Source: Chromohalobacter sp. 11-W (lineage in GTDB: Bacteria > Pseudomonadota > Gammaproteobacteria > Pseudomonadales > Halomonadaceae). From it: a DNA stretch of 64,000 nt. This document shows, in pieces, positions 1 to 64,000 of this stretch (position 1 is the stretch's first letter; every line of letters begins with the position of its first letter). Location: the NCBI RefSeq assembly GCF_029889905.1, contig NZ_JARANZ010000008.1, forward strand, positions 1 through 64,000, read 5' to 3'. The notes under the pieces were generated by a model, which was not told the origin of the DNA, did no database searches, and saw nothing but the letters and a program-made list of their open reading frames with translations. A program made the position numbers and the translations under genes.

Positions 1-1
1 T

Positions 2-67
2 AGCGAAGATCGCTGGCCTAGTGTCAAGATAAGTGACAAAGAACTACAGAAGGTATTGGAAAACTGA
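2..67 (+). CDS. C-terminal end of an upstream gene (partial)
   Basis: An open frame enters from the window edge and ends at a TGA two bases before the next ATG. It encodes about 21 residues ending in KELQKVLEN. The tight spacing to the next gene suggests an operon. Nothing identifies the product, and with so few codons the frame could be open by chance. Confidence 0.4.
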   Translation, partial: SEDRWPSVKISDKELQKVLEN

Positions 68-69
68 TC

Positions 70-1026
70 ATGAACAAAGCTCAGCAAAAGATACTTGAGG
101 CAGTCGGTGTTCTTAGTAAAAACAGAGATAGTTTTTCAGTATTTTCAAAATCGCATATTCTCGACATAAAGGAGGGTGTCAGAGAAGTCAAAGTGCCTGA
201 CTTTGTTTGTGCTCGGAAAAGTAACTGTTTGGTGTTGTCAGAATCTTGGTTCCGTGAAAGAGGGCTGTATGTTTCTTGGGGCACACTAGGCGGAATCGTA
301 TTGCTAGTTTTTTTTCTATCTTTCCCGCTGGCAATGCCATGGATTTACGAAGTTGAAGTTGATGCTGGTGGAGTCGTTGCACTGTCTTTTATGGCGTTTC
401 TTGGTTTTTTGTTTTCTTATCCCCTTTTATTTGCTGCGAAAAGCGAGCTAAAGACCCAAGGCCTTCAGTACACAATATTTAACCATGACTCTAAAAGAAT
501 TTATTTTGTTAGTGATGTCGATTTTCAACCAAAAACCTGTCGCTGGGATGAATGCACATTCTGTCTAGCCTATTCGGCTGGCAGCATTGAGGGCTATTAT
601 TACGAGCTAAAAGGCTACCTGTTTAACAAAGATGGGAGTGTCAGGGATAGCTTCTCGTTCGATGACTATCACTATATGACTTCGAATAGCGATAACGCCC
701 GACAAGCGATGATCGACGATCTGTCGGCCAGGTTCGAATATGTACGCCGCTTTATGGAAGAGGGTGCCGACTCGGTAGAGCCTGTCATGGGAGGTCTTGA
801 TTTGCGGCCGAGCCTCTCCGAGGCGGCCCATCGGTTTCAGCCCAGATCCAAGGCCTCAGAGGGTAAGAAGTTCCATATCATCTACTCGATAGTTCGCACG
901 GTGTTCTTGATTCCTTTCAGCGTACAGGTCGTGGGGCATTACTTCTTCTGCCGCTATTGTCGCTTACCGCAGTGGCCGCAAAGTGTGATTGATGAGTGTG
1001 GTGAGGAGGTTTTTCCAAAGCGGTAA
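70..1026 (+). CDS. DUF6708-like membrane protein
   Basis: 318 residues with two hydrophobic segments near residues 75-95 and 103-123, followed by a soluble beta-rich part (FNHDSKRIYFV, CRWDECTFCLAY, YELKGYLFNKDGS), and a more hydrophobic C-terminus. This layout (paired membrane segments, then a domain with FN-x-KRIY and a W-x-x motif) resembles the uncharacterised DUF6708 family, which is often found near type VI secretion vgrG genes; that is recognition from memory and not a search. A vgrG remnant lies directly downstream, so a role as a type VI cargo, adaptor or immunity partner is possible but unproven. The region is more AT-rich than the neighbouring genes, which suggests acquisition. Confidence 0.6.
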   Translation: MNKAQQKILEAVGVLSKNRDSFSVFSKSHILDIKEGVREVKVPDFVCARKSNCLVLSESWFRERGLYVSWGTLGGIVLLVFFLSFPLAMPWIYEVEVDAGGVVALSFMAFLGFLFSYPLLFAAKSELKTQGLQYTIFNHDSKRIYFVSDVDFQPKTCRWDECTFCLAYSAGSIEGYYYELKGYLFNKDGSVRDSFSFDDYHYMTSNSDNARQAMIDDLSARFEYVRRFMEEGADSVEPVMGGLDLRPSLSEAAHRFQPRSKASEGKKFHIIYSIVRTVFLIPFSVQVVGHYFFCRYCRLPQWPQSVIDECGEEVFPKR

Positions 1027-1131
1027 TCTTCACCATTTTTACGCGCAGTTCCATTGGTCTCGTCGCCGGGCCAACGCCCTGTAAGACGTCCAGCATCCAG
1101 CGTCTGGCTACGCGTCGCCCAGCCCAACGCC

Positions 1132-1411
1132 GGCTGGGGCGAAGCCGCGCGCTTGAAAGCGCCCTGGCTGCACCTTGCCATCACGGCGAGCACCCCGGCA
1201 TCGACTCACCTGGCGCAAGGCAAATCGCTGAGTGTGGCCAGCGGCGAGGACGTCAACATCGCCACCGGCAAGAGCCTCCTGGTCGCCTCGACCTCGGAGA
1301 AGCTCTCGCTGTTCGTCCAGAAAGCCGGGATCAAATTATTTGCCGCCGCCGGGGAAACCCCTGCTGGTCAGCGGCGGCGCCTACGTGCGCATCAAGGATT
1401 GGCCCCGCTAG
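1132..1411 (+). pseudogene. vgrG C-terminal (DUF2345) remnant, type VI secretion
   Basis: The reading frame encodes stretches typical of the DUF2345 domain at the C-terminus of VgrG spike proteins, including GEDVNIATGKSLL and EKLSLFVQKAGIKLFAAAG. The frame then shifts: the family's conserved LLVSGGAYVRIKD segment continues in the +1 frame from 1361 and stops at 1409-1411. The stretch that normally lies between these two segments is missing, so the copy has both an internal deletion and a frameshift. No start codon or N-terminal gp27/gp5 domains are present. It is a leftover of a type VI secretion locus. Confidence 0.75.
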
Positions 1412-1436
1412 CTGCCACCACCCACGAAAAGCGGTC

Positions 1437-2381
1437 TCAAATACTGATCAGCGATTCCCACCAGCGCGTGAGGCTGCGTTGCCAGTCCGAGGCTTCCCGG
1501 TGTTCGTCACGCGTGTCGTTGAGATAGACCGTGGCGGTGAGGCCGGCCGAGAGTCGGACGTCCTCGGGGACGTCGTCGAGGGCAATGCGCACGGGGATGC
1601 GCTGCGAGAGTCGTACCCAGTCGAAAGAGGTACTGACGTTCGCCAGGCCGTTGCCTTGGCTGTCGAGGCTCTTGTCGGAGATCCCCCGCGCAATGCTGTC
1701 GACGTGGCCCCACAGCGGGGTGTCGCTGGCCAAGAGCTGGATGCGCACCGGGGCGCCGATGTCGATGGCGTCGAGCTTGGTTTCCTCGAAGTAGCCGAGG
1801 ACGTGAAAGCTGCCGGCATCGACCAGGGTGACGGCATCCTCGCCGGCCGAGACGTACTCGCCGGGGCGTAGCAGCAGGTTGGTGACATAACCGTCAACTG
1901 GGGCGCGTACGGTGGCGCGTTCGAGGTCGAGCTTGGCTTGTTCGACCGCGACCTGGGCCTGCTCGACCTGAGCCTGAGCGCTGGAGTAGGCGAAGCGCGC
2001 GTCGTCGCGGTCCTCCTGCGAGGCGTAGTCGCCGAGTCTTTGACGGCGGGCGTTGGCGGCCTTGGCTTCCGCGCGTTGCTGTTCGAGGCTGTCGAGGTTG
2101 GCCTTTGCCTCGGCCAACGCCAGCGCGTAGCGCTGCTTGTCGATGGTGAACAGCACGTCGCCGGCGTGCACGGCGTCGTTGTCCTCGACCTGGAGGTTCT
2201 CGACCAGGCCAGCGACGTCAGTGCCGAGATTGATGACATCGGCCCGCACACGGCCGTCGCGCGTCCAGGGATCGTGCATGTAGTGGTTCCAGATCTGCGC
2301 GATGGCAACCACGGCGATGGCGAGTATCGCCAGAGTCAGCAGCGGGCGCACGAACTTGCGTGCGCGCGGGGAGAGCGTCAT
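1437..2381 (-). CDS. aaeA: Periplasmic adaptor of aromatic-acid efflux pump (AaeA-like, HlyD family)
   Basis: 314 residues: a short cytoplasmic tail, one membrane anchor (residues about 12-30), then a biotinyl-lipoyl half with VINLGTDVAGLVENLQV, a coiled-coil hairpin (about 85-150, rich in E, Q, A and R) and the second lipoyl half ATVRAPVDGYVTNLLLRPGEYV. This is the order of membrane-fusion proteins that link an inner-membrane pump to an outer-membrane channel. It lies directly after a DUF1656 small protein and a FUSC pump, the arrangement of E. coli aaeXAB, which exports p-hydroxybenzoate and other aromatic carboxylates. The substrate is inferred from that arrangement. No outer-membrane channel or LysR regulator (AaeR) is adjacent. 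Confidence 0.85.
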   Translation of the reverse strand: MTLSPRARKFVRPLLTLAILAIAVVAIAQIWNHYMHDPWTRDGRVRADVINLGTDVAGLVENLQVEDNDAVHAGDVLFTIDKQRYALALAEAKANLDSLEQQRAEAKAANARRQRLGDYASQEDRDDARFAYSSAQAQVEQAQVAVEQAKLDLERATVRAPVDGYVTNLLLRPGEYVSAGEDAVTLVDAGSFHVLGYFEETKLDAIDIGAPVRIQLLASDTPLWGHVDSIARGISDKSLDSQGNGLANVSTSFDWVRLSQRIPVRIALDDVPEDVRLSAGLTATVYLNDTRDEHREASDWQRSLTRWWESLISI

Positions 2382-2385
2382 GGCG

Positions 2386-2613
2386 TCATCCTTCTTGTGG
2401 GTGGGCGATCGGCAAGGCGCCGGTCAGGGCGAGTACCGACCACAGCAGTAGGGCGTAGAGGGCGATGTCCACGAGCACCGGTTGCCAGAACCAGTGATAG
2501 ACGCCGAGGCGCATGAACACTCGCCGCAGGAGCAGATAAAGGCCAAGCGCAACGAGCACGGGGACGGCCAGCGGCGGCACCAGAAAACCGAGAAATGCCC
2601 ATTCAGCGAACAT
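2386..2613 (-). CDS. aaeX: DUF1656 small membrane protein (AaeX-like)
   Basis: 75 residues starting MFAEWAFLGFLVPPL, with two membrane segments (about residues 8-30 and 45-65), the usual size and look of DUF1656/AaeX proteins. The start was chosen because it overlaps the end of the upstream pump gene by 11 bases and matches the family N-terminus; a longer in-frame extension upstream would run inside the pump gene. It lies between the FUSC pump and the HlyD adaptor. Its function is unknown even in E. coli; it accompanies these pumps. Confidence 0.85.
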   Translation of the reverse strand: MFAEWAFLGFLVPPLAVPVLVALGLYLLLRRVFMRLGVYHWFWQPVLVDIALYALLLWSVLALTGALPIAHPQEG

Positions 2614-4726
2614 GCGGCGTCTCCTGTCGAGGCGATGTTGCTTGCCGATCAAGCGGCGCGGCTTGGGCATCGTCGTCGGCGCTGGCCTCCAGCGTGACGC
2701 CGGGCGCCTCGCGCATGAGATGCCCCAGCATGGCGATTTCCCCCGCCGTGGCGACGGAGAGCTGAGCATCGTGGTAAAAGCGGTCGACCCATTCGCGGGC
2801 CTGGTCAGAAAGCTGGCGCCAGACCTCGGGCGAGTGGTGGCGACGTGCGGTCAGGCGTTGGCCGATGTCGTCTAGCCAAGCCTCGAGTTCCTGGCGGTGC
2901 GGCGCCAGTTCCTCGCGTAGCCGCCGAATGCGCCAGACGCACAACGCCAAAGCGTGGAGATCGAGCGCCTCGCGCAGCGTGTCATCCGTGCCGCCCAAGG
3001 CGACGATGCGCCCTAAACGATCGTAAAGGCGACTCTCCAGACGCGCCCGGTTGGGCAAGGCAGGCTCGCGCATTAGGCGCGCCACGCCTTGCCAATAAGC
3101 GCCGAGCAGCGTGCGGATACGCTCGGCGGGCGAGCGCTGACGCATCAGCGCGTAGGTGAACATCGCCGTAGTAGTGCCGAGTACCGAGGCGAGGCCGCCA
3201 TTGATGTAGGTCGTCGGCGAGAGGGTGTAAGTGCTGTGCAAGTTCAGCAACGTCATAAGCGTGATGGCGCCGGAGAGCCCCATCGCCGCCCAGCGGGGGT
3301 GCGGTGTCAGCAGCGTGCCGATCATGACCGGGATGCCGATGGCGATCGCCAGCAGCGGGAACCCGTTGATCACCGGCAGGACCAGAAACAGCAATACCGC
3401 GCCCAGTGTCACGGCGGCGAGCGTGCCCCACAGAAACTGATAGACCACGGCAGCGGGGTTGGGCGCCTTGGCGAACAACATGGTGAACACGCCCAGCAGC
3501 ATCATCGCCAGATAGCCGGAATGCCAGCCACTATGTACCCAGAACAGACCCAACAACTCGAAGGCGATGAATACGCGCAGGGCGTTGAAGCGGGCCACGA
3601 AGTGCTCGTTGTGCGTGGTGCGGGTGCGTTTTTCGCGTGGCAGGGTATGCACTCTGTCCGAGGACGGGTCGTTCAGTGCATGACGCAGGCGCCGGCCGTG
3701 CTGGAGCAGGCCGAGCACTTCTCCGAGGCGCTGACGTACCAGCTCGGCGCGCACGCGGCTGCGGGGGCGTACCTGCTCGATGTCCCACTCGAAGTCCGGC
3801 AGTGTCAGCTTTTCCAGCGGCTCGCCGGCCGGCTGCTCGGCGATCGTGGTGAGCAGCGGCGCGGCATGTGCGGTCAATTGTGCCAGCCAGCGCTCGCCAT
3901 CTTCGCACGCGCGCAGATAATCGATGGCGGTTTCCAGCTCGCGGATGGCGGTGATCAACGCCAGGCTGTCACTGGCGAAGCGGTCCAGCGCGGGGATGAA
4001 ACGGCTCAGACGCCGCGTTTCCAACCGGGTGAGGCCGCGCAGCTTCTCGAACTGCTGATAATAGCCAAGCAACGTCTTGAGGCGCGCGTCCTGGGTGTCG
4101 CGTGGGCGCGGTGTGTCCAGAGCCGCGTGGGTTTCCTCGGCGGCGCTTTGCAGAAATTGGGAAAGCGCCTCGGGCAACGCCCGGCTCCCGAAGCGTGGGG
4201 CGATGAGCAGGTGCATCAAGACACCGCAGCCAATGCCCAGCGCGGTCTCCGTGAAGCGCCCCAGCGCGATGCTCCAGATACCATCGACCCCTGTGCCGAT
4301 GGCGGTCAGCGAGACCAGCGTGGCGGTATAGCCGCTGAGCATCATCACGTAGCCCAGGTATTCGTCCTGCTCGAGCATCACCCAGTACATGCAGAACGCC
4401 AGCCAGGCGCCGGCGAACAGCAGGTATAGCATGGGCTGCTGGCCGAATAGCGCGATCAGCACCAGCCCGGCGATGGCGCCGAACAGGGTGCCGAAGAAGC
4501 GTGCCACGCCGCGTCCGATGATGATGCCGATGGGCGGCGTGCCGCCGGTGAACATCACCGGCTGAAGGGTAACGATCATCACCGCGAGAATGGCCCAGGC
4601 GGGCTGGTACAAATCGAGGCGCAAGGCGAGGAACAATGCCAGCCAGACGGCCAGCACGGTGCGTAACGCCAATAACCAATGATCGGTTGAAATACGCAAC
4701 ATAACGTCATCCAGCCCCGACCGCAT
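2603..4726 (-). CDS. aaeB: FUSC-family aromatic-acid efflux pump (AaeB-like)
   Basis: 707 residues in two repeats of membrane helices, one near residues 18-170 and one near 385-530, each followed by a long cytoplasmic helical domain. This is the fusaric-acid-resistance (FUSC/PF04632) layout, somewhat longer than E. coli AaeB. The first bundle carries QPAWAILAVMIVTLQPVMFTG, split here only by the family's typical turn, and the second begins with a similar WHSGYLAMMLLGVF. It is first in a three-gene operon with the small DUF1656 protein and the adaptor. Start choice is uncertain between the given ATG and an ATG eight codons later (MLRISTDHW). Confidence 0.85.
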   Translation of the reverse strand: MRSGLDDVMLRISTDHWLLALRTVLAVWLALFLALRLDLYQPAWAILAVMIVTLQPVMFTGGTPPIGIIIGRGVARFFGTLFGAIAGLVLIALFGQQPMLYLLFAGAWLAFCMYWVMLEQDEYLGYVMMLSGYTATLVSLTAIGTGVDGIWSIALGRFTETALGIGCGVLMHLLIAPRFGSRALPEALSQFLQSAAEETHAALDTPRPRDTQDARLKTLLGYYQQFEKLRGLTRLETRRLSRFIPALDRFASDSLALITAIRELETAIDYLRACEDGERWLAQLTAHAAPLLTTIAEQPAGEPLEKLTLPDFEWDIEQVRPRSRVRAELVRQRLGEVLGLLQHGRRLRHALNDPSSDRVHTLPREKRTRTTHNEHFVARFNALRVFIAFELLGLFWVHSGWHSGYLAMMLLGVFTMLFAKAPNPAAVVYQFLWGTLAAVTLGAVLLFLVLPVINGFPLLAIAIGIPVMIGTLLTPHPRWAAMGLSGAITLMTLLNLHSTYTLSPTTYINGGLASVLGTTTAMFTYALMRQRSPAERIRTLLGAYWQGVARLMREPALPNRARLESRLYDRLGRIVALGGTDDTLREALDLHALALCVWRIRRLREELAPHRQELEAWLDDIGQRLTARRHHSPEVWRQLSDQAREWVDRFYHDAQLSVATAGEIAMLGHLMREAPGVTLEASADDDAQAAPLDRQATSPRQETPHVR

Positions 4727-4918
4727 GGTCGGAGCATCAGGGAAAAAGCGAGATAAATATTAGTCTGCGAATTATCTCAGCTCGTGCGACGTATGTCTAA
4801 CCTCACCGCCACTCTCGCCAAGCCTGGCGGCGTGAACCCTGGAATTTTGCAGCGTCGCCCTCACGTTGGAGGAATACTTGGCAGTGAAATGTGCCGTGAC
4901 AGAAAAGGAGAGCGCACG

Positions 4919-5452
4919 ATGAGTTTTCAGGGCGAGCAACATCCCGGCGTCGAAACGCCACCGACCGAGACGCAGGGCTTTCGTTTCAATCACACCATGT
5001 TGCGAGTGAAGGACCCCGAGCGCTCGCTGGCCTTCTATTCGCGGGTCTTTGGCATGCGCGTGCTGCGCAAGCTCGACTTTCCGGAAATGCAATTCACCCT
5101 CTACTTCCTCGCCAATCTCGGCGATGACGAGGCCGTGCCGGAAGATCCAGCCGAGCGCAACGCCTACACCTTCGCGCAGAAAGGTATTCTCGAGCTGACC
5201 CACAATTGGGGCACCGAAAACCAGGAAGGTTTTGCCTATCATGACGGCAATGCCGAGCCGCAGGGTTTCGGACATATCTGCTTCTCGGTGCCGGACCTTC
5301 CCGCCGCGGAGGCTTGGTTCGACGCCAATCACGTTGAATTCAAGAAGCGCCCGCAAGACGGCAAAATGAAAGACGTCGCCTTCGTTAAAGACCCCGATGG
5401 CTACTGGATCGAAGTCGTCCAGCCCGAGCTTTCCAAAGGCCTGGGGCAGTAA
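4919..5452 (+). CDS. gloA: Lactoylglutathione lyase (glyoxalase I)
   Basis: 177 residues. Converts the hemithioacetal of methylglyoxal and glutathione to S-lactoylglutathione in the cytoplasm. The metal ligands are visible in order: His in FNHTMLRVKD, Glu in ILELTHNWGTE, His in GFGHICFSVPD and Glu in GYWIEVVQPEL. The insertion between the two halves is like the longer, zinc-type (eukaryote and Pseudomonas-like) glyoxalases more than the 135-residue E. coli enzyme. The start at 4919 is preceded by AGGAGAGCGCACG, a good ribosome site; an open extension to 4784 has none. It is a single gene followed by a terminator. Confidence 0.93.
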   Translation: MSFQGEQHPGVETPPTETQGFRFNHTMLRVKDPERSLAFYSRVFGMRVLRKLDFPEMQFTLYFLANLGDDEAVPEDPAERNAYTFAQKGILELTHNWGTENQEGFAYHDGNAEPQGFGHICFSVPDLPAAEAWFDANHVEFKKRPQDGKMKDVAFVKDPDGYWIEVVQPELSKGLGQ

Positions 5453-5474
5453 GTCACGCGGTCGCATGAACCGG

Positions 5475-5504
5475 AAAACCCGATATCGGCGCATCGGGTT
5501 TTTT
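5475..5504 (+). terminator. Intrinsic terminator after gloA
   Basis: An inverted repeat AACCCGAT / ATCGGGTT is followed directly by a run of T, 20-50 bases after the gloA stop. Confidence 0.8.
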
Positions 5505-5644
5505 GACGCGCGAAGAAATGCGCATGGCGGAGATATTACGTTGAAAGTACGCAAGAGACGCTTGATGCGGGAACCGTTTGCCTCGGGTAACGTCTGATGA
5601 AGGTGTTTGGCAAGGAACTCCCACCTTCTTGGTAGAGAAGCCCT

Positions 5645-7300
5645 ATGATGGATCGACGGACCTTACTCAAGCGCTCGCTAGCCTTGGCGGCCTTTTACGG
5701 CTTGCCCGCCGCACCGCTGCTGGCGGCGACGCGCGACATGCCCGAGATCGCCGATGGCGAGCCCAGCGACTTCAGCTTCGAATGGTTGCAGCGCCTGGCC
5801 AGGGAAATGGCCAATTCCAGCTATCAAAACAACGTACGCGAGTTGCCCCCTACGCTCGCGAATATGCCCCCGCAGGATTACAACGCCATCGGCTACGATG
5901 CCGGGCACTCGCTGTGGCATGACCTGGATGGCAAGCTCGACGTGCAGTTCTTCCACGTCGGCATGGGGTTCAACCAGCCGGTACGCATGTTCGCCCTCGA
6001 TCCGGATTCCCGACGCGCCCGCGAGATTCACTTCGACCCGTCGCTGTTCCGCTATGACCAAGCGGACGTCGACGTCTCTCAGTTCGAGAACGAAGAGACA
6101 CTGGGTTTTGCCGGTTTCCGCGTCTTTAAAGCGCCTTCGCTCACCGAGCGCGATATCGTCTCTTTTCTCGGCGCCAGCTATTTCCGTGCCGTGGATGACA
6201 CCTACCAATACGGTATTTCGGCACGCGGTCTGGCGGTCAACACATTCGCCGAGTCGACGAAGGAAGAATTCCCCACCTACACACGCTTCTGGCTGGAGAC
6301 GCCGACCCCGGACAGCACCACCTTTACCGCCTATGCTCTGCTCGACTCGCCCAAGGTCGCCGGTGCCTATCGCTTCGTCATCCACTGCGAGGCGGAGCGC
6401 GTGGTCATGGAGATCGACAAGCACCTTTATCCGCGCGAGGCCATCGAACAGCTGGGGATCGCGCCGATGACCAGCATGTTCAGCTGCGGCACCCACCAGC
6501 GGCGCATGTGCGACACCATTCATCCGCAAATTCACGATTCCGACCGTTTGACCATGTGGCGCGGCAACGGTGAATGGGTCTGCCGGCCGCTCAACAACCC
6601 GCCGAAACTGCAGTACAACTCGTTCGCCGACGATGCACCCAAGGGCTTCGGATTGTTGCAGACCGAGCGGGACTTCGACGCCTATGAAGACGTGATCGGC
6701 AATTACCATGAGCGTCCCAGCCTCTGGGTCGAGCCCCGCAATGACTGGGGCAAGGGCGATCTCCAACTGATGGAAATCCCCACTACCGGCGAAACCATGG
6801 ACAACATCGTGGCGTTCTGGAAGCCCAGCCAAGCCATCGAGCCGGGGGATTCACTGAACTTTGCGTATCGTCTTTACTGGAGTGCGCAAGCCCCGGTGAC
6901 CACGGACCTGGCGCGTGTTCGTGCGACCCGCAGCGGCATGGGCGGCTTCACAGAAGGTTGGGCGCCCGGCGAGCACTATCCTGAGGAATGGGCACGGCGC
7001 TTCGCGGTAGATTACGTCGGCGGCGATATCCTGCAGATTGCCAAGAACGGCCCCCCGATCATGGCGCAGTTGGAGGTGTCACGGGGTAAGACGAGCGATA
7101 TTCAGATTTTCCAGGTCGAGGAGTTCGACGGCATCCGTGTGATTTTCGACTGGTATCCCACGCAGGATTCAGTCGATCCCATCGATATGCGGATGGTCCT
7201 TGAGGGTGACGGCGACACCCTGAGCGAAACCTGGCTTTACCAGTACTTTCCGCCGCCCCCGGATCAGCGCGAGCACCCGCCACATCCGCTCGATGACTGA
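5645..7300 (+). CDS. opgD: Periplasmic glucan biosynthesis protein D
   Basis: 551 residues, the same length as E. coli OpgD/MdoD. The N-terminus [18 protein letters not shown] carries a twin-arginine signal, as OpgD does, so it is exported folded by Tat. The MdoG domain follows, with motifs such as [36 protein letters not shown] and an acidic FSCGTHQRR region. OpgD acts on the backbone of osmoregulated periplasmic glucans. opgG and opgH are not next to it, so it is an orphan copy. In a halophile, a glucan gene linked to osmotic stress fits beside the betaine-binding protein that follows, though separate transcription is likely. Confidence 0.92.
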
Positions 7301-7408
7301 TCGTTCGACACCGCTGAGAGGGTGGTCGTCTAGAAATCGCGCTCACATAAAATAGTGTTATCATGCTGGCCGCTCCCAATAAAAACCAATTAGGCAAGGA
7401 GAACTGGC

Positions 7409-8377
7409 ATGAACGCATCACCCTCTCTGGTTACCCGCGGTACGCGTGCCGTACTGCTCGGCGCTTGTCTGGCTGCTGCCCCGCTGGGGATGGCGCAGGC
7501 TCAGGACGATACCACCGAGGTGCGCTTTTCGGTGCCGCCGTGGCCGGGTGTCACGGTAAAGACCGAACTCGCCGCGCAACTGCTTGAAACGCTGGGGTAC
7601 TCCCCGCAGCAAGAACAACTCGGTACCACCATTACCTATCAAGCGCTCAACGAGAATGAGCTCGACGCCTTCCTGGCGGGTTGGTTGCCGGCGCAACAAG
7701 GCATGTACGACACCGCCATGGAGAAAGGCATCCTGGTCGATCTGGGCAATAACGTCGACGGCGCGCGCATCGGTTTCGCGGTGCCAAGTTACGTTTTCGA
7801 TGCCGGTGTGACCTCTGCTGAGAATCTCGATGAGCCAGAAAACGCCGAGCGCTTCGGTCGCACGGTATATTCCATCGAGACCGGCACAGGCATGAGCGAG
7901 CAGCTCAATGCCGGCGTCGACAGCGATACCTACGGCCTGGGCGACTGGGAGCTTTCCGAGACCTCCACGCCGGGCATGCTGGGCGCCGCCGATAGCGCCA
8001 TCAACAATCAGGAATGGATCGTCTTCGCCGGCTGGACGCCGCATTGGATGAACATCAAGTACGATCTCGCCTACCTCGATGACCCTAAAGATCTATGGGG
8101 CGAAGACGGTGGCCGCAGCGATGTGCGCACCCTGGTCACAAAGGAATTCTCCGAGGCGCACCCCAACGCCACCAAATTGCTCGACCAGTTGGACTTCACC
8201 GCCGAGGATCAGAGCGACATGATCCGTCGCTACGATCAGGACGAAATGCCCAAGGACGAAGCCGCCATCGCCTGGATGCGCGAAAACGCCGACAAGGTCG
8301 AAGGCTTCCTCGACGGAGTCACCACCCGCGACGGCGAGCCCGCCTGGCCGGTGGTGCAAAAAGCGTTCGATCTTTAA
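7409..8377 (+). CDS. Glycine betaine/proline-type ABC substrate-binding protein (ProX/OpuAC family)
   Basis: 322 residues with a Sec signal peptide ending near AQAQD. The OpuAC-type domain shows Trp residues suited to an aromatic cage for quaternary amines: SVPPWPGVTVKTE, AGWLPAQQGMYD and FAGWTPHWMNIKYDL. RBS AAGGAGAACTGGC precedes the ATG. No permease or ATPase lies in this window, so its ABC partner must be encoded elsewhere or it serves as an extra binding protein. The ligand could be glycine betaine, choline, proline betaine or a related osmolyte; the sequence alone does not decide. Confidence 0.88.
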   Translation: MNASPSLVTRGTRAVLLGACLAAAPLGMAQAQDDTTEVRFSVPPWPGVTVKTELAAQLLETLGYSPQQEQLGTTITYQALNENELDAFLAGWLPAQQGMYDTAMEKGILVDLGNNVDGARIGFAVPSYVFDAGVTSAENLDEPENAERFGRTVYSIETGTGMSEQLNAGVDSDTYGLGDWELSETSTPGMLGAADSAINNQEWIVFAGWTPHWMNIKYDLAYLDDPKDLWGEDGGRSDVRTLVTKEFSEAHPNATKLLDQLDFTAEDQSDMIRRYDQDEMPKDEAAIAWMRENADKVEGFLDGVTTRDGEPAWPVVQKAFDL

Positions 8378-8499
8378 GGTTCTGCAATATGGACTGAAGA
8401 AAATCAGCCAGTAACGTAGCAACAAAATGAGTGCATAATTGGTACTCGTGCGCCGTTCGATTGTTTTGCGAGCGGCGCGTCTGCTTCGTCATTTTGAGG

Positions 8500-9447
8500 T
8501 CAATCCTTACCCATATTTCTTAATATTTCGCAAAAATGACGAACGGGTTCACTAAGTGTCTCATCCTTCCTAGTCAATATCCCAAACGGCGATAGCGTTC
8601 TGCCGACGGAGATCGGTAGTGCCTCGATTTCCCCAAATTTCAAATAGTCTCGTAGTACTGATTCTGGCAGTACCAATATGCCGTTACCACGCTTGACCAA
8701 TTGCAGACCTGCAAAAATGGAACCGCACTCAATGATGTCACGTGGTGACATTAAGCCAGCCATCTCGAATTCCTTCTCCAGCACCTGACGTGCCGGACTC
8801 TCCAATGGCTGGAGGATCCATGGCCATTCCTCAAGCAGCGGGGCCAACGTAAGCTCTACGGAGCCGGTTAGGGGATGGTCATGACGTACCACTGCCAGCA
8901 TGGTCTCGTTATCCAGCGATTCGAAGTCAAATAGGTTGTGCTGAAGTGCGGTCACGTAGCGAGCGATGGCGATATCAATCCGGTTATGGGCTAATAGCTC
9001 TACTAGTTGATCGCTCGTTTCGCCGAGCATACGCATCTGCAATAGTGGGCGCTGACGCTTCATTTCGATCACTGCCTCGGCTACCAGGTCAGGAGCTGCA
9101 CCCATGATTGCACCCAGCACGAGTTGTCCTTGATCGCCCAACTGGTGGCGTTGTAGCGACTCGGCACAGCGCCCTAGTCGAGTCAGCGCGCTTTGGGAAA
9201 ATTCAATCAGCACTTCACCGAGCTGGGTTGGAAGGACGCCGCGTGGAGTGCGCTCGAACAGCTGGCACTCGAAGGTGGATTCGATCTCGCGGAGCATGCG
9301 TGTTGCCGCAGGTTGCGACATGTTAAGCGTGCGCGCTACCTGATGAAGGTTGCGATGCTCATTGAGTAGTGAGATCAGCAACAGATGTTTGTAGCGAAGG
9401 CGGTTGAGCAGCATCGCCTGGTGCGTCGCATCGGGCATGGACCACAT
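8500..9447 (-). CDS. LysR-family transcriptional regulator of the L-rhamnose operon
   Basis: 315 residues: N-terminal winged helix-turn-helix (NLHQVARTLNMSQPAATRML, about residues 33-52), linker helix, then a periplasmic-binding-like effector domain from about residue 100. It is transcribed divergently from the rhamnonate dehydratase gene with 255 bases between them, the standard arrangement for a LysR activator of the adjacent operon. The effector is probably a rhamnose pathway intermediate (inference). It resembles the GbpR-like subgroup of sugar-responsive LysR proteins. The start could also be the ATG three codons later. It is not one of the AraC-type RhaS/RhaR regulators of enterobacteria. 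Confidence 0.85.
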   Translation of the reverse strand: MWSMPDATHQAMLLNRLRYKHLLLISLLNEHRNLHQVARTLNMSQPAATRMLREIESTFECQLFERTPRGVLPTQLGEVLIEFSQSALTRLGRCAESLQRHQLGDQGQLVLGAIMGAAPDLVAEAVIEMKRQRPLLQMRMLGETSDQLVELLAHNRIDIAIARYVTALQHNLFDFESLDNETMLAVVRHDHPLTGSVELTLAPLLEEWPWILQPLESPARQVLEKEFEMAGLMSPRDIIECGSIFAGLQLVKRGNGILVLPESVLRDYLKFGEIEALPISVGRTLSPFGILTRKDETLSEPVRHFCEILRNMGKD

Positions 9448-9469
9448 CCTTTAGTGAAAGCAGTTTTAG

Positions 9470-9481
9470 GTTATCGATAAC
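9470..9481. promoter_or_regulatory. Candidate LysR operator in divergent promoter region
   Basis: GTTATCGATAAC is a perfect 12-base palindrome 22 bases upstream of the LysR start, in the 255-base divergent region. A related broken copy (CTGATAAC and GGTATCAA) lies near 9589-9609. The location fits autoregulation and activation, but binding is inferred only. Confidence 0.4.
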
Positions 9482-9702
9482 GGCAGCCTATCTCAGCGAT
9501 TTGGCATGCGACATTGGTATAACACTGCGGATCTCGCATAGATTAAGCTTTATCTCGTGTTTCCCATCATATACGGCCTCTCGGCTACCTGATAACAAAA
9601 AGGTATCAATTGTGCCGCTCTGCGTATTAGTCAAGTGGCGCTGTCACGGGTATCTATTGTTTCTACAACCTGTTTTGGACTCTTTTAAATAAGGATGACG
9701 CC

Positions 9703-10887
9703 ATGGCGATGCCTACTGTGAAGCATGTTCGTGCGTATACCGTTCGCGGTGGTGGTGCTGATTATCACGATCAAGGAGAAGGGCACTGGATCGATAGTCA
9801 GATTTCGACTCCGATGAGCAAGTATCCGGAATATCGCATGACGCGCAGCAGCTTTGGGCTCAATGTGCTCGGCACTTTGGTCGTTGAGGTCGAGGCCAGT
9901 GATGGCACGGTGGGTTTCGCGGTGACAACTGCCGGCGAGATCGGCGCTTTCATTGTCGAAAAACATTTGGCGCGTTTCATCGAAGGCCAGCAGGTTACCG
10001 ATCTCGAGAAAATCTGGGACCAGATGTTTAACGCCACACTCTTTTACGGTCGTAAGGGGGTAGTGCTTAATACTATCTCTGGCGTCGATTTGGCGCTTTG
10101 GGACCTGTTGGGCAAGCTGCGCCAAGAGCCTGTGCACGCCATGCTCGGCGGCCCGGTACGCGACGAGTTGACCTTTTACGCCACTGGTGCCCGCCCTGAC
10201 CTCGCCAAGCAAATGGGGTTCATCGGCGGCAAGATGCCGCTCCGACATGGCCCGGCTGAGGGTGATGAGGGGTTGAAAAAGAACCTCGCTCAGCTCGCTG
10301 ACATGCGTGAACGGGTCGGCGACGACTTCTGGCTAATGTTCGACTGCTGGATGAGCCTCGATCTCAATTACGCCACCAAATTGGCTCATGGCGCCCGAGA
10401 GTATGGTCTCAAGTGGATCGAAGAAGCCCTGCCACCCGATGATTATTGGGGATATGCAGACCTCAAGCGCAACGTGCCACCCGGCATGCTGGTCAATACC
10501 GGCGAGCATGAAGCGACGCGTTGGGGTTTCCGCATGCTGCTGGAGATGGACTGTTGCGACGTTCTCCAACCCGACGTTAATTGGTGTGGCGGCGTCACCG
10601 AGCTGGTCAAGATTTCGGCGATGGCCGATGCCCACAACAAGCTGGTGGTGCCGCATGGCTCCTCGGTCTACAGCTACCATTTCGTGATCACCCGCCATAA
10701 CAGCCCGTTTTCTGAGTTCTTGATGATGGCGCCTGACGCTGACGAAGTAGTGCCGATGTTCAATCCGCTACTGCTGGACGAGCCAGTGCCGCAGAACGGG
10801 CGTATGCGCGCTTCAGCACTCGACGCGCCTGGCTTCGGTGTACGCTTGAACCCCGAAAGCGATTTAGTCCGTCCCTACGAGCACTGA
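9703..10887 (+). CDS. rhmD: L-rhamnonate dehydratase
   Basis: 394 residues of the enolase superfamily, mandelate racemase group. It removes water from L-rhamnonate to give 2-keto-3-deoxy-L-rhamnonate, using Mg. Visible features: ligands in [25 protein letters not shown] and [12 protein letters not shown], and the catalytic His in [12 protein letters not shown]. The N-terminal capping part contains the [12 protein letters not shown]-like segment (here [12 protein letters not shown]) that is typical of rhamnonate dehydratases. RBS AAGGATGACGCC precedes the ATG. It is the first gene of an operon that encodes every step from L-rhamnose to pyruvate and lactate. Confidence 0.92.
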
Positions 10888-10904
10888 GCCGCGGAGAAGA
10901 CGAG

Positions 10905-11228
10905 ATGCCGATTCACGCCGTTCGAATGACCCTATATCCCGGCCAGGAAGCCGAGTATCGGCGGCGTCATGATGCTATCTGGCCTGAGTTGGTCGAAGCC
11001 CTGCGCGAGGCGGGCGTCGAGGAGTACCGCATCTTCTTCGATCCGCAATCGCGTCACCTGTTCGCGATCATGTGGCTTGCCGAGGATCATCATATTGACG
11101 ACCTGCCGGCGCTGCCGGTGATGCAGCGTTGGTGGAATGCCATGGCCGATATTATGGATACCGAATCGGATGCTTCACCTCAAAGCGTGGCGCTGGAAGA
11201 AGTATTCACGTTACGGCCCGAGGAATGA
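10905..11228 (+). CDS. rhaM: L-rhamnose mutarotase
   Basis: 107 residues. Interconverts alpha and beta anomers of L-rhamnose. The ferredoxin-like fold's family motifs are present: RMTLYPGQEAEYRRRHDAIWPEL, where the RRRHDAIWPEL part is typical, YRIFFDPQSRHLFAIMW, and the Trp pair in MQRWWNAMADIM. It follows rhmD by 17 bases with RBS GGAGAAGACGAG. Length matches E. coli RhaM (104). Confidence 0.9.
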   Translation: MPIHAVRMTLYPGQEAEYRRRHDAIWPELVEALREAGVEEYRIFFDPQSRHLFAIMWLAEDHHIDDLPALPVMQRWWNAMADIMDTESDASPQSVALEEVFTLRPEE

Positions 11229-11233
11229 CAACC

Positions 11234-12148
11234 ATGCAAGTGATCGATGCGCATGCGCACTTTTGGAATCTCGGTCTGGGCAACCAACCTTGGCTTGAGC
11301 ACCCCGAGCCCAATCTCCTTGGCGACTACCGGCCGATGGCCCGTGACTATGGTCCCGCCGACCTGCGCCGAAAGAGTGATGCTATTGAGCTACTCGGCGC
11401 TGTGCATATCGAAGCCGATGCCATCGATCCGGTCAAGGAGACCCGCTGGCTTGCGGGGCTCGACGACGACGGTGACCCAGCGCTGCCTTCGGCGCTGGTA
11501 GTAGGTGCTGACTTCTCGCAACCGGATACCGCCCAAGTGCTCGAGAAGCAGCTCGCGATGAGCGACCGGGTGCGAGGCGTGCGCCAGATCCTCAATGTCC
11601 ATACTGATCCGCTCTATGACTACGTCGGGCGCCATTTTATGGACGAGTCTGCCTGGTGTGAAAATTTCCGCCTGCTGGAGCGACATGGATTGTCGTTCGA
11701 CCTGCAGATCTATCCGTCGCAGATGTACCGAGCCGCCGAGCTTGCCGACGCACACTCCAATACGCTGTTCTTGCTCAACCATGCCGGGATGTACGTCGAC
11801 CGTCATGGCCTCCCAGGCTGGCGAGCTTGGCGTGACGGCCTACGGCGACTGGCCGCGCGCGACAACGTCGCTATTAAGCTCAGCGGTTTCGGCATGCTCG
11901 ACCATCATTGGACGGTAGGCAGCATCCGCCCGTTGATTCTCGAAGCGATCGACGCCTTCGGCGTGGAGCGTTGTCTGTTCGCCTCCAACTTTCCGGTCGA
12001 TAGCCTCTATGCCCGTTACGCCGATGTCTGGCACGCCTACGCGGATATCGTCGCCGATGCTTCAGCGGCGGAGAAGCAAGCATTGTTCATCGATAATGCA
12101 CGACGCCTCTACCGCCTTCCCTCCGCTACCCCGGCGCAGAATTCATGA
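11234..12148 (+). CDS. L-rhamnono-lactonase (amidohydrolase 2 family)
   Basis: About 304 residues of the amidohydrolase_2 family. It begins MQVIDAHAHFWNLGLG, with the metal-binding H-x-H of the TIM barrel, and has later ligands in FLLNHAGMYVDRHG and FASNFPVDS. Homologues hydrolyse L-rhamnono- or L-fucono-lactones. In this operon it should open the lactone made by the rhamnose dehydrogenase to give L-rhamnonate for RhmD. The start at 11234 has GAGGA at a 9-base spacing; an ATG at 11225 overlaps the mutarotase stop but lies directly against that Shine-Dalgarno sequence, so it is less likely. The exact lactone preference is inferred from context. Confidence 0.85.
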   Translation: MQVIDAHAHFWNLGLGNQPWLEHPEPNLLGDYRPMARDYGPADLRRKSDAIELLGAVHIEADAIDPVKETRWLAGLDDDGDPALPSALVVGADFSQPDTAQVLEKQLAMSDRVRGVRQILNVHTDPLYDYVGRHFMDESAWCENFRLLERHGLSFDLQIYPSQMYRAAELADAHSNTLFLLNHAGMYVDRHGLPGWRAWRDGLRRLAARDNVAIKLSGFGMLDHHWTVGSIRPLILEAIDAFGVERCLFASNFPVDSLYARYADVWHAYADIVADASAAEKQALFIDNARRLYRLPSATPAQNS

Positions 12149-12162
12149 CTCAGGAGCCTTTC

Positions 12163-12933
12163 ATGCTGCTCAACGATAAGACCGTCATCATCACTGGCGC
12201 CTCACGAGGCATTGGTCGCGCGGCGGCCGTCGAGTGCGCTCGTCAAGGCGCTAATGTCGTCATTGGCTACAGCGGCAGTGCCTCGAGCCAGCCGCTCGTC
12301 GACGATCTGATCGCGGAAATCCAAGCGCTGGGCCGCGATGCCAGTGCGGTGGGCACCCCAGCTGGCGACCCGGAAACTGGCGAAAAGCTGGTCGAGTCGG
12401 CAGTGACGCACTTCGGCGGTGTCGACGTCTTCGTCAACAACGCCGGCATTTGTCCGTTCCATAGCTTCCTGGATATGCCACGCGAGACGTATCTGGAAAC
12501 CGTCAACACCAACCTCAATGGCGCCTACTTTGCGGTCCAGGCTGCCGCTAACCGCATGAAAGAGCAGGGAACGGGAGGCGCAATTATTGCCGTAAGTTCG
12601 ATCAGCGCCCTCGTCGGTGGCGGTATGCAGACTCACTACACGCCGACCAAGGCGGGGCTGGTGTCGCTGATGCAATCCTGTGCCGTCGCACTGGGGCCTT
12701 ATGGCATCCGTTGCAACGCCGTACTGCCCGGCACCATCGAGACCGATATCAACAAGGACGACCTCGCCGACAGCGAGAAGCGCGATTATATGATCGACCG
12801 CACGCCGCTGGGTCGGTTGGGTCGGCCGGATGACTTGGCAGGACCGATCACCTTCCTCGCTTCCGATATGGCCGCCTACATCACCGGTGCTTCGTTGCTG
12901 GTCGACGGTGGCATGTTCGTCAACCTGCAATAG
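12163..12933 (+). CDS. L-rhamnose 1-dehydrogenase (short-chain dehydrogenase)
   Basis: About 256 residues, classical SDR. Cofactor motif TGASRGIGRAA (12 residues in), NNAGICPFHS, catalytic Ser in IAVSSISALVGGG, and Y-x-x-x-K in HYTPTKAGLVS. The active-site Tyr and Lys are intact. SDRs of this kind oxidise L-rhamnose to L-rhamnono-lactone in the non-phosphorylative pathway (for example in Azotobacter). The start at 12163 is preceded by AGGAG at a 6-base spacing; the ATG at 12145, overlapping the previous stop, adds six residues and is the alternative. Substrate is assigned from operon context and family resemblance. Confidence 0.85.
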   Translation: MLLNDKTVIITGASRGIGRAAAVECARQGANVVIGYSGSASSQPLVDDLIAEIQALGRDASAVGTPAGDPETGEKLVESAVTHFGGVDVFVNNAGICPFHSFLDMPRETYLETVNTNLNGAYFAVQAAANRMKEQGTGGAIIAVSSISALVGGGMQTHYTPTKAGLVSLMQSCAVALGPYGIRCNAVLPGTIETDINKDDLADSEKRDYMIDRTPLGRLGRPDDLAGPITFLASDMAAYITGASLLVDGGMFVNLQ

Positions 12934-12942
12934 GAGCCGGCC

Positions 12943-13743
12943 GTGGAACTTCCCAAGAATCCATTCAAGGCAGCACTGACCGGCGAAACTCGCTATGGCT
13001 GCTGGGCCGGCTTCGGTACTGCTTACGCCGCCGAGATCCTCGCCACTACCGGTTTCGACTGGTTACTGATCGACGGTGAGCACGCCCCCAATCCAGTCCC
13101 GGCAGTGCTCGGCCAGCTACAGGCCGTGGCGCCTTATCGCAGCGCCCCAGTGGTACGTGCTGTCAATCACGATCCGGCGCTGATCAAGCAACTGCTCGAT
13201 GTCGGTACCCAGACATTGATGGTACCGATGGTTGATACCGCTGAGCAGGCCGAGGCACTGGTACGCGCAATGCGCTTTCCGCCCCACGGTATTCGCGGTG
13301 TGGGCGGCGGCCTGACCCGCGCCACCCGCTGGGACGCTGTCCCCGATTACATAGAGACGGCCCACCAAGAGTTGTGCCTGATCGCCCAGGTGGAATCGCC
13401 GACGGGCATCGACAACGTCGAGGTGATTGCCGCCGTGGACGGGGTCGATGCGGTCTTCGTCGGTCCCGCCGATCTCTCCACCGGCACGGGACATGTCGGC
13501 AACCCGGGCCACTCCGACGTCCAAGCGATGATTCGCCGTGCCTTCGACGCAGCGCGGGATGCTGGCAAGGCTGCCGGCATTCTCGCGCCAGCCGAAGAGG
13601 ATGCCCGTCGCTACGCCGAGTGGGGGTTCGATTTTATTGCCGTGGGCATCGACATCAGCCTGATGCGCCAGGCCGCACAGCAGACGGTGGCCCGCTACAA
13701 ACAGCAAGGTACATCACCCTCGGCCACGTCGAGCACCTATTGA
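12943..13743 (+). CDS. rhmA: 2-keto-3-deoxy-L-rhamnonate aldolase (HpcH/HpaI family)
   Basis: 266 residues with a GTG start and an RBS (TAGGAG) that overlaps the stop of the preceding gene. It cleaves 2-keto-3-deoxy-L-rhamnonate to pyruvate and L-lactaldehyde. HpcH/HpaI motifs: DWLLIDGEHAPN, metal-binding Glu in IAQVESPTGIDNVE and Asp in VDAVFVGPADLS, and the RGVGGGLTRATRW loop found in RhmA/YfaU. The C-terminal 10 residues are low-complexity Ser/Thr. Class II metal-dependent aldolase; same operon as the dehydratase that makes its substrate. Confidence 0.9.
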   Translation: MELPKNPFKAALTGETRYGCWAGFGTAYAAEILATTGFDWLLIDGEHAPNPVPAVLGQLQAVAPYRSAPVVRAVNHDPALIKQLLDVGTQTLMVPMVDTAEQAEALVRAMRFPPHGIRGVGGGLTRATRWDAVPDYIETAHQELCLIAQVESPTGIDNVEVIAAVDGVDAVFVGPADLSTGTGHVGNPGHSDVQAMIRRAFDAARDAGKAAGILAPAEEDARRYAEWGFDFIAVGIDISLMRQAAQQTVARYKQQGTSPSATSSTY

Positions 13744-13790
13744 ACCATGGTGTCTTGTAATGCAGACGCTAATAACTAACGGAGTCACAA

Positions 13791-15230
13791 ATGAGCAGTG
13801 ATAACAAGACCTACCAAAACTACATCAATGGCGCCTTCGTAGATGCGAGCGAGCACCTTGAGGTTCGCAATCCGGCCAATGGAGAGCTCGTCTCGCGCGT
13901 GCCGGCATCCGGCCAGGCCGAGGTTGAAAAGGCGCTGAGTGCGGCTCACGAGGCTCAGCCATCCTGGGCGCGCCTTCCCGCCGTGGAGCGCGCCAGCTAC
14001 TTGCGCCTGCTAGCCGACAAGATCCGTAGCGAGGCCAAGGCCTTAGCGCGGGTGATCACCGAAGAGCAGGGCAAGGTTTCGGGGCTAGCCGAGGTCGAGG
14101 TCAACTTCACGGCTGATTATCTCGACTACATGGCCGAGTGGGCGCGGCGCATCGAAGGCGAAATCATCGAGAGCGACCGCCCTGGCGAGAACATCTTCCT
14201 GTTTCGCAAACCGCTCGGTGTGGTGGCCGGTATTCTGCCGTGGAATTTCCCGTTTTTTCTGATCGCCCGCAAGATGGCGCCGGCGCTGGTGACCGGCAAT
14301 ACCGTGGTGATCAAACCCAGCGAGGAGACGCCCAACAACTGCTTCGAGTTCACGCGTCTACTTGATCAGGTCGGTCTACCTGCGGGGGTGTTCAACGTCG
14401 TCAGTGGCGACGGTGCCAGCACCGGCCAGGCACTGACGGCGAGTCCGCTGGTCGACATGGTCAGCTTCACTGGCAGCGTTGAGACCGGCTCGCGGATCAT
14501 GCGCAGCGCCGCTGACAACATCACCAAGGTCAACCTCGAGTTGGGTGGAAAGGCTCCCGCTATCGTGCTTGACGATGCCGACATTGATCTAGCCGTGAAG
14601 GCCATCCGCGACTCGCGGATCATCAATACCGGTCAGGTTTGCAATTGCGCCGAGCGTGTCTACGTGCAACGTGGGGTTGCCGGTGAGTTCACCGACAAGA
14701 TCGCCCGTGCTATGGCCGACACCTCCTACGGCGATCCCCTGACCCAGTCCGATATCGAGATGGGCCCGTTGATTAATCAACAAGGGCTGGACAAGGTCGC
14801 CGCGATGGTCGAGCGCGCCACTCAGGATGGCGCCGAATTGGTCACTGGTGGCCGGATCGCCGATCTTGGAGCCGGTTTTCACTACCAGCCCACGGTTCTC
14901 AGCGGCTGCCACAACGACATGGAGATCATGCGCAAGGAGATCTTCGGTCCAGTGCTGCCGATCCAGATTGTCGATGATCTTGACGAGGCGATCGCCTTGG
15001 CCAACGACTCCGACTATGGCCTGACCTCGTCGGTCTATACCCGCAGTCTGGCCCGCGCCATGCACGCCTGTCGCGAGATCGACTATGGCGAGACCTACAT
15101 CAATCGCGAGAACTTCGAGGCGATGCAAGGCTTCCACGCTGGTACCCGTAAATCGGGGATCGGCGGCGCCGATGGCAAGCACGGCCTCTACGAGTACACC
15201 CGTAGCCATGTGGTCTACCTCGAGACCTGA
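13791..15230 (+). CDS. aldA: Lactaldehyde/glycolaldehyde dehydrogenase
   Basis: 479 residues, the same length as E. coli AldA. Oxidises L-lactaldehyde to L-lactate with NAD. Motifs: PWNFPFFLIARKMAPAL, nucleotide loop FTGSVETGSRIM, catalytic Glu in NLELGGKAPAIV and catalytic Cys in INTGQVCNCAERVYVQ, which is close to the AldA sequence around the nucleophile. It completes the route from L-rhamnose to pyruvate plus lactate in this operon. A 47-base gap with an AT-rich stretch precedes it; RBS is weak (ACGGAGTCACAA). Confidence 0.9.
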   Translation: MSSDNKTYQNYINGAFVDASEHLEVRNPANGELVSRVPASGQAEVEKALSAAHEAQPSWARLPAVERASYLRLLADKIRSEAKALARVITEEQGKVSGLAEVEVNFTADYLDYMAEWARRIEGEIIESDRPGENIFLFRKPLGVVAGILPWNFPFFLIARKMAPALVTGNTVVIKPSEETPNNCFEFTRLLDQVGLPAGVFNVVSGDGASTGQALTASPLVDMVSFTGSVETGSRIMRSAADNITKVNLELGGKAPAIVLDDADIDLAVKAIRDSRIINTGQVCNCAERVYVQRGVAGEFTDKIARAMADTSYGDPLTQSDIEMGPLINQQGLDKVAAMVERATQDGAELVTGGRIADLGAGFHYQPTVLSGCHNDMEIMRKEIFGPVLPIQIVDDLDEAIALANDSDYGLTSSVYTRSLARAMHACREIDYGETYINRENFEAMQGFHAGTRKSGIGGADGKHGLYEYTRSHVVYLET

Positions 15231-15265
15231 GAACGACAACAATCACAACAACGGAGGTGTGCGCC

Positions 15266-16801
15266 ATGAGCGACATGACCCCTGACACCGCTGCGGGTGT
15301 CGATCCGACCGCCGTCGGTGGTGAGTATGAGCGCCAGCCTGTTCCCGAGAAAGCATTACTTGGTTTCAAGAGCTTTATCGGCATGTATGCCGGCGAGCAC
15401 ACCGCCGGCACCGAGTTGATGATCGGCCCGCTTTTCGTGCTCGCGGGCGTATCCGCCTTCGATGTCGTTGTGGGACTTATTATTGGCAATGTTCTGGCGG
15501 TGTTGAGCTGGCTGTTGCTCGCCGCCCCTATCGGTACCCGGGCACGCCTGACTCTTTATTATCAGCTCGAAAAGATCGCCGGCCGTCATACCGTTATCCT
15601 TTACAACCTGGCCAACGGCCTGGCGTTTTGTTTCCTTGCCGGCGCCATGATCACCGTTTCAGCAACGGCAGTAGGTGTGTGGTTTGGCTTCCCGTTACCC
15701 ACCCTGGCGGATTTGATGCCCAATAGCCTGGGTTGGGTGCTCGCTGTGTTGGCCGTTGGTATCGTGATTACTATCGTGGCGGCCTACGGCTATCGCTTCG
15801 TTTCCTGGTTCGCCAACATTGCCGCGCCTTGGATGGTATTGATGTTCCTAGGCTTTGGTATCGTCTCGCTGAAGTGGTTTATCGATGCCAGCGGCACGGA
15901 GGTCGGCTCCGCCGGCGATCTGTGGACGCTGGCGGAGACAGCGATCTGGACTGGAGTGCACGTGCCGGGGCAGCCGGACTTCACCATCTGGCATGTGATC
16001 TTCTTCGCTTGGTTTGCCAATATGGCGATGCATGTCGGCATGGCCGACCTTTCGGTGCTGCGCTTTGCCCGCAAGAGCTGGTATAGCATCGCCTCGGCGG
16101 CGGGTATGTATGTGGGGCACTTCATGGCCTGGTTGGCGGCCTCCATGCTGTTTGCCTTCCAGATGTATCAGGCCGGGCTGACCTCGGAGAGCGCTGTGGT
16201 CTCCGCTGCCCAGGCCGGCAACATTCCGAATCCGCTTCCCGGGCCCTTGGCTGATCAGGCGCTGGGCGTGGCGGGCCTGATCTGCGTGATCATCGCCGGC
16301 TGGACAACGGCCAACCCCACCATCTATCGCGCCGGGTTGGCCTTTCAAGCCATCGTGCCACACGTCTCGCGTTTCCGTGTGACGATCGGAACCGGCATGT
16401 TGACTACCTTCGTAGCGATGTTCCCGGGGGTAGCGATGCAACTGCTGGGTTTTGTGGCGCTCTACGGGCTACTACTGATGCCCATCGGTGCGGTAATTGT
16501 CATCGACTACTGGGTGCTACCGAAATTGGGCCTGACCAGCTTCTATGCTGAACGGGCAGGCCGCAAGTTGACCATGCCGGTATTAGGCGCCTGGCTGATC
16601 ACTCTGGCGATCTGCTTGGTCTTGGTGCAGTTTGCCAACATTGAGATTTTCTTTGTGGCCCTGCCCGGCTGGTTCATTGCGGCGACGCTTTTCATCACGT
16701 TGAGCTTTCTGGCCCAGAAACGGCAGGCGCCCGATGACGCCAGCGCGTTGGGGGCAACCGCCAGTGCAACGACTTCCACCGCCTCATCGAAAGTGGAGTA
16801 A
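15266..16801 (+). CDS. NCS1-family (cytosine permease-like) transporter, candidate L-rhamnose importer
   Basis: About 511 residues with roughly 12 membrane helices and the start motif KALLGFKSFIGMYAGEHTAGTELMIGP, read here as a GEHTAGTE variant of the NCS1 (nucleobase-cation-symport-1) helix 1 motif. NCS1 members usually take up nucleobases, allantoin or hydantoins by Na or H symport. Here it is last but one in a complete rhamnose operon with no other transporter, so its cargo is inferred to be L-rhamnose or a rhamnose derivative. GGAGG eight bases upstream supports the ATG at 15266 over the GTG at 15257. The C-terminus is a soluble Ala/Ser/Thr-rich tail. Confidence 0.75.
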   Translation: MSDMTPDTAAGVDPTAVGGEYERQPVPEKALLGFKSFIGMYAGEHTAGTELMIGPLFVLAGVSAFDVVVGLIIGNVLAVLSWLLLAAPIGTRARLTLYYQLEKIAGRHTVILYNLANGLAFCFLAGAMITVSATAVGVWFGFPLPTLADLMPNSLGWVLAVLAVGIVITIVAAYGYRFVSWFANIAAPWMVLMFLGFGIVSLKWFIDASGTEVGSAGDLWTLAETAIWTGVHVPGQPDFTIWHVIFFAWFANMAMHVGMADLSVLRFARKSWYSIASAAGMYVGHFMAWLAASMLFAFQMYQAGLTSESAVVSAAQAGNIPNPLPGPLADQALGVAGLICVIIAGWTTANPTIYRAGLAFQAIVPHVSRFRVTIGTGMLTTFVAMFPGVAMQLLGFVALYGLLLMPIGAVIVIDYWVLPKLGLTSFYAERAGRKLTMPVLGAWLITLAICLVLVQFANIEIFFVALPGWFIAATLFITLSFLAQKRQAPDDASALGATASATTSTASSKVE

Positions 16802-16806
16802 TCCGT

Positions 16807-16998
16807 ATGCGTCTGATACTACAAATCGTCTCGCTCGCGATGCTGGTCCTGACGGTGCTATTCCCGATGCTCTACCTCTTCGGCGTGATGGGGGAGGTCG
16901 CCATGAAGTGGTCGTTGCTAGTCGTGACGGTGGCCTGGTTTCTCGCCACGCCATTTTGGATGGGGCGTGAGAAATCCGCTAATCGTCAGGCGGGTTAG
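16807..16998 (+). CDS. Small two-helix membrane protein paired with NCS1 transporter
   Basis: 63 residues: hydrophobic segments at about 3-25 and 33-52, then a short basic tail (MGREKSANRQAG). It starts five bases after the transporter stop and is followed by a terminator, so it is the last gene of the rhamnose operon. I do not recognise the family. Placement suggests a transporter accessory or stabilising subunit; this is inference. Confidence 0.7.
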   Translation: MRLILQIVSLAMLVLTVLFPMLYLFGVMGEVAMKWSLLVVTVAWFLATPFWMGREKSANRQAG

Positions 16999-17000
16999 GC

Positions 17001-17039
17001 AAAAAAGGTGGCAGCCTCGAAAGGTCGCCACTCTTTTTT
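17001..17039 (+). terminator. Terminator of the rhamnose operon
   Basis: An imperfect hairpin (GGTGGCAGCCT paired with AGGTCGCCACT) flanked by an A-run on the left and a T-run on the right, directly after the small membrane protein gene. Confidence 0.75.
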
Positions 17040-17128
17040 CACTATGGTTGAGACCTACTTGGCCACCCTAGACGCCAAAGGCGGAGCTGATGCGCCTATA
17101 ACTTGAACAATGATCTGCTCGATGGTAT

Positions 17129-17169
17129 TTTTAAAACGTCGTTTTGTTTTTTTTAAATCATCGTTTTGA
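17129..17169. promoter_or_regulatory. KdgR-type operators upstream of kduI
   Basis: TTTTAAAACGTCGTTTTG at 17129-17146 resembles the KdgR (IclR family) consensus of an A-rich half, a short centre and GTTTT. A second half-like copy, AAATCATCGTTTTGAG, runs from 17155 towards the kduI start. A KdgR homologue is encoded nearby and a similar box precedes the porin gene. Repression relieved by 2-keto-3-deoxygluconate is the known mechanism for the family; it is inferred here. Confidence 0.6.
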
Positions 17170-17178
17170 GGGGTATGC

Positions 17179-18015
17179 ATGGAGATTCGCCAAGCAATCC
17201 ATAGCGAACATGTTAAGACCTTAGATACGCAAGGCTTGCGTGAGCAGTTCCTTATTGAAGAGATCTTCGTCAAGAACGAATTAAAGATGGTTTACAGTCA
17301 CTTGGACCGCAACATTATTGGCGGTGCTTTGCCTATCGAAGAGCCGGTTACTGTGCCTGCATCGCTTAGCGAACAGACTGGTACTAACTACTTTCTCGAG
17401 CGTCGCGAGTTGGGCACGATCAACATCGGTGGCTCGGGCGTTATCACAGTAGATGGAACTCACCACGAGATAGGCCCCCACGAAGCGCTATACATCGGCA
17501 AGGAAAGTCGTGAAATTTGCTTCAAAAGTGACGATCCAGCCAATCCGGCAGCTTTCTATTTCAGCTGTGTGCCCGCCCACCAATCCTATCCCACACGCAA
17601 GGTCACACTGGAGGAGGCATCGCCACAGACGTTGGGTGATACTTCAAACAGCAACAGGCGCACTATTTACAAATATCTAGTGCCGGATGTTTTACCGACT
17701 TGCCAGCTGTTGATGGGCATGACACGACTCGAAGAGGGAAGCCTGTGGAACACCATGCCATGCCACGTCCATGACCGCCGCATGGAAGCTTATTTTTACT
17801 TCGATATGGCCGACGATAGCGTGGTGTTTCATATGATGGGAGAACCCCAAGAAACGCGGCACCTGATCGTTCGCAACCGCCAAGCAGTCCTTTCGCCCAG
17901 TTGGTCACTACACTCTGGGGTCGGCACCGGCAGTTACACTTTCATCTGGGCTATGGCCGGTGAAAACCAGACATTTTCAGATATGGATCATATCGCAATG
18001 TCAGATCTGCTCTGA
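17179..18015 (+). CDS. kduI: 5-keto-4-deoxyuronate isomerase
   Basis: 278 residues, as in E. coli KduI. Converts 4-deoxy-L-threo-5-hexosulose uronate, which forms spontaneously from released unsaturated uronic acid, into 2,5-diketo-3-deoxygluconate. The cupin zinc site is visible: [16 protein letters not shown] supplies two His and a Glu, and [11 protein letters not shown] supplies the third His. The N-terminus [20 protein letters not shown] is typical. First gene after a pair of KdgR-like boxes, in operon with kduD. Confidence 0.95.
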
Positions 18016-18031
18016 GCCTCAAGGAGAACTC

Positions 18032-18793
18032 ATGATTTCACAGCTTTTTGACCTGACCGGCAAAACGGCCATCGTTACGGGTTGCAATACCGGGCTTGGA
18101 CAAGGCATGGCACTAAGTCTTGCAGGTGCCGGTTGCAACATTGTGGCAGTGAATCGTCGTTCTGCCGAGGAGACACAGCAGCATGTTGAGGCGCACGGTG
18201 TGGAATTCTTAGCCGTGGATGCCGATTTGACCAGCACGGTACCGATCGATGACATTCTCGCCCAGACGGAGGCACGTTTCGGTGGCGCAGACATTCTCGT
18301 TAATAACGCTGGCACCATTCGTCGCGCTGATTCACTGGAATTCACAGAGCAGGATTGGGATGACGTCTTGGACGTCAATCTCAAGAGCCTGTTCTTCCTG
18401 GCGCAGGGCTTTGCCCGCGCCTGCATCGACAAGCAACGCAATGGAAAAATTATCAACATTGCATCAATGCTGTCGTTTCAGGGCGGTGTCCGGGTGCCTT
18501 CCTATACTGCATCCAAAAGCGGCGTACTAGGGCTAACGCGGTTAATGGCCAATGAATGGGCCGCACATGGTATCAATATCAATGCCATTGCTCCTGGCTA
18601 CATGGCTACTAACAATACTGAGGCCCTGCGCAATGACCCTCATCGCAGCCAAGAAATACTGGGGCGCATTCCTGCCGGCCGCTGGGGCAGCCCCGAGGAC
18701 TTATCCGGCGCTGCAGTTTTCTTGGCCTCGGCTGCCTCGGACTACGTCAATGGCCATGCCCTTGCTGTTGACGGCGGCTGGTTGGCCCGATAA
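18032..18793 (+). CDS. kduD: 2-dehydro-3-deoxy-D-gluconate 5-dehydrogenase
   Basis: 253 residues, the E. coli KduD length. SDR enzyme reducing 2,5-diketo-3-deoxygluconate to 2-keto-3-deoxygluconate (KDG) with NADH. Motifs: VTGCNTGLGQGMALSLA, NNAGTIRRADSLEF, Ser in NIASMLSFQGG, Y-x-x-x-K in PSYTASKSGVLG. The start at 18032 follows AAGGAGAACTC; an open extension to 17960 lies inside kduI. KDG kinase and KDPG aldolase, needed to finish the pathway, are not in the window. Confidence 0.95.
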   Translation: MISQLFDLTGKTAIVTGCNTGLGQGMALSLAGAGCNIVAVNRRSAEETQQHVEAHGVEFLAVDADLTSTVPIDDILAQTEARFGGADILVNNAGTIRRADSLEFTEQDWDDVLDVNLKSLFFLAQGFARACIDKQRNGKIINIASMLSFQGGVRVPSYTASKSGVLGLTRLMANEWAAHGININAIAPGYMATNNTEALRNDPHRSQEILGRIPAGRWGSPEDLSGAAVFLASAASDYVNGHALAVDGGWLAR

Positions 18794-18874
18794 GTAGCTA
18801 TGTTTGAACGAAGCGTTAAACAACAGCAAGGCGCAGCCTTCAAGCAGTGTCTTGCTTTGTATCAAGGAGGCCAC

Positions 18875-19684
18875 CTATGCCGGACTGGGGCTCGTTGCAA
18901 AGCCGTAGTTATGGCATCCAAGGCCTTCGGAAACACGCTGGCCAGCTTGGTGCAACAACTGAACGTATTCTGCACGTTTCTGCGTATCGTAACGCACTAC
19001 TGGAAACGACAAGCTGAGTGCTGCGACCGCCTTGCCGAAGCGATCGAATATAGGTGCCGACAGGCAATGCACACCCAATTCGGCCTCTTCTCGATCCTCG
19101 GCGATCCCTTGTTCACGAATCTCCGGCAGCTCGCTCATGACCGCCTCGACACTGGTCAGGGTGTGTTTGGTATGAGGAATGAAGTTGACGGATTCCAGCA
19201 CTTGGCATGCTTGTTCCACATCCATCCAGGCAAGCAAGGTCTTGCCCATGGCCGTGGAGTAGACGGGGTTGCGGCGCCCGATACGTGACTGCATGCAAAG
19301 GCTGTACTGAGAATCGTACTTATGGATGTACATGATGTGTCGCCGATCCTCATCCAGCGTCCCTAGGTGGATGGCCTCATGGGTGATTTCCGAAAGCCGA
19401 CGCATCTCGACGTCAGCCAAGCGGGTTAGATCGACATTCTGTAGAGCAGAGGCCCCCAGTTCGAACAACTTCAGGGTCAAGCCATATTTCTCGGAGTCCT
19501 TTTCCTGACTCACATAGCCTAGTTCCTTCATGGTCTGAAGGAAGCGGTAGGCGGTGCTCTTCGTCATGAAGGTGCGTTGCGACAGCTCGGAGAGCCCGAT
19601 ATCCCGCTGCTCGGCCAGCCCCTCGAGAATCGAGAACACCTTCATGACGGCGGCCACATTGTCGGGCTTTTGCGACGCTGCCAT
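18875..19684 (-). CDS. kdgR: IclR-family repressor KdgR
   Basis: 269 residues. The sequence after the start, with SILEGLAEQRDIGLSELSQR, KSTAYRFLQTMKELGYVSQE and KYGLTLKLFELGASALQNVD, closely follows the pattern of E. coli KdgR. Later IclR effector-domain motifs include RIGRRNPVYSTAMGKTLLAW. KdgR represses pectin and uronate catabolism and responds to KDG. The start at 19684 (MAASQKP) has GGAGC upstream and matches the family; a longer reading frame to 19792 is probably untranslated. It is convergent with kduD and divergent from the porin, whose promoter has a KdgR-like box. Confidence 0.9.
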   Translation of the reverse strand: MAASQKPDNVAAVMKVFSILEGLAEQRDIGLSELSQRTFMTKSTAYRFLQTMKELGYVSQEKDSEKYGLTLKLFELGASALQNVDLTRLADVEMRRLSEITHEAIHLGTLDEDRRHIMYIHKYDSQYSLCMQSRIGRRNPVYSTAMGKTLLAWMDVEQACQVLESVNFIPHTKHTLTSVEAVMSELPEIREQGIAEDREEAELGVHCLSAPIFDRFGKAVAALSLSFPVVRYDTQKRAEYVQLLHQAGQRVSEGLGCHNYGFATSPSPA

Positions 19685-19800
19685 AAACTTTAGCTCCGTT
19701 TCATAAAATTTGGAAAGGTGGTCTGAATTTACCCCAAAAAGAAGTTCCTGCCAATCCCCGCGTGCGGCTGAGATATATTCAAAAGTAGACAAAAGTATAA

Positions 19801-19821
19801 TTAAAACGACATTTCATTTTT
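19801..19821. promoter_or_regulatory. KdgR-type operator upstream of porin gene
   Basis: TTAAAACGACATTTCATTTTT matches the same pattern as the box before kduI (AAAACG-centre-TTT). It lies about 130 bases before the porin start and about 116 before kdgR, so it could control both. Confidence 0.55.
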
Positions 19822-19949
19822 GTAGAAACGCTGTTACTTTTAAATTGAAGGAGGGCGGAGCGGTATATTTTGACCGACATCTCCTCAGCATTGATGTGAT
19901 AAAACCGTCTTTACTCAATTGGCACACAAGAAATAACAACGGAGAAAGC

Positions 19950-20705
19950 ATGCAGTTCATTAATGATAAAAAACTGTTAGCAGGTATGACTTTTGGATGT
20001 GTGGTTTTCTGGGTATCAAGCACTGCTTTCGCTTATGATGTCTCAGGGGATATATTGACGACAAAGTTGGAAAGAACCACGAATGATCATGCCCTGACCT
20101 TGCCAAAAGTATCGTATACACGCTTATTCGATGATGGATCATCGCTTATGCTCGAAAAAGATTGGTATTGGCGTGAAGGTTCTCATGATAGCGGTTGGCC
20201 CAAGCATGATGAGTTTTTTGCCAATTATTCTTTCCCTGCATTCCGCTTCGGGCATAGTGAAAAATGGTCTCTCGCACCACAGTTAGGCGCTAAGTTTAGG
20301 TCGAATGTGACCAGAGCGCTTGCGGCTATAAAGCTAGGGTATGAGGGAGATGGTTGGAGCCTTAGGGGGCGTTATCGTTATGAGAACGAAACTACTACTA
20401 GTGGCACTGCTAAGAAGGGAGAGGCGGGGCGCGTTGATATCTATGCAAGTTATGAGTTAAGTAAAAGATGGACGGTACTTTATAATCCGCATTACCACTT
20501 CAAAATGGAGGATGAGTCGCCAGATTTTGGTTCAGGAGGAGGTAGGAATTATCTTGAGCAAGAGTTTATTGCGTTTTATAAAATAGATCCTAAAAACACA
20601 ATGTTTGGTGGTTACATAAGGCGTGACACAAATAGCGAGAATGCATCTACCGATCCAGGGCAGAGAAATAGCTCATGGCTTCTTGGGTATGCGCATAAGT
20701 TTTAG
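19950..20705 (+). CDS. KdgM-family oligogalacturonate/acidic-oligosaccharide porin
   Basis: 251 residues with a signal peptide ending at STAFAYD. The mature part is a run of alternating amphipathic beta strands (KVSYTRLFDDGSSLMLEKDWYW, here cited as two halves KVSYTRLFDD and GSSLMLEKDWYW, then YASYELSKRW and others) and ends in F (LLGYAHKF), as outer-membrane barrels do. Basic residues are frequent in the strands, as expected for a pore for acidic sugars. Size and layout match KdgM/NanC monomeric 12-strand porins. GGAGAAAGC precedes the chosen ATG. Codon use is AT-richer than in neighbouring genes. It would admit acidic oligosaccharides for the TRAP system downstream. Confidence 0.8.
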   Translation: MQFINDKKLLAGMTFGCVVFWVSSTAFAYDVSGDILTTKLERTTNDHALTLPKVSYTRLFDDGSSLMLEKDWYWREGSHDSGWPKHDEFFANYSFPAFRFGHSEKWSLAPQLGAKFRSNVTRALAAIKLGYEGDGWSLRGRYRYENETTTSGTAKKGEAGRVDIYASYELSKRWTVLYNPHYHFKMEDESPDFGSGGGRNYLEQEFIAFYKIDPKNTMFGGYIRRDTNSENASTDPGQRNSSWLLGYAHKF

Positions 20706-20806
20706 TGGTAAGTGGAGCAGGAGGGGTAGTGCCTCTCCTGGCTATCGTCGCTATGGTTAAGAACATTATGACGCCTTAAGAAAGGCTAGCTTAAAAGGGG
20801 TGTGAT

Positions 20807-21301
20807 ATGGAAAAAATACGAACCCTGCTTGACCGTTTTGTACAGGCCTTTAGCTGTCTCCTTTTCGTCATAATGGTGGTAGTTGCCACGTGGCAAGTAG
20901 TGAGTCGATATGTTTTTAATAGCCCTAGTACAATCTCAGAAGCCTTTTTGCGTCTTTCCCTGGTGTGGCTTTCGATGATGGCCATAGCTTATGTAGCAGG
21001 ACGTCGTGAACATGTAAGTCTGACATTGTTGACTGGTAATTTGAGTGGGGCTTGGAAGCGTTTTTTCGATATATTCATCGAGTTGTTATTCATTGCCTTT
21101 GCCGGTTTTGTGATGATTTATGGTGGTGCGCAGGCGACTTCCAACACTATGGCTCAAGTTTACCCTATGCTGAATGTTCCCAAGGGCATTATCTATCTTT
21201 CGCTGCCCGTCTCCGGGGCTATCATCGTAGTTTACTGCCTGATGAACTGCTTTAAGTTATATAGCGATTGCCAGTACTACACCAGGAGGCAAGTCTCATG
21301 A
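20807..21301 (+). CDS. TRAP transporter small permease (DctQ type)
   Basis: 164 residues with four membrane helices and the DctQ family motif in TWQVVSRYVFNSPSTISEAF. Small membrane subunit of a Na-driven TRAP transporter. It overlaps the large permease by four bases (ATGA), so the two are translationally coupled. An adjacent binding protein and a GH105 enzyme point to uptake of uronate-containing di- or oligosaccharides. Confidence 0.92.
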   Translation: MEKIRTLLDRFVQAFSCLLFVIMVVVATWQVVSRYVFNSPSTISEAFLRLSLVWLSMMAIAYVAGRREHVSLTLLTGNLSGAWKRFFDIFIELLFIAFAGFVMIYGGAQATSNTMAQVYPMLNVPKGIIYLSLPVSGAIIVVYCLMNCFKLYSDCQYYTRRQVS

Positions 21302-22596
21302 TTCTAGATGCCGGATTAATATTGATTCTGTCCTTTGTCGGACTTCTGGTTATCGGCGTTCCTATCGGAATTTGTATCGCTGCCTCTTCTGCAGTGACGA
21401 TTCTTCTGGTGCTGCCAGCTGATATCGCGATTTTTACGACGGCCCAGAAAATGGTCTCAAGCCTCGACAGCTTTACCCTCTTAGCTGTCCCCTTCTTCAT
21501 TCTCTCTGGTGTACTGATGAATAATGGGGGTATCGCCTTAAGATTGGTCAACTTTGCCAAGCTATTCAGCGGGCGTATCCCCGGTTCCTTAGCCCACACC
21601 AATATTGTGGGCAACATGATGTTTGGAGCTATTTCGGGATCTGCGATTGCCGCCTCTACTTCAATCGGTGGTGTCATGGTCCCCATGAGCGAGAAGGAAG
21701 GCTACAGTCGACCATTTTCAGCCTCTGTCAATATCGCCTCGGCACCTACGGGTATGCTGATTCCTCCGACAACCGCTTTTATTCTCTATGCCTTGGCAAG
21801 TGGTGGCACTTCCATTTCTGCACTCTTTGCTGGAGGGCTCATTGCAGGAAGCCTATGGGGCGGAGGTTGTATTCTGGTTGCCTACCTCATCGCCAAGTCA
21901 CGCCGTTACACGACTCGGTTGGATTTGAGAGACAGTTCAGTACAAGCGGTAATCGCACAAGCTCTACCCAGTCTGATGCTGATTTTCATCATCATTGGCG
22001 GCATTATCTTTGGTATCTTTACGGCGGTCGAGGCCTCAGCCATCTCGGTTATCTATACGATATTTCTGACGATGTTCATCTACCAGACTATCGATATCAA
22101 AGCCTTTCTAGGCTCGTTGGTCAAGGCAACCGAGACGACAGGTGTGATTATGTTCCTGCTCGCTGCTTCTTCGGCTATGTCTTTTGCCATGTCCATTACT
22201 GGACTTCCGGCTGCCCTCAGTAGCATGATTTTGTCAGTTTCTGACGATCCTATCATTGTTCTTCTAATCATAACCGCCATATTGTTAGTGATTGGGTGTT
22301 TTATGGATATTGGGCCCGCGATACTTATTTTTACGCCGATTCTTCTTCCTATCGCTTCGGAGATCGGAGTTAACCCGGTTCATTTTGGCATCATAATGGT
22401 ATTCAATCTTTGCATAGGAACTATAACTCCACCTGTGGGGACGGGGTTATTTATCGGAGCTGGAATAGCCAAAGAAAAAGTCGAAAATCTGTTGCTACCG
22501 CTAATGCCGTTTTATATTGTAATCTTGGCGATTTTGCTTCTGATTACCTATGTTCCGGCGGTCACGCTATTTCTTCCCCGTGCCATGGGGTTGTAA
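21298..22596 (+). CDS. TRAP transporter large permease (DctM type)
   Basis: 432 residues, about 12 membrane helices, with DctM motifs such as LLAVPFFILSGVLMNNGG, GAISGSAIAASTSIGG and GPAILIFTPILLPI. It forms the sodium-coupled transport channel with the small permease. The start at 21298 has AGGAGGCAAGTCTC upstream; it overlaps the small permease stop. The following gene is a GH105 hydrolase 35 bases away, with the binding protein placed after it. Confidence 0.93.
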   Translation: MILDAGLILILSFVGLLVIGVPIGICIAASSAVTILLVLPADIAIFTTAQKMVSSLDSFTLLAVPFFILSGVLMNNGGIALRLVNFAKLFSGRIPGSLAHTNIVGNMMFGAISGSAIAASTSIGGVMVPMSEKEGYSRPFSASVNIASAPTGMLIPPTTAFILYALASGGTSISALFAGGLIAGSLWGGGCILVAYLIAKSRRYTTRLDLRDSSVQAVIAQALPSLMLIFIIIGGIIFGIFTAVEASAISVIYTIFLTMFIYQTIDIKAFLGSLVKATETTGVIMFLLAASSAMSFAMSITGLPAALSSMILSVSDDPIIVLLIITAILLVIGCFMDIGPAILIFTPILLPIASEIGVNPVHFGIIMVFNLCIGTITPPVGTGLFIGAGIAKEKVENLLLPLMPFYIVILAILLLITYVPAVTLFLPRAMGL

Positions 22597-22631
22597 GTTT
22601 TAAATATCCATGCATCGTAAGTGAGGGAAAT

Positions 22632-23771
22632 ATGAAGACTTTTAGTGTTAAGCACAGCGCGCTGCTCAGGCAGGAGGAGCGCTTCATTTCCCATGATGAA
22701 GTGGTTGCGCTGATCAAGAAAGTAATCGAAAATTTGGTTAATATAAAAGATGAGGCCGGTGAGTTCCTGCTGCATTTAGATGATGGTCGCACGATAGATA
22801 CAAAAGGTTGGGCTGGCTGGGAGTGGACCCATGGCATCGGTCTTTTCGGCATGTACAAATACTACGAACAGACTAATGATGCTGATACCCTGGCGATTAT
22901 TGATGCTTGGTTTCATGATCGCTTTTCTGATCGTCTAGCTACCAAAAATGTTAATACAGTATGCCCTTTCCTGACCCTTGCCTACCGCTACGAAGAATCG
23001 GGCCATAAAGAATGGTTGCCGTATTTGCAGGCCTGGGCGGATTGGGTTATGCACGACATGCCCCGTACCGATAAGGGCGGCATTCAACATGTGGTTTATA
23101 ACAGCGAAAACCATCAGCAGTTGTGGGACGACACCCTGATGATGAGTGTGCTGCCACTGGCTAAGATCGGTCGCCTTCTGGGTCGCACGGACTATGTGGA
23201 AGAAGCGAAATATCAGTTCTTGATCCACGTTCAGTATTTGATGGATCGAGAGACCGGGGCTTGGTTTCATGGGTGGACCTTCGATGGTCATCATAATTTT
23301 GCCCAGGCTCGCTGGGCGCGTGGTAATAGCTGGCTAACCATTGTTATTCCTGAGTTCCTGGAGTTACTCGACCTTCCGGCTCCAGATCCCATCCGCCGCT
23401 ACCTGCTCCAAGTTCTGGAGTCTCAGGTCGCGTCGCTAGCCGAGTGGCAGGCGGATTCTGGCCTTTGGCATACGCTGCTCGACGATCCATCCTCGTATCT
23501 GGAGGCCTCGGCCACGGCCGGTTTCGCTTACGGTATTCTCAAGGGCGTCCGGATGCGCTATCTCGATGCTGTCTATTACGAAATGGCTGAAAAGGCTGTT
23601 CGAGGGGTGATTGACAATATCAGCTCGGATGGCGAACTAGCGCAGGTCTCTTTTGGAACCGCCATGGGCGATAATCTCGACTACTACCGGGACATTCCGT
23701 TGACCTCCATGCCCTATGGCCAGGCCATGGCGATCCTGTGCCTGTCCGAATATATGAGAACCTACCTATAA
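22632..23771 (+). CDS. Unsaturated uronyl hydrolase, GH105 (YteR/RhiN type)
   Basis: 379 residues, no signal peptide, so cytoplasmic. GH88/GH105 alpha6/alpha6 barrel with the motif WAGWEWTHGIGLFGMYKYY, the catalytic Asp region HQQLWDDTLMMSVLPLAKIG, and TGAWFHGWTFDGHHNFAQAR with WARGNSW. GH105 enzymes split the delta-4,5 unsaturated galacturonyl or glucuronyl residue from rhamnose in lyase products; the freed unsaturated uronate then feeds KduI and KduD. The start at 22632 was preferred because a longer frame lies inside the permease gene. Placed between TRAP permease and binding protein. Whether it prefers galacturonyl (pectin) or glucuronyl (ulvan-like) substrate cannot be read here. Confidence 0.9.
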   Translation: MKTFSVKHSALLRQEERFISHDEVVALIKKVIENLVNIKDEAGEFLLHLDDGRTIDTKGWAGWEWTHGIGLFGMYKYYEQTNDADTLAIIDAWFHDRFSDRLATKNVNTVCPFLTLAYRYEESGHKEWLPYLQAWADWVMHDMPRTDKGGIQHVVYNSENHQQLWDDTLMMSVLPLAKIGRLLGRTDYVEEAKYQFLIHVQYLMDRETGAWFHGWTFDGHHNFAQARWARGNSWLTIVIPEFLELLDLPAPDPIRRYLLQVLESQVASLAEWQADSGLWHTLLDDPSSYLEASATAGFAYGILKGVRMRYLDAVYYEMAEKAVRGVIDNISSDGELAQVSFGTAMGDNLDYYRDIPLTSMPYGQAMAILCLSEYMRTYL

Positions 23772-23832
23772 GCTTTTCCCAGTCCTCACGGACTTACTAC
23801 TCAACCAATAAGATCAAGACTAGGAGTCGACT

Positions 23833-24834
23833 ATGAAAACGCCATCTCACACTAAACCACTACTGGCCACCGCTATTGCCATTTTCTCATTGAATGTCGC
23901 CTCGGTACAGGCTGAAGACAGCGTCAACCTCAAGCTGGCCTATGCGCAGAACTCCCAGCCAGTCAAAGATGCTCTGGCCCGGTTCGGCAAACTGGTGGAA
24001 GAGAAATCAGATGGCTCAATTACTGTCACCTACTTCCCGGACAGCCAGTTGGGTGGTGAAAGCGAATTGGTCGAAATGTTGCAGACGGGCGCTATTGATA
24101 TAACGAAAGTCTCTGGAGGCTTGATGGGCAGTTTTTCACCTGTCTACGAAGTCTTCTCTCTGCCCTATCTGTTCGATGATCGGGAACACTTCTATAGCGT
24201 CATGAAAAGTGACGCCATCATGACGGACGTCTACCAATCCACTCAGGACCAAGGTTTTGTTGGCGTTGGCTGGTATGACTCCGGCCAGCGCAACTTCTAT
24301 ACCAAAGATACTCCGATCAACGAGGTCTCGGATCTTGAGGGCAAAAAGATCCGCGTGATGCAGAGCCAGACCGCTGTCGACACCATGAGGTTACTGGGAG
24401 CAGCACCGGTCGTGATGGCTCAGGGAGAGGTCTATACGGCTCTCCAACAGGGTATTCTGGACGGGGCCGAAAACAACGAGTTCGCCCTCACCACCGCGCG
24501 TCATGGTGAAGTAGTGGACTACTACTCTTTGGACGGTCATACGCGCATCCCAGATATCATTTTGTTCAACAGCAAAACGCTCTCCGGGCTGTCTGATACC
24601 CAGCGCACTGTCGTCATGGAGGCTATCGAGGAATCGACAGAATTCGAGACTAAGCGCTGGACGGAGGCTGTCGAGGCAGCGCGTGATCAGATCCGTAACG
24701 AATTTGGGGTAAAAATCAATGAGGTTGATATCAAGCCCTTCCAAAAGGCTGTGCAACCAATATATGACGACCTTAAAAAATCTCCTGTGAAGTATGCTCT
24801 TTACCAGCAAATAAAAGAGTTAAGTGATCAATAA
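23833..24834 (+). CDS. TRAP transporter substrate-binding protein (DctP type)
   Basis: 333 residues with a Sec signal peptide ending at VQAED. DctP motifs: LKLAYAQNSQPVKDAL, YFPDSQLGGESELVEMLQTG, and the Arg-containing LEGKKIRVMQSQ segment that binds the carboxylate of the ligand, followed by QGEVYTALQQGILDGAENN. The conserved Arg fits an acidic sugar ligand. It forms one system with the two permeases upstream; its gene is separated from them by the GH105 gene, which ties hydrolase and transport together. Confidence 0.93.
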   Translation: MKTPSHTKPLLATAIAIFSLNVASVQAEDSVNLKLAYAQNSQPVKDALARFGKLVEEKSDGSITVTYFPDSQLGGESELVEMLQTGAIDITKVSGGLMGSFSPVYEVFSLPYLFDDREHFYSVMKSDAIMTDVYQSTQDQGFVGVGWYDSGQRNFYTKDTPINEVSDLEGKKIRVMQSQTAVDTMRLLGAAPVVMAQGEVYTALQQGILDGAENNEFALTTARHGEVVDYYSLDGHTRIPDIILFNSKTLSGLSDTQRTVVMEAIEESTEFETKRWTEAVEAARDQIRNEFGVKINEVDIKPFQKAVQPIYDDLKKSPVKYALYQQIKELSDQ

Positions 24835-25244
24835 ATGTCCGCACAGCAGGGTTGTCAATACTTGCTTGTCAGCCCTGCATAAGTGCCAAGTATGAATGCT
24901 AGTATTTTAGAAAGAGATAGGGGTAGTGCTTGTAGCGCGAACATGATGGCTGCGGAGGTGATGTTTCCGAAAAGATTGTTCGAATAGTCGATCATGACGT
25001 GTCGCTATATAAGCATAATAATTTATCCATGTGGATAAGTTTTACTTTGTTATTCTTCCACATAGTTGTTCGCTATATCCTATAGGGTTTTATTTGGCGC
25101 TTGTTTGTAAGCTTTTAACCTGTAAAGAATTTTTGCGACTGTAGATTTGACAGCATGATAGTCGACTTCATGGTCATAAAATACTACCTATCCGAAATGA
25201 AGCATACTATGCCAATTATGGCTTCGCATATTGGAGAAGAAAAC
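24835..25244. other. Intergenic region, 410 bases, between dctP and GH2 gene
   Basis: AT-rich and without a credible gene. A hairpin GCAGGG / CCCTGC with a long loop lies at 24846-24879 and may end the TRAP operon, though it lacks a T-run. TTGACA at 25147 could be a -35 box but no good -10 box follows at normal spacing. The GH2 gene therefore probably has its own promoter here, and I see no KdgR-like box. Confidence 0.5.
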
Positions 25245-27152
25245 ATGAAAACCCTTGCGAAGAGGGCGCTGATTGCGTCTATATTTCTCTGTATGACCAG
25301 CGGCTCGGTCGCCGCAGAAGAAGAGGCGAGCGACAGTTTGCGCCCCAACTACTTGCTTACCGCAAGCATCAATCGCGAGAGGCAAAGCCTCTCTGGGGCC
25401 TGGACTTATTCGAAGGATCTCTATCGGACCGGTCTGACGGATATCGACGGGCGTCCGGCGAAACCGCGGCTGCAACGGTACCGCGACATTGATGTTCAGT
25501 CGATCGAAGCTGCCAGTGGCATCGATTTTCTCGAGTTCGATATGGACCGAGGGCCGACGATGATGGTTCCGGGGGCATGGAACGCCGCTGTGCCAGAACT
25601 GCGGTACTATAATGGCCTAGTCTGGTTCCAGAAGAAGTTCACGCCGACACGCACTACTGACGGACGTGCTTTTTTGGAGTTCGGAGCAGTGAACTACCGT
25701 GCTCACGTCTACCTGAACGGCGAAGAAGTCGGCACTCACGAAGGCGGCTTCACACCTTTCGTTTTCGAAGTAACCGACCTGCTGCGCGAGGGCGAAAATC
25801 GCTTGGTAGTTGGAGTGGACTCGGCTCACGATGACCAGACTATCCCGACGCCGATCACTGACTGGGATAATTACGGTGGTATCACTCGGCCAGTTCATAT
25901 CGTCTACACGCCACGTACCTTCGTCGATGACGCCACACTGCGACTGACGCCGGATGGCTTACTTACAGGCTCCGTGACCTTGGATGGCCCAGAGGCAAAT
26001 GGCACGGGCGTTCACGTCGCGATAGAAGGGCTGGATGCCGAGGCTGACGTTACCACCGGTTCCGATGGCCAGGCTATGGTAAGCATTCCTGCACCCGACG
26101 AGTTACAGCGGTGGTCCCCAGATGCACCTAAGCTCTACGACGTGCGTTTTTCCACCGTGGATGATCAGCTGGAAGATCAAATCGGTTTCCGCAACATTGA
26201 GGTGTCTGGATCGGACATTCTGCTCAATAGTAAGCCGATTTTTCTACGCGGCATCGCGCTACACGAAGAAGAGTTCGGTACTAATCCTGCTCGTCGGATC
26301 ACACCGCAGGCCGCGCGGTCGCTTCTGGGCGAGGTCAAAAACGAGCTGCATGGGAATTATGTCCGACTGTCGCATTATCCGCATGCGAGGGTTATGACGC
26401 GCATGGCGGATGAATTGGGGCTGCTGGTTTGGAGCGAAATTCCGGTCTATTGGACCGCCGACTGGGATAATCCGGAGGTTCTGGAAAAGGCCAAACGGAT
26501 GCAGTCCGAAACTTACTTTAGAGATCGGAATCGAGCCTCAGTCATCTTGTGGAGTATCGGCAATGAAACTCCGGTATCGGAAGATCGTACCGCCTTCCAC
26601 ACCGCCCTTGCAGAGCACATCAAGGCCCTTGACGCCGATCGCTTGGTGTCGGCGGCTCTGCTAGTCGAGGGTGACGAGAAGAATGGTCATCCCCTCATCC
26701 GAATCAACGATCCGTTAGTCGATGAGCTCGACGTAATGGCTGTCAACAGCTATGCAGGCTGGTACGGAAGCAACACGCTAGATGAGCTGCCAAGCATCGA
26801 GTGGGATGTGCCCGAAGACAAGCCGTTGCTCTTTTCAGAGTTTGGCGCGGGCGCGCTCGCTGGGTTTCATGATCCTGAGGGTAAGCAGAAATGGTCTGAG
26901 GAATTCCAGGCCGAGTTCTATCGTCAGACGCTCTCGATGATCGAGAAGATTCCCAACCTGCGTGGCATGTCACCGTGGATCCTGAAGGACTTCCGGTCGC
27001 CGCGACGTGAGCACCCGGTATTTCAGAATGGCTGGAACCGCAAGGGGCTGATGTCGGAAACGGGCGTTCCCAAGATCGCGTTCGGGGTTCTCGCGGACTA
27101 CTACTGGAAAAAGATGCAATCAGAGCCTGTATCCATCGAGTCTGTGGAATGA
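25245..27152 (+). CDS. Secreted glycoside hydrolase family 2, beta-glucuronidase-like
   Basis: 635 residues with a signal peptide (MKTLAKRALIASIFLCMTSG, then SVAAEEE), so periplasmic or secreted. GH2 order: sugar-binding jelly roll (VWFQKKFTP, AHVYLNGEEVGTHEGGFTPF), immunoglobulin-like domain, TIM barrel from about residue 335. Catalytic acid/base Glu in ILWSIGNETPVSED; nucleophile Glu in PLLFSEFGAGALAG. GNET and SEFG contexts resemble beta-glucuronidases more than beta-galactosidases. It would trim glucuronic acid or similar residues from oligosaccharides. Start chosen at the signal-peptide Met, with GGAG upstream. Substrate specificity is inference. Confidence 0.85.
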   Translation: MKTLAKRALIASIFLCMTSGSVAAEEEASDSLRPNYLLTASINRERQSLSGAWTYSKDLYRTGLTDIDGRPAKPRLQRYRDIDVQSIEAASGIDFLEFDMDRGPTMMVPGAWNAAVPELRYYNGLVWFQKKFTPTRTTDGRAFLEFGAVNYRAHVYLNGEEVGTHEGGFTPFVFEVTDLLREGENRLVVGVDSAHDDQTIPTPITDWDNYGGITRPVHIVYTPRTFVDDATLRLTPDGLLTGSVTLDGPEANGTGVHVAIEGLDAEADVTTGSDGQAMVSIPAPDELQRWSPDAPKLYDVRFSTVDDQLEDQIGFRNIEVSGSDILLNSKPIFLRGIALHEEEFGTNPARRITPQAARSLLGEVKNELHGNYVRLSHYPHARVMTRMADELGLLVWSEIPVYWTADWDNPEVLEKAKRMQSETYFRDRNRASVILWSIGNETPVSEDRTAFHTALAEHIKALDADRLVSAALLVEGDEKNGHPLIRINDPLVDELDVMAVNSYAGWYGSNTLDELPSIEWDVPEDKPLLFSEFGAGALAGFHDPEGKQKWSEEFQAEFYRQTLSMIEKIPNLRGMSPWILKDFRSPRREHPVFQNGWNRKGLMSETGVPKIAFGVLADYYWKKMQSEPVSIESVE

Positions 27153-27262
27153 TGGCGTAAATTGCTTAGCGTTCATCGCTATATTTTATAGTCCCAAGCC
27201 TTTGAAGTTACCCGCTTATGGGTATCAGTAGCAGTCTGCGCAATAGCTCATAAGGAGAAAGC

Positions 27263-28105
27263 ATGAATATAGGTATTAGGGCACACGATTTAGAAACACA
27301 ACCCTTAGATGACCTAGTCGCGGATATCGTGAGGCGTGGGTTGGGTTCTGTGCAGTTAGCACCTAACAAGTCATTCGATATTCCTGCGCAGTTGGGCAGC
27401 CTGACCCCCGGCTTGGCCTATCGTATCGGTAACGCTTTTCGTCGCCATAATGTGCAGGTCGTTGTATTGGGGTGTTACGTTAATATCATTCACCCCGACC
27501 CGGATGAGAAGCGCCAAGCCTTAGCTCGCTTCAAGGAGTATCTGCGTCATGCGCGTGATTTTGGATGCGGAATCGTGGGTACGGAGACCGGCAACGTCAA
27601 TGCTGAAATTGTCTACACCACGGATAATTTCCACGAGGAACCCCTACAAGCAGTCATCGAAAGCATTCGGGAGCTGGTCGAAGAAGCGGAACGCTTCGGT
27701 GTGGTTGTCGGTATAGAGCCTGGCGTTAACCATCCACTATACTCTCCCCAGACAGTGAAGCGGCTACTGGACAGCGTAGATTCTTCCAACCTGCAAATCA
27801 TCTTTGATCCGGTCAACTTTCTCACCATCGATAATTATTCCCGACAGTGGGATATTTTCCGTGAGGCTTTCGAATTATGGGGGGACAGGATTGCAGTGAT
27901 GCATGCTAAGGATTTCTGCGTGGAGGATGGGACTTTGCGCCCTGCTCCAGTGGGGAAAGGTCTACTTGATTATACGTTTCTGTTTGACTGGTTGGCCCCT
28001 CGCAAGCCGCACCTCAACGTTCTTCTGGATGAAGTCGAACTAGCCGATATCGAGGAGGTCATGACCTTTATGAATCGATTTAAGCCCGATTTTCCGATGA
28101 TTTGA
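27263..28105 (+). CDS. Sugar-phosphate isomerase/epimerase-like TIM barrel (AP endonuclease 2 family)
   Basis: 280 residues of the xylose-isomerase-like TIM barrel family. Probable metal ligands in order: Glu in VGIEPGVNHPLYS, Asp in LQIIFDPVNFLT, His in IAVMHAKDFCV and Glu in NVLLDEVELAD. RBS AAGGAGAAAGC. It follows the GH2 gene by 110 bases and probably acts on a sugar released by it, as an epimerase, isomerase or 3-dehydro-sugar enzyme. The family is too diverse to name a substrate. A strong bidirectional terminator follows. Confidence 0.75.
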   Translation: MNIGIRAHDLETQPLDDLVADIVRRGLGSVQLAPNKSFDIPAQLGSLTPGLAYRIGNAFRRHNVQVVVLGCYVNIIHPDPDEKRQALARFKEYLRHARDFGCGIVGTETGNVNAEIVYTTDNFHEEPLQAVIESIRELVEEAERFGVVVGIEPGVNHPLYSPQTVKRLLDSVDSSNLQIIFDPVNFLTIDNYSRQWDIFREAFELWGDRIAVMHAKDFCVEDGTLRPAPVGKGLLDYTFLFDWLAPRKPHLNVLLDEVELADIEEVMTFMNRFKPDFPMI

Positions 28106-28193
28106 TCGAGAGCAATGATAGTTGTACCGGTGCTTTTATCGGCCATTACGTTCCCATCGGCAACTGTTATGTTCGCTCTTTCAATGCGACACG

Positions 28194-28223
28194 CAAAAGG
28201 GCGGTGCCATGGCACCGCCCTTT
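28194..28223. terminator. Bidirectional terminator between uronate locus and znuA
   Basis: Perfect hairpin AAAGGGCGGTGCC / GGCACCGCCCTTT with an A-run on one side and a T-run on the other, located between two convergent genes. Confidence 0.9.
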
Positions 28224-28241
28224 GTCGTTTCCGGGGTGGGC

Positions 28242-29246
28242 TTAGTCGTCGAGGGCTTGCGTCAGTTCGTCGACGTTGTGCTTGAACATACCGAGGTAAG
28301 TGCTGGCTTCACCGTCGCTGGCCAGGGCGCCGGCATAGAGCGTGCCGCCGATGGCGACGCCGGTTTCGTCCGAGAGTTGTTCGAGAAGCGCCGGATTGGT
28401 CATGTTTTCCAGGAATAGTGCTTTGACGTCGCGTTGCTGGATCTGCTGAATCAGCTTGGCCATGTCGGCGGCGCTGGGCTCTGCAGCGGTGGAGAGCCCT
28501 ACTGGCGAGAGCACATCCAAGCCATAGGCATTGGCGAAATAACCGAAGGCATCGTGGTTGGTTATCAGCACACGGTTAGCGTCGGGAATCTCGCCGATGC
28601 GCTGGTGAACCTCGGCATCCAGGGTGTCGATGGCCTGGATATAGTGCTTGGCATTGTCGCGATAGTCAGCGGCGTGCGCGGGGTCCGCTTCGACGAGCGC
28701 GTCGCGGATGTTTTCCACGTACTGCTTGCCGTTTTGCAGGTCCTGCCAGGCGTGCGGGTCTTCCGGACCGTGGTCGTGGCCCGCATGACCGTCGCCGTGG
28801 CCATGATCGTGATCATGATCATGGTTGTGGTCATGGTTGTGGCCGTGGTCGGTATCATGGTCGTGGCCATGTTCCTGATGAGCGTGCGACGAACGCTCCT
28901 CGTCGAAGCTCAGGGCGTCGATGTCTTGGCTGGCGACAACGATCGGCCCCGCATAGCCGCTGGCTTCCACCAGGCGATCCAGCCAGCCTTCGAAATGCAG
29001 GCCGTTGACGACGAACAGGTCCGCCTCACCGACGGCGCGGGCATCGGTGGGGCTGGGCGAGAAGACGTGGGCGTCGCCATCCGGGCCGACCAGCGTGGTG
29101 ACGTCGACATGCTCACCACCGACTTCCTCGACCATGTCACCGAGAATGCTGAAGCTGGCGACCACATTCAGCGGCGCCTCGGCACGCGCCGCGCTGGAAA
29201 GCGTCAGGGCGGCGGCGCCGAGCAGTAACATCAAAGACTTGGACAT
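28242..29246 (-). CDS. znuA: Zinc ABC transporter substrate-binding protein
   Basis: 334 residues with a signal peptide ending ARAEA. Cluster A-1 metal-binding protein: His ligand regions GPDGDAHVFSPSPTD, VNGLHFEGWLD, ITNHDAFGYFA, and an acid near the C-terminus. A long His/Asp loop (about residues 117-160, many HDHD and HGH repeats) is characteristic of zinc-specific ZnuA and acts as a zinc trap. Last gene of the operon (small ORF) - znuC - znuB - znuA on the minus strand. A Zur-like box upstream of the operon supports zinc over manganese. Confidence 0.93.
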   Translation of the reverse strand: MSKSLMLLLGAAALTLSSAARAEAPLNVVASFSILGDMVEEVGGEHVDVTTLVGPDGDAHVFSPSPTDARAVGEADLFVVNGLHFEGWLDRLVEASGYAGPIVVASQDIDALSFDEERSSHAHQEHGHDHDTDHGHNHDHNHDHDHDHGHGDGHAGHDHGPEDPHAWQDLQNGKQYVENIRDALVEADPAHAADYRDNAKHYIQAIDTLDAEVHQRIGEIPDANRVLITNHDAFGYFANAYGLDVLSPVGLSTAAEPSAADMAKLIQQIQQRDVKALFLENMTNPALLEQLSDETGVAIGGTLYAGALASDGEASTYLGMFKHNVDELTQALDD

Positions 29247-29290
29247 GCAGGTTCCCTCTTATCGGTAAATACGGCGCAGGCGTAAGGCGC

Positions 29291-30205
29291 TCATGATGGC
29301 GTGCAAGTGTTCTCGTCTGTTTCCAATGGCGTGGCGCGACGGCGTACACGTTCCAGCAGGCTACCGTGGCGACCGCACAGCGCCGAGGCGAGATAGGCAA
29401 TGCCGGCGACCAGGATAATGCACGGGCCGGAGGGCAGGCCCAGGTGGTACGAGACCAGCAAGCCGCCGGTGCTCGAGACCATGGCGATGAGGATCGCCAA
29501 GCCGATCAAGCCCTCGAGGCGTTGCGACCAGAAGCGCGCGGTGGTGGCGGGCAGCATCATCAAGCCCACCGCCATTAGCGTGCCCAGCGTCTGAAATCCG
29601 GCCGTCAGGTTGAGCACCATCAGCCCCAGGAAGACGCCATGTACCAGGCCGCCTCGAATGCCTTGGCCGCGTAGGAACAGTGGGTCGAGGCATTCGACCA
29701 CCAGTACGCGAAAGATCAGTGCCATGACCAGTAGCGTGGCGCTGGCCACCGAGGCGATCAGCCATAGTGCAGTGTCGTCGATGGCAAGAATCGAGCCGAA
29801 CAGCACGTGGGTCAGATCGACGCTGCTGCCGCGCAGCGAGACCAGCATCACCCCCAATGCCAGCGAAATTAGATAGAAGCTGGCCATGGCCGAGTCTTCG
29901 CGGTGGCCGGTCATGCGCGATACGCTGCCCGCCAGGCCGGCCACCAACAGGCCTGCGATCAGGCCGCCGAGGCTCATCGCCGGCAGTGAAAACCCCGCCA
30001 GCACGAAGCCCAGCGCCACACCTGGCAATACCGCGTGAGCCATGGCGTCACCTACCAGGCTCATGCCACGCAGCATCAGGAACACACCCAGCGGCGGCGC
30101 GGCCAACGACAGCGCCAAACCGCCGACCAGGGCGCGGCGCATGAAGGCGTAGTCGGTCAGCGGGGCGATGAGCCACGCATCCAGCGTGGTCAATAGGTCG
30201 AGCAT
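29291..30205 (-). CDS. znuB: Zinc ABC transporter permease
   Basis: 304 residues with 8-9 membrane helices, ABC-3 family; motifs MSLVGDAMAHAVLPGVALGF and TLGTLMAVGLMMLPATTARF. Forms the membrane channel for ZnuA-bound zinc. The start at 30205 overlaps the 3' end of znuC by 16 bases, which implies coupled translation; the longer open frame upstream is antisense-free but inside znuC. Gap to znuA is 85 bases counting from the stop, with no terminator. Confidence 0.92.
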   Translation of the reverse strand: MLDLLTTLDAWLIAPLTDYAFMRRALVGGLALSLAAPPLGVFLMLRGMSLVGDAMAHAVLPGVALGFVLAGFSLPAMSLGGLIAGLLVAGLAGSVSRMTGHREDSAMASFYLISLALGVMLVSLRGSSVDLTHVLFGSILAIDDTALWLIASVASATLLVMALIFRVLVVECLDPLFLRGQGIRGGLVHGVFLGLMVLNLTAGFQTLGTLMAVGLMMLPATTARFWSQRLEGLIGLAILIAMVSSTGGLLVSYHLGLPSGPCIILVAGIAYLASALCGRHGSLLERVRRRATPLETDENTCTPS

Positions 30206-30939
30206 GGCGGGACGTCCGGCAGGTTCAGGGAAATAAAGGGGGCTTGGGTATGCGCGTGGCGGCGTGCCGGTGCATGATGCCGCTCGAGCAGTGTTTCCGG
30301 CTCGACCCATTGGCCGTGCCCGCCGGCCAGCAGCAAGACGCAATCGGCCAACTGCGCCAGTTGCTCCATATCATGCAGGACCACGATCACCGTGGCGCCG
30401 GCACTGGCCATCTCGCGCAGGGTGTCGCAGAGGATTTCCACGGTATGCGTATCGACGTTGGCGAACGGCTCGTCGAGCAGCAGCAGTTCCGCTTCTTGCA
30501 TCAGCGTGCGGCCAAGTAGTGCGCGCTGGCGTTGTCCACCGGAAAGCTCGCCCAAGGGGCGATGCGCCAGGCCGCTCAACCCCAGGCGCTGCATGATGGT
30601 GTGCATGCGTCGGTAATCTTGCGGCCCGTAGCGCTTGAAGGTGCCATGAGTGGGCCAGCAACCGCTGAGCATCAGTTCCTCGACACTCATCGGAAAGGTC
30701 AGGTCCAGCGCCAGTTGCTGCGGTAACCACGCGCGACGCTCCTTGGGCACGCCACAATTGACCTTCCCGCTGAGTGGCGGCAGCAAGCCCATGATGGCTT
30801 GAATCAAGGTACTCTTGCCGGCGCCATTGGCACCCACCAGCGCCGTGATCGCGCCGTCCTCGAAAGTACCGCTGATGTTCTCCAGCACCGTCCGTCCGCC
30901 CTGGGCAAGGGTCAGCGTTTCGAGGCTCAAGCGACTCAT
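30190..30939 (-). CDS. znuC: Zinc ABC transporter ATPase
   Basis: 249 residues. Walker A GANGAGKSTLIQ, Q-loop WLPQQLALDL, signature LSGGQRQRALLGRTL, Walker B LLLLDEPFANVD, and switch His in VIVVLHDMEQL are all intact. Metal-type ABC ATPase (ZnuC/MntB group). The start at 30939 (MSRLSLETL) has GGGAGCC upstream and overlaps the stop of a 46-codon ORF in an ATGA arrangement. C-terminal tail is His-rich (HHAPARRHAHTQ), also seen in other ZnuC proteins. Confidence 0.93.
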   Translation of the reverse strand: MSRLSLETLTLAQGGRTVLENISGTFEDGAITALVGANGAGKSTLIQAIMGLLPPLSGKVNCGVPKERRAWLPQQLALDLTFPMSVEELMLSGCWPTHGTFKRYGPQDYRRMHTIMQRLGLSGLAHRPLGELSGGQRQRALLGRTLMQEAELLLLDEPFANVDTHTVEILCDTLREMASAGATVIVVLHDMEQLAQLADCVLLLAGGHGQWVEPETLLERHHAPARRHAHTQAPFISLNLPDVPPCSTY

Positions 30940-31076
30940 GCAAAGGCTCCCATGGCCCACGCCACGGCCAACCACAACAACCCTAGTGGCAAAAGCGCCA
31001 ATAGAACGCGGCGTCCCGCGCCCATCGACATCAGTGAAAAATGACAAGGCCCATCCGGGCGGTGGCGATGTGACAT
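30936..31076 (-). CDS. Small His-containing membrane protein leading the zinc operon
   Basis: 46 residues, MSHRHRPDGPCHFSLMSMG, then one hydrophobic segment (VLLALLPLGLLWLAVAWAMG). It has a strong ribosome site, AAAGGAGTCGTC, before the ATG, and its stop overlaps the znuC start (ATGA). It lies just downstream of the Zur-like box, so it is the first gene of the zinc-regulated transcript. I do not recognise a family. Three His and a Cys near the N-terminus could bind metal; this is inference. The good RBS and coupled stop make chance unlikely. Confidence 0.65.
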   Translation of the reverse strand: MSHRHRPDGPCHFSLMSMGAGRRVLLALLPLGLLWLAVAWAMGAFA

Positions 31077-31097
31077 GACGACTCCTTTGAATGTCGG

Positions 31098-31118
31098 AGA
31101 GGTTATAATATAACAAAA
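31098..31118. promoter_or_regulatory. Zur-type operator/promoter of zinc uptake operon
   Basis: GTTATAATATAAC at 31102-31114 is a perfect palindrome around one central base and equals the core of the gammaproteobacterial Zur box. It lies about 26 bases before the first gene of the operon and includes a plausible -10 element, so zinc-bound Zur would block transcription. Confidence 0.75.
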
Positions 31119-31330
31119 ATTTTGCCAAGTACTGTGCTTATGCTCGTTCCCCGAGTTGCTGAGTCAGCACGCACAAGGCTTGACTGAGACATAAAGAATT
31201 GTTTTCTTAATACGCCTGTTCAATAAACGCCACTTTTCCGTATTGCTTCTAAGCTAGTAGAAGCGGCGTGCCGAGTCGTGCGTCTGCTGCCGTGAACGCA
31301 AACCTTGCCTGAACCAGATCAGGAATTCCT

Positions 31331-33394
31331 ATGACGACACAATCCAATAACGAGGCGCCGTCACGCGATCGCCTCAATGGGCCGGTGTTCTACAGCTCGG
31401 TGGTTGGCATCGTCGCCTTCTCGCTGTGGGCGATGATAGCCACCGACCAGGCCAACACCATCATCAATGCCATTCTCGGCTGGATCTCCAATACCTTCGG
31501 TTGGTACTACTTCCTGACCGTCGTGATCTACTTGGTCTTCGTGATCTACCTGGGGTTCTCGCGCTACGGCAGCATACGGCTGGGGCCCGAGCATTCGCGA
31601 CCCGACTTCAATATCTTCTCGTGGTCGGCGATGCTGTTTTCTGCGGGGATCGGCATCGGGGTGATCTTCTTCGCGCTGGCCGAGCCGCTGACGCAGTTCT
31701 ACAACGCGCCCAACGCGCCCGAGGATCAGGTCGCCGCGGCACGCCACGCCATGGAGCTGACCTTCCTGCACTGGGGGGTTTCCGGGTGGGGTATCTACAC
31801 CCTGGTAGGCATGGCGCTGGCCTTCTTCAGCTACCGGCATAACCTACCGCTGACCATCCGTAGCGCCCTCTACCCGATCTTCGGCGATAGGATCTACGGC
31901 ATGATCGGCCACGTGGTCGATACTGCCGCCGTGTTGGGCACGGTCTTCGGTATTGCCGCAAGTTTGGGGATCGGGGTCATCCAGCTCAACTTCGGCCTGG
32001 ATTACATGTTCGGCATTCCCAAGGGCACCTGGACCCAGGTAGTGCTGGTACTGGGAATCGTACTCTTCGCGACCATTTCTGCCGTGACGGGGGTGGAGCG
32101 CGGCATCCGTCGTCTCTCCGAGTTCAATATCCTACTCGCGGTATTGTTGCTGCTGTTCGTGCTGTTTGCGGGCAAGACGATCTTCTTGCTCAACGCGTTG
32201 GTGATGAACGTCGGCGATTATCTGTCCAACTTCATCAGCCTGTCTTTCAACACCTATGCCTTCGACCGGCCGACCGGTTGGCTCAACGGCTGGACGCTGT
32301 TCTTCTGGGCTTGGTGGATTGCCTGGGGGCCGTTCGTCGGGCTGTTCCTGGCACGCATCTCGCGGGGCCGGACGATCCGCACCTTCGTGCTCGGTACCAT
32401 GACACTGCCGATCATCTTCATGTTCCTGTGGATGTCGTTGCTGGGTAACAGTGCCATCGACATGGCGATGAACGGTGCCAGCGAGTTCGGCGAGCAGGTG
32501 ATGAACAATCCGCCGGCGGGGATCTATCTGTTCCTCGAATCGTATCCGATGCCGATTCTGACCACCGCTGCGGTGAGTATCCTGGCGATCGTATTCTTTA
32601 TCACCTCCGGGGATTCCGGGGCGCTGGTACTTTCGAACTTCACCTCGAAGCTCAAGAACGTCAACAGCGATGCGCCGATCTGGATGCGTATCCTATGGTC
32701 GGCGGTGATCGGCGTCCTGACGTTGTCACTCATTCTGGCCGGTGGCTTGTCCACATTACAGAGTGCGGTGGTGATTACCGGTCTGCCATTCTCGATCGTG
32801 CTGTTCTTCATGATGGCCGGCCTGCTCAAGGCATTGAAACTCGAGGCCTTCAAGGAAGACAGCCGGCGCCTGAGCCTGGCCGGCCAGCTTTCCGGACGCA
32901 CCGGTGGCGGCGGTGAGCGCGATTCGCGTAATTGGCAACAACGTCTCAAGCGTTCCATGAGCTTTCCCGGCAAGAAGCAGGCGCGGCGCTTCATGGACGA
33001 GACCTGCAAGCCGGCCATGGAAGCCGTGCGTGACTCGTTGCAGGAGCAGGGTGCGTCTGCCGAGATTCACGAAGGCGTGCAGAACGGCGACGATTACATG
33101 TCGCTCAACGTCGACTTCGAGGACGAGCAGAACTTCACCTATCAGATCTGGAGTCAGGGCTTCTCGACGCCTGGGTTCGCGATGCATGCGCCGCATGCCG
33201 ACTCGCGTTACTACCGGCTGGAAGTCTATCTGCTCGAGGGCAGCCAGGGTTACGACCTGATGGGCTACACACGCGATCAGGTGATCGGCGACATCCTCGA
33301 CCAGTACGAGCTGCACATGCAGTTCCTGCACCTCAACCGGATAGAACCGGGCAACATCAACATGCCCGACAGCCCGGAACAGCCGCCTTCATAA
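31331..33394 (+). CDS. BCCT-family choline/betaine transporter (BetT-like, long C-terminus)
   Basis: 687 residues with 12 membrane helices in the first about 515 residues. BCCT motifs: FSAGIGIGVIFFALAEPL, the Trp-rich segment LHWGVSGWGIYTLVGMALAF and GWTLFFWAWWIAWGPFVGLFLA (cited in two parts: GWTLFFWAWW and IAWGPFVGLFLA). A cytoplasmic C-terminal domain of about 170 residues, including an EDEQNFTYQIWSQGF segment, is like that of long BetT proteins, where it senses osmotic strength. Sodium- or proton-driven uptake of choline or glycine betaine. Single gene with a terminator; no bet genes adjacent. Substrate is inferred. Confidence 0.88.
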   Translation: MTTQSNNEAPSRDRLNGPVFYSSVVGIVAFSLWAMIATDQANTIINAILGWISNTFGWYYFLTVVIYLVFVIYLGFSRYGSIRLGPEHSRPDFNIFSWSAMLFSAGIGIGVIFFALAEPLTQFYNAPNAPEDQVAAARHAMELTFLHWGVSGWGIYTLVGMALAFFSYRHNLPLTIRSALYPIFGDRIYGMIGHVVDTAAVLGTVFGIAASLGIGVIQLNFGLDYMFGIPKGTWTQVVLVLGIVLFATISAVTGVERGIRRLSEFNILLAVLLLLFVLFAGKTIFLLNALVMNVGDYLSNFISLSFNTYAFDRPTGWLNGWTLFFWAWWIAWGPFVGLFLARISRGRTIRTFVLGTMTLPIIFMFLWMSLLGNSAIDMAMNGASEFGEQVMNNPPAGIYLFLESYPMPILTTAAVSILAIVFFITSGDSGALVLSNFTSKLKNVNSDAPIWMRILWSAVIGVLTLSLILAGGLSTLQSAVVITGLPFSIVLFFMMAGLLKALKLEAFKEDSRRLSLAGQLSGRTGGGGERDSRNWQQRLKRSMSFPGKKQARRFMDETCKPAMEAVRDSLQEQGASAEIHEGVQNGDDYMSLNVDFEDEQNFTYQIWSQGFSTPGFAMHAPHADSRYYRLEVYLLEGSQGYDLMGYTRDQVIGDILDQYELHMQFLHLNRIEPGNINMPDSPEQPPS

Positions 33395-33448
33395 GGCGTG
33401 CTCGGCCGGTCGCCACCGTTAGGTGGCCGGTCTTCTTAAAAAGCTTGA

Positions 33449-33479
33449 GCCCCCGGTCGCGATGCGGCCGGGGGTTTTT
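33449..33479 (+). terminator. Terminator after BCCT gene
   Basis: Hairpin AGCCCCCGGTCG / GCGGCCGGGGG (imperfect near the loop) followed by TTTTT, about 55 bases after the stop. Confidence 0.85.
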
Positions 33480-33639
33480 GCGTGGGAGGGGCGAGTAATA
33501 CCAAAGGCTGCGAATCGGCTGGACGCAACCTTCCTCAGAGGATGGTAACGTAACCGTTACAGGCACCAGACGCTATCCGCTAGCACATGAACGAGTCGAC
33601 GTGCGCATCAAACGGCGTTGGTGCGCTATTTGCGGCTCT

Positions 33640-33760
33640 TCGCCAACTGATTGATTTATATGGATCTTTAACAAATTGAGTTGATCAAAAATTAGGCAAT
33701 ATCGCTGGTGGAAATATCCCCGGCGATTTTGTCTTTTATAAACAAGTGTCTATGATTAGA
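33640..33760 (+). promoter_or_regulatory. Leader of CRISPR array 1
   Basis: AT-rich stretch ending at the first repeat. Its last about 70 bases are nearly identical to the leader of array 2, including an inverted repeat ATCGCTGG / CCCGGCGAT about 50 bases from the array, then ATTTTGT and TATAAACAAG. Leaders of this type carry the promoter and the integration site used by Cas1-Cas2. The stretch before it (33480-33640) holds no credible gene; a 30-codon frame there has no ribosome site. Confidence 0.8.
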
Positions 33761-36168
33761 CCGTTCCCCGCACACGCGGGGATGAACCGCCCGAGCTTGG
33801 CCGAGCAATCGCAGAGGCGCTCCGTTCCCCGCACACGCGGGGATGAACCGGCAGATAGAAACATATACTGAAATAATGGCTACCGTTCCCCGCACACGCG
33901 GGGATGAACCGGTTATTGACTACACCATTGACACCCCTGGCCGCCGTTCCCCGCACACGCGGGGATGAACCGCCATGGCGCCCATCCACCGACTGGGCTC
34001 AGGGCCGTTCCCCGCACACGCGGGGATGAACCGCTCATGCCCCCGCTTCATCTGCCACGTCTCGACCGTTCCCCGCACACGCGGGGATGAACCGCTAACC
34101 GCTTATGAACTGGGCCGCAAACGCCCCCGTTCCCCGCACACGCGGGGATGAACCCGCGGCGCTACGAGGGTGCCATGCGTGGGCTGGCCGTTCCCCGCAC
34201 ACGCGGGGATGAACCGGCAACGGCATGCGCTACGACTCTGCAAGATCCCCGTTCCCCGCACACGCGGGGATGAACCGTGCGTAAGCTCGTCCATCAGCAG
34301 GACATGTATCCGTTCCCCGCACACGCGGGGATGAACCGTGAAAGGAGTGCGCATGCCTCAAAACGTCACGCCGTTCCCCGCACACGCGGGGATGAACCGC
34401 CAGCTTGAATGAGCCATCCCACAAGCCACTGCCGTTCCCCGCACACGCGGGGATGAACCGGCGTAATGGATCGCAGCCCGCAAGAATTCCTCCCGTTCCC
34501 CGCACACGCGGGGATGAACCGCCCGAGCTCAAACAGTATGTCGGCGCTACCGCCCGTTCCCCGCACACGCGGGGATGAACCGAATGCTGAAAAGCGTGTT
34601 GAGAATTAGTGCCGCCGTTCCCCGCACACGCGGGGATGAACCGTCGCAGCGTTCGTCACAGCGCGATGTGCCTTGCCGTTCCCCGCACACGCGGGGATGA
34701 ACCGTGCAATCAGGTGAAGCCGGGGCTCCTATCGCGCCGTTCCCCGCACACGCGGGGATGAACCGTTAATCTAAGGAATATCCAGGGAATCCCCCTACCG
34801 TTCCCCGCACACGCGGGGATGAACCGCCGGCACCCCATCCAAGGCACTGACACGCGATCCGTTCCCCGCACACGCGGGGATGAACCGGCCTCGACACCGC
34901 CATTGGCCAATTCCTGCTTCCGTTCCCCGCACACGCGGGGATGAACCGAAAGGGCGCCGCGCGCCCTGGTCTGTGGTGTGCCGTTCCCCGCACACGCGGG
35001 GATGAACCTCCTTATATATTATGCGAACTCTGGGGCTTATCCCGTTCCCCGCACACGCGGGGATGAACCGGCGTAATGGATCGCAGCCCGCAAGAATTCC
35101 TCCCGTTCCCCGCACACGCGGGGATGAACCGCCCGAGCTCAAACAGTATGTCGGCGCTACCGCCCGTTCCCCGCACACGCGGGGATGAACCGAATGCTGA
35201 AAAGCGTGTTGAGAATTAGTGCCGCCGTTCCCCGCACACGCGGGGATGAACCGTCGCAGCGTTCGTCACAGCGCGATGTGCCTTGCCGTTCCCCGCACAC
35301 GCGGGGATGAACCGTGCAATCAGGTGAAGCCGGGGCTCCTATCGCGCCGTTCCCCGCACACGCGGGGATGAACCGTTAATCTAAGGAATATCCAGGGAAT
35401 CCCCCTACCGTTCCCCGCACACGCGGGGATGAACCGCCGGCACCCCATCCAAGGCACTGACACGCGATCCGTTCCCCGCACACGCGGGGATGAACCGGCC
35501 TCGACACCGCCATTGGCCAATTCCTGCTTCCGTTCCCCGCACACGCGGGGATGAACCGAAAGGGCGCCGCGCGCCCTGGTCTGTGGTGTGCCGTTCCCCG
35601 CACACGCGGGGATGAACCTCCTTATATATTATGCGAACTCTGGGGCTTATCCCGTTCCCCGCACACGCGGGGATGAACCGTGTATGGTTGCTGGAAATTC
35701 GGCGGCGTATCCCCGTTCCCCGCACACGCGGGGATGAACCGTCGCCGAAATGATCCTTCCAGCGCTTGCAGGCCCGTTCCCCGCACACGCGGGGATGAAC
35801 CGATTGACCAGGCCCTCGGCACACCGGCTGAACCCCGTTCCCCGCACACGCGGGGATGAACCGCCCTGTCTAGCGTTTCGGTATCTAAAAGCTAGCCGTT
35901 CCCCGCACACGCGGGGATGAACCGCAGATCGAGTTCGCCGATGGCGACGACGGCGTCCGTTCCCCGCACACGCGGGGATGAACCGCAGAAGCTGCTGCAG
36001 GCACTGCAAGCCGTGCACCGTTCCCCGCACACGCGGGGATGAACCGGCCTGGCCATCGTGGCGCGGACTGTCGAGCCCCCGTTCCTCGCAGACGCGGGGA
36101 TGAACCGGGAACGATCAGCGCCCTACGCCGCGTCGTCGACCATTCCCCGCAGGCGCGGGGATGAATCG
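33761..36168 (+). CRISPR. Type I-E CRISPR array 1 (40 repeats, 39 spacers)
   Basis: 29-base repeats, CCGTTCCCCGC then ACAC then GCGGGGATGAACCG, at an exact 61-base period, giving 32-base spacers. The repeat has a 6-bp stem and a 4-base loop and belongs to the type I-E family (compare E. coli GAGTTCCCC...). Leader lies on the left, so crRNAs are read from the plus strand. Spacers 12-21 and 22-31 are the same ten spacers in tandem, so 29 are distinct. The last two repeats (36079 and 36140) are degenerate, as usual at the leader-distal end. A few internal repeats carry a changed last base, such as the one at 34981. Confidence 0.98.
34432..35651 (+). repeat. Tandem duplication of a 610-base, ten-unit block inside array 1
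   Basis: The block 34432-35041 is repeated at 35042-35651. All ten spacers match in order, for example GCGTAATGGATCGCAGCCCG at 34461 and 35071, and the repeat with the terminal change to T (34981) is also copied at 35591. An unequal exchange between repeats explains it. Confidence 0.95.
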
Positions 36169-36201
36169 TCCTTAGCGCGAAGAATTAAAGTCGACTGATT
36201 G

Positions 36202-36230
36202 CTGTTCCTTTCAGGCAAAGGAATTAGGCA
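36202..36230 (+). other. Possible relic repeat in register after array 1
   Basis: 62 bases after the last recognised repeat there is CTGTTCCTTT-CAGGC-AAAGGAATTAGG, which keeps GTTCC at the 5' end and forms a 7-bp stem (TTCCTTT / AAAGGAA). It sits in the array's register but shares only about half of its bases with the repeat, so it may be chance. It lies about 90 bases before cas3. Confidence 0.35.
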
Positions 36231-36320
36231 TGCTTTATGGTTTCCAGGTAAAGAACTGGCGTGATCAGTGCGAACTCAATCAACGTGCTTCTTGCCAATA
36301 GTCATGGAGAGGAGATGGAT

Positions 36321-39014
36321 ATGCCGCCAGAAAATGACTCGACTCCGTCTTATCACCGCTACGCGGGCAAGGCGATGCCCGGCCAGCCGGGCGATGCGTG
36401 TCATCTTCTGGCGTGGCACAGCCTGGATGTCGCGGCCGTCGGCTGGCATTTGCTGTCGCCAGAGCGCCCACTGACGCAACAGCTGGCGTTACGGCTCGGC
36501 ATTGAGCCGGAACCGCTGCGGCGACTGCTGGTATTTCTGCTCGGTTTGCATGATCTCGGCAAGTTCTCGCGTGCCTTTCAGGAAGTGCTGAAGTTGACAC
36601 TCGAGGGTATGGCCAAGCCATTGGGTAAGCCTTATCTGGAGCGGCATGATTGGCTGGGTGTCTTGCTGTGGGATGCGTGGTGGCGCCAATGGCGTCGCGA
36701 GGGCGTGCTGCACTGGCCGCCCGATGATCAAACGCCTGCCAGAAAGCTGCTCGAGCCAATGGCTAGCCTGATGGCACCTTTTTTCGGTCACCACGGCCGG
36801 CCGGTCGCGACCGGTCGTTTAAACGTCGAAGCCTTTTACGGCAGCGATGCACAGGTCGATGACGTCACGGCGGCTCGCGATTTCATCGCGGACTGGGCCA
36901 AGGTGGTCGAACCGCATTGGCCGGTCGAACTGCTGCTTGACGAAGAGTGGCTAGACGTTTTCAGGACATTGAGCTGGACCATCGCCGGTTGGGCGACATT
37001 GAGCGATTGGCTGGGCTCCCATCGCGAGTACTTTCCATATTGCGAGCGGGCGATGTCACTGTCCGAATACTGGTCTCGGGCGCTCGGCCAGGCCGAATCG
37101 GTGCTGCAAGCCACCGGCTTTGCCGCGTCCCCCGATCCCGTCCCCTACGAGAGTTTGTCGCAGTGGTTCAGCGCCGACATTACCCCGACGCCATTGCAGC
37201 AGAAGGCGGAGGCGATATCACTCGAGGCGGGGCCGCAGCTGTTCATCCTCGAAGACGTCACTGGCGCGGGGAAGACCGAAGCGGCCTGCATCCTGGCGCA
37301 ACGCCTCCTGGCCGCCGGACATGGCGAAGGGCTCTACTTCGCGTTACCGACCATGGCGACATCGAACGCCATGTATGCCCGCCTGGGGGATCTCCATTAC
37401 CGCTTTTACAGTGCAGAATCGCGTCCGTCTTTCGTGCTGGCGCACGGCGCTCGCCAGTTGAACGAGGATTTCGAGCGTGCCGTCATGGCTGCTCAGCCCG
37501 GTGACAACGATTACGCCGCCATCGACGCCAGCGCCTCGACGCAGTGCAATCGCTGGCTCGCCGACTCCAACAAGAAGGCCCTGTTGGCCGATGTCGGTGT
37601 CGGCACGATTGATCAGGCACTGATGGGGCTTTTGCCGTTTCGGCACCAGTCGCTGCGGCTCCTGGGGCTGGCGCGCAAGGTATTAATCGTCGATGAGGTG
37701 CACGCCTTCGACCATTACATGCAGACACTGCTGCACCAACTGCTTGCACATCACACCCGTCAGGGGGGAAGCGCGATCCTGCTGACCGCGACGCTACCTT
37801 TTGCGATGCGTCAGGCCCTCGTCAACGCCTGGCAGCAAGGACTCGGGTATGAGTCGGCAGCACTGAGCAGTACCGACTATCCGCTGCTGACACATAGCGG
37901 TCAGGGCGCTCATCGCGAGACGCCGCTGGCAACCCGCCCCGAGGTGGTGCGGCGAGTCGAGATTGGCTGGCTGACCCAGGAGGAAGACGCGATCGCCGAG
38001 GTGGCGCGGGGGATCGAAGCGGGTGACTGTATCGTATGGGTGCGCAATACGGTCGATGATGCCATCCGTGCCTGGCAGGCCATTCGTGATATCCACCCCG
38101 ATCCCGAGCGCTGTCTGCTATTCCATGCCCGCTTTGCGATGGTGGACCGACGCCGCATCGAGTCCGATGTGATCGAACGTTTCGGCAAGACGTCGACGCC
38201 TTCGATACGCCGAGGACAGGTGCTGATCACCACCCAGGTTTTTCAGGAGAGCCTCGACTGCGACGCCGACCGAATGATCAGCGACATCGCCCCGGTCGAT
38301 CTGCTAATCCAGCGCGCCGGCCGGTTGCAGCGGCACCAGCGCGGTGAGCGTCAGCCACCGAGGCTTCTGGTGCTGGCACCCGAGTGGGAAGAGTCTCCCA
38401 AGGCGGATTGGCTCAGTCAGGCTCATCGCGGTACGCAGGCGGTGTATCAAGACACCTCGTTGATCTGGCTGACGCAACGCGTGCTGCGGGAACTGGGCGC
38501 CATCGAGATGCCGGGCGCTGCGCGCGAGCTGATCGAACGGGTCTATGCCTGTTCCATCGACGAGATTCCTGAGGCACTGGAGCAGGCTCGTCTGGAACGC
38601 AGTGGCATGAACAAGATGGCGGGATCGATGGCGACGCATAATACGCTCGATCTACAAGAGGGCTATCGACTCAACGAGGATTTCGATCAATGGCAGGAAG
38701 AGCACGATGTGGGCACGCGGCTGAGCGACGAGTCGAGTGTCAACGTGGTGCTGCTCAAGCGTCAGGATGATTCGCTGGTGCTGTGGGCTGAGGGAGAGCG
38801 TCACGCCGATATGCTGAGCCAGTGCCGGCTGCGAGAAAGCCAGGTGAGGAAATTGGCCGAGTTGCCCGAGCGCGATGCCGAAAGTTGGGAGGCCTTGCAG
38901 GAGCGCTACAAGGCGTTGCGTTTTACCCGGCCCTGGCTGCCTGATGAAGATGACGATTGCCGGTACGATAGCCAGTGGGGCGTGAAATTGGCTCGACCCG
39001 AGCAAAAGCGTTGA
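36321..39014 (+). CDS. cas3: Type I-E CRISPR nuclease-helicase Cas3
   Basis: 897 residues. N-terminal HD nuclease: HLLAWHSLDVAAVGWHLL, GLHDLGKFSRAFQ and FGHHGRP supply the metal ligands. The SF2 helicase follows: Walker A DVTGAGKTEAACIL (about residue 320), VLIVDEVHAFDHYM, LLTATLPF, and motif VI LIQRAGRLQRHQRGE. A C-terminal domain completes it. It is recruited by Cascade bound to a target and degrades the DNA. Start at 36321 has GGAG at 6 bases; ATG at 36315 and GTG at 36261 are alternatives. It lies right after array 1 and is separated from the Cascade genes by a toxin-antitoxin pair, so it likely has its own promoter. Confidence 0.95.
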   Translation: MPPENDSTPSYHRYAGKAMPGQPGDACHLLAWHSLDVAAVGWHLLSPERPLTQQLALRLGIEPEPLRRLLVFLLGLHDLGKFSRAFQEVLKLTLEGMAKPLGKPYLERHDWLGVLLWDAWWRQWRREGVLHWPPDDQTPARKLLEPMASLMAPFFGHHGRPVATGRLNVEAFYGSDAQVDDVTAARDFIADWAKVVEPHWPVELLLDEEWLDVFRTLSWTIAGWATLSDWLGSHREYFPYCERAMSLSEYWSRALGQAESVLQATGFAASPDPVPYESLSQWFSADITPTPLQQKAEAISLEAGPQLFILEDVTGAGKTEAACILAQRLLAAGHGEGLYFALPTMATSNAMYARLGDLHYRFYSAESRPSFVLAHGARQLNEDFERAVMAAQPGDNDYAAIDASASTQCNRWLADSNKKALLADVGVGTIDQALMGLLPFRHQSLRLLGLARKVLIVDEVHAFDHYMQTLLHQLLAHHTRQGGSAILLTATLPFAMRQALVNAWQQGLGYESAALSSTDYPLLTHSGQGAHRETPLATRPEVVRRVEIGWLTQEEDAIAEVARGIEAGDCIVWVRNTVDDAIRAWQAIRDIHPDPERCLLFHARFAMVDRRRIESDVIERFGKTSTPSIRRGQVLITTQVFQESLDCDADRMISDIAPVDLLIQRAGRLQRHQRGERQPPRLLVLAPEWEESPKADWLSQAHRGTQAVYQDTSLIWLTQRVLRELGAIEMPGAARELIERVYACSIDEIPEALEQARLERSGMNKMAGSMATHNTLDLQEGYRLNEDFDQWQEEHDVGTRLSDESSVNVVLLKRQDDSLVLWAEGERHADMLSQCRLRESQVRKLAELPERDAESWEALQERYKALRFTRPWLPDEDDDCRYDSQWGVKLARPEQKR

Positions 39015-39092
39015 TTGTTGCGGGTTATGAAACTGGCGGTGATGTGATCTTCGTGCTACATAATAGCTTGGTACGTAGTATGAAGGTGTCAT

Positions 39093-39428
39093 ATGGCAAC
39101 TCCACACAACCCGCCGGCAGCCGTGCGTCGCGCGCTGCGCAAGCTTGGGGCCGACATTCATGATGCGCGACGCCGGCGCCGGCTTACCATGGCCGTCGTT
39201 GCGGAACGCGCTTTTACTTCACGTTCGACCCTGCAGAGAATCGAGGCGGGTGACGCCAGTGTCGGCATCGGTATCTATGCTAGCGTTCTTCAGGCGCTCG
39301 GCCTTCTCGATGGGCTTGCTCACATCGCTGATATCGGCAACGACAGCGTTGGTCAGGCGCTTTCCAGCGCCGAGCTGCCCAAGCGAGTCGGATCGAAACG
39401 CTTACCGAGGTCTTCGCACAATGACTGA
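39093..39428 (+). CDS. HipB-like antitoxin (XRE family)
   Basis: 111 residues with a helix-turn-helix: LGADIHDARRRRRLTMAVVA, ERAFTSRSTLQRIEAGDAS, VGIGIYASVLQALGL. It should bind its own promoter and neutralise the HipA-like kinase, whose start it overlaps by eight bases. It begins 78 bases after cas3. Position inside the cas locus is unusual. Confidence 0.85.
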   Translation: MATPHNPPAAVRRALRKLGADIHDARRRRRLTMAVVAERAFTSRSTLQRIEAGDASVGIGIYASVLQALGLLDGLAHIADIGNDSVGQALSSAELPKRVGSKRLPRSSHND

Positions 39429-40668
39429 GTTCGAAGTATATATCGACCTCAGTGGGAGCACCTTTCCAGTCGGTCTGGCCAGGTGCAATCGCGTGCGCGG
39501 CACGGAGAGGATTCTCTTCGAATACGACGCCGCATGGCTCGAGTCGCCGGATCGCTTCTCACTGGAGCCTGCCCTCGCACTCACGCTGGGGGCCTTCGCT
39601 CCACCTGCAGGGATGACCAGCTTCGGCTCGATTGGCGACTCGGCGCCCGATACTTGGGGGCGCCGTCTCATGCAACGTGCCGAGCGGCGGCGTGCCGCGC
39701 GGGAAGGTCGCAGTGTTCGAACGCTTGCCGAGAGCGATTACCTGCTGGGAGTGGCGGATGAGACCCGGCTTGGTGCTCTGCGTTTTCGCCGAGTGGGCGA
39801 GGCGTCATTTCAGGCGCCGATTCAGGCTGGCGTTCCTGCCCTCGTCGAGCTGGGTCGACTGCTTCAGGTCACGGAGCGTGTCTTGCGTGACGAGGATACG
39901 GATGACGACCTCCAGCTCATCTTTGCCCCGGGCTCGTCCCTGGGTGGGGCCCGCCCGAAAGCCTCGGTCATCGATCAGCACGGCCACCTCTCGATCGCCA
40001 AGTTCCCGAAGGATACCGACGAGTACAGTGTGGAGACCTGGGAAGAAATCGCGCTCCGCTTGGCCAACCAGGCCGGCATCGTAACGCCGCAGCACGAACT
40101 GGTCGACGTGGGCGGTCGGGCCGTCATGCTGTCGAGACGGTTCGATCGAGATGGCACCACCCGCATTCCGTTTCTTTCCGCGATGGCAATGATGGGCGCC
40201 AGGGATGGCGAACCTGGCAGCTACCCCGAGATGGTCGATGCTCTGACCGCGCATGGCGCTCAAGGAAAGACAGACGCGCACGCACTGTATCGGCGCGTCG
40301 TCTTCAGCGTGATGATCTCCAATGTTGACGATCATCTGCGCAATCACGGCTTTCTGTGGTTGGGGAACGCTGGATGGTCACTCGCTCCGGCCTATGACCT
40401 CAACCCGGTTCCCAGTGACCTCAAGGCGCGGGTGTTAACGACGAACATCGATCTCGACGAGAGCACCTGCTCGGTCGATCTTCTGGAGGCAGCGTCCGGC
40501 TATTTTGGGCTCACGCTGGCGAACGCTCGGCGGATCATCAAGGAAGTTGCGCTGGTAACCGCAACTTGGCGGGACACCGCCAAAGCGGTGGGAGCACGCC
40601 CGGCCGAGATCGAGCGTATGGCCAGCGCCTTCGAGCATGATGACTTACAGCGTGGGCTGGCGTTGTGA
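39421..40668 (+). CDS. HipA-like serine/threonine kinase toxin
   Basis: 415 residues. HipA N-terminal domain, then the kinase fold: P-loop-like GSSLGGARPKASV, Lys in LSIAKFPKDTDEYS, catalytic NVDDHLRNHGFLW, and metal-binding APAYDLNPVPSD. All key residues are present, so it should be an active kinase. In the known system HipA phosphorylates glutamyl-tRNA synthetase and causes growth arrest. The start at 39421 overlaps the antitoxin gene; the longer open frame has no support. Length is near that of E. coli HipA (440). It is followed by a terminator. Confidence 0.88.
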   Translation: MTEFEVYIDLSGSTFPVGLARCNRVRGTERILFEYDAAWLESPDRFSLEPALALTLGAFAPPAGMTSFGSIGDSAPDTWGRRLMQRAERRRAAREGRSVRTLAESDYLLGVADETRLGALRFRRVGEASFQAPIQAGVPALVELGRLLQVTERVLRDEDTDDDLQLIFAPGSSLGGARPKASVIDQHGHLSIAKFPKDTDEYSVETWEEIALRLANQAGIVTPQHELVDVGGRAVMLSRRFDRDGTTRIPFLSAMAMMGARDGEPGSYPEMVDALTAHGAQGKTDAHALYRRVVFSVMISNVDDHLRNHGFLWLGNAGWSLAPAYDLNPVPSDLKARVLTTNIDLDESTCSVDLLEAASGYFGLTLANARRIIKEVALVTATWRDTAKAVGARPAEIERMASAFEHDDLQRGLAL

Positions 40669-40766
40669 GACTTCAGATGTTCACTGGCCCCAATAACGGC
40701 CTGGGTAGTTAGGGCACTTCAGACTTTAAGGATGTGAGCCGATAGCAGAGAGAAGAGTATTGAAAC

Positions 40767-40794
40767 GAGGCGCTGCGAATAACAGCGCCTCTTT
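40767..40794 (+). terminator. Terminator after hipBA module
   Basis: Perfect 9-bp stem GAGGCGCTG / CAGCGCCTC with a 7-base loop, followed by TTTATATA, about 100 bases after the HipA stop. On the minus strand it lies just downstream of the mini-CRISPR and could end that transcript too, though the T-run there is weak (GTTTC). Confidence 0.75.
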
Positions 40795-40798
40795 ATAT

Positions 40799-40869
40799 AC
40801 CCCGCTTTTGCGGGGAACGGTCAGCTATCGGAGCCTATAGCGGTTCATCCCTTTTCCTAAAGGGAACGA
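40799..40869 (-). ncRNA. Mini-CRISPR: candidate CreR/CreA-type Cascade-guided regulatory RNA
   Basis: Read on the minus strand. First pseudo-repeat, 40841-40869, has exactly 29 bases: TCGTTCCC, TTTAGGAAAA, GGGATGAACCG. Both ends match the genuine repeat, while the stem is replaced by a different perfect 6-bp stem, CCCTTT / AAAGGG, with a 4-base loop AGGA. A 20-base pseudo-spacer follows (CTATAGGCTCCGATAGCTGA). The second pseudo-repeat, CCGTTCCCCGC AAAA GCGGGGT, keeps the stem and loop size but loses the 3' end. Flanking degenerate repeats around a short spacer are the architecture of CreA and CreR RNAs, which direct Cascade to a promoter by partial pairing. A matching target lies nearby. No clear promoter for this RNA could be picked. 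Confidence 0.75.
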
Positions 40870-40883
40870 CGCAACTATGCCAC

Positions 40884-40929
40884 TGGAGAGGGAAAATGCA
40901 CAGCTCTATAAAATAGGATCTTATAGCTT
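40884..40929 (+). promoter_or_regulatory. Cascade operon promoter with a pseudo-spacer target site
   Basis: TGGAGA, 17 bases, TATAAA(AT) at 40884-40912 is a plausible promoter for the 44-codon ORF and cas8e. On the opposite strand, AAG (40929-40927) is followed by CTATAAGATCCTAT. Against the mini-CRISPR pseudo-spacer this matches at positions 1-5, 7, 9-11, 13 and 14, with mismatches at 6, 8 and 12. AAG is an accepted type I-E PAM, and positions 6 and 12 are not paired in Cascade. Binding would cover the -10 element and the start point. Confidence 0.65.
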
Positions 40930-40987
40930 GCCGTATTCGATTCGATTGGTTACTCTGATACTCGTCATGAGATCGGAGGTGGACGTC

Positions 40988-41122
40988 ATGCGTAACTGGA
41001 TTCGGGATATTTTTTGGGAAGAGGAGCAGTGGGACTGGACGGGAATCATTTTGAAGCTTGCCGGCGGGGCACTCGTTCAGCTTTTCAAGACGCTCCGTTA
41101 TAGACAGAAGGGGGATCAATGA
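40988..41122 (+). CDS. Small 44-residue protein ahead of cas8e
   Basis: 44 residues: MRNWIRDIFWEEEQWDWTG, then an amphipathic or hydrophobic stretch (IILKLAGGALVQLFKTL) and a basic end RYRQKGDQ. It has four Trp. GGAGG lies eight bases before the ATG, and the stop overlaps the cas8e ATG (ATGA), so both are translated from one message. A longer frame from 40877 would start upstream of the proposed -10 box and is unlikely. No family recognised. It could be an accessory of the cas operon, a leader peptide, or a toxin held down by the mini-CRISPR RNA, as in CreTA modules. Confidence 0.65.
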   Translation: MRNWIRDIFWEEEQWDWTGIILKLAGGALVQLFKTLRYRQKGDQ

Positions 41123-42819
41123 ACCTGTTAACAATGTCGTTCCTGCCGTTTCGTCATTTGGGGGGCCATGTTGGCTATCATCCACCCTCGGCGCTCGCTG
41201 ACCCTGACGTTCTTGATCTCGCCCTTCCCCGTGCCGATTTCCAGGGTGCCGCATGGCAGTTTCTGATCGCACTGCTGCAAACGGCGATGACGCCAAAGAA
41301 CACCGATGCCTGGCTGGACCGCTATCAGACGCCACCCAGTGTCGAGGAATTGGAAGCAGCATTGGCGCCATTTTCGAGAGCCTTCGAACTCGACGGCGAG
41401 GGCCCGCGCTTCATGCAGGATCTCGATCCGCTCGAGGACGTCAAGGACGCCCCGGTTGCCGGACTGTTGATCGATTCCCCCGGCGCCAACGGCATCAAGA
41501 ACAATACAGATTTTTTCGTCAAACGCGGTCGGGTCGAAGCCGTATGCCCGGACTGCGCGGCGCTGGCGCTCTATACCATGCAGATCAACGCGCCCGCCGG
41601 CGGCGCCGGCATCCGCGTTGGCCTGCGTGGCGGCGGGCCGCTGACCACGCTGATCCTGCCCGAAGACGAGACCAAAACGCTGTGGGAGCGCCTCTGGCCC
41701 AACGTCATGCCGGCCGATGCCGTGGGTCAGCCGGGACAGACATGGCGCCCGCCCAGGGTCGACGACGCTGACCTGTTTTTCTGGATGACCGACACTCGCG
41801 TCAGCGACAAGAAGGGCACCGAGGTTTTTCCCGATCAGGTCCATCCCCTGCACGCCCTGTGGTCGATGCCGCGCCGCTACCGTTTGCTGTTCGAGGATGA
41901 GTCGGGTTGTTGCGATCTCTGTGGTCGCGAGTGTTCGCGACTAGTGCGTCGGCTGCGTTCGAAAAAGCAGGGAGCCAACTACGATGGCCCCTGGCGTCAT
42001 CCACTGACCCCGTATCGCCGTCTCAATCCCAAGAAAACCGACGAGTTACCACTTTCCAGCAAGGGACAGCCCGGCGGACTGGGTTACCGCCACTGGCCGG
42101 GGCTGGTGCTGGAAGACGAGGCGGGCAGTGGCGCGATGCCAGCGAGAGTCGTGACGCATCATCTGCACAAGTATCACATGGTCGAAGCCGCGCGCGATGA
42201 CGGCGAGGCGTTCGACGCGATGTTTCGGCACGCCCGGCTATGGGTGTTCGGCTACGATATGGACAACATGAAACCTCGTGGCTGGTACAGCGTTGAAATG
42301 CCGCTGATCGGTGTACCCGAAGCGCATCAGGAGATATTGCGCGAATGGGTCAAGCGCTTCGCCGACCTGGCCAGCGATGTCGCCTGGCAGGTGCGTAATC
42401 AGCTCAAACGGGCCTGGTTCAAACGTCCTGAGGATGCCAAGGGCGATATGAGCCAGATCGATGCCCAGTTTTTCGAGGCGACCCAGCTCGCGTTCTTCGA
42501 TGTACTACGCCAGATGAGCGAGACGCTACGCGACGATGGGGATACACCGGCGCTATCCCCAGAGATCCACCGGCAGTGGTACCTGACGCTCAAACGTGAG
42601 GCGCTGAGACTCTTCGATGCCCAGGCCATCAGCGGACCATTGGAAGGCATGAAGATGCAGCAGCTCGAGCGGATCACAAACGCGCGGCGCTATTTGCTGG
42701 ACTATCTGAATGGTAGCGGCAAAAAGATCGGCAAGACGGTTCAGGCATTTGCCCAGGTCGGCGGGTTCGAATTGAAGGCGCCGCAGTCCGAAGGCAATCG
42801 GAAGGGGAACGCAGCATGA
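41119..42819 (+). CDS. cas8e: Type I-E Cascade large subunit Cas8e (Cse1/CasA)
   Basis: 566 residues, somewhat longer than E. coli CasA (502). Recognises the PAM and recruits Cas3. Family signs: TPKNTDAWLDRY, RFMQDLDPLEDVKDAPVAGL, an insertion with CCDLCGREC (possible zinc site) near residue 270, GGPLTTLI, and a C-terminal four-helix bundle. It begins the Cascade operon after the small ORF, with AAGGGGGATCA as RBS, and overlaps cas11 by four bases. Confidence 0.95.
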   Translation: MNLLTMSFLPFRHLGGHVGYHPPSALADPDVLDLALPRADFQGAAWQFLIALLQTAMTPKNTDAWLDRYQTPPSVEELEAALAPFSRAFELDGEGPRFMQDLDPLEDVKDAPVAGLLIDSPGANGIKNNTDFFVKRGRVEAVCPDCAALALYTMQINAPAGGAGIRVGLRGGGPLTTLILPEDETKTLWERLWPNVMPADAVGQPGQTWRPPRVDDADLFFWMTDTRVSDKKGTEVFPDQVHPLHALWSMPRRYRLLFEDESGCCDLCGRECSRLVRRLRSKKQGANYDGPWRHPLTPYRRLNPKKTDELPLSSKGQPGGLGYRHWPGLVLEDEAGSGAMPARVVTHHLHKYHMVEAARDDGEAFDAMFRHARLWVFGYDMDNMKPRGWYSVEMPLIGVPEAHQEILREWVKRFADLASDVAWQVRNQLKRAWFKRPEDAKGDMSQIDAQFFEATQLAFFDVLRQMSETLRDDGDTPALSPEIHRQWYLTLKREALRLFDAQAISGPLEGMKMQQLERITNARRYLLDYLNGSGKKIGKTVQAFAQVGGFELKAPQSEGNRKGNAA

Positions 42820-43508
42820 GTGAGATCGAGCAGGATGCGGTATCCGAAGACGCGAGCGAGGCCGGGAAGAGCGCAGTGGAAAGTCATCTGTATGCGCTGG
42901 ATAACAATGAGGCCTTCGAGCTGCGCTTGTGGTGGCAGCGGCTGGTCATGGACGAACAGGAACTCAAGCGCTACACCAAGCGCCGGCCTTATCCGCGCGG
43001 GGTATGTGCTGCGCTGCGCCGTTGCGATGCCATCGAGTCCGTCATGCTGACGGAGGCTTTTCGCCACCTCTGGCAGGCACTCGAGACGCGAGTCTGGAAA
43101 GAGACGCCTGGCGATGGCCCGAGTAAACAGCGCGATCGGCGTCTCGAAGTCTGGGCGGTGATCGCCGCCATCGTGAGTGAACTGCGCTCTGAGACCTTCG
43201 ATGCCTCCCTGGGTAAGCGGTTGGGCGAAAACCGGCCCAATACCGTCGATACCCCGCGCATGAGCGATCTGCGCTTCCAGCAACTGCTCGACTGCCACAC
43301 GCCTGAAGAGCTGATCCGCCGTTTCAGAAGGGCATTGAAGCTCGCCGACAGCACCGGCGTCAGCGTCGTCCGCCTGGCGGACATTGCCGCGCTCTGGCAT
43401 CGCGAGCAGCGCAGTCAGTATCGCCCTGAGGCGACCGAGCGTTTCGCCTTTGTCATGAGCGACGGCTACTTCAAGGCGCGCTCGCTGAAAGCGGCAGCGA
43501 GCGACTGA
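42816..43508 (+). CDS. cse2: Type I-E Cascade small subunit Cas11 (Cse2/CasB)
   Basis: 230 residues, helical; somewhat longer than the usual 160-200. Cse2 signs: LRLWWQRLVMDEQELKRYT, RGVCAALRRCDAIESVMLTEAF, SDLRFQQLLDCHTPEELIRRFRR (here SDLRFQQLLD and EELIRRFRRAL), and VVRLADIAALWH near the end. Two copies form the belly of Cascade and hold the displaced strand. The N-terminal 25 residues are acidic and probably disordered. Confidence 0.95.
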   Translation: MSEIEQDAVSEDASEAGKSAVESHLYALDNNEAFELRLWWQRLVMDEQELKRYTKRRPYPRGVCAALRRCDAIESVMLTEAFRHLWQALETRVWKETPGDGPSKQRDRRLEVWAVIAAIVSELRSETFDASLGKRLGENRPNTVDTPRMSDLRFQQLLDCHTPEELIRRFRRALKLADSTGVSVVRLADIAALWHREQRSQYRPEATERFAFVMSDGYFKARSLKAAASD

Positions 43509-43567
43509 ACCCTTGACCACGAACGCCATCGGCCACTATCCATCATTACCATTGCAGGGGACCTTTC

Positions 43568-44662
43568 ATGAGCCACTTCATTCAGTTGCATCTACTAACT
43601 TCTTATCCGCCCTCCAACCTCAACCGCGACGATCTGGGTCGTCCCAAGACGGCGTTCATGGGTGGCGCGCGCCGTCTGCGCGTCTCCTCCCAGAGTCTCA
43701 AGCGGAATTGGCGCACCTCTACGCTCTTCGAGGAGGCGGTCGATGGTCACAAGGGCACGCGTACCAAGCGTCTGGGCAAGCAGGTATTCGATCGTATGAG
43801 AGAGGCCGGCGCTGACGAAAAAACCGCTGGTAGCAGTGCGGAGAAGATCGCCGAGGTGTTCGGCAAGCTGCGCAAGGTCGAGAAAGGGCAAAAGCACGAG
43901 TACGAGATCGAGCAGCTGGTCCACGTCGGGCCGGAAGAACTCACTGCGCTGGAGGCGCTGGCGGACACGCTCAGTACCGAAAAGCGCGAACCAACCGATG
44001 ATGAGCTCAAGGACCTGCTCGCACGCCGGCCCACCGCCGTCGATGTGGCGCTGTTCGGACGCATGCTCGCCGCGGCACCGAGCTATAACGTCGAGGCCGC
44101 CTGCCAGGTCGCGCACGCCATTACCGTCCATGCCGCCGAGGTCGAGGATGACTACTTCACTGCGGTCGACGATCTCAATACCGGCGATGAGGATCGTGGC
44201 GCGGCGCATATCGGTGAGGCCGGTTTTGCCGCTGGGCTTTTTTACCTCTACCTCTGCATTGACCGCGATCTGCTGGTCGAGAATCTGCAAGACAATGCGG
44301 ACTTGGCCGATCGCGCCATTGCTGCGCTGGTCGAGTCCGCCGTCAAGGTTTCGCCCAAAGGCAAGCAGAACAGTTTCGGCTCTCGCGCCCACGCCAGCTA
44401 TCTGCTGGTAGAAAAAGGCGATCAGCAGCCGCGCTCGTTGTCGGCCTCCTTCCTGCAGCCGGTCAATGGTGAAGGACAAGCGATCAAGGCCATCAGCAAA
44501 CTGGAACGCCAGGCTCAGGCCTTCGATGATGCTTATGGTGCCGGCGCCGACAGTCGCTTTGTTCTCTCTGCCGAGCCCGATTATGAAAAGCCTGCGCTGA
44601 AGGGTGACGTCCAAACGGGAAATCTGCAGGATCTGCTGACCTTCCTCAAAGGCGATGACTAA
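43568..44662 (+). CDS. cas7e: Type I-E Cascade backbone Cas7e (Cse4/CasC)
   Basis: 364 residues, as is usual for the family. Six copies line the crRNA. The start MSHFIQLHLLTSYPPSNLNRD, cited here only as its first ten (MSHFIQLHLL) plus SYPPSNLNRD, and GGARRLRVSSQSLKRNWR are hallmark Cas7e motifs. A thumb-like insertion lies near residues 85-165. RBS AGGGGACCTTTC. A 59-base gap separates it from cas11. Confidence 0.96.
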   Translation: MSHFIQLHLLTSYPPSNLNRDDLGRPKTAFMGGARRLRVSSQSLKRNWRTSTLFEEAVDGHKGTRTKRLGKQVFDRMREAGADEKTAGSSAEKIAEVFGKLRKVEKGQKHEYEIEQLVHVGPEELTALEALADTLSTEKREPTDDELKDLLARRPTAVDVALFGRMLAAAPSYNVEAACQVAHAITVHAAEVEDDYFTAVDDLNTGDEDRGAAHIGEAGFAAGLFYLYLCIDRDLLVENLQDNADLADRAIAALVESAVKVSPKGKQNSFGSRAHASYLLVEKGDQQPRSLSASFLQPVNGEGQAIKAISKLERQAQAFDDAYGAGADSRFVLSAEPDYEKPALKGDVQTGNLQDLLTFLKGDD

Positions 44663-44673
44663 GCGGAGGCGAT

Positions 44674-45456
44674 ATGACGGAACATCTGGTCTTTCGCCTC
44701 TATGCGTCGATGGCGAGCTGGGGCGAAGCTGCGGTAGGGGAGGCGCGGCCGACCGCGACGTATCCCGGGCGCGGCGCCATCCTCGGCTTGATCGGCGCGG
44801 CACTAGGCATCCGGCGCGACGATGACGAGGGGCAACTAAGGCTTCGGCAAAGCCTGGGCGTCGCAGTCAAACAGCGCTCTCCAGGCTGGCTGCTACGCGA
44901 CTACCACACCGTTCAGGTGCCGCCTTCACAATCGAAGGTGAACTACCGTTCGCGGCGTGAAGAACTTTCGGTGCCCAAGGATGCCCTCAATACCATTCTC
45001 TCGTCCCGGGACTATCGCTGTGATGGCCTGTGGGTCGTGGCGCTGCGTCTGATGCCCGACGCGGTCTGGACACTGGACGAACTCAAGAGCGCGCTGGAGA
45101 GGCCTCGCTTCACGCTCTATCTCGGCCGTAAGGCATGCCCCCTGGCGGCACCGCTCACGCCCGCCATCGTGGAGGCGGATCACTGGCGCGGGGCGCTGGA
45201 TCACGGCTTTGACAGCGCAACCGATCCCGAAAAGACATGGTTGCCGCTCATCGGTAACGAAGCACGGGACCTACGCTTGCTGAGGCTGCCCGATCAGGTG
45301 CTCTATGCCTGGGAAGGCGGCGCCGAGTGCCTCGACGGTGAGGATCACGGCGTGGAGTCCAACGATGTCTGGGATCAACCGCTGAACCGGCGCCGCTGGC
45401 AGTTCGGGGCGCGTCTCGAGCACCGCCGAATCGAGTCGGTGGAGGGGCAGAGCTAA
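44674..45456 (+). CDS. cas5e: Type I-E Cascade subunit Cas5e (CasD)
   Basis: 260 residues. Holds the 5' handle of the crRNA. Motifs: LVFRLYASMASWGEAAVGEA (family LxxPMxxWG region), RPTATYPGRGAILGLIGAAL, VKQRSPGWLLRDYHTVQVP and FTLYLGRKACPLAAPL. The last base of its stop codon is the first base of the cas6e ATG. Confidence 0.95.
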   Translation: MTEHLVFRLYASMASWGEAAVGEARPTATYPGRGAILGLIGAALGIRRDDDEGQLRLRQSLGVAVKQRSPGWLLRDYHTVQVPPSQSKVNYRSRREELSVPKDALNTILSSRDYRCDGLWVVALRLMPDAVWTLDELKSALERPRFTLYLGRKACPLAAPLTPAIVEADHWRGALDHGFDSATDPEKTWLPLIGNEARDLRLLRLPDQVLYAWEGGAECLDGEDHGVESNDVWDQPLNRRRWQFGARLEHRRIESVEGQS

Positions 45457-46148
45457 TGTATCTTTCAAGTGTCAGAGTCGACCTCAACGCCCTTACCCGA
45501 GAACAGCTTTTCGATGTGCTGGAAGGCGGGGCCTATACGGCCCACCAACTGCTCTGGACGCTGTTTGCCGATACGTCAGAGGGCGAACGACCCTTTCTCT
45601 TCCGCCAGGAAATGGAGGAAGCGGCCAATGGAAAAAGTCAGGGACTGCCGCGGTTTTATGTCTATTCGACTCGTCGACCGGAAGCCGTGGCCGGTCTCGA
45701 TGTGCAATGTAAGCCTTTCGCACCGCAACTCGCCAAAGGCGAGCGCCTCGCTTTTCGCCTGCGTGCTAACCCCTCCATTGCCAAACCGATGGGCCAGGGC
45801 CGCCGTTCTAAGCGCGCCGACGTGCTGATGGATGCGCGTTATCCCTTCCCAAAAGGAGAGCGGACGAGCCAGGCATGTACCGAGGCGATGGATGCTGCCG
45901 CACGCCAGTGGCTTACTGATCGGGCGGACGCCTTTGGCTTTACGCTGCCCGTCGCGCCGGAGGTAGGCGCTTACCGTCAGTATGCGCTGAGCAAAAAAGG
46001 GGGCGGGGATCCCATCCGCTACTCCAGCGTGGATTACGAAGGTCTGCTGGAAGTGACGGACCCGGGGCGCCTGATCGAAACGCTAGCGCATGGTGTCGGG
46101 CGGGCTAAAGCTTTCGGCTGCGGCCTGATGATGTTGCGTCGGCCATAG
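45456..46148 (+). CDS. cas6e: CRISPR RNA endonuclease Cas6e (Cse3/CasE)
   Basis: 230 residues. Cuts pre-crRNA at the base of the repeat hairpin and stays bound. The catalytic region GGAYTAHQLLWTLFAD holds the expected Tyr and His, and the Gly-rich loop GVGRAKAFGCGLMMLRR is at the C-terminus. It is the only Cas6 in the window, so it must process arrays with at least three stem sequences and, if expressed, the mini-CRISPR. Confidence 0.95.
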   Translation: MYLSSVRVDLNALTREQLFDVLEGGAYTAHQLLWTLFADTSEGERPFLFRQEMEEAANGKSQGLPRFYVYSTRRPEAVAGLDVQCKPFAPQLAKGERLAFRLRANPSIAKPMGQGRRSKRADVLMDARYPFPKGERTSQACTEAMDAAARQWLTDRADAFGFTLPVAPEVGAYRQYALSKKGGGDPIRYSSVDYEGLLEVTDPGRLIETLAHGVGRAKAFGCGLMMLRRP

Positions 46149-46157
46149 GAGAGCGTC

Positions 46158-47376
<1,219 letters not shown>

Positions 47377-47485
47377 CTGATTTTAAAGGCTCTTTAATAA
47401 TTTGGAGTGATTAAATTTTAAGCAAAATCGCTGGTGGAAATTCCCCGGCGATTTTGTTCTTTATAAACAAGCGTCTATGATTAGA
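47377..47485 (+). promoter_or_regulatory. Leader of CRISPR array 2
   Basis: AT-rich, beginning right after cas2. From AGCAAAATCGCTGG to TATGATTAGA it aligns with the array 1 leader with only a few differences, and carries the same inverted repeat. Confidence 0.8.
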
Positions 47486-50400
47486 GAGTTCCCCACGCCC
47501 GTGGGGATGAACCGATCCTGCCGCATGACGCAGACTTCCTGCTCAGGAGTTCCCCACGCCCGTGGGGATGAACCGTTTAGCGAATTAATCCCGTTCTGGC
47601 TGAATGCGAGTTCCCCACGCCCGTGGGGATGAACCGTTCGTCAACGGTACATTGATATTCTTGCCGAAGAGTTCCCCACGCCCGTGGGGATGAACCGGCC
47701 CCTAACGGTGCTGTCCGTACCGGCAACGCGAGTTCCCCACGCCCGTGGGGATGAACCGATTACGACGACCGTGAAGGCGGCTTTATGAGCGAGTTCCCCA
47801 CGCCCGTGGGGATGAACCGCCCGAAGGGGCGAGACACGGCCCGCCTGCCGCGAGTTCCCCACGCCCGTGGGGATGAACCGTCGTCTAGCGTCACTTCTAC
47901 CGTGGTCGTCGTGAGTTCCCCACGCCCGTGGGGATGAACCGTCCTCGCGGAAGGTAGCGGATAACTGATAGAGCGAGTTCCCCACGCCCGTGGGGATGAA
48001 CCGAAATTGCATTCCTGCGCGAGCGAGCGGCAAACGAGTTCCCCACGCCCGTGGGGATGAACCGCTCCGGGAGCATTTCATTATCTAGCCAGTCAAGAGT
48101 TCCCCACGCCCGTGGGGATGAACCGCGAACATGATTCGGATGATAAGGAAGGTCCATGAGTTCCCCACGCCCGTGGGGATGAACCGCATGCCGCGCGGCG
48201 CCATCTCATTGGCGATCAGAGTTCCCCACGCCCGTGGGGATGAACCGCACGTCGATTATGTGATCTTGTCGCCCAGCAGGAGTTCCCCACGCCCGTGGGG
48301 ATGAACCGGCTGGGCCGGCACGGCCGACCCCGCCCGCGCCGAGTTCCCCACGCCCGTGGGGATGAACCGCTGACGCCTAGCGACTCGCGCGTCATCATCT
48401 TGAGTTCCCCACGCCCGTGGGGATGAACCGTGCCTGAAATTGAATGACGATCTGAGGCGTTAGAGTTCCCCACGCCCGTGGGGATGAACCGTCGTTGGTT
48501 AAATAGATAAAACGCGCCTGTTAGAGTTCCCCACGCCCGTGGGGATGAACCGATCAGGTGATCATCGAGGCATCACGCCGCTGGGAGTTCCCCACGCCCG
48601 TGGGGATGAACCGCGCCTGCTCGATCATCGCGGCAACGCCGGATGGAGTTCCCCACGCCCGTGGGGATGAACCGGCGGCGACCTGCACACGCACGGACGA
48701 CGTCCAGAGTTCCCCACGCCCGTGGGGATGAACCATACAAACCGACCGTCGATATGAAGCTGCCCGCGAGTTCCCCACGCCCGTGGGGATGAACCGCTGC
48801 AGGCCAGCTCGGCGGCCAATGCGTGGGGCGAGTTCCCCACGCCCGTGGGGATGAACCGCAGTCGGACGTGCCCGGCGTGACGCGCGGCGAGAGTTCCCCA
48901 CGCCCGTGGGGATGAACCGCTCACCCATATGCTGCTGGGCGATGCCAATGGCGAGTTCCCCACGCCCGTGGGGATGAACCGACATAGACCCCGCTCTCAA
49001 CCACGAAGCGCCGGAGTTCCCCACGCCCGTGGGGATGAACCGAAAATTTATCAAACGCAAAGGTTTACATGCTGGAGTTCCCCACGCCCGTGGGGATGAA
49101 CCGAATACGAAGCCCAAGAAGAAGAGCGGCGAGCCGAGTTCCCCACGCCCGTGGGGATGAACCGCACGTTATGCGGCTGCGTCACCAAAGTTATGCGAGT
49201 TCCCCACGCCCGTGGGGATGAACCGACAATAAAAGACAATAGAAAAATATTCGATGTGAGTTCCCCACGCCCGTGGGGATGAACCGCACTAGCGTAGGCG
49301 CGGCAGCGGCGTACTACGGAGTTCCCCACGCCCGTGGGGATGAACCGTGGTTAGCCCTGGGACAGCCAAAGATGTGATAGAGTTCCCCACGCCCGTGGGG
49401 ATGAACCGCCGCTGCTGTGGGCGGCCACTATCAGCGTATAGAGTTCCCCACGCCCGTGGGGATGAACCGTTGAATTGCTCGGGGGCCTCGTAGGCCAGCC
49501 CGAGTTCCCCACGCCCGTGGGGATGAACCGTTTAATGCCGATAGGTCGGACGATCATCATGGGAGTTCCCCACGCCCGTGGGGATGAACCGCATTTGTTT
49601 TTCTTAACCCTCTATATAGAAGCAAGTTCCCCACGCCCGTGGGGATGAACCGGCTATGGCATATGCAAAAGGCTATGGTAGTCGGAGTTCCCCACGCCCG
49701 TGGGGATGAACCGCCGAGCGCCGCGCGCTGATCGAGCAGGCACGCGAGTTCCCCACGCCCGTGGGGATGAACCGCCAGCGACGATGAGTTTCACACCGCG
49801 CACCCGGAGTTCCCCACGCCCGTGGGGATGAACCGCATTAAAGGTGGCGCACCATTTAGTAGCAAAGGAGTTCCCCACGCCCGTGGGGATGAACCGCCAG
49901 CGATTGATCGACCGCGCCGAGCAGCTTGGAGTTCCCCACGCCCGTGGGGATGAACCGCCGACACGATCGCACGGCAGGAAAATGAGTGGGAGTTCCCCAC
50001 GCCCGTGGGGATGAACCGTTCCTGCATACGCTGGGTTGTCATATCCAACGGAGTTCCCCACGCCCGTGGGGATGAACCGTCGGTAATCAGCACGAACTGG
50101 TAATCACTCGACGAGTTCCCCACGCCCGTGGGGATGAACCGTCGTCAACCAGATCGCCGATGCTGTCAGCCGTGAGTTCCCCACGCCCGTGGGGATGAAC
50201 CGCGGTCAGGAATCGGGCGCCATGCGGCACCGTGGAGTTCCCCACGCCCGTGGGGATGAACCGACGTAACGCTGGGCGGCCTCGGTTTCGTAAATGAGTT
50301 CCCCACGCCCGTGGGGATGAACCGCCGTAGATCGGCCTCGTGCGGACTGCAATGCAGAGTTCCCCACGCCCGTGGGGATGAACCGGCGTTCCAGGTCCGT

Positions 50401-51970
50401 GTGACCTACGCCGTCACGAGTTCCCCACGCCCGTGGGGATGAACCGGTGGCGTGGCAGCAGGGGCAGCGAATATCCATGAGTTCCCCACGCCCGTGGGGA
50501 TGAACCGGTGTCGAGCATGTAAAGCTCATCAGCCCCGCCGAGTTCCCCACGCCCGTGGGGATGAACCGGGCCAAGTGACGCATGATTTCGTGATCGATTT
50601 GAGTTCCCCACGCCCGTGGGGATGAACCGCCGACACACTGAAAACTCATAGAGGCAACCTGGAGTTCCCCACGCCCGTGGGGATGAACCGCAAACCGAGG
50701 AGGACAACCCCGAAATGGCAAAGAGTTCCCCACGCCCGTGGGGATGAACCGACATAGAACCCCTTCTTGGCAAGCTGTACGCGGAGTTCCCCACGCCCGT
50801 GGGGATGAACCGAGACTGCCGCCGCCATTGGCACGCTCTCTGATGAGTTCCCCACGCCCGTGGGGATGAACCGAGCACCGGCTTTCTCAAGGTTGCGGCG
50901 GGTCGGAGTTCCCCACGCCCGTGGGGATGAACCGCTGGCCACCAGGCTGTTCGGCCCCCAGGGCATGAGTTCCCCACGCCCGTGGGGATGAACCGTCACT
51001 ATCCCGGCGGCGACACGATCATGGATAGAGTTCCCCACGCCCGTGGGGATGAACCGTCAGTCAGAACTGGCACTGCTTGTCGCTGTGCGAGTTCCCCACG
51101 CCCGTGGGGATGAACCGCACCCTTCAAGGATGATGGGTTGGCCTGTTTCGAGTTCCCCACGCCCGTGGGGATGAACCGGGATGATGGCAGGGAGCCAGAT
51201 TAGCTAACGTCCGTTCCCCGCAGGCGCGGGGCTAAACCGCTTTCAACCTGGGGCGATAGCTGGGAATACAACCGTTCCCCGCAGGCGCGGGGCTAAACCG
51301 TCGAGGAATGGTGGCAAATGGAATCGCTCGGCCCGTTCCCCGCAGGCGCGGGGCTAAACCGCTTGCATCCCACGGTATCTCGGTGGGGAACGACCGTTCC
51401 CCGCAGGCGCGGGGCTAAACCGCCGACGACAGCGCTGGCGCGGGTGCTGTGGGCCCGTTCCCCGCAGGCGCGGGGCTAAACCGCATGCAGCCTGCCGTCG
51501 GGCTCGGACGTGAGACCGTTCCCCACGCCCGTGGGGATGAACCGTCTACGGTGAAGCGGCGGTCAGCACAGCGGGCGAGTTCCCCACGCCCGTGGGGATG
51601 AACCGCGAGCTTGAGGGGGCCAAGGCATTTCGTGAAGGAGTTCCCCACGCCCGTGGGGATGAACCGAATGCGGAGGTCGTTCGCTGTTATCGATCATCAG
51701 AGTTCCCCACGCCCGTGGGGATGAACCGCGAAGCATGCAATACATAATCGACAGGCATATGAGTTCCCCACGCCCGTGGGGATGAACCGGCGATGGGGGT
51801 GGCCAACGGGACGCCGGTATTGAGTTCCCCACGCCCGTGGGGATGAACCGTCGATCCCCAAAAACGCGACGACCGCCATGCCTCGTTCCCCGCAGGCGCG
51901 GGGCTCAACCGCGGCTATTCGATCCCAATGGGCGAGGTGGTCCGTTCCCCGCACACGCGGGGATATAGTG
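47486..51970 (+). CRISPR. Type I-E CRISPR array 2 (about 74 repeats, about 73 spacers), mosaic at distal end
   Basis: Main repeat: GAGTTCCCCAC, GCCC, GTGGGGATGAACCG (29 bases), period 61 with four 62-base steps, 61 copies to 51178. Then five repeats of another type at 51211-51483: CCGTTCCCCGC, AGGC, GCGGGGCTAAACCG. At 51516 a hybrid starts CCGTT but continues as the main type; five main repeats follow (51577-51850). At 51883 there is again the second type with a change (CTCAACCG), and the array ends at 51942 with a truncated copy of the array 1 repeat (GGGGATATAG). Count by register; a few could be missed. Confidence 0.97.
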
Positions 51971-52031
51971 CTGTGTTAGCTGCCGCTCAGGCCGCTTCGA
52001 AAATCACCGCGCCAAGAAAATCGTGGCCTAA

Positions 52032-52193
52032 GGGGCAGCGCCACCCCGCGATCTTGCGTCTTATATCGGCCTGAGCGGTCGCGTGTCCGAAGTATTGAAC
52101 CGCAGGCGCAAACTCAGTCTGCGCATGATTCGGCGGCTTCACGATGGGCTCAATATTCCTTACGAGAGCCTGATGAACGAGACGACCGCCTGA
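52032..52193 (+). pseudogene. HigA/XRE-like antitoxin C-terminal remnant
   Basis: An open frame after a stop codon encodes PPRDLASYIG, LSGRVSEVLNRRRKLSLRM and IRRLHDGLNIPYESL, which is the second half of a HigA-type (YgjM) helix-turn-helix antitoxin. No start or N-terminal half is left. It abuts the degenerate end of array 2, so it is probably the edge of an older insertion or deletion. Confidence 0.65.
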
Positions 52194-52197
52194 ATCA

Positions 52198-53142
52198 TTA
52201 CTTTGCTTCTGCCCGCACGTCCTTCAGCCGATCGGGAAAGTTGGTGAAGAGGCCTTCGACGCCCCAGTCGAGCAGTTGGTGCATGTGGTCTTGGTCGTTG
52301 ATGGTGTAGACGTGCACCAGAAGGTCGTTGGCGTGGGCCTGCTCGATGAAGCTGGCGTCGATGACCGGTTCACCTTCGTAGAGGTAGTTGGGGCCGACGC
52401 CATCGGCGTACTCGGCAATGGTTTGGAAGTCGGCATCGGTGATGTCGGCTGGGCTGGGGGTGACGCCGGTCCATTCTTCGAGGGTGTTGCCGTCTTCGCT
52501 GGGGGAGTACCACAGCAGTTGGATAAGCGGGATATTAGGATTGAGCTTGTGCACTTCCTGCAGGCTGGCTTGGCTGAAGGACTGGATGACCACGGCGCCT
52601 GATTGCACCAAGCCTTCGGCTTCGAGCTTGCTGACCAGGGCGTCTTGCAGCTCGGGGTAATCCTTGGGTGATTTGGTCTCGATGTAGTAGCGCACGTCCT
52701 GGCCGTAGCGGTCGATGACGTCGTCCAGGGTCAGCAGCTTGGCGCCGGCGTAGGCGTCATCGGCGTATTCCGGGTGAGCTGCGTTGAACCAGCTGCCGGC
52801 GTCGAGAGCCTTGAGTTCGTCAAGGCTGTGTTCCTTTACCGGCCCTTGGCCATCGGTGGTGCGCTCCAGGGTGGTGTCGTGAATGGCCACCAGGCGCCCA
52901 TCGGCACTCATGTGGATATCCAGCTCGAGGTAGTCGGCGCCCATGGCGAGCGCTGTGTCGTAGGCGTACCAGGTATGTTCCGGGGCGTAGCCGCTGGCAC
53001 CGCGGTGGGCGATGACCTGGAAGTGTTGGAGATCCTGGCGTTGCTGTTCGAGCGCATCGGCTTGGGCGGTCATGGAGGCCATGAGCGTGGCGCTGCCGAG
53101 CAGGGCCAGCATGGACGAAAGCGCGGGTCGAAGCGTCGACAT
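52198..53142 (-). CDS. glpQ: Glycerophosphodiester phosphodiesterase (GlpQ type, periplasmic)
   Basis: 314 residues with a signal peptide ending near AQADA. GDPD TIM barrel: catalytic HRGASGYAPEHTWYAYD, metal-binding YLELDIHMSADGRLVAIHD, and Glu-Lys in YYIETKSPKDYP. Hydrolyses glycerophosphodiesters to glycerol-3-phosphate. The start at 53142 (MSTLRPALSS) gives a normal signal peptide and follows GAGGACTGAAGCC; two earlier Met codons are possible. Ends five bases from the antitoxin remnant. Confidence 0.92.
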   Translation of the reverse strand: MSTLRPALSSMLALLGSATLMASMTAQADALEQQRQDLQHFQVIAHRGASGYAPEHTWYAYDTALAMGADYLELDIHMSADGRLVAIHDTTLERTTDGQGPVKEHSLDELKALDAGSWFNAAHPEYADDAYAGAKLLTLDDVIDRYGQDVRYYIETKSPKDYPELQDALVSKLEAEGLVQSGAVVIQSFSQASLQEVHKLNPNIPLIQLLWYSPSEDGNTLEEWTGVTPSPADITDADFQTIAEYADGVGPNYLYEGEPVIDASFIEQAHANDLLVHVYTINDQDHMHQLLDWGVEGLFTNFPDRLKDVRAEAK

Positions 53143-53146
53143 GGCT

Positions 53147-53458
53147 TCAGTCCTCTTCATCTTCGATCGTGGGTTCCAGGGCGCGTTTGTCGTCGGGGAG
53201 GCGGACGAAATCGCCGACACTGAGATCGCCGTGGCTTTGGTGACGCTTGCCTTGGGTGTCGATGAGGGCGGCGACCTTGCCGATGCTGAGGGCGTCGTCT
53301 TCGCGGTAGGCTTCGACTTCGACGCGCACCACCATGTCTTGATAGCGGGCGGAGAGCATCATGCCGGGGTGGGGTTGGACTTCGTGCTGTTTGTCGCTGG
53401 CGTAGTGGCGGGTCACGCTGGCGTTGCCGGGGGCGTCCCAGTCGATGTGTTTATGCAT
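53147..53458 (-). CDS. Small hypothetical protein
   Basis: 103 residues, acidic, no signal peptide or membrane segment. It begins MHKHIDWDAPGNASVTRHY and ends in EPTIEDEED. Middle part VVRVEVEAYREDDALSIGKV suggests beta strands. RBS GGAGCCCGCC. It lies five bases upstream of the glpQ start, so the two may be cotranscribed. I recognise no domain. Confidence 0.75.
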   Translation of the reverse strand: MHKHIDWDAPGNASVTRHYASDKQHEVQPHPGMMLSARYQDMVVRVEVEAYREDDALSIGKVAALIDTQGKRHQSHGDLSVGDFVRLPDDKRALEPTIEDEED

Positions 53459-53568
53459 GGCGGGCTCCTGTCGCGTCCGTGTGTTTCCACAGGGTAGCCC
53501 GCCGTGCGGGGGAGCGCCTAGGGCTCCGTATGCAAACGGCCTGTCGAACAGAGCCGTTGTGGCGGCCT

Positions 53569-54198
53569 TTAAAAGCGGTAGCTGAGGCCGCCCATGACCA
53601 CGATGGGGTCGATTTCCACGTCGGCGTGATAGTCGTTGCCGCCGAGCGTGGCGGTGGCGTCGCTGTCGATATCCAGGTACCAGGCGGCGGCGTTGAGCGC
53701 CCAGTGGTCGTCGATCAGTAGATCGACCCCGACTTGCGCGGCGCCGCCCCAGCTATCGTCGAGTTCGAGCTCGCCGCCGTCGAGTTTTTCGTCGGAGAAG
53801 TGGGTGTAGTTGATCCCGGCGCCGAGATACGGCTGCACGCGGGCGTCGGTACCGCCCAGCGGATAATACTGAAGCGTGAGAGTCGGCGGCAGGTGATGGA
53901 TGCTGGCCATGTCGCTGCCGTTGAGGCGGACCTGATGCTCGAAGCGTTGCGCGGCGAGCAGTTCCACGCCGAGCTTGTCCTGGAAGCGATAGCCCAGGGT
54001 GAAGGCGAAACCGCTGTCGTCGTCGGCGTCGATCTTCATGTTCAGCGGCGCGCCGAAGTCGCCGTTATCGCTTTGCGGGGCGACCTTGGCGACACCGAAG
54101 CGGGTGTAGAAATCCCCTTGGCCGTAGGCGAATGCCGAGGTGGCGGGCACGAGTGCGGCGGTGAGGGCGAGTGAGGAAACGAGCAGGGCACGGCGCAT
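53569..54198 (-). CDS. ompW: OmpW-family outer membrane protein
   Basis: 209 residues with a signal peptide ending SAFAYG. OmpW beta barrel of eight strands: FYTRFGVAKVAP, FAFTLGYRFQDKLGVELLAA, LPPTLTLQYYPLGG, QPYLGAGINYTHF, and a C-terminal GGLSYRF ending in Phe. Forms a small hydrophobic channel. The start at 54198 follows AAGGAGTCGCCCC; a longer frame is not supported. The stretch just upstream (54205-54260) has short imperfect repeats of GAGTTGGTTTGAG. Confidence 0.93.
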   Translation of the reverse strand: MRRALLVSSLALTAALVPATSAFAYGQGDFYTRFGVAKVAPQSDNGDFGAPLNMKIDADDDSGFAFTLGYRFQDKLGVELLAAQRFEHQVRLNGSDMASIHHLPPTLTLQYYPLGGTDARVQPYLGAGINYTHFSDEKLDGGELELDDSWGGAAQVGVDLLIDDHWALNAAAWYLDIDSDATATLGGNDYHADVEIDPIVVMGGLSYRF

Positions 54199-54362
54199 GG
54201 GGCGACTCCTTGGTTTGTGACGAGTTGGCTTGAGGCGAGTTGGTTTGAGGTGGGTTCGGAAGCGACCTCGCTTCGTATGCATCAAGCCTAAACCAAATGA
54301 CCACATAAAAAATGTGGTTATATGTCGCAGCCCCTTGGTTGTCGTCTTTGGCCCCGAAAACG

Positions 54363-54390
54363 ACGAAGCCCACCAAAAGGTGGGCTTCGT
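54363..54390 (-). terminator. Terminator of typA
   Basis: Perfect 12-bp stem ACGAAGCCCACC / GGTGGGCTTCGT with loop AAAA, 25 bases past the typA stop; on the minus strand it is followed by CGTTTTCG. Confidence 0.8.
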
Positions 54391-54414
54391 GTTGCTGCCG
54401 AGTGCGGGGCGCCG

Positions 54415-56226
54415 TTACTTCTTCTTGGCGCGCTTACGCTCGTTCTCGGTGAGGTGCTTCTTGCGCAGACGAATGTGACTGGGGGTGATCTCCACCAGTT
54501 CGTCGTCATCGAGGAACTCGATGGCTTGCTCGAGGCTGAAGCGGATCGGCGGCGTCAGCACCAGGGCTTCGTCGGTGCCGGCGGAGCGCATGTTGTCGAG
54601 CTTCTTGGCCTTGGTGGGATTGACCGCCATGTCGTCGGCACGGTTATTGATGCCGATCAGCATGCCTTCGTAGACTTCGGTGCCGTGCTCGACCATCAAT
54701 TTGCCGCGATCCTGCAGGGCGAAGAGTGCGTAAGCCAGCGCCTTGCCGGGGACCATGGAGACCAATACGCCGTTGCGACGCTCGACGGAGGCGTCGGGCT
54801 TGAGCGGGCCGTAATGGTCGAAGCGGCTGGTGAGGATGCCGGTGCCGGAGGTCAGTGTCAGGAACTGGCCACGGAAGCCGATCAGCCCGCGCGCGGGGAT
54901 GATGAAGTCCAGGCGCACACGACCCTTGCCGTCCGGGTTCATGTTGGTCATCTCGCCCTTGCGGTAGCCGAGCTCTTCCATCACCGCGCCTTGGTGCTGC
55001 TCTTCGCAGTCGATGATGACTTCTTCGTACGGCTCCTGCTTGACGCCATCGTTCTCGCGGATGATGACCTCGGGGCGGCCCACGGCTAGCTCGTAACCTT
55101 CACGACGCATGCTTTCGATGAGCACCGAAAGGTGCAGCTCGCCGCGTCCGGAGACCTTGAACTTCTCGGGCGTTTCGCCTTCTTCGACACGCAGCGCAAC
55201 GTTGTGGATCAGTTCCTGCTCGAGGCGATCACGAATGTTACGGCTGGTGACGAATTTGCCTTCCTTGCCGGCGAACGGCGAGTCGTTGACCTGGAAGGTC
55301 ATCGAGACGGTGGGTTCGTCGACGGTCAGCACGGGCAGCGCTTCGACCGCGGCCGGATCGCACAGCGTATCGGAGATCGCCAAATCGCTGATGCCGGTGA
55401 TGCAGATGATGTCGCCGGCTTCAGCCTGCTCGGTCTGAACGCGCTCGAGGCCGAGGTGCGTCATGACCTGGCCGACCTTGCCCTTGCGGACATTGCCTTC
55501 CTTGGAGATCACGCTGATCTGCTGCCCCGGGCTCACGTTGCCGCGCTTGATGCGGCCCAGACCGATGACGCCGACGTAGCTGTTGTAGTCGAGCGCGGAG
55601 ATCTGCATTTGGAACGGGCCGTCGCGTTCGACGGTGGGCGGCTCGACGATATCGACGATGGACTGGAACATCGGCGTCATATCGTCTTCGAGCGTTTCCG
55701 GATCCATGCCGGCAACGCCGTTGAGCGCCGAGCAATAGATGATCGGGAAGTCGAGCTGTTCGTCGCTGGCGCCGAGGTTGTCGAACAGATCGAAGATCTG
55801 GTCGATGACCCAGTCAGGGCGTGCCCCGGGGCGGTCGATCTTGTTGACCACGACGATGGGCTTCAAACCACGGTCGAAGGCTTTCTGGGTGACGAAGCGC
55901 GTCTGCGGCATGGGGCCGTCGACGGCGTCGACCATCAGCAGTACGGAATCGACCATCGACATGACGCGCTCGACCTCACCACCGAAGTCGGCGTGTCCGG
56001 GCGTGTCGACGATGTTGATGTGGTAATCGTGCCACTGGATCGCGGTATTCTTGGAAAGAATGGTGATACCGCGTTCTTTCTCCTGGTCGTTGGAGTCCAT
56101 GATGCGCTCTTGCCCTTCGGCCTTGCGGTCGAGGGTGCCGGACTGACTCAGGAGCTGATCGACCAAGGTGGTCTTGCCATGGTCGACGTGGGCGATAATG
56201 GCGATGTTGCGAAGGTTCTCGATCAC
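54415..56226 (-). CDS. typA: Ribosome-associated GTPase TypA/BipA
   Basis: 603 residues, near the E. coli length (607). G domain: [43 protein letters not shown]-like domains II, III and V follow, and a unique C-terminal domain with [16 protein letters not shown]. It assists ribosome assembly and stress adaptation (cold, among others). Single gene. In E. coli it is also next to glnA, and here glnA is only two genes away, so the order is conserved. Confidence 0.97.
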
Positions 56227-56494
56227 GTAGGGATCCTGCTTGAAAATTGGGCCGTATTATAGGGTCAGGGTGCCGACGACTGCCAGTTTGATGACCGTTG
56301 CCAACAGGCGCGGCACGACAAAAGTCGCGTTGGCGCGGCGATAACCGTGGCGCTATCAGGGACTTGGGGCGTTTTGGCGGCAGGACGAAAATACGCAAAA
56401 AAATGGCGGCGCACTCGTCAACCGCCATTTATCGCGTCGGGGTAGACACGTGGCGTGGGGTGGAGCGCACCGATCTAGAAGGGCTATTCACTCA

Positions 56495-57487
56495 TTAAAG
56501 GTGCCCGAGGAGCCAATCATAGAGACGTCCCGCGCTGCTGGCAACGGGTTGCGTGATCGGGAAGCGTGGCAATGCCAGCGGATCGTCGCGGTGCGAGAGC
56601 CAACCGGCATGGCTATGAAGGGCTTCCTGAACGCCGCAGCGCTGTGCCAGTTGACGTACGCGGAGCGAGGCTTCCGGCTGTGGATAGGCGAAATAAGACA
56701 AGGGGTCGCGGCATAGCACGCCGAGTTGGCGACGCGATTGGCGAATTTGCCATTGGATCTGACGATCGTCGAGGGTCTCTAGCGGTGTGGCGGCGACGCC
56801 ACGCGCGCCGAAGCGCACCAGGCCGTCGCTTTCCAAGCGGCGCACGCTGAATGGGTCGAGCGTTTGCGGGGCGATGTCGAGCTCGGCGCCCAGCGTCGAA
56901 CCGAGCCGAGCCAGCGTCAATGGGGCGGCCTGCTGCGCGAGTTCCTCGAGATAGTCGTGCAAGGCGCTGCTATAGGCGGTGTTCGGATGGTCGGGTCGTG
57001 GTGGTGGGAGCGGGAGCCCGGCATCGCCGAGACATTCGCGAACGCGCATGGGCTGGATGCCGTCCCAGAGGATGTCGCCGAGGGTCATCCGCCAATCGCC
57101 TTGCGGACGCCCTGTATCGCCGGTGGTCAGAAACACGCTGGCCGGCAACGCCAGGCGCTCGAGCTGCCGCAGCGCTACCTCGGCGGTGTCGCGCCAGCCG
57201 CCGTCGAAGGTCAGTGCGATGCGTGGCACTGGGTCGCGATGCAAACGGCGGGCGCTGGCCAGGGAGACGATCTGAGCGTGATCGGTGAGGTGGTCGAGCA
57301 GCCGTCGGAAGCTGTCCGGACCGAGGCAGTAGGGCGCCCGGTGCGGCAGGCGTGCGGCGGCTTCGTCGGGCAATACGCGCTGTATGACCAGGATCGCGCT
57401 GCGTCCGCGAAGCGGCTCGCTCAGGTTGCGTCGCCAGTGTCCGCGTAGGCGCTGCACGACGTCATGGGCAAGGCTGAGATGACTCAT
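56495..57487 (-). CDS. Polysaccharide deacetylase (NodB)-like protein
   Basis: 330 residues, no clear signal peptide. The NodB core motif appears as IALTFDGGWRDTAEVALRQL: the first Asp is present but the usual second Asp of TFDDG is Gly, and a clear H-x-x-x-H metal pair is not visible, so activity on N-acetyl groups is doubtful. A later part SYFAYPQPEASLRVRQLA matches the family's C-terminal strand (FAYPxG). RBS GGAGGGACACGCC. Same strand and next to a glycosyltransferase, so a cell-surface polysaccharide role is likely. Confidence 0.78.
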   Translation of the reverse strand: MSHLSLAHDVVQRLRGHWRRNLSEPLRGRSAILVIQRVLPDEAAARLPHRAPYCLGPDSFRRLLDHLTDHAQIVSLASARRLHRDPVPRIALTFDGGWRDTAEVALRQLERLALPASVFLTTGDTGRPQGDWRMTLGDILWDGIQPMRVRECLGDAGLPLPPPRPDHPNTAYSSALHDYLEELAQQAAPLTLARLGSTLGAELDIAPQTLDPFSVRRLESDGLVRFGARGVAATPLETLDDRQIQWQIRQSRRQLGVLCRDPLSYFAYPQPEASLRVRQLAQRCGVQEALHSHAGWLSHRDDPLALPRFPITQPVASSAGRLYDWLLGHL

Positions 57488-57634
57488 GGCGTGTCCCTCC
57501 GCACTGCTGTCGTTGCTCGGCGTGCGAGCGTTGTTGCCGTGGTGACATCCTGTCGCGTACGGCAAGGGTCTCCTTTAAGGGATGATGTTGTGATGGCGGT
57601 TGCGATATCTATAAGCATATCTCGTTGTCTCAAT

Positions 57635-58597
57635 TTAGCCAGTCAGCCCCGGCTTGCCTCGTCGACAGAACGTCATCATCGCCGCGCCGGTGGCGGTCAA
57701 CTGCAAAGCGTGCAAGCTCCAGCGGTACCAGTAGACGCGGTACGCCTTGCGCGGCGCCGCGGTGCCGTCGCGCCAAGCCATGAGCCCGGCGGGGAGCGCA
57801 CTGAAGGTCAGGCCGGCCATCCCGGCCCCTGGCGATAAGGGCAGCCACAGCAGCAAGGCCAGCGGTAAGCTCGTGCCCTGGAGGAGCGCGGCACTGACAC
57901 GGGGAACGAGAAAACGCGGGTGGCGTGCGATGCTGGGGATATAGAGACAATGCCGCTGGTGGCGATGCTGTCGACGCCACCAGGGGCCGAGGCGTCGCGG
58001 GGCCGCATGGTCGATCAGCAAAGGTGCGTCCTGCCAGCAGAGGTGCGCTTGGCAGCGCCACAGGCGCACGAGGATATCCAGGTCGGCGCCTGCCTCGAGG
58101 CGGGGGTCATGGCCTCCGAGACGCTCGTACCACTCGCGGGTGATGGCCAGTTGCCCGGTGGGCCAATCCCAAGGGTGGTCGTCGAGGCCGCGTTGCGTGC
58201 GGCTGAGATACCAGCTGGCGAGCGGCGGCGGCAACGGGGTGGCTGGGTATTGGGCGCAGACGATGGCGTCGGCGGCCTGGTAGCTGAAGGCGCGGGCGAG
58301 CCCGGCAAGCCATTGCTCGGGCACCTCGAGCGCTGCGTCCAAAAAAACCAGCACCTCGCCATTGAGGTAGGTGGCGCCATGGTGACGAAGCGCTCCTTGT
58401 CCATGTTGGGGCAGCACGGCGAAGCGGACATCACGTTCAATCAGCAGGCGCTGGGTGGGCTCATCAAGCGTCGTGAGCTGTACCAACGTCTCGGTGTGCC
58501 CGCTGAAGCCGGCGATACTGCGTGCCAGGGCGCTCAAGCAGCGCTCCAGGTGCTCGGGGGTATGGCTGGCGTCGATTAGCAGACTGTAAGTGCGCAT
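57635..58597 (-). CDS. Family 2 glycosyltransferase
   Basis: 320 residues. GT-A fold: MRTYSLLIDASHTPEHLERC at the N-terminus, acidic motif in EVLVFLDAALEVPEQWLAG, acceptor-side RLGGHDPRLEAGADLDILVR, and two C-terminal hydrophobic segments near residues 232-255 and 290-310, so membrane-anchored. The start at 58597 is the family-like N-terminus. It is divergent from glnA and probably in operon with the deacetylase-like gene 147 bases on. Sugar donor unknown. Confidence 0.82.
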   Translation of the reverse strand: MRTYSLLIDASHTPEHLERCLSALARSIAGFSGHTETLVQLTTLDEPTQRLLIERDVRFAVLPQHGQGALRHHGATYLNGEVLVFLDAALEVPEQWLAGLARAFSYQAADAIVCAQYPATPLPPPLASWYLSRTQRGLDDHPWDWPTGQLAITREWYERLGGHDPRLEAGADLDILVRLWRCQAHLCWQDAPLLIDHAAPRRLGPWWRRQHRHQRHCLYIPSIARHPRFLVPRVSAALLQGTSLPLALLLWLPLSPGAGMAGLTFSALPAGLMAWRDGTAAPRKAYRVYWYRWSLHALQLTATGAAMMTFCRRGKPGLTG

Positions 58598-58783
58598 CGC
58601 TGGGAGTGCCTTGGGATCAGAGCCCGTGTCGGGGGTGCTGCTCAACAGACTGGGGGGTAGCGCGAACCCTGGCAATCATCGCCGGGGCTGGTTTTTCTAC
58701 AGCAATACTGACTACGAGCCTGCGCGTGTTCAGGCCGATATAGTGCGAGGCTCAATCGGCGATCAGAGGCTCGAGCACTCTTT

Positions 58784-58882
58784 TGCACCAAAGTGGTTCA
58801 TTAAGGCGGTGTGGTGCACCTTTGTGGGGCTTTAAAGTGTCTCTGCACTTTAATGTGGCGCGCTTGGCGCCAAAGTGGTGCT
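58784..58882 (+). promoter_or_regulatory. NtrC-type enhancer sites upstream of glnA
   Basis: Four sites resembling the NtrC consensus (GCAC-N-TGGTGC): TGCACCAAAGTGGTTCA (58784), TGCACCTTTGTGGGGC (58815), TGCACTTTAATGTGGCG (58844) and GGCGCCAAAGTGGTGCT (58866). They lie 80-175 bases before the sigma-54 promoter, the normal enhancer distance. ntrC is encoded downstream. The rest of 58598-59086 contains no gene. Confidence 0.75.
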
Positions 58883-58959
58883 GACCGGTGCGCAAAGATG
58901 GTCTATTTTTTCTCGGTGGATCATGCGTTTATCGAGGGCGCACTTAGATGGCTCAAAGG

Positions 58960-58977
58960 TTGGCATGCCTTCTGCAT
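58960..58977 (+). promoter_or_regulatory. Sigma-54 promoter of glnA
   Basis: TTGGCATGCCTTCTGCAT has the invariant GG and GC ten bases apart and fits the -24/-12 consensus. It gives a 5' leader of roughly 100 bases. Confidence 0.8.
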
Positions 58978-59086
58978 TGCAAAACGTAAAGTGCATACCC
59001 GTGGGCAGTTGCCGGCGGGCGTGCTACAAACGACGCTGAACACGCAAGCAAACGACCCGAGCCGTGGGCTCATAGTGGAGGAAATC

Positions 59087-60496
59087 ATGTCCGAGAAGAC
59101 CCTCGCCCTGATCGAAGAACACGATATCAAGTGGGTGGATCTGCGCTTTACCGATACCAAGGGCAAGGAGCAGCACGTCACGATTCCGGCCGGCGCCGTC
59201 GATGATGAGTTCTTCGAGGACGGCCAGATGTTCGATGGCTCCTCCATTGAAGGCTGGAAAGGTATCAACGAGTCCGACATGATCCTGCGCCCGGAAGATG
59301 GCAGCGGTTATCTCGACCCGTTCACCGAAGACGCTACCCTCGTGCTGCGTTGCGATATCATCGAGCCGGCCACCATGCAGGGCTATGAGCGTGACCCGCG
59401 CTCCATCGCCAAGCGCGCCGAGGCGTACCTGAAGTCCACCGGGCTGGGCGACACTGCCTTCTTCGGGCCGGAGCCGGAATTCTTCATTTTCGACGAAGTG
59501 CATTGGAACGCCGACATTCAGGGCGCGATGTACAAGATTACTTCCGAGGAAGGCGCCTGGGCGACCGACTCCACCAATGTGGAAGGCGGCAACCTGGGGC
59601 ACCGTCCGCGCGTCAAGGGCGGTTATTTCCCGGTGCCGCCGGTGGATAGCTTCCACGACATCCGCAGTGCAATGTGCAACACCCTGGAAGCCATCGGCCA
59701 GTCGGTCGAGGTGCATCACCATGAGGTGGCCAACGCCGGCCAGAACGAGATCGGCGTCAAGTTCAACACCTTGGTCAAGAAGGCCGACGAAGTTCAGGAA
59801 ATGAAGTACGTGATCCACAACGTGGCCCACGCGTACGGCAAGACCGCGACCTTCATGCCCAAGCCGCTGGTCGGTGACAACGGCTCCGGCATGCACGTGC
59901 ACCAGTCTTTCTGGAAAGACGGCGCCAACATGTTCGCTGGCGACGAATACGCCGGGCTGTCCGAAACCGCGCTGTATTATATCGGCGGTGTCATCAAGCA
60001 TGCGCGCGCCCTGAACGCCTTCACCAACGCTTCGACCAACTCCTACAAGCGCCTGGTGCCGGGCTTCGAAGCGCCGGTAATGCTCGCCTATAGCGCGCGT
60101 AACCGCAGTGCGTCGATCCGCATTCCGTATACCGCAAGCCCCAAGGGCAAGCGTGTCGAGTGCCGTTTCCCCGACCCGACCGCCAATCCGTACCTGGCAT
60201 TCTCCGCGCTGCTGATGGCGGGTATCGACGGCATCAAGAACAAGATCCATCCTGGCGACGCGATGGACAAGAACCTCTATGACCTGCCGCCGGAAGAAGG
60301 CAAGGCGATCCCCACCGTGGCCGAGAGCCTCGACCAGGCGCTGGAAGCACTGGATGCCGATCGCGCTTTCTTGACCGAGGGCGAGGTGTTCACCGATAGC
60401 ATGATCGACGCCTACCTCGAACTTAAGCAGGAAGAAGTCGACCGCCTGCGCATGGCGACGCACCCGATCGAGTTCGACATGTACTACAGCTGCTAA
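59087..60496 (+). CDS. glnA: Glutamine synthetase type I
   Basis: 469 residues, as in E. coli. Makes glutamine from glutamate, ammonia and ATP. Motifs: [69 protein letters not shown] and the adenylylation site in [10 protein letters not shown], so it is a beta-type enzyme under GlnE control. The start at 59087 follows GGAGGAAATC; the open frame extending upstream covers the promoter. Controlled by NtrC through the sites upstream and followed by a terminator. Confidence 0.98.
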
Positions 60497-60550
60497 TCGC
60501 GTACTACAGCTGCTGATCTCGCACGACAGCGACTGATCGCCGCTGACCGA

Positions 60551-60578
60551 GGCCCCGTCCGATGTGACGGGGCCTTTT
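60551..60578 (+). terminator. Terminator after glnA
   Basis: GGCCCCGTC / GACGGGGCC stem, 6-base loop, then TTTT, about 55 bases past the stop. Two short direct copies of GTACTACAGCTGCT(A/G)ATC surround the glnA stop. Confidence 0.85.
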
Positions 60579-60694
60579 ACGTTATGGCGTGTGCCTGATG
60601 GAAGTGCGTCGCCCCTATGGCGCCGATACCTAGTGTGGTTGAGTAAACAAGGTGCGCTAGACTGAGCGTTCGGTACAGGCACGAGGAGAAAGGC

Positions 60695-61315
60695 ATGCGC
60701 CAAGGGTGGGCCACCGCGACATGGTTGAAAGGCGCTGGGGCGTTGCTCGTAGCAGTTGTGATGGGTGTGTCGTCGGCGCAGGCGACACCGGTCTATCGCA
60801 GCGTCGATGCGCAAGGCAATGTGACCTTTTCCGATCGCCCGGTAGGAGAGAAGGTCGATGTCGGCACGGTGAACACGGTGCCTGGCCAGCCGCGCGAGAC
60901 ACGCAACCGCCAGGCGCCGCGGGACGCAGCGACCGAGGCGGAAGCGGATGCCGCGGCGTCATTCACCGCTTACGAGCGTCTTGCCATTGCGGCTCCCGGC
61001 AACGAGACGACCTTGCCCACCGGCGCGGCGGGCGATACCCAGGTGCGCGTGGCGATCACTCCCGAACTGCGCGAGACGGACAAGCTGCGCATTGTTCTCG
61101 ATGGTGAGGCGAGCGCCCCGGCACGACATGCAACCACCTTCTCGGTCAGCGGGCTAGTGCGTGGGGAACACACCCTGCGCGTTGAAGTTATCGATGCCGA
61201 GGGCCGTGTGCGCCAACGTAGTGCCCCGATCACGCTGTATGTGCAACGTGCCAGCGTGTACTTGCCCGCCAATCCCAACAACCCCCGCAACACCGGTGGC
61301 AGCGGCAGCCAGTGA
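60695..61315 (+). CDS. DUF4124 periplasmic protein
   Basis: 206 residues with a signal peptide ending SAQATP. DUF4124 domain begins VYRSVDAQGNVTFSDRPVGE, the hallmark W/YxDxxGxxxYSDxP-like motif. An immunoglobulin-like C-terminal part (RIVLDGEASA, LVRGEHTLRVEVIDAEGR) follows. A DUF4124 gene between glnA and ntrB is common in Halomonadaceae and pseudomonads. Function unknown; probable cell-envelope protein. RBS GAGGAGAAAGGC. Confidence 0.88.
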   Translation: MRQGWATATWLKGAGALLVAVVMGVSSAQATPVYRSVDAQGNVTFSDRPVGEKVDVGTVNTVPGQPRETRNRQAPRDAATEAEADAAASFTAYERLAIAAPGNETTLPTGAAGDTQVRVAITPELRETDKLRIVLDGEASAPARHATTFSVSGLVRGEHTLRVEVIDAEGRVRQRSAPITLYVQRASVYLPANPNNPRNTGGSGSQ

Positions 61316-61458
61316 GCCGATTTGGCGCCTGGCGCTGTCTACCGTCCTCTTTTTGCACTATTTTGGTGCGTTACAGGCTCTTGTGCCGATGACTGCACTG
61401 CCCTATGCCGGGCGGTGTCAGACTGGCGCGCTTCTTGCACTGATAACGTACATGGACG

Positions 61459-62571
61459 ATGGATAATGGACGGGTCATGCCAGAACCTCCTTTGCCACAA
61501 TATTCGGCCGAACCACTGCATTCGGTCGAACCCAAGCGCTTGCTGGAACACCTGACGACGGCGGTGGTGCTGCTCGACGGCGCCCTGCATGTACGTTGGA
61601 TGAATCCGGCCGCCGAGTCGTTGCTGGCGACCAGCCGGTTGCGTGTCATGGGCCAGCGACTGGAAAGCCTGGCGGGCGTCGAGGGCAGTGTCGAAGCGGT
61701 GTTGCTCAAGGCGCGTGACGAGTTGCATCCCTTCACTCAGCGCGAGGCATGCCTCGTGTTGCCGTCTGGCGATTCGGCGACGGTGGATTTTACCGTGACG
61801 CCGATGTCCGCGGATGAGCTTCTGATCGAGATCGAGCCGCGCGACCGGTTGTTGCGTATTTCTCGCGAGGAGGCGCTGATCGCGCGTCAGGAGACCATCA
61901 AGGTGCTTACCCGTGGACTGGCACACGAGGTCAAGAACCCGTTGGGCGGCATCCGTGGTGCGGCGCAGCTACTCGAGCGTGATCTGCCCGACCCGCAGCT
62001 CGCCGAGTTCACGCGGGTCATCGTCGAGGAGGCGGACCGCCTGCGCGATCTGGTCGATCGTATGCTGGGACCCAACAGCATGAGTCGCCACGAACCGCTC
62101 AACATCCACAAGGTGCTCGAGCGCGTGCGGACCTTGCTGGAGGCCGAGCATCCGCGCATCGAGTACGTGCGCGACTACGACCCCAGCCTGCCGGAGCTGG
62201 ATGGCGACGAAGCGCAGCTGATTCAGGCGGTGCTCAATGTCGCCCGCAACGCCGTCCAGGCGATGGAAGAGCATGGCATCGACGGCCCGCGCTTGATCTT
62301 GCGCACCCGGGCTCGGCGGCAATTCACGCTGGGTGCCGAGCGCCATCGGTTGGTATGCGAGCTGGGCATTCTCGATAACGGCCCCGGCATTCCCGAGACG
62401 CTGCGCGAGACGTTGTTCTACCCCATGGTCTCGGGGCGGGCCGAGGGCAGTGGCCTGGGCCTTTCCATCGCGCAATCGATCCTGCATCAGCATCAGGGCC
62501 TGATCGAGTGCGACTCGGTGCCCGGGTGTACCGAATTCCGTTTGTTGATTCCGCTTGATAGCCATCATTGA
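61459..62571 (+). CDS. glnL: Nitrogen regulation sensor kinase/phosphatase NtrB
   Basis: 370 residues. PAS domain (about 30-130), H-box GLAHEVKNPLGGIRGAAQLL with the phosphorylated His, N-box NVARNAVQAME, G boxes DNGPGIPETLRE and GRAEGSGLGLSIAQS. No membrane segments. Under nitrogen limitation it phosphorylates NtrC; PII protein turns it into a phosphatase. The start may also be the Met six codons later (MPEPPLPQ). It is 15 bases from ntrC, so one operon. Confidence 0.96.
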   Translation: MDNGRVMPEPPLPQYSAEPLHSVEPKRLLEHLTTAVVLLDGALHVRWMNPAAESLLATSRLRVMGQRLESLAGVEGSVEAVLLKARDELHPFTQREACLVLPSGDSATVDFTVTPMSADELLIEIEPRDRLLRISREEALIARQETIKVLTRGLAHEVKNPLGGIRGAAQLLERDLPDPQLAEFTRVIVEEADRLRDLVDRMLGPNSMSRHEPLNIHKVLERVRTLLEAEHPRIEYVRDYDPSLPELDGDEAQLIQAVLNVARNAVQAMEEHGIDGPRLILRTRARRQFTLGAERHRLVCELGILDNGPGIPETLRETLFYPMVSGRAEGSGLGLSIAQSILHQHQGLIECDSVPGCTEFRLLIPLDSHH

Positions 62572-62586
62572 GGCTCGGGAGACCCT

Positions 62587-63996
<1,410 letters not shown>

Positions 63997-64000
63997 GCGC

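Follow-up and report, generated by a model that had tools for sequence, protein, structure and literature searches.

CreRs (cas-regulating RNAs) mediate autorepression in CRISPR-Cas types I-B, I-E and V-A, according to the accessible text of PMC13131331, which cites Liu et al. (2023, Cell Host Microbe 31:1481). They are crRNA-like RNAs carrying a guide with partial complementarity to their own cas-operon promoter, as described in the available portions of PMC13131331 and PMC12737573, and are usually not accompanied by a toxin gene (PMC12737573, in its available portion). The mini-CRISPR described here resembles them in both its guide and its target. It differs in that the targeted promoter first drives a conserved micro-ORF, a 44-aa gene between promoter and cas8e of a kind that we find solely in regions carrying a CreR.

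The CreA RNAs of CreTA, as far as the accessible parts of PMC8501985 and PMC9458426 describe them, have two divergent psi-repeats, an 8-nt handle and a PAM within the targeted promoter, and they pair through seed positions 1-5 and 7-11 while positions 6 and 12 are free. The present element shares this design. CreTA is a type VIII toxin-antitoxin system, and its two studied CreT toxins are RNAs that act via rare codons (same portions of PMC8501985 and PMC9458426), whereas the promoter here leads to a peptide gene conserved in its amino acids, and then to the cas genes. In CrePA, Cascade and a crRNA-like guide repress a promoter that precedes a protein gene (PMC12737573, available portion; Shu et al. 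2025), an arrangement similar to the one proposed here. However, CreP typically carries a KilA-N domain, while the product at this locus has 44 aa and no domain match, and is encoded inside the cascade operon. Racrs likewise involve a repeat-like RNA outside an array, but these are solitary repeat units in viral genomes that serve as decoys (PMC10651486, accessible text). Furthermore, in a type I-B archaeon shortened spacers repress, with interference and primed adaptation lost (PMC10989794, accessible text). A coupling of CreRs to dedicated micro-ORFs was not found in the CreR, CreTA and CrePA literature searched, a scope that most subscription papers fall outside, and a poorly discriminating search for small ORFs before cas8e yielded no relevant paper other than PMC8501985, on CreTA.

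The mini-CRISPR and its target

The window, by which we mean the whole analysed stretch of 64,000 nt from Chromohalobacter sp. 11-W, holds a complete type I-E CRISPR-Cas locus as judged by Pfam hits, in the order array 1, cas3, an inserted hipBA pair, cas8e, cse2, cas7, cas5, cas6e, cas1, cas2 and array 2. The first Cascade gene, cas8e (Cse1), lies at 41119..42819 on the plus strand (Pfam PF09481, E 1.2e-107), and is followed on the same strand by cse2 (cas11), cas7, cas5 and cas6e at 42816..46148 (Pfam). By Cas8e, the best named relative is C. israelensis at 97% identity, in a list from which very close records may be missing. Between hipA and cas8e, the minus strand at 40869-40800 carries two degenerate type I-E repeats around a 20-nt pseudo-spacer, and an intrinsic-terminator-like hairpin (40767..40791, plus strand) stands between hipA and this region.

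The first of the two repeats, psi-R1 (40841..40869, minus strand), is exactly 29 nt long, with a 6-bp stem CCCTTT/AAAGGG and a 4-nt loop AGGA, and supplies the 8-nt 5' handle ATGAACCG (40848-40841, minus strand). The pseudo-spacer CTATAGGCTCCGATAGCTGA (40821..40840, minus strand) falls 12 nt, the length of two 6-nt Cascade segments, below a 32-nt spacer. The second repeat, psi-R2 (40800..40820, minus strand), retains the canonical stem CCCCGC/GCGGGG with an AAAA loop and has lost its 3' end, in place of which stands TATATAAA. The sequence-only reading that drew attention to the element had described the pair of minus-strand hairpins flanking the pseudo-spacer, the changed yet still paired stem of psi-R1 and the truncation of psi-R2 in just these terms; re-reading of the coordinates agrees with it on these points, and both hairpins fold. 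R1 does so at -9.5 kcal/mol, with 13 of 200 shuffles equally good, and R2 at -12.3 kcal/mol, with one of 200. Outside the two arrays, three intact ATGAACCG or ATAAACCG handles occur in the window, that of the CreR being the sole one with a 6/6 stem.

Comparison with relatives bears on whether these stems are maintained. Across 30 loci, pairing in the R1 stem is kept in 151 of 180 pairs though the sequence varies, compared with 126 on average and 140 at most over 2000 shuffles, which ignore relatedness, and with 86-115 when the stem is slid by 1-2 nt. Each of the six pairs of the R2 stem forms in 29 or 30 of the 30 loci. Such conservation is consistent with selection acting on both ends for cleavage by Cas6e, in line with the earlier suggestion that the altered R1 stem had been held in pairing by selection. 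A Cas6e cut that yields the 8-nt handle presumably falls between 40849 and 40848, going by type I-E biology, and not after 40841 as first proposed. Upstream of R1 by 4 nt, CATAGT (40874..40879, minus strand) was picked by eye as a candidate -10 of the CreR promoter; it gave no consensus match in a promoter scan, and L006 and L051 show TATAAT at about the equivalent place in an alignment by eye.

The pseudo-spacer matches 11 of the first 14 positions of a site at 40907..40926 on the minus strand (matches at 1-5, 7, 9-11, 13 and 14; mismatches at 6, 8 and 12), about 80 nt from the CreR and ahead of the cascade genes; an AAG PAM adjoins it at 40927..40929. This is the site that the sequence-only reading had pointed out, and it reads as reported. 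In the 3.66-Mb genome it is the unique site with at most one mismatch to the AAG-flanked pattern of 15 specified letters; allowing two mismatches adds three sites, including the CreR itself, and a reversed control pattern also gives three. None of 20,000 shuffles of the pseudo-spacer reached the real score against its own promoter.

We place the inferred promoter of the cascade operon at 40928..40956 on the plus strand, with a -35 hexamer TTGCCG (40928-40933), a spacing of 17 nt and a -10 hexamer TACTCT (40951-40956), such that CTT, the complement of the PAM, overlaps the -35. A strict sigma-70 consensus scan gave no promoter at 40928-40956; the placement comes from 29 loci listed with the PAM as anchor and read by eye. 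CTTG stands at the PAM in nine of these 29, eight of the nine being among the 12 listed loci that carry the 44-aa ORF, and L015 provides an example with CTTGACG, 17 nt and TAGCTT. As such, the target probably abuts the -35 element rather than covering the -10 box, where the sequence-only reading had located it. The geometry is not the same everywhere: in L011 and L003, which carry a second micro-ORF family discussed below, the target lies by eye just after a TTGACA-type promoter, and in L028, L032 and L126 it adjoins the ribosome-binding site of cas8e. The pseudo-spacer also has a further partial match (10/12, flanked by CTG), on the minus strand within 40668-40799, downstream of the CreR and between it and hipA, which is perhaps due to chance or a remnant.

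Taken as a whole, this element is very probably the CreR gene of this type I-E system, and thereby a further case of a known class in which type I-E is already included. It consists of two repeat-like sequences around a pseudo-spacer, within the cas locus and outside the arrays, and it has limited complementarity, next to a correct PAM, to its own inferred cas promoter.

Guides and promoters in relatives

In order to see how often such an arrangement occurs, 136 regions upstream of cas8e were collected, of which 95 were distinct after collapsing. They derive from 80 named genomes (the best 80 of 349 matching relatives), from 30 loci in the 58 family genomes (of 275) that gave a match, and from 26 further regions retrieved by coordinates, which brought the coverage to 56 of the 58 genomes; G096 and G157, poor partial matches, are outside the set. 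A strict rule demanded the handle ATGAACCG or ATAAACCG (one change tolerated), an AAG PAM, and at least 10 matches at 12 scored positions, namely 1-14 minus 6 and 12. Under this rule 27 of 172 handle sites in the 95 regions carry a target, against 0 of 860 shuffled guides and 5 of 1518 permuted handles. All 27 handles are on the strand opposite cas8e, 26 of the targets are on the CreR strand (the exception being L063), and the distance from handle to target ranges from 74 to 121 nt. Eight looser loci, three having AAA as PAM and five a worn handle, raise the count to 35 of the 95 regions; their inclusion followed inspection, and it was the presence of a micro-ORF that first drew attention to L029, L031 and L078. 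A handle-free scan, which looks for an R2-like hairpin together with a target, recovers 32 of the 35 CreR regions and picks up none of the other 60 and none of 95 reversed controls. Searching the 275 family genomes for the mini-CRISPR pattern gave seven matches, six just upstream of cas8e and one, inside an array, that is a chance match. For CreRs with worn repeats, we suggest searching for guide-promoter pairs and not for intact repeats.

No CreR was found in 60 of the 95 regions, including that of the near relative L002, whose Cas8e is 97% identical, and the CreR is therefore dispensable. In a blastn comparison of L002 with the window, 40667-41174 does not align; the guide, the promoter and the ORF thus behave as a single cassette.

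Lineages differ widely in their guides, each of which fits its own promoter. In a swap test over 15 loci, some of them near-identical, the guide scores 10-12 of 12 against its own promoter in 14 and 3-9 when families are swapped; the fifteenth, L035, scores 5 with AAG and has an 11/12 site behind an AAA PAM. Of 20,000 shuffles, none reaches the own score in ten of the 14 loci, and 2-9 do so in the other four. One family comprises five related guides in which letters change from locus to locus; all of them still match at positions 1, 4 and 10, and four at position 9, with position 6 matched by none and position 12 by one. Independent drift of pseudo-spacer and promoter among relatives had been set as a refutation of the sequence-only reading; what we see is the opposite, guides and promoters that co-vary.

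The same five guides hint at a pattern that is clearer in the full set. Over the 35 loci, matches at positions 1 to 14 number 34, 35, 35, 35, 35, 10, 35, 31, 27, 34, 35, 8, 29 and 22, and positions 6 and 12 thus have 10 and 8 against 22-35 elsewhere, the high values being partly selected since targets were picked for high match counts, partly ignoring 6 and 12. When all 14 positions are weighted alike the dips stay, with 9 of 30 at position 6 and 7 of 30 at position 12. Moreover, position 18, which was unused in target choice, matches in 7 of 30 loci versus 20 of 30 and 16 of 30 for its neighbours. (L063 is outside these 30-locus counts and inside the 35-locus counts.) As read from aligned sequences, this concentration of mismatches at 6 and 12 is what marks pairing by Cascade, and the CreA mutagenesis cited below agrees with it; the earlier remark was that both positions are unpaired in type I-E complexes. 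Such loci amount to many natural replicates of a CRISPR complex fitted to its own promoter, from which the pairing rules of Cascade may be read from evolution alone.

Micro-ORFs and the proposed circuit

The first gene after the CreR-targeted promoter is a micro-ORF of 44 aa (40988..41122, plus strand), preceded by the Shine-Dalgarno sequence GGAGG and overlapping cas8e by 4 nt (ATGA). We refer to its product as the 'WDW' peptide, and the family in relatives has the motif M-R-x-W...W-D/N-W..I. A profile search of the 275 family genomes found the ORF in 12, directly upstream of cas8e in 11, all of which have a CreR; the twelfth match is weak (E 0.0072). Among 390 genomes of the order, it was found in the window and at one Alcanivorax locus (L040), the other two matches lying inside frames of 575 and 454 codons. 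In each of nine pairs, computed over the first 35 codons for sequences sharing at least 60% identity, dN is below dS; L082-L087 has dN 0.165 and dS 2.15, and in L021-L137 the two are nearly equal. That dN is lower than dS argues for a protein product. The peptide has a hydrophobic half and a basic tail, and an AlphaFold model predicts helices at 3-13 and 17-42 (mean pLDDT 75, pTM 0.33). Neither Pfam (above cut-off) nor NCBIfam gave a match to it, and a tblastn search with the related L023 peptide against phage and plasmid records gave nothing at E up to 1. In L022/G231 the ORF is interrupted by a stop codon.

A second, unrelated family of basic micro-ORFs (MIFRRYRRTKNG...) is present in six of the 275 family genomes, and in all six it lies directly upstream of cas8e. 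In the 95 regions the 44-aa family counts 13 members and the second family 10, together occupying 23 of the 35 CreR regions and none of the 60 others; with the strict CreR set only, the figures are 19 of 27 versus 4 of 68. Neither family occurs in 12 of the 35 CreR regions, some of which carry other small ORFs. In L144, L057, L061, L063 and L076 other unrelated small ORFs, some strongly hydrophobic, extend between the CreR-targeted promoter and cas8e. The leaders that follow the target may also be shared: L011, L014, L033, L037 and L003 have a similar one, GCGGCGAC...TCACCGA, before the second-family ORF and within about 330 nt of cas8e, and L067 and L078 have a different leader in common, GAGGCAGCTT. 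The second-family leader looks like a structured RNA, judging by its sequence; Rfam gave no match for two loci with this leader, L132 and L121.

How, then, might the CreR act on this operon? Cas6e would cut the minus-strand RNA within psi-R1 and psi-R2, releasing a 49-nt crRNA-like RNA (40848-40800) with a 20-nt guide and the psi-R2 stem-loop as its 3' handle. Cascade loaded with this CreR would read the AAG and seed-pair at positions 1-5, 7, 9-11 and 13-14 just upstream of the -35, and its presence at the cascade-operon promoter would block RNA polymerase, lowering cas expression. Pairing that is both short and partial would permit binding without licensing Cas3. Because ordinary crRNAs would compete for Cascade, the promoter would open when free Cascade is scarce, inhibited or lost, and this opening would raise Cascade and the co-transcribed 44-aa peptide together.

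Whether repression at this promoter is tight can be judged in part from the seed. In the CreA of H. hubeiense any single change in positions 1-5 or 7-11 abolished function, while positions 6 and 12 were not needed (PMC8501985, in the accessible text). The window has a seed mismatch at guide position 8, and 13 of the 35 loci have at least one mismatch within 1-5 or 7-11, so that repression may be weak. Furthermore, the seed is perfect in 5 of the 13 loci with the 44-aa peptide versus 17 of the 22 others (Fisher p 0.03), and the second micro-ORF family has a perfect core in 8 of its 10 loci. For the window and the other loci with the 44-aa peptide, this suggests a tuned, leaky repression.

These numbers matter for the alternative that survives best, in which the guide is a CreA-type antitoxin and the 44-aa peptide a toxin freed on loss or inhibition of Cascade, amounting to addiction or abortive infection in the manner of CreTA or CrePA. 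It would agree with the confinement of two unrelated micro-ORF families to CreR regions (23/35 vs 0/60), with their adjacency to cas8e in 11 of 12 and 6 of 6 cases, and with a peptide that is conserved as a protein, hydrophobic in one half, basic in its tail and predicted to form a long helix (17-42). However, 12 CreR regions lack both families, the L022/G231 ORF contains a stop codon, the peptide has no match in Pfam above cut-off or in NCBIfam, and the seed is less often perfect precisely where the 44-aa peptide is encoded. For the 44-aa family, imperfect seeds speak more for autoregulation than for a toxin under tight control, whereas the second family looks tighter. We consider the toxin reading possible, but on balance doubtful.

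Returning to the autorepressing CreR, we tentatively extend it to a cassette of CreR, promoter and micro-ORF in which Cascade might hold down both itself and a small dedicated peptide, possibly membrane-active, encoded at the head of its own operon, a proposal that we hold to be conceivable and not yet probable. If it is true, inhibition of Cascade would free Cascade and the peptide effector together, the autorepression of CreR and the fail-safe of CreTA and CrePA would be joined in a single promoter, and at least two unrelated peptide families would have been recruited into one slot. With micro-ORFs limited to CreR regions, a peptide fail-safe against anti-CRISPRs becomes testable.

Weaker readings and the surrounding locus

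Having just two repeats, both degenerate, the element could be taken for a dying leftover of a CRISPR array whose promoter match is accidental. This we judge highly improbable, as 35 of 95 regions match their own promoter with differing guides, the nulls are near zero, the letters co-vary, and all 27 strict matches keep a spacing of 74-121 nt. Equally hard to credit is an RNA anti-CRISPR of the phage type (Racr), in which a repeat acts as a decoy and sequesters Cas proteins: both mimic a repeat in RNA, but here there are two repeats and a co-evolving guide, inside a cas locus.

A role of the guide for hipBA, the toxin-antitoxin pair immediately upstream, has next to no likelihood, as the best match upstream of hipB is 7/12 without AAG, and as hipBA was found, among the flanks of about 5 kb in 80 named relatives, in L002 alone, which has no CreR. 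The hipBA neighbourhood, part of the picture in the sequence-only reading, is thus incidental, being near cas8e in one of the 80 named relatives. The pair itself occupies 39093-40668, between cas3 and cas8e; L002 has a 97-98% identical pair at the same position, and the other 79 of the 80 relatives checked have none in their flanks of about 5 kb.

Further candidates were tried and rejected. Against hipBA, cas3 and the array leaders the guide reaches at best 7-8 of 12, and none of the two best matches per region has AAG. A known structured RNA was sought with Rfam at E up to 1, in the regions of five relatives and in 38900-41400 of the window, and no match was returned. An ordinary CRISPR array does not agree with a 20-nt pseudo-spacer, where the 102 array spacers extracted have 32-33 nt, nor with an R1 stem unlike that of either array.

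As for the arrays themselves, their repeats differ, with GTTCCCCGCACACGCGGGGATGAACC present in 38 exact copies and GTTCCCCACGCCCGTGGGGATGAACC in 67, and the stem of the CreR R2 is the same as that of the array 1 repeat. Array 1 contains an internal duplication at an offset of 610 bp, 34432-34731 being identical to 35042-35341 (region 34432-35341). Its 37 spacers comprise 27 distinct ones, ten of which are present at least twice.
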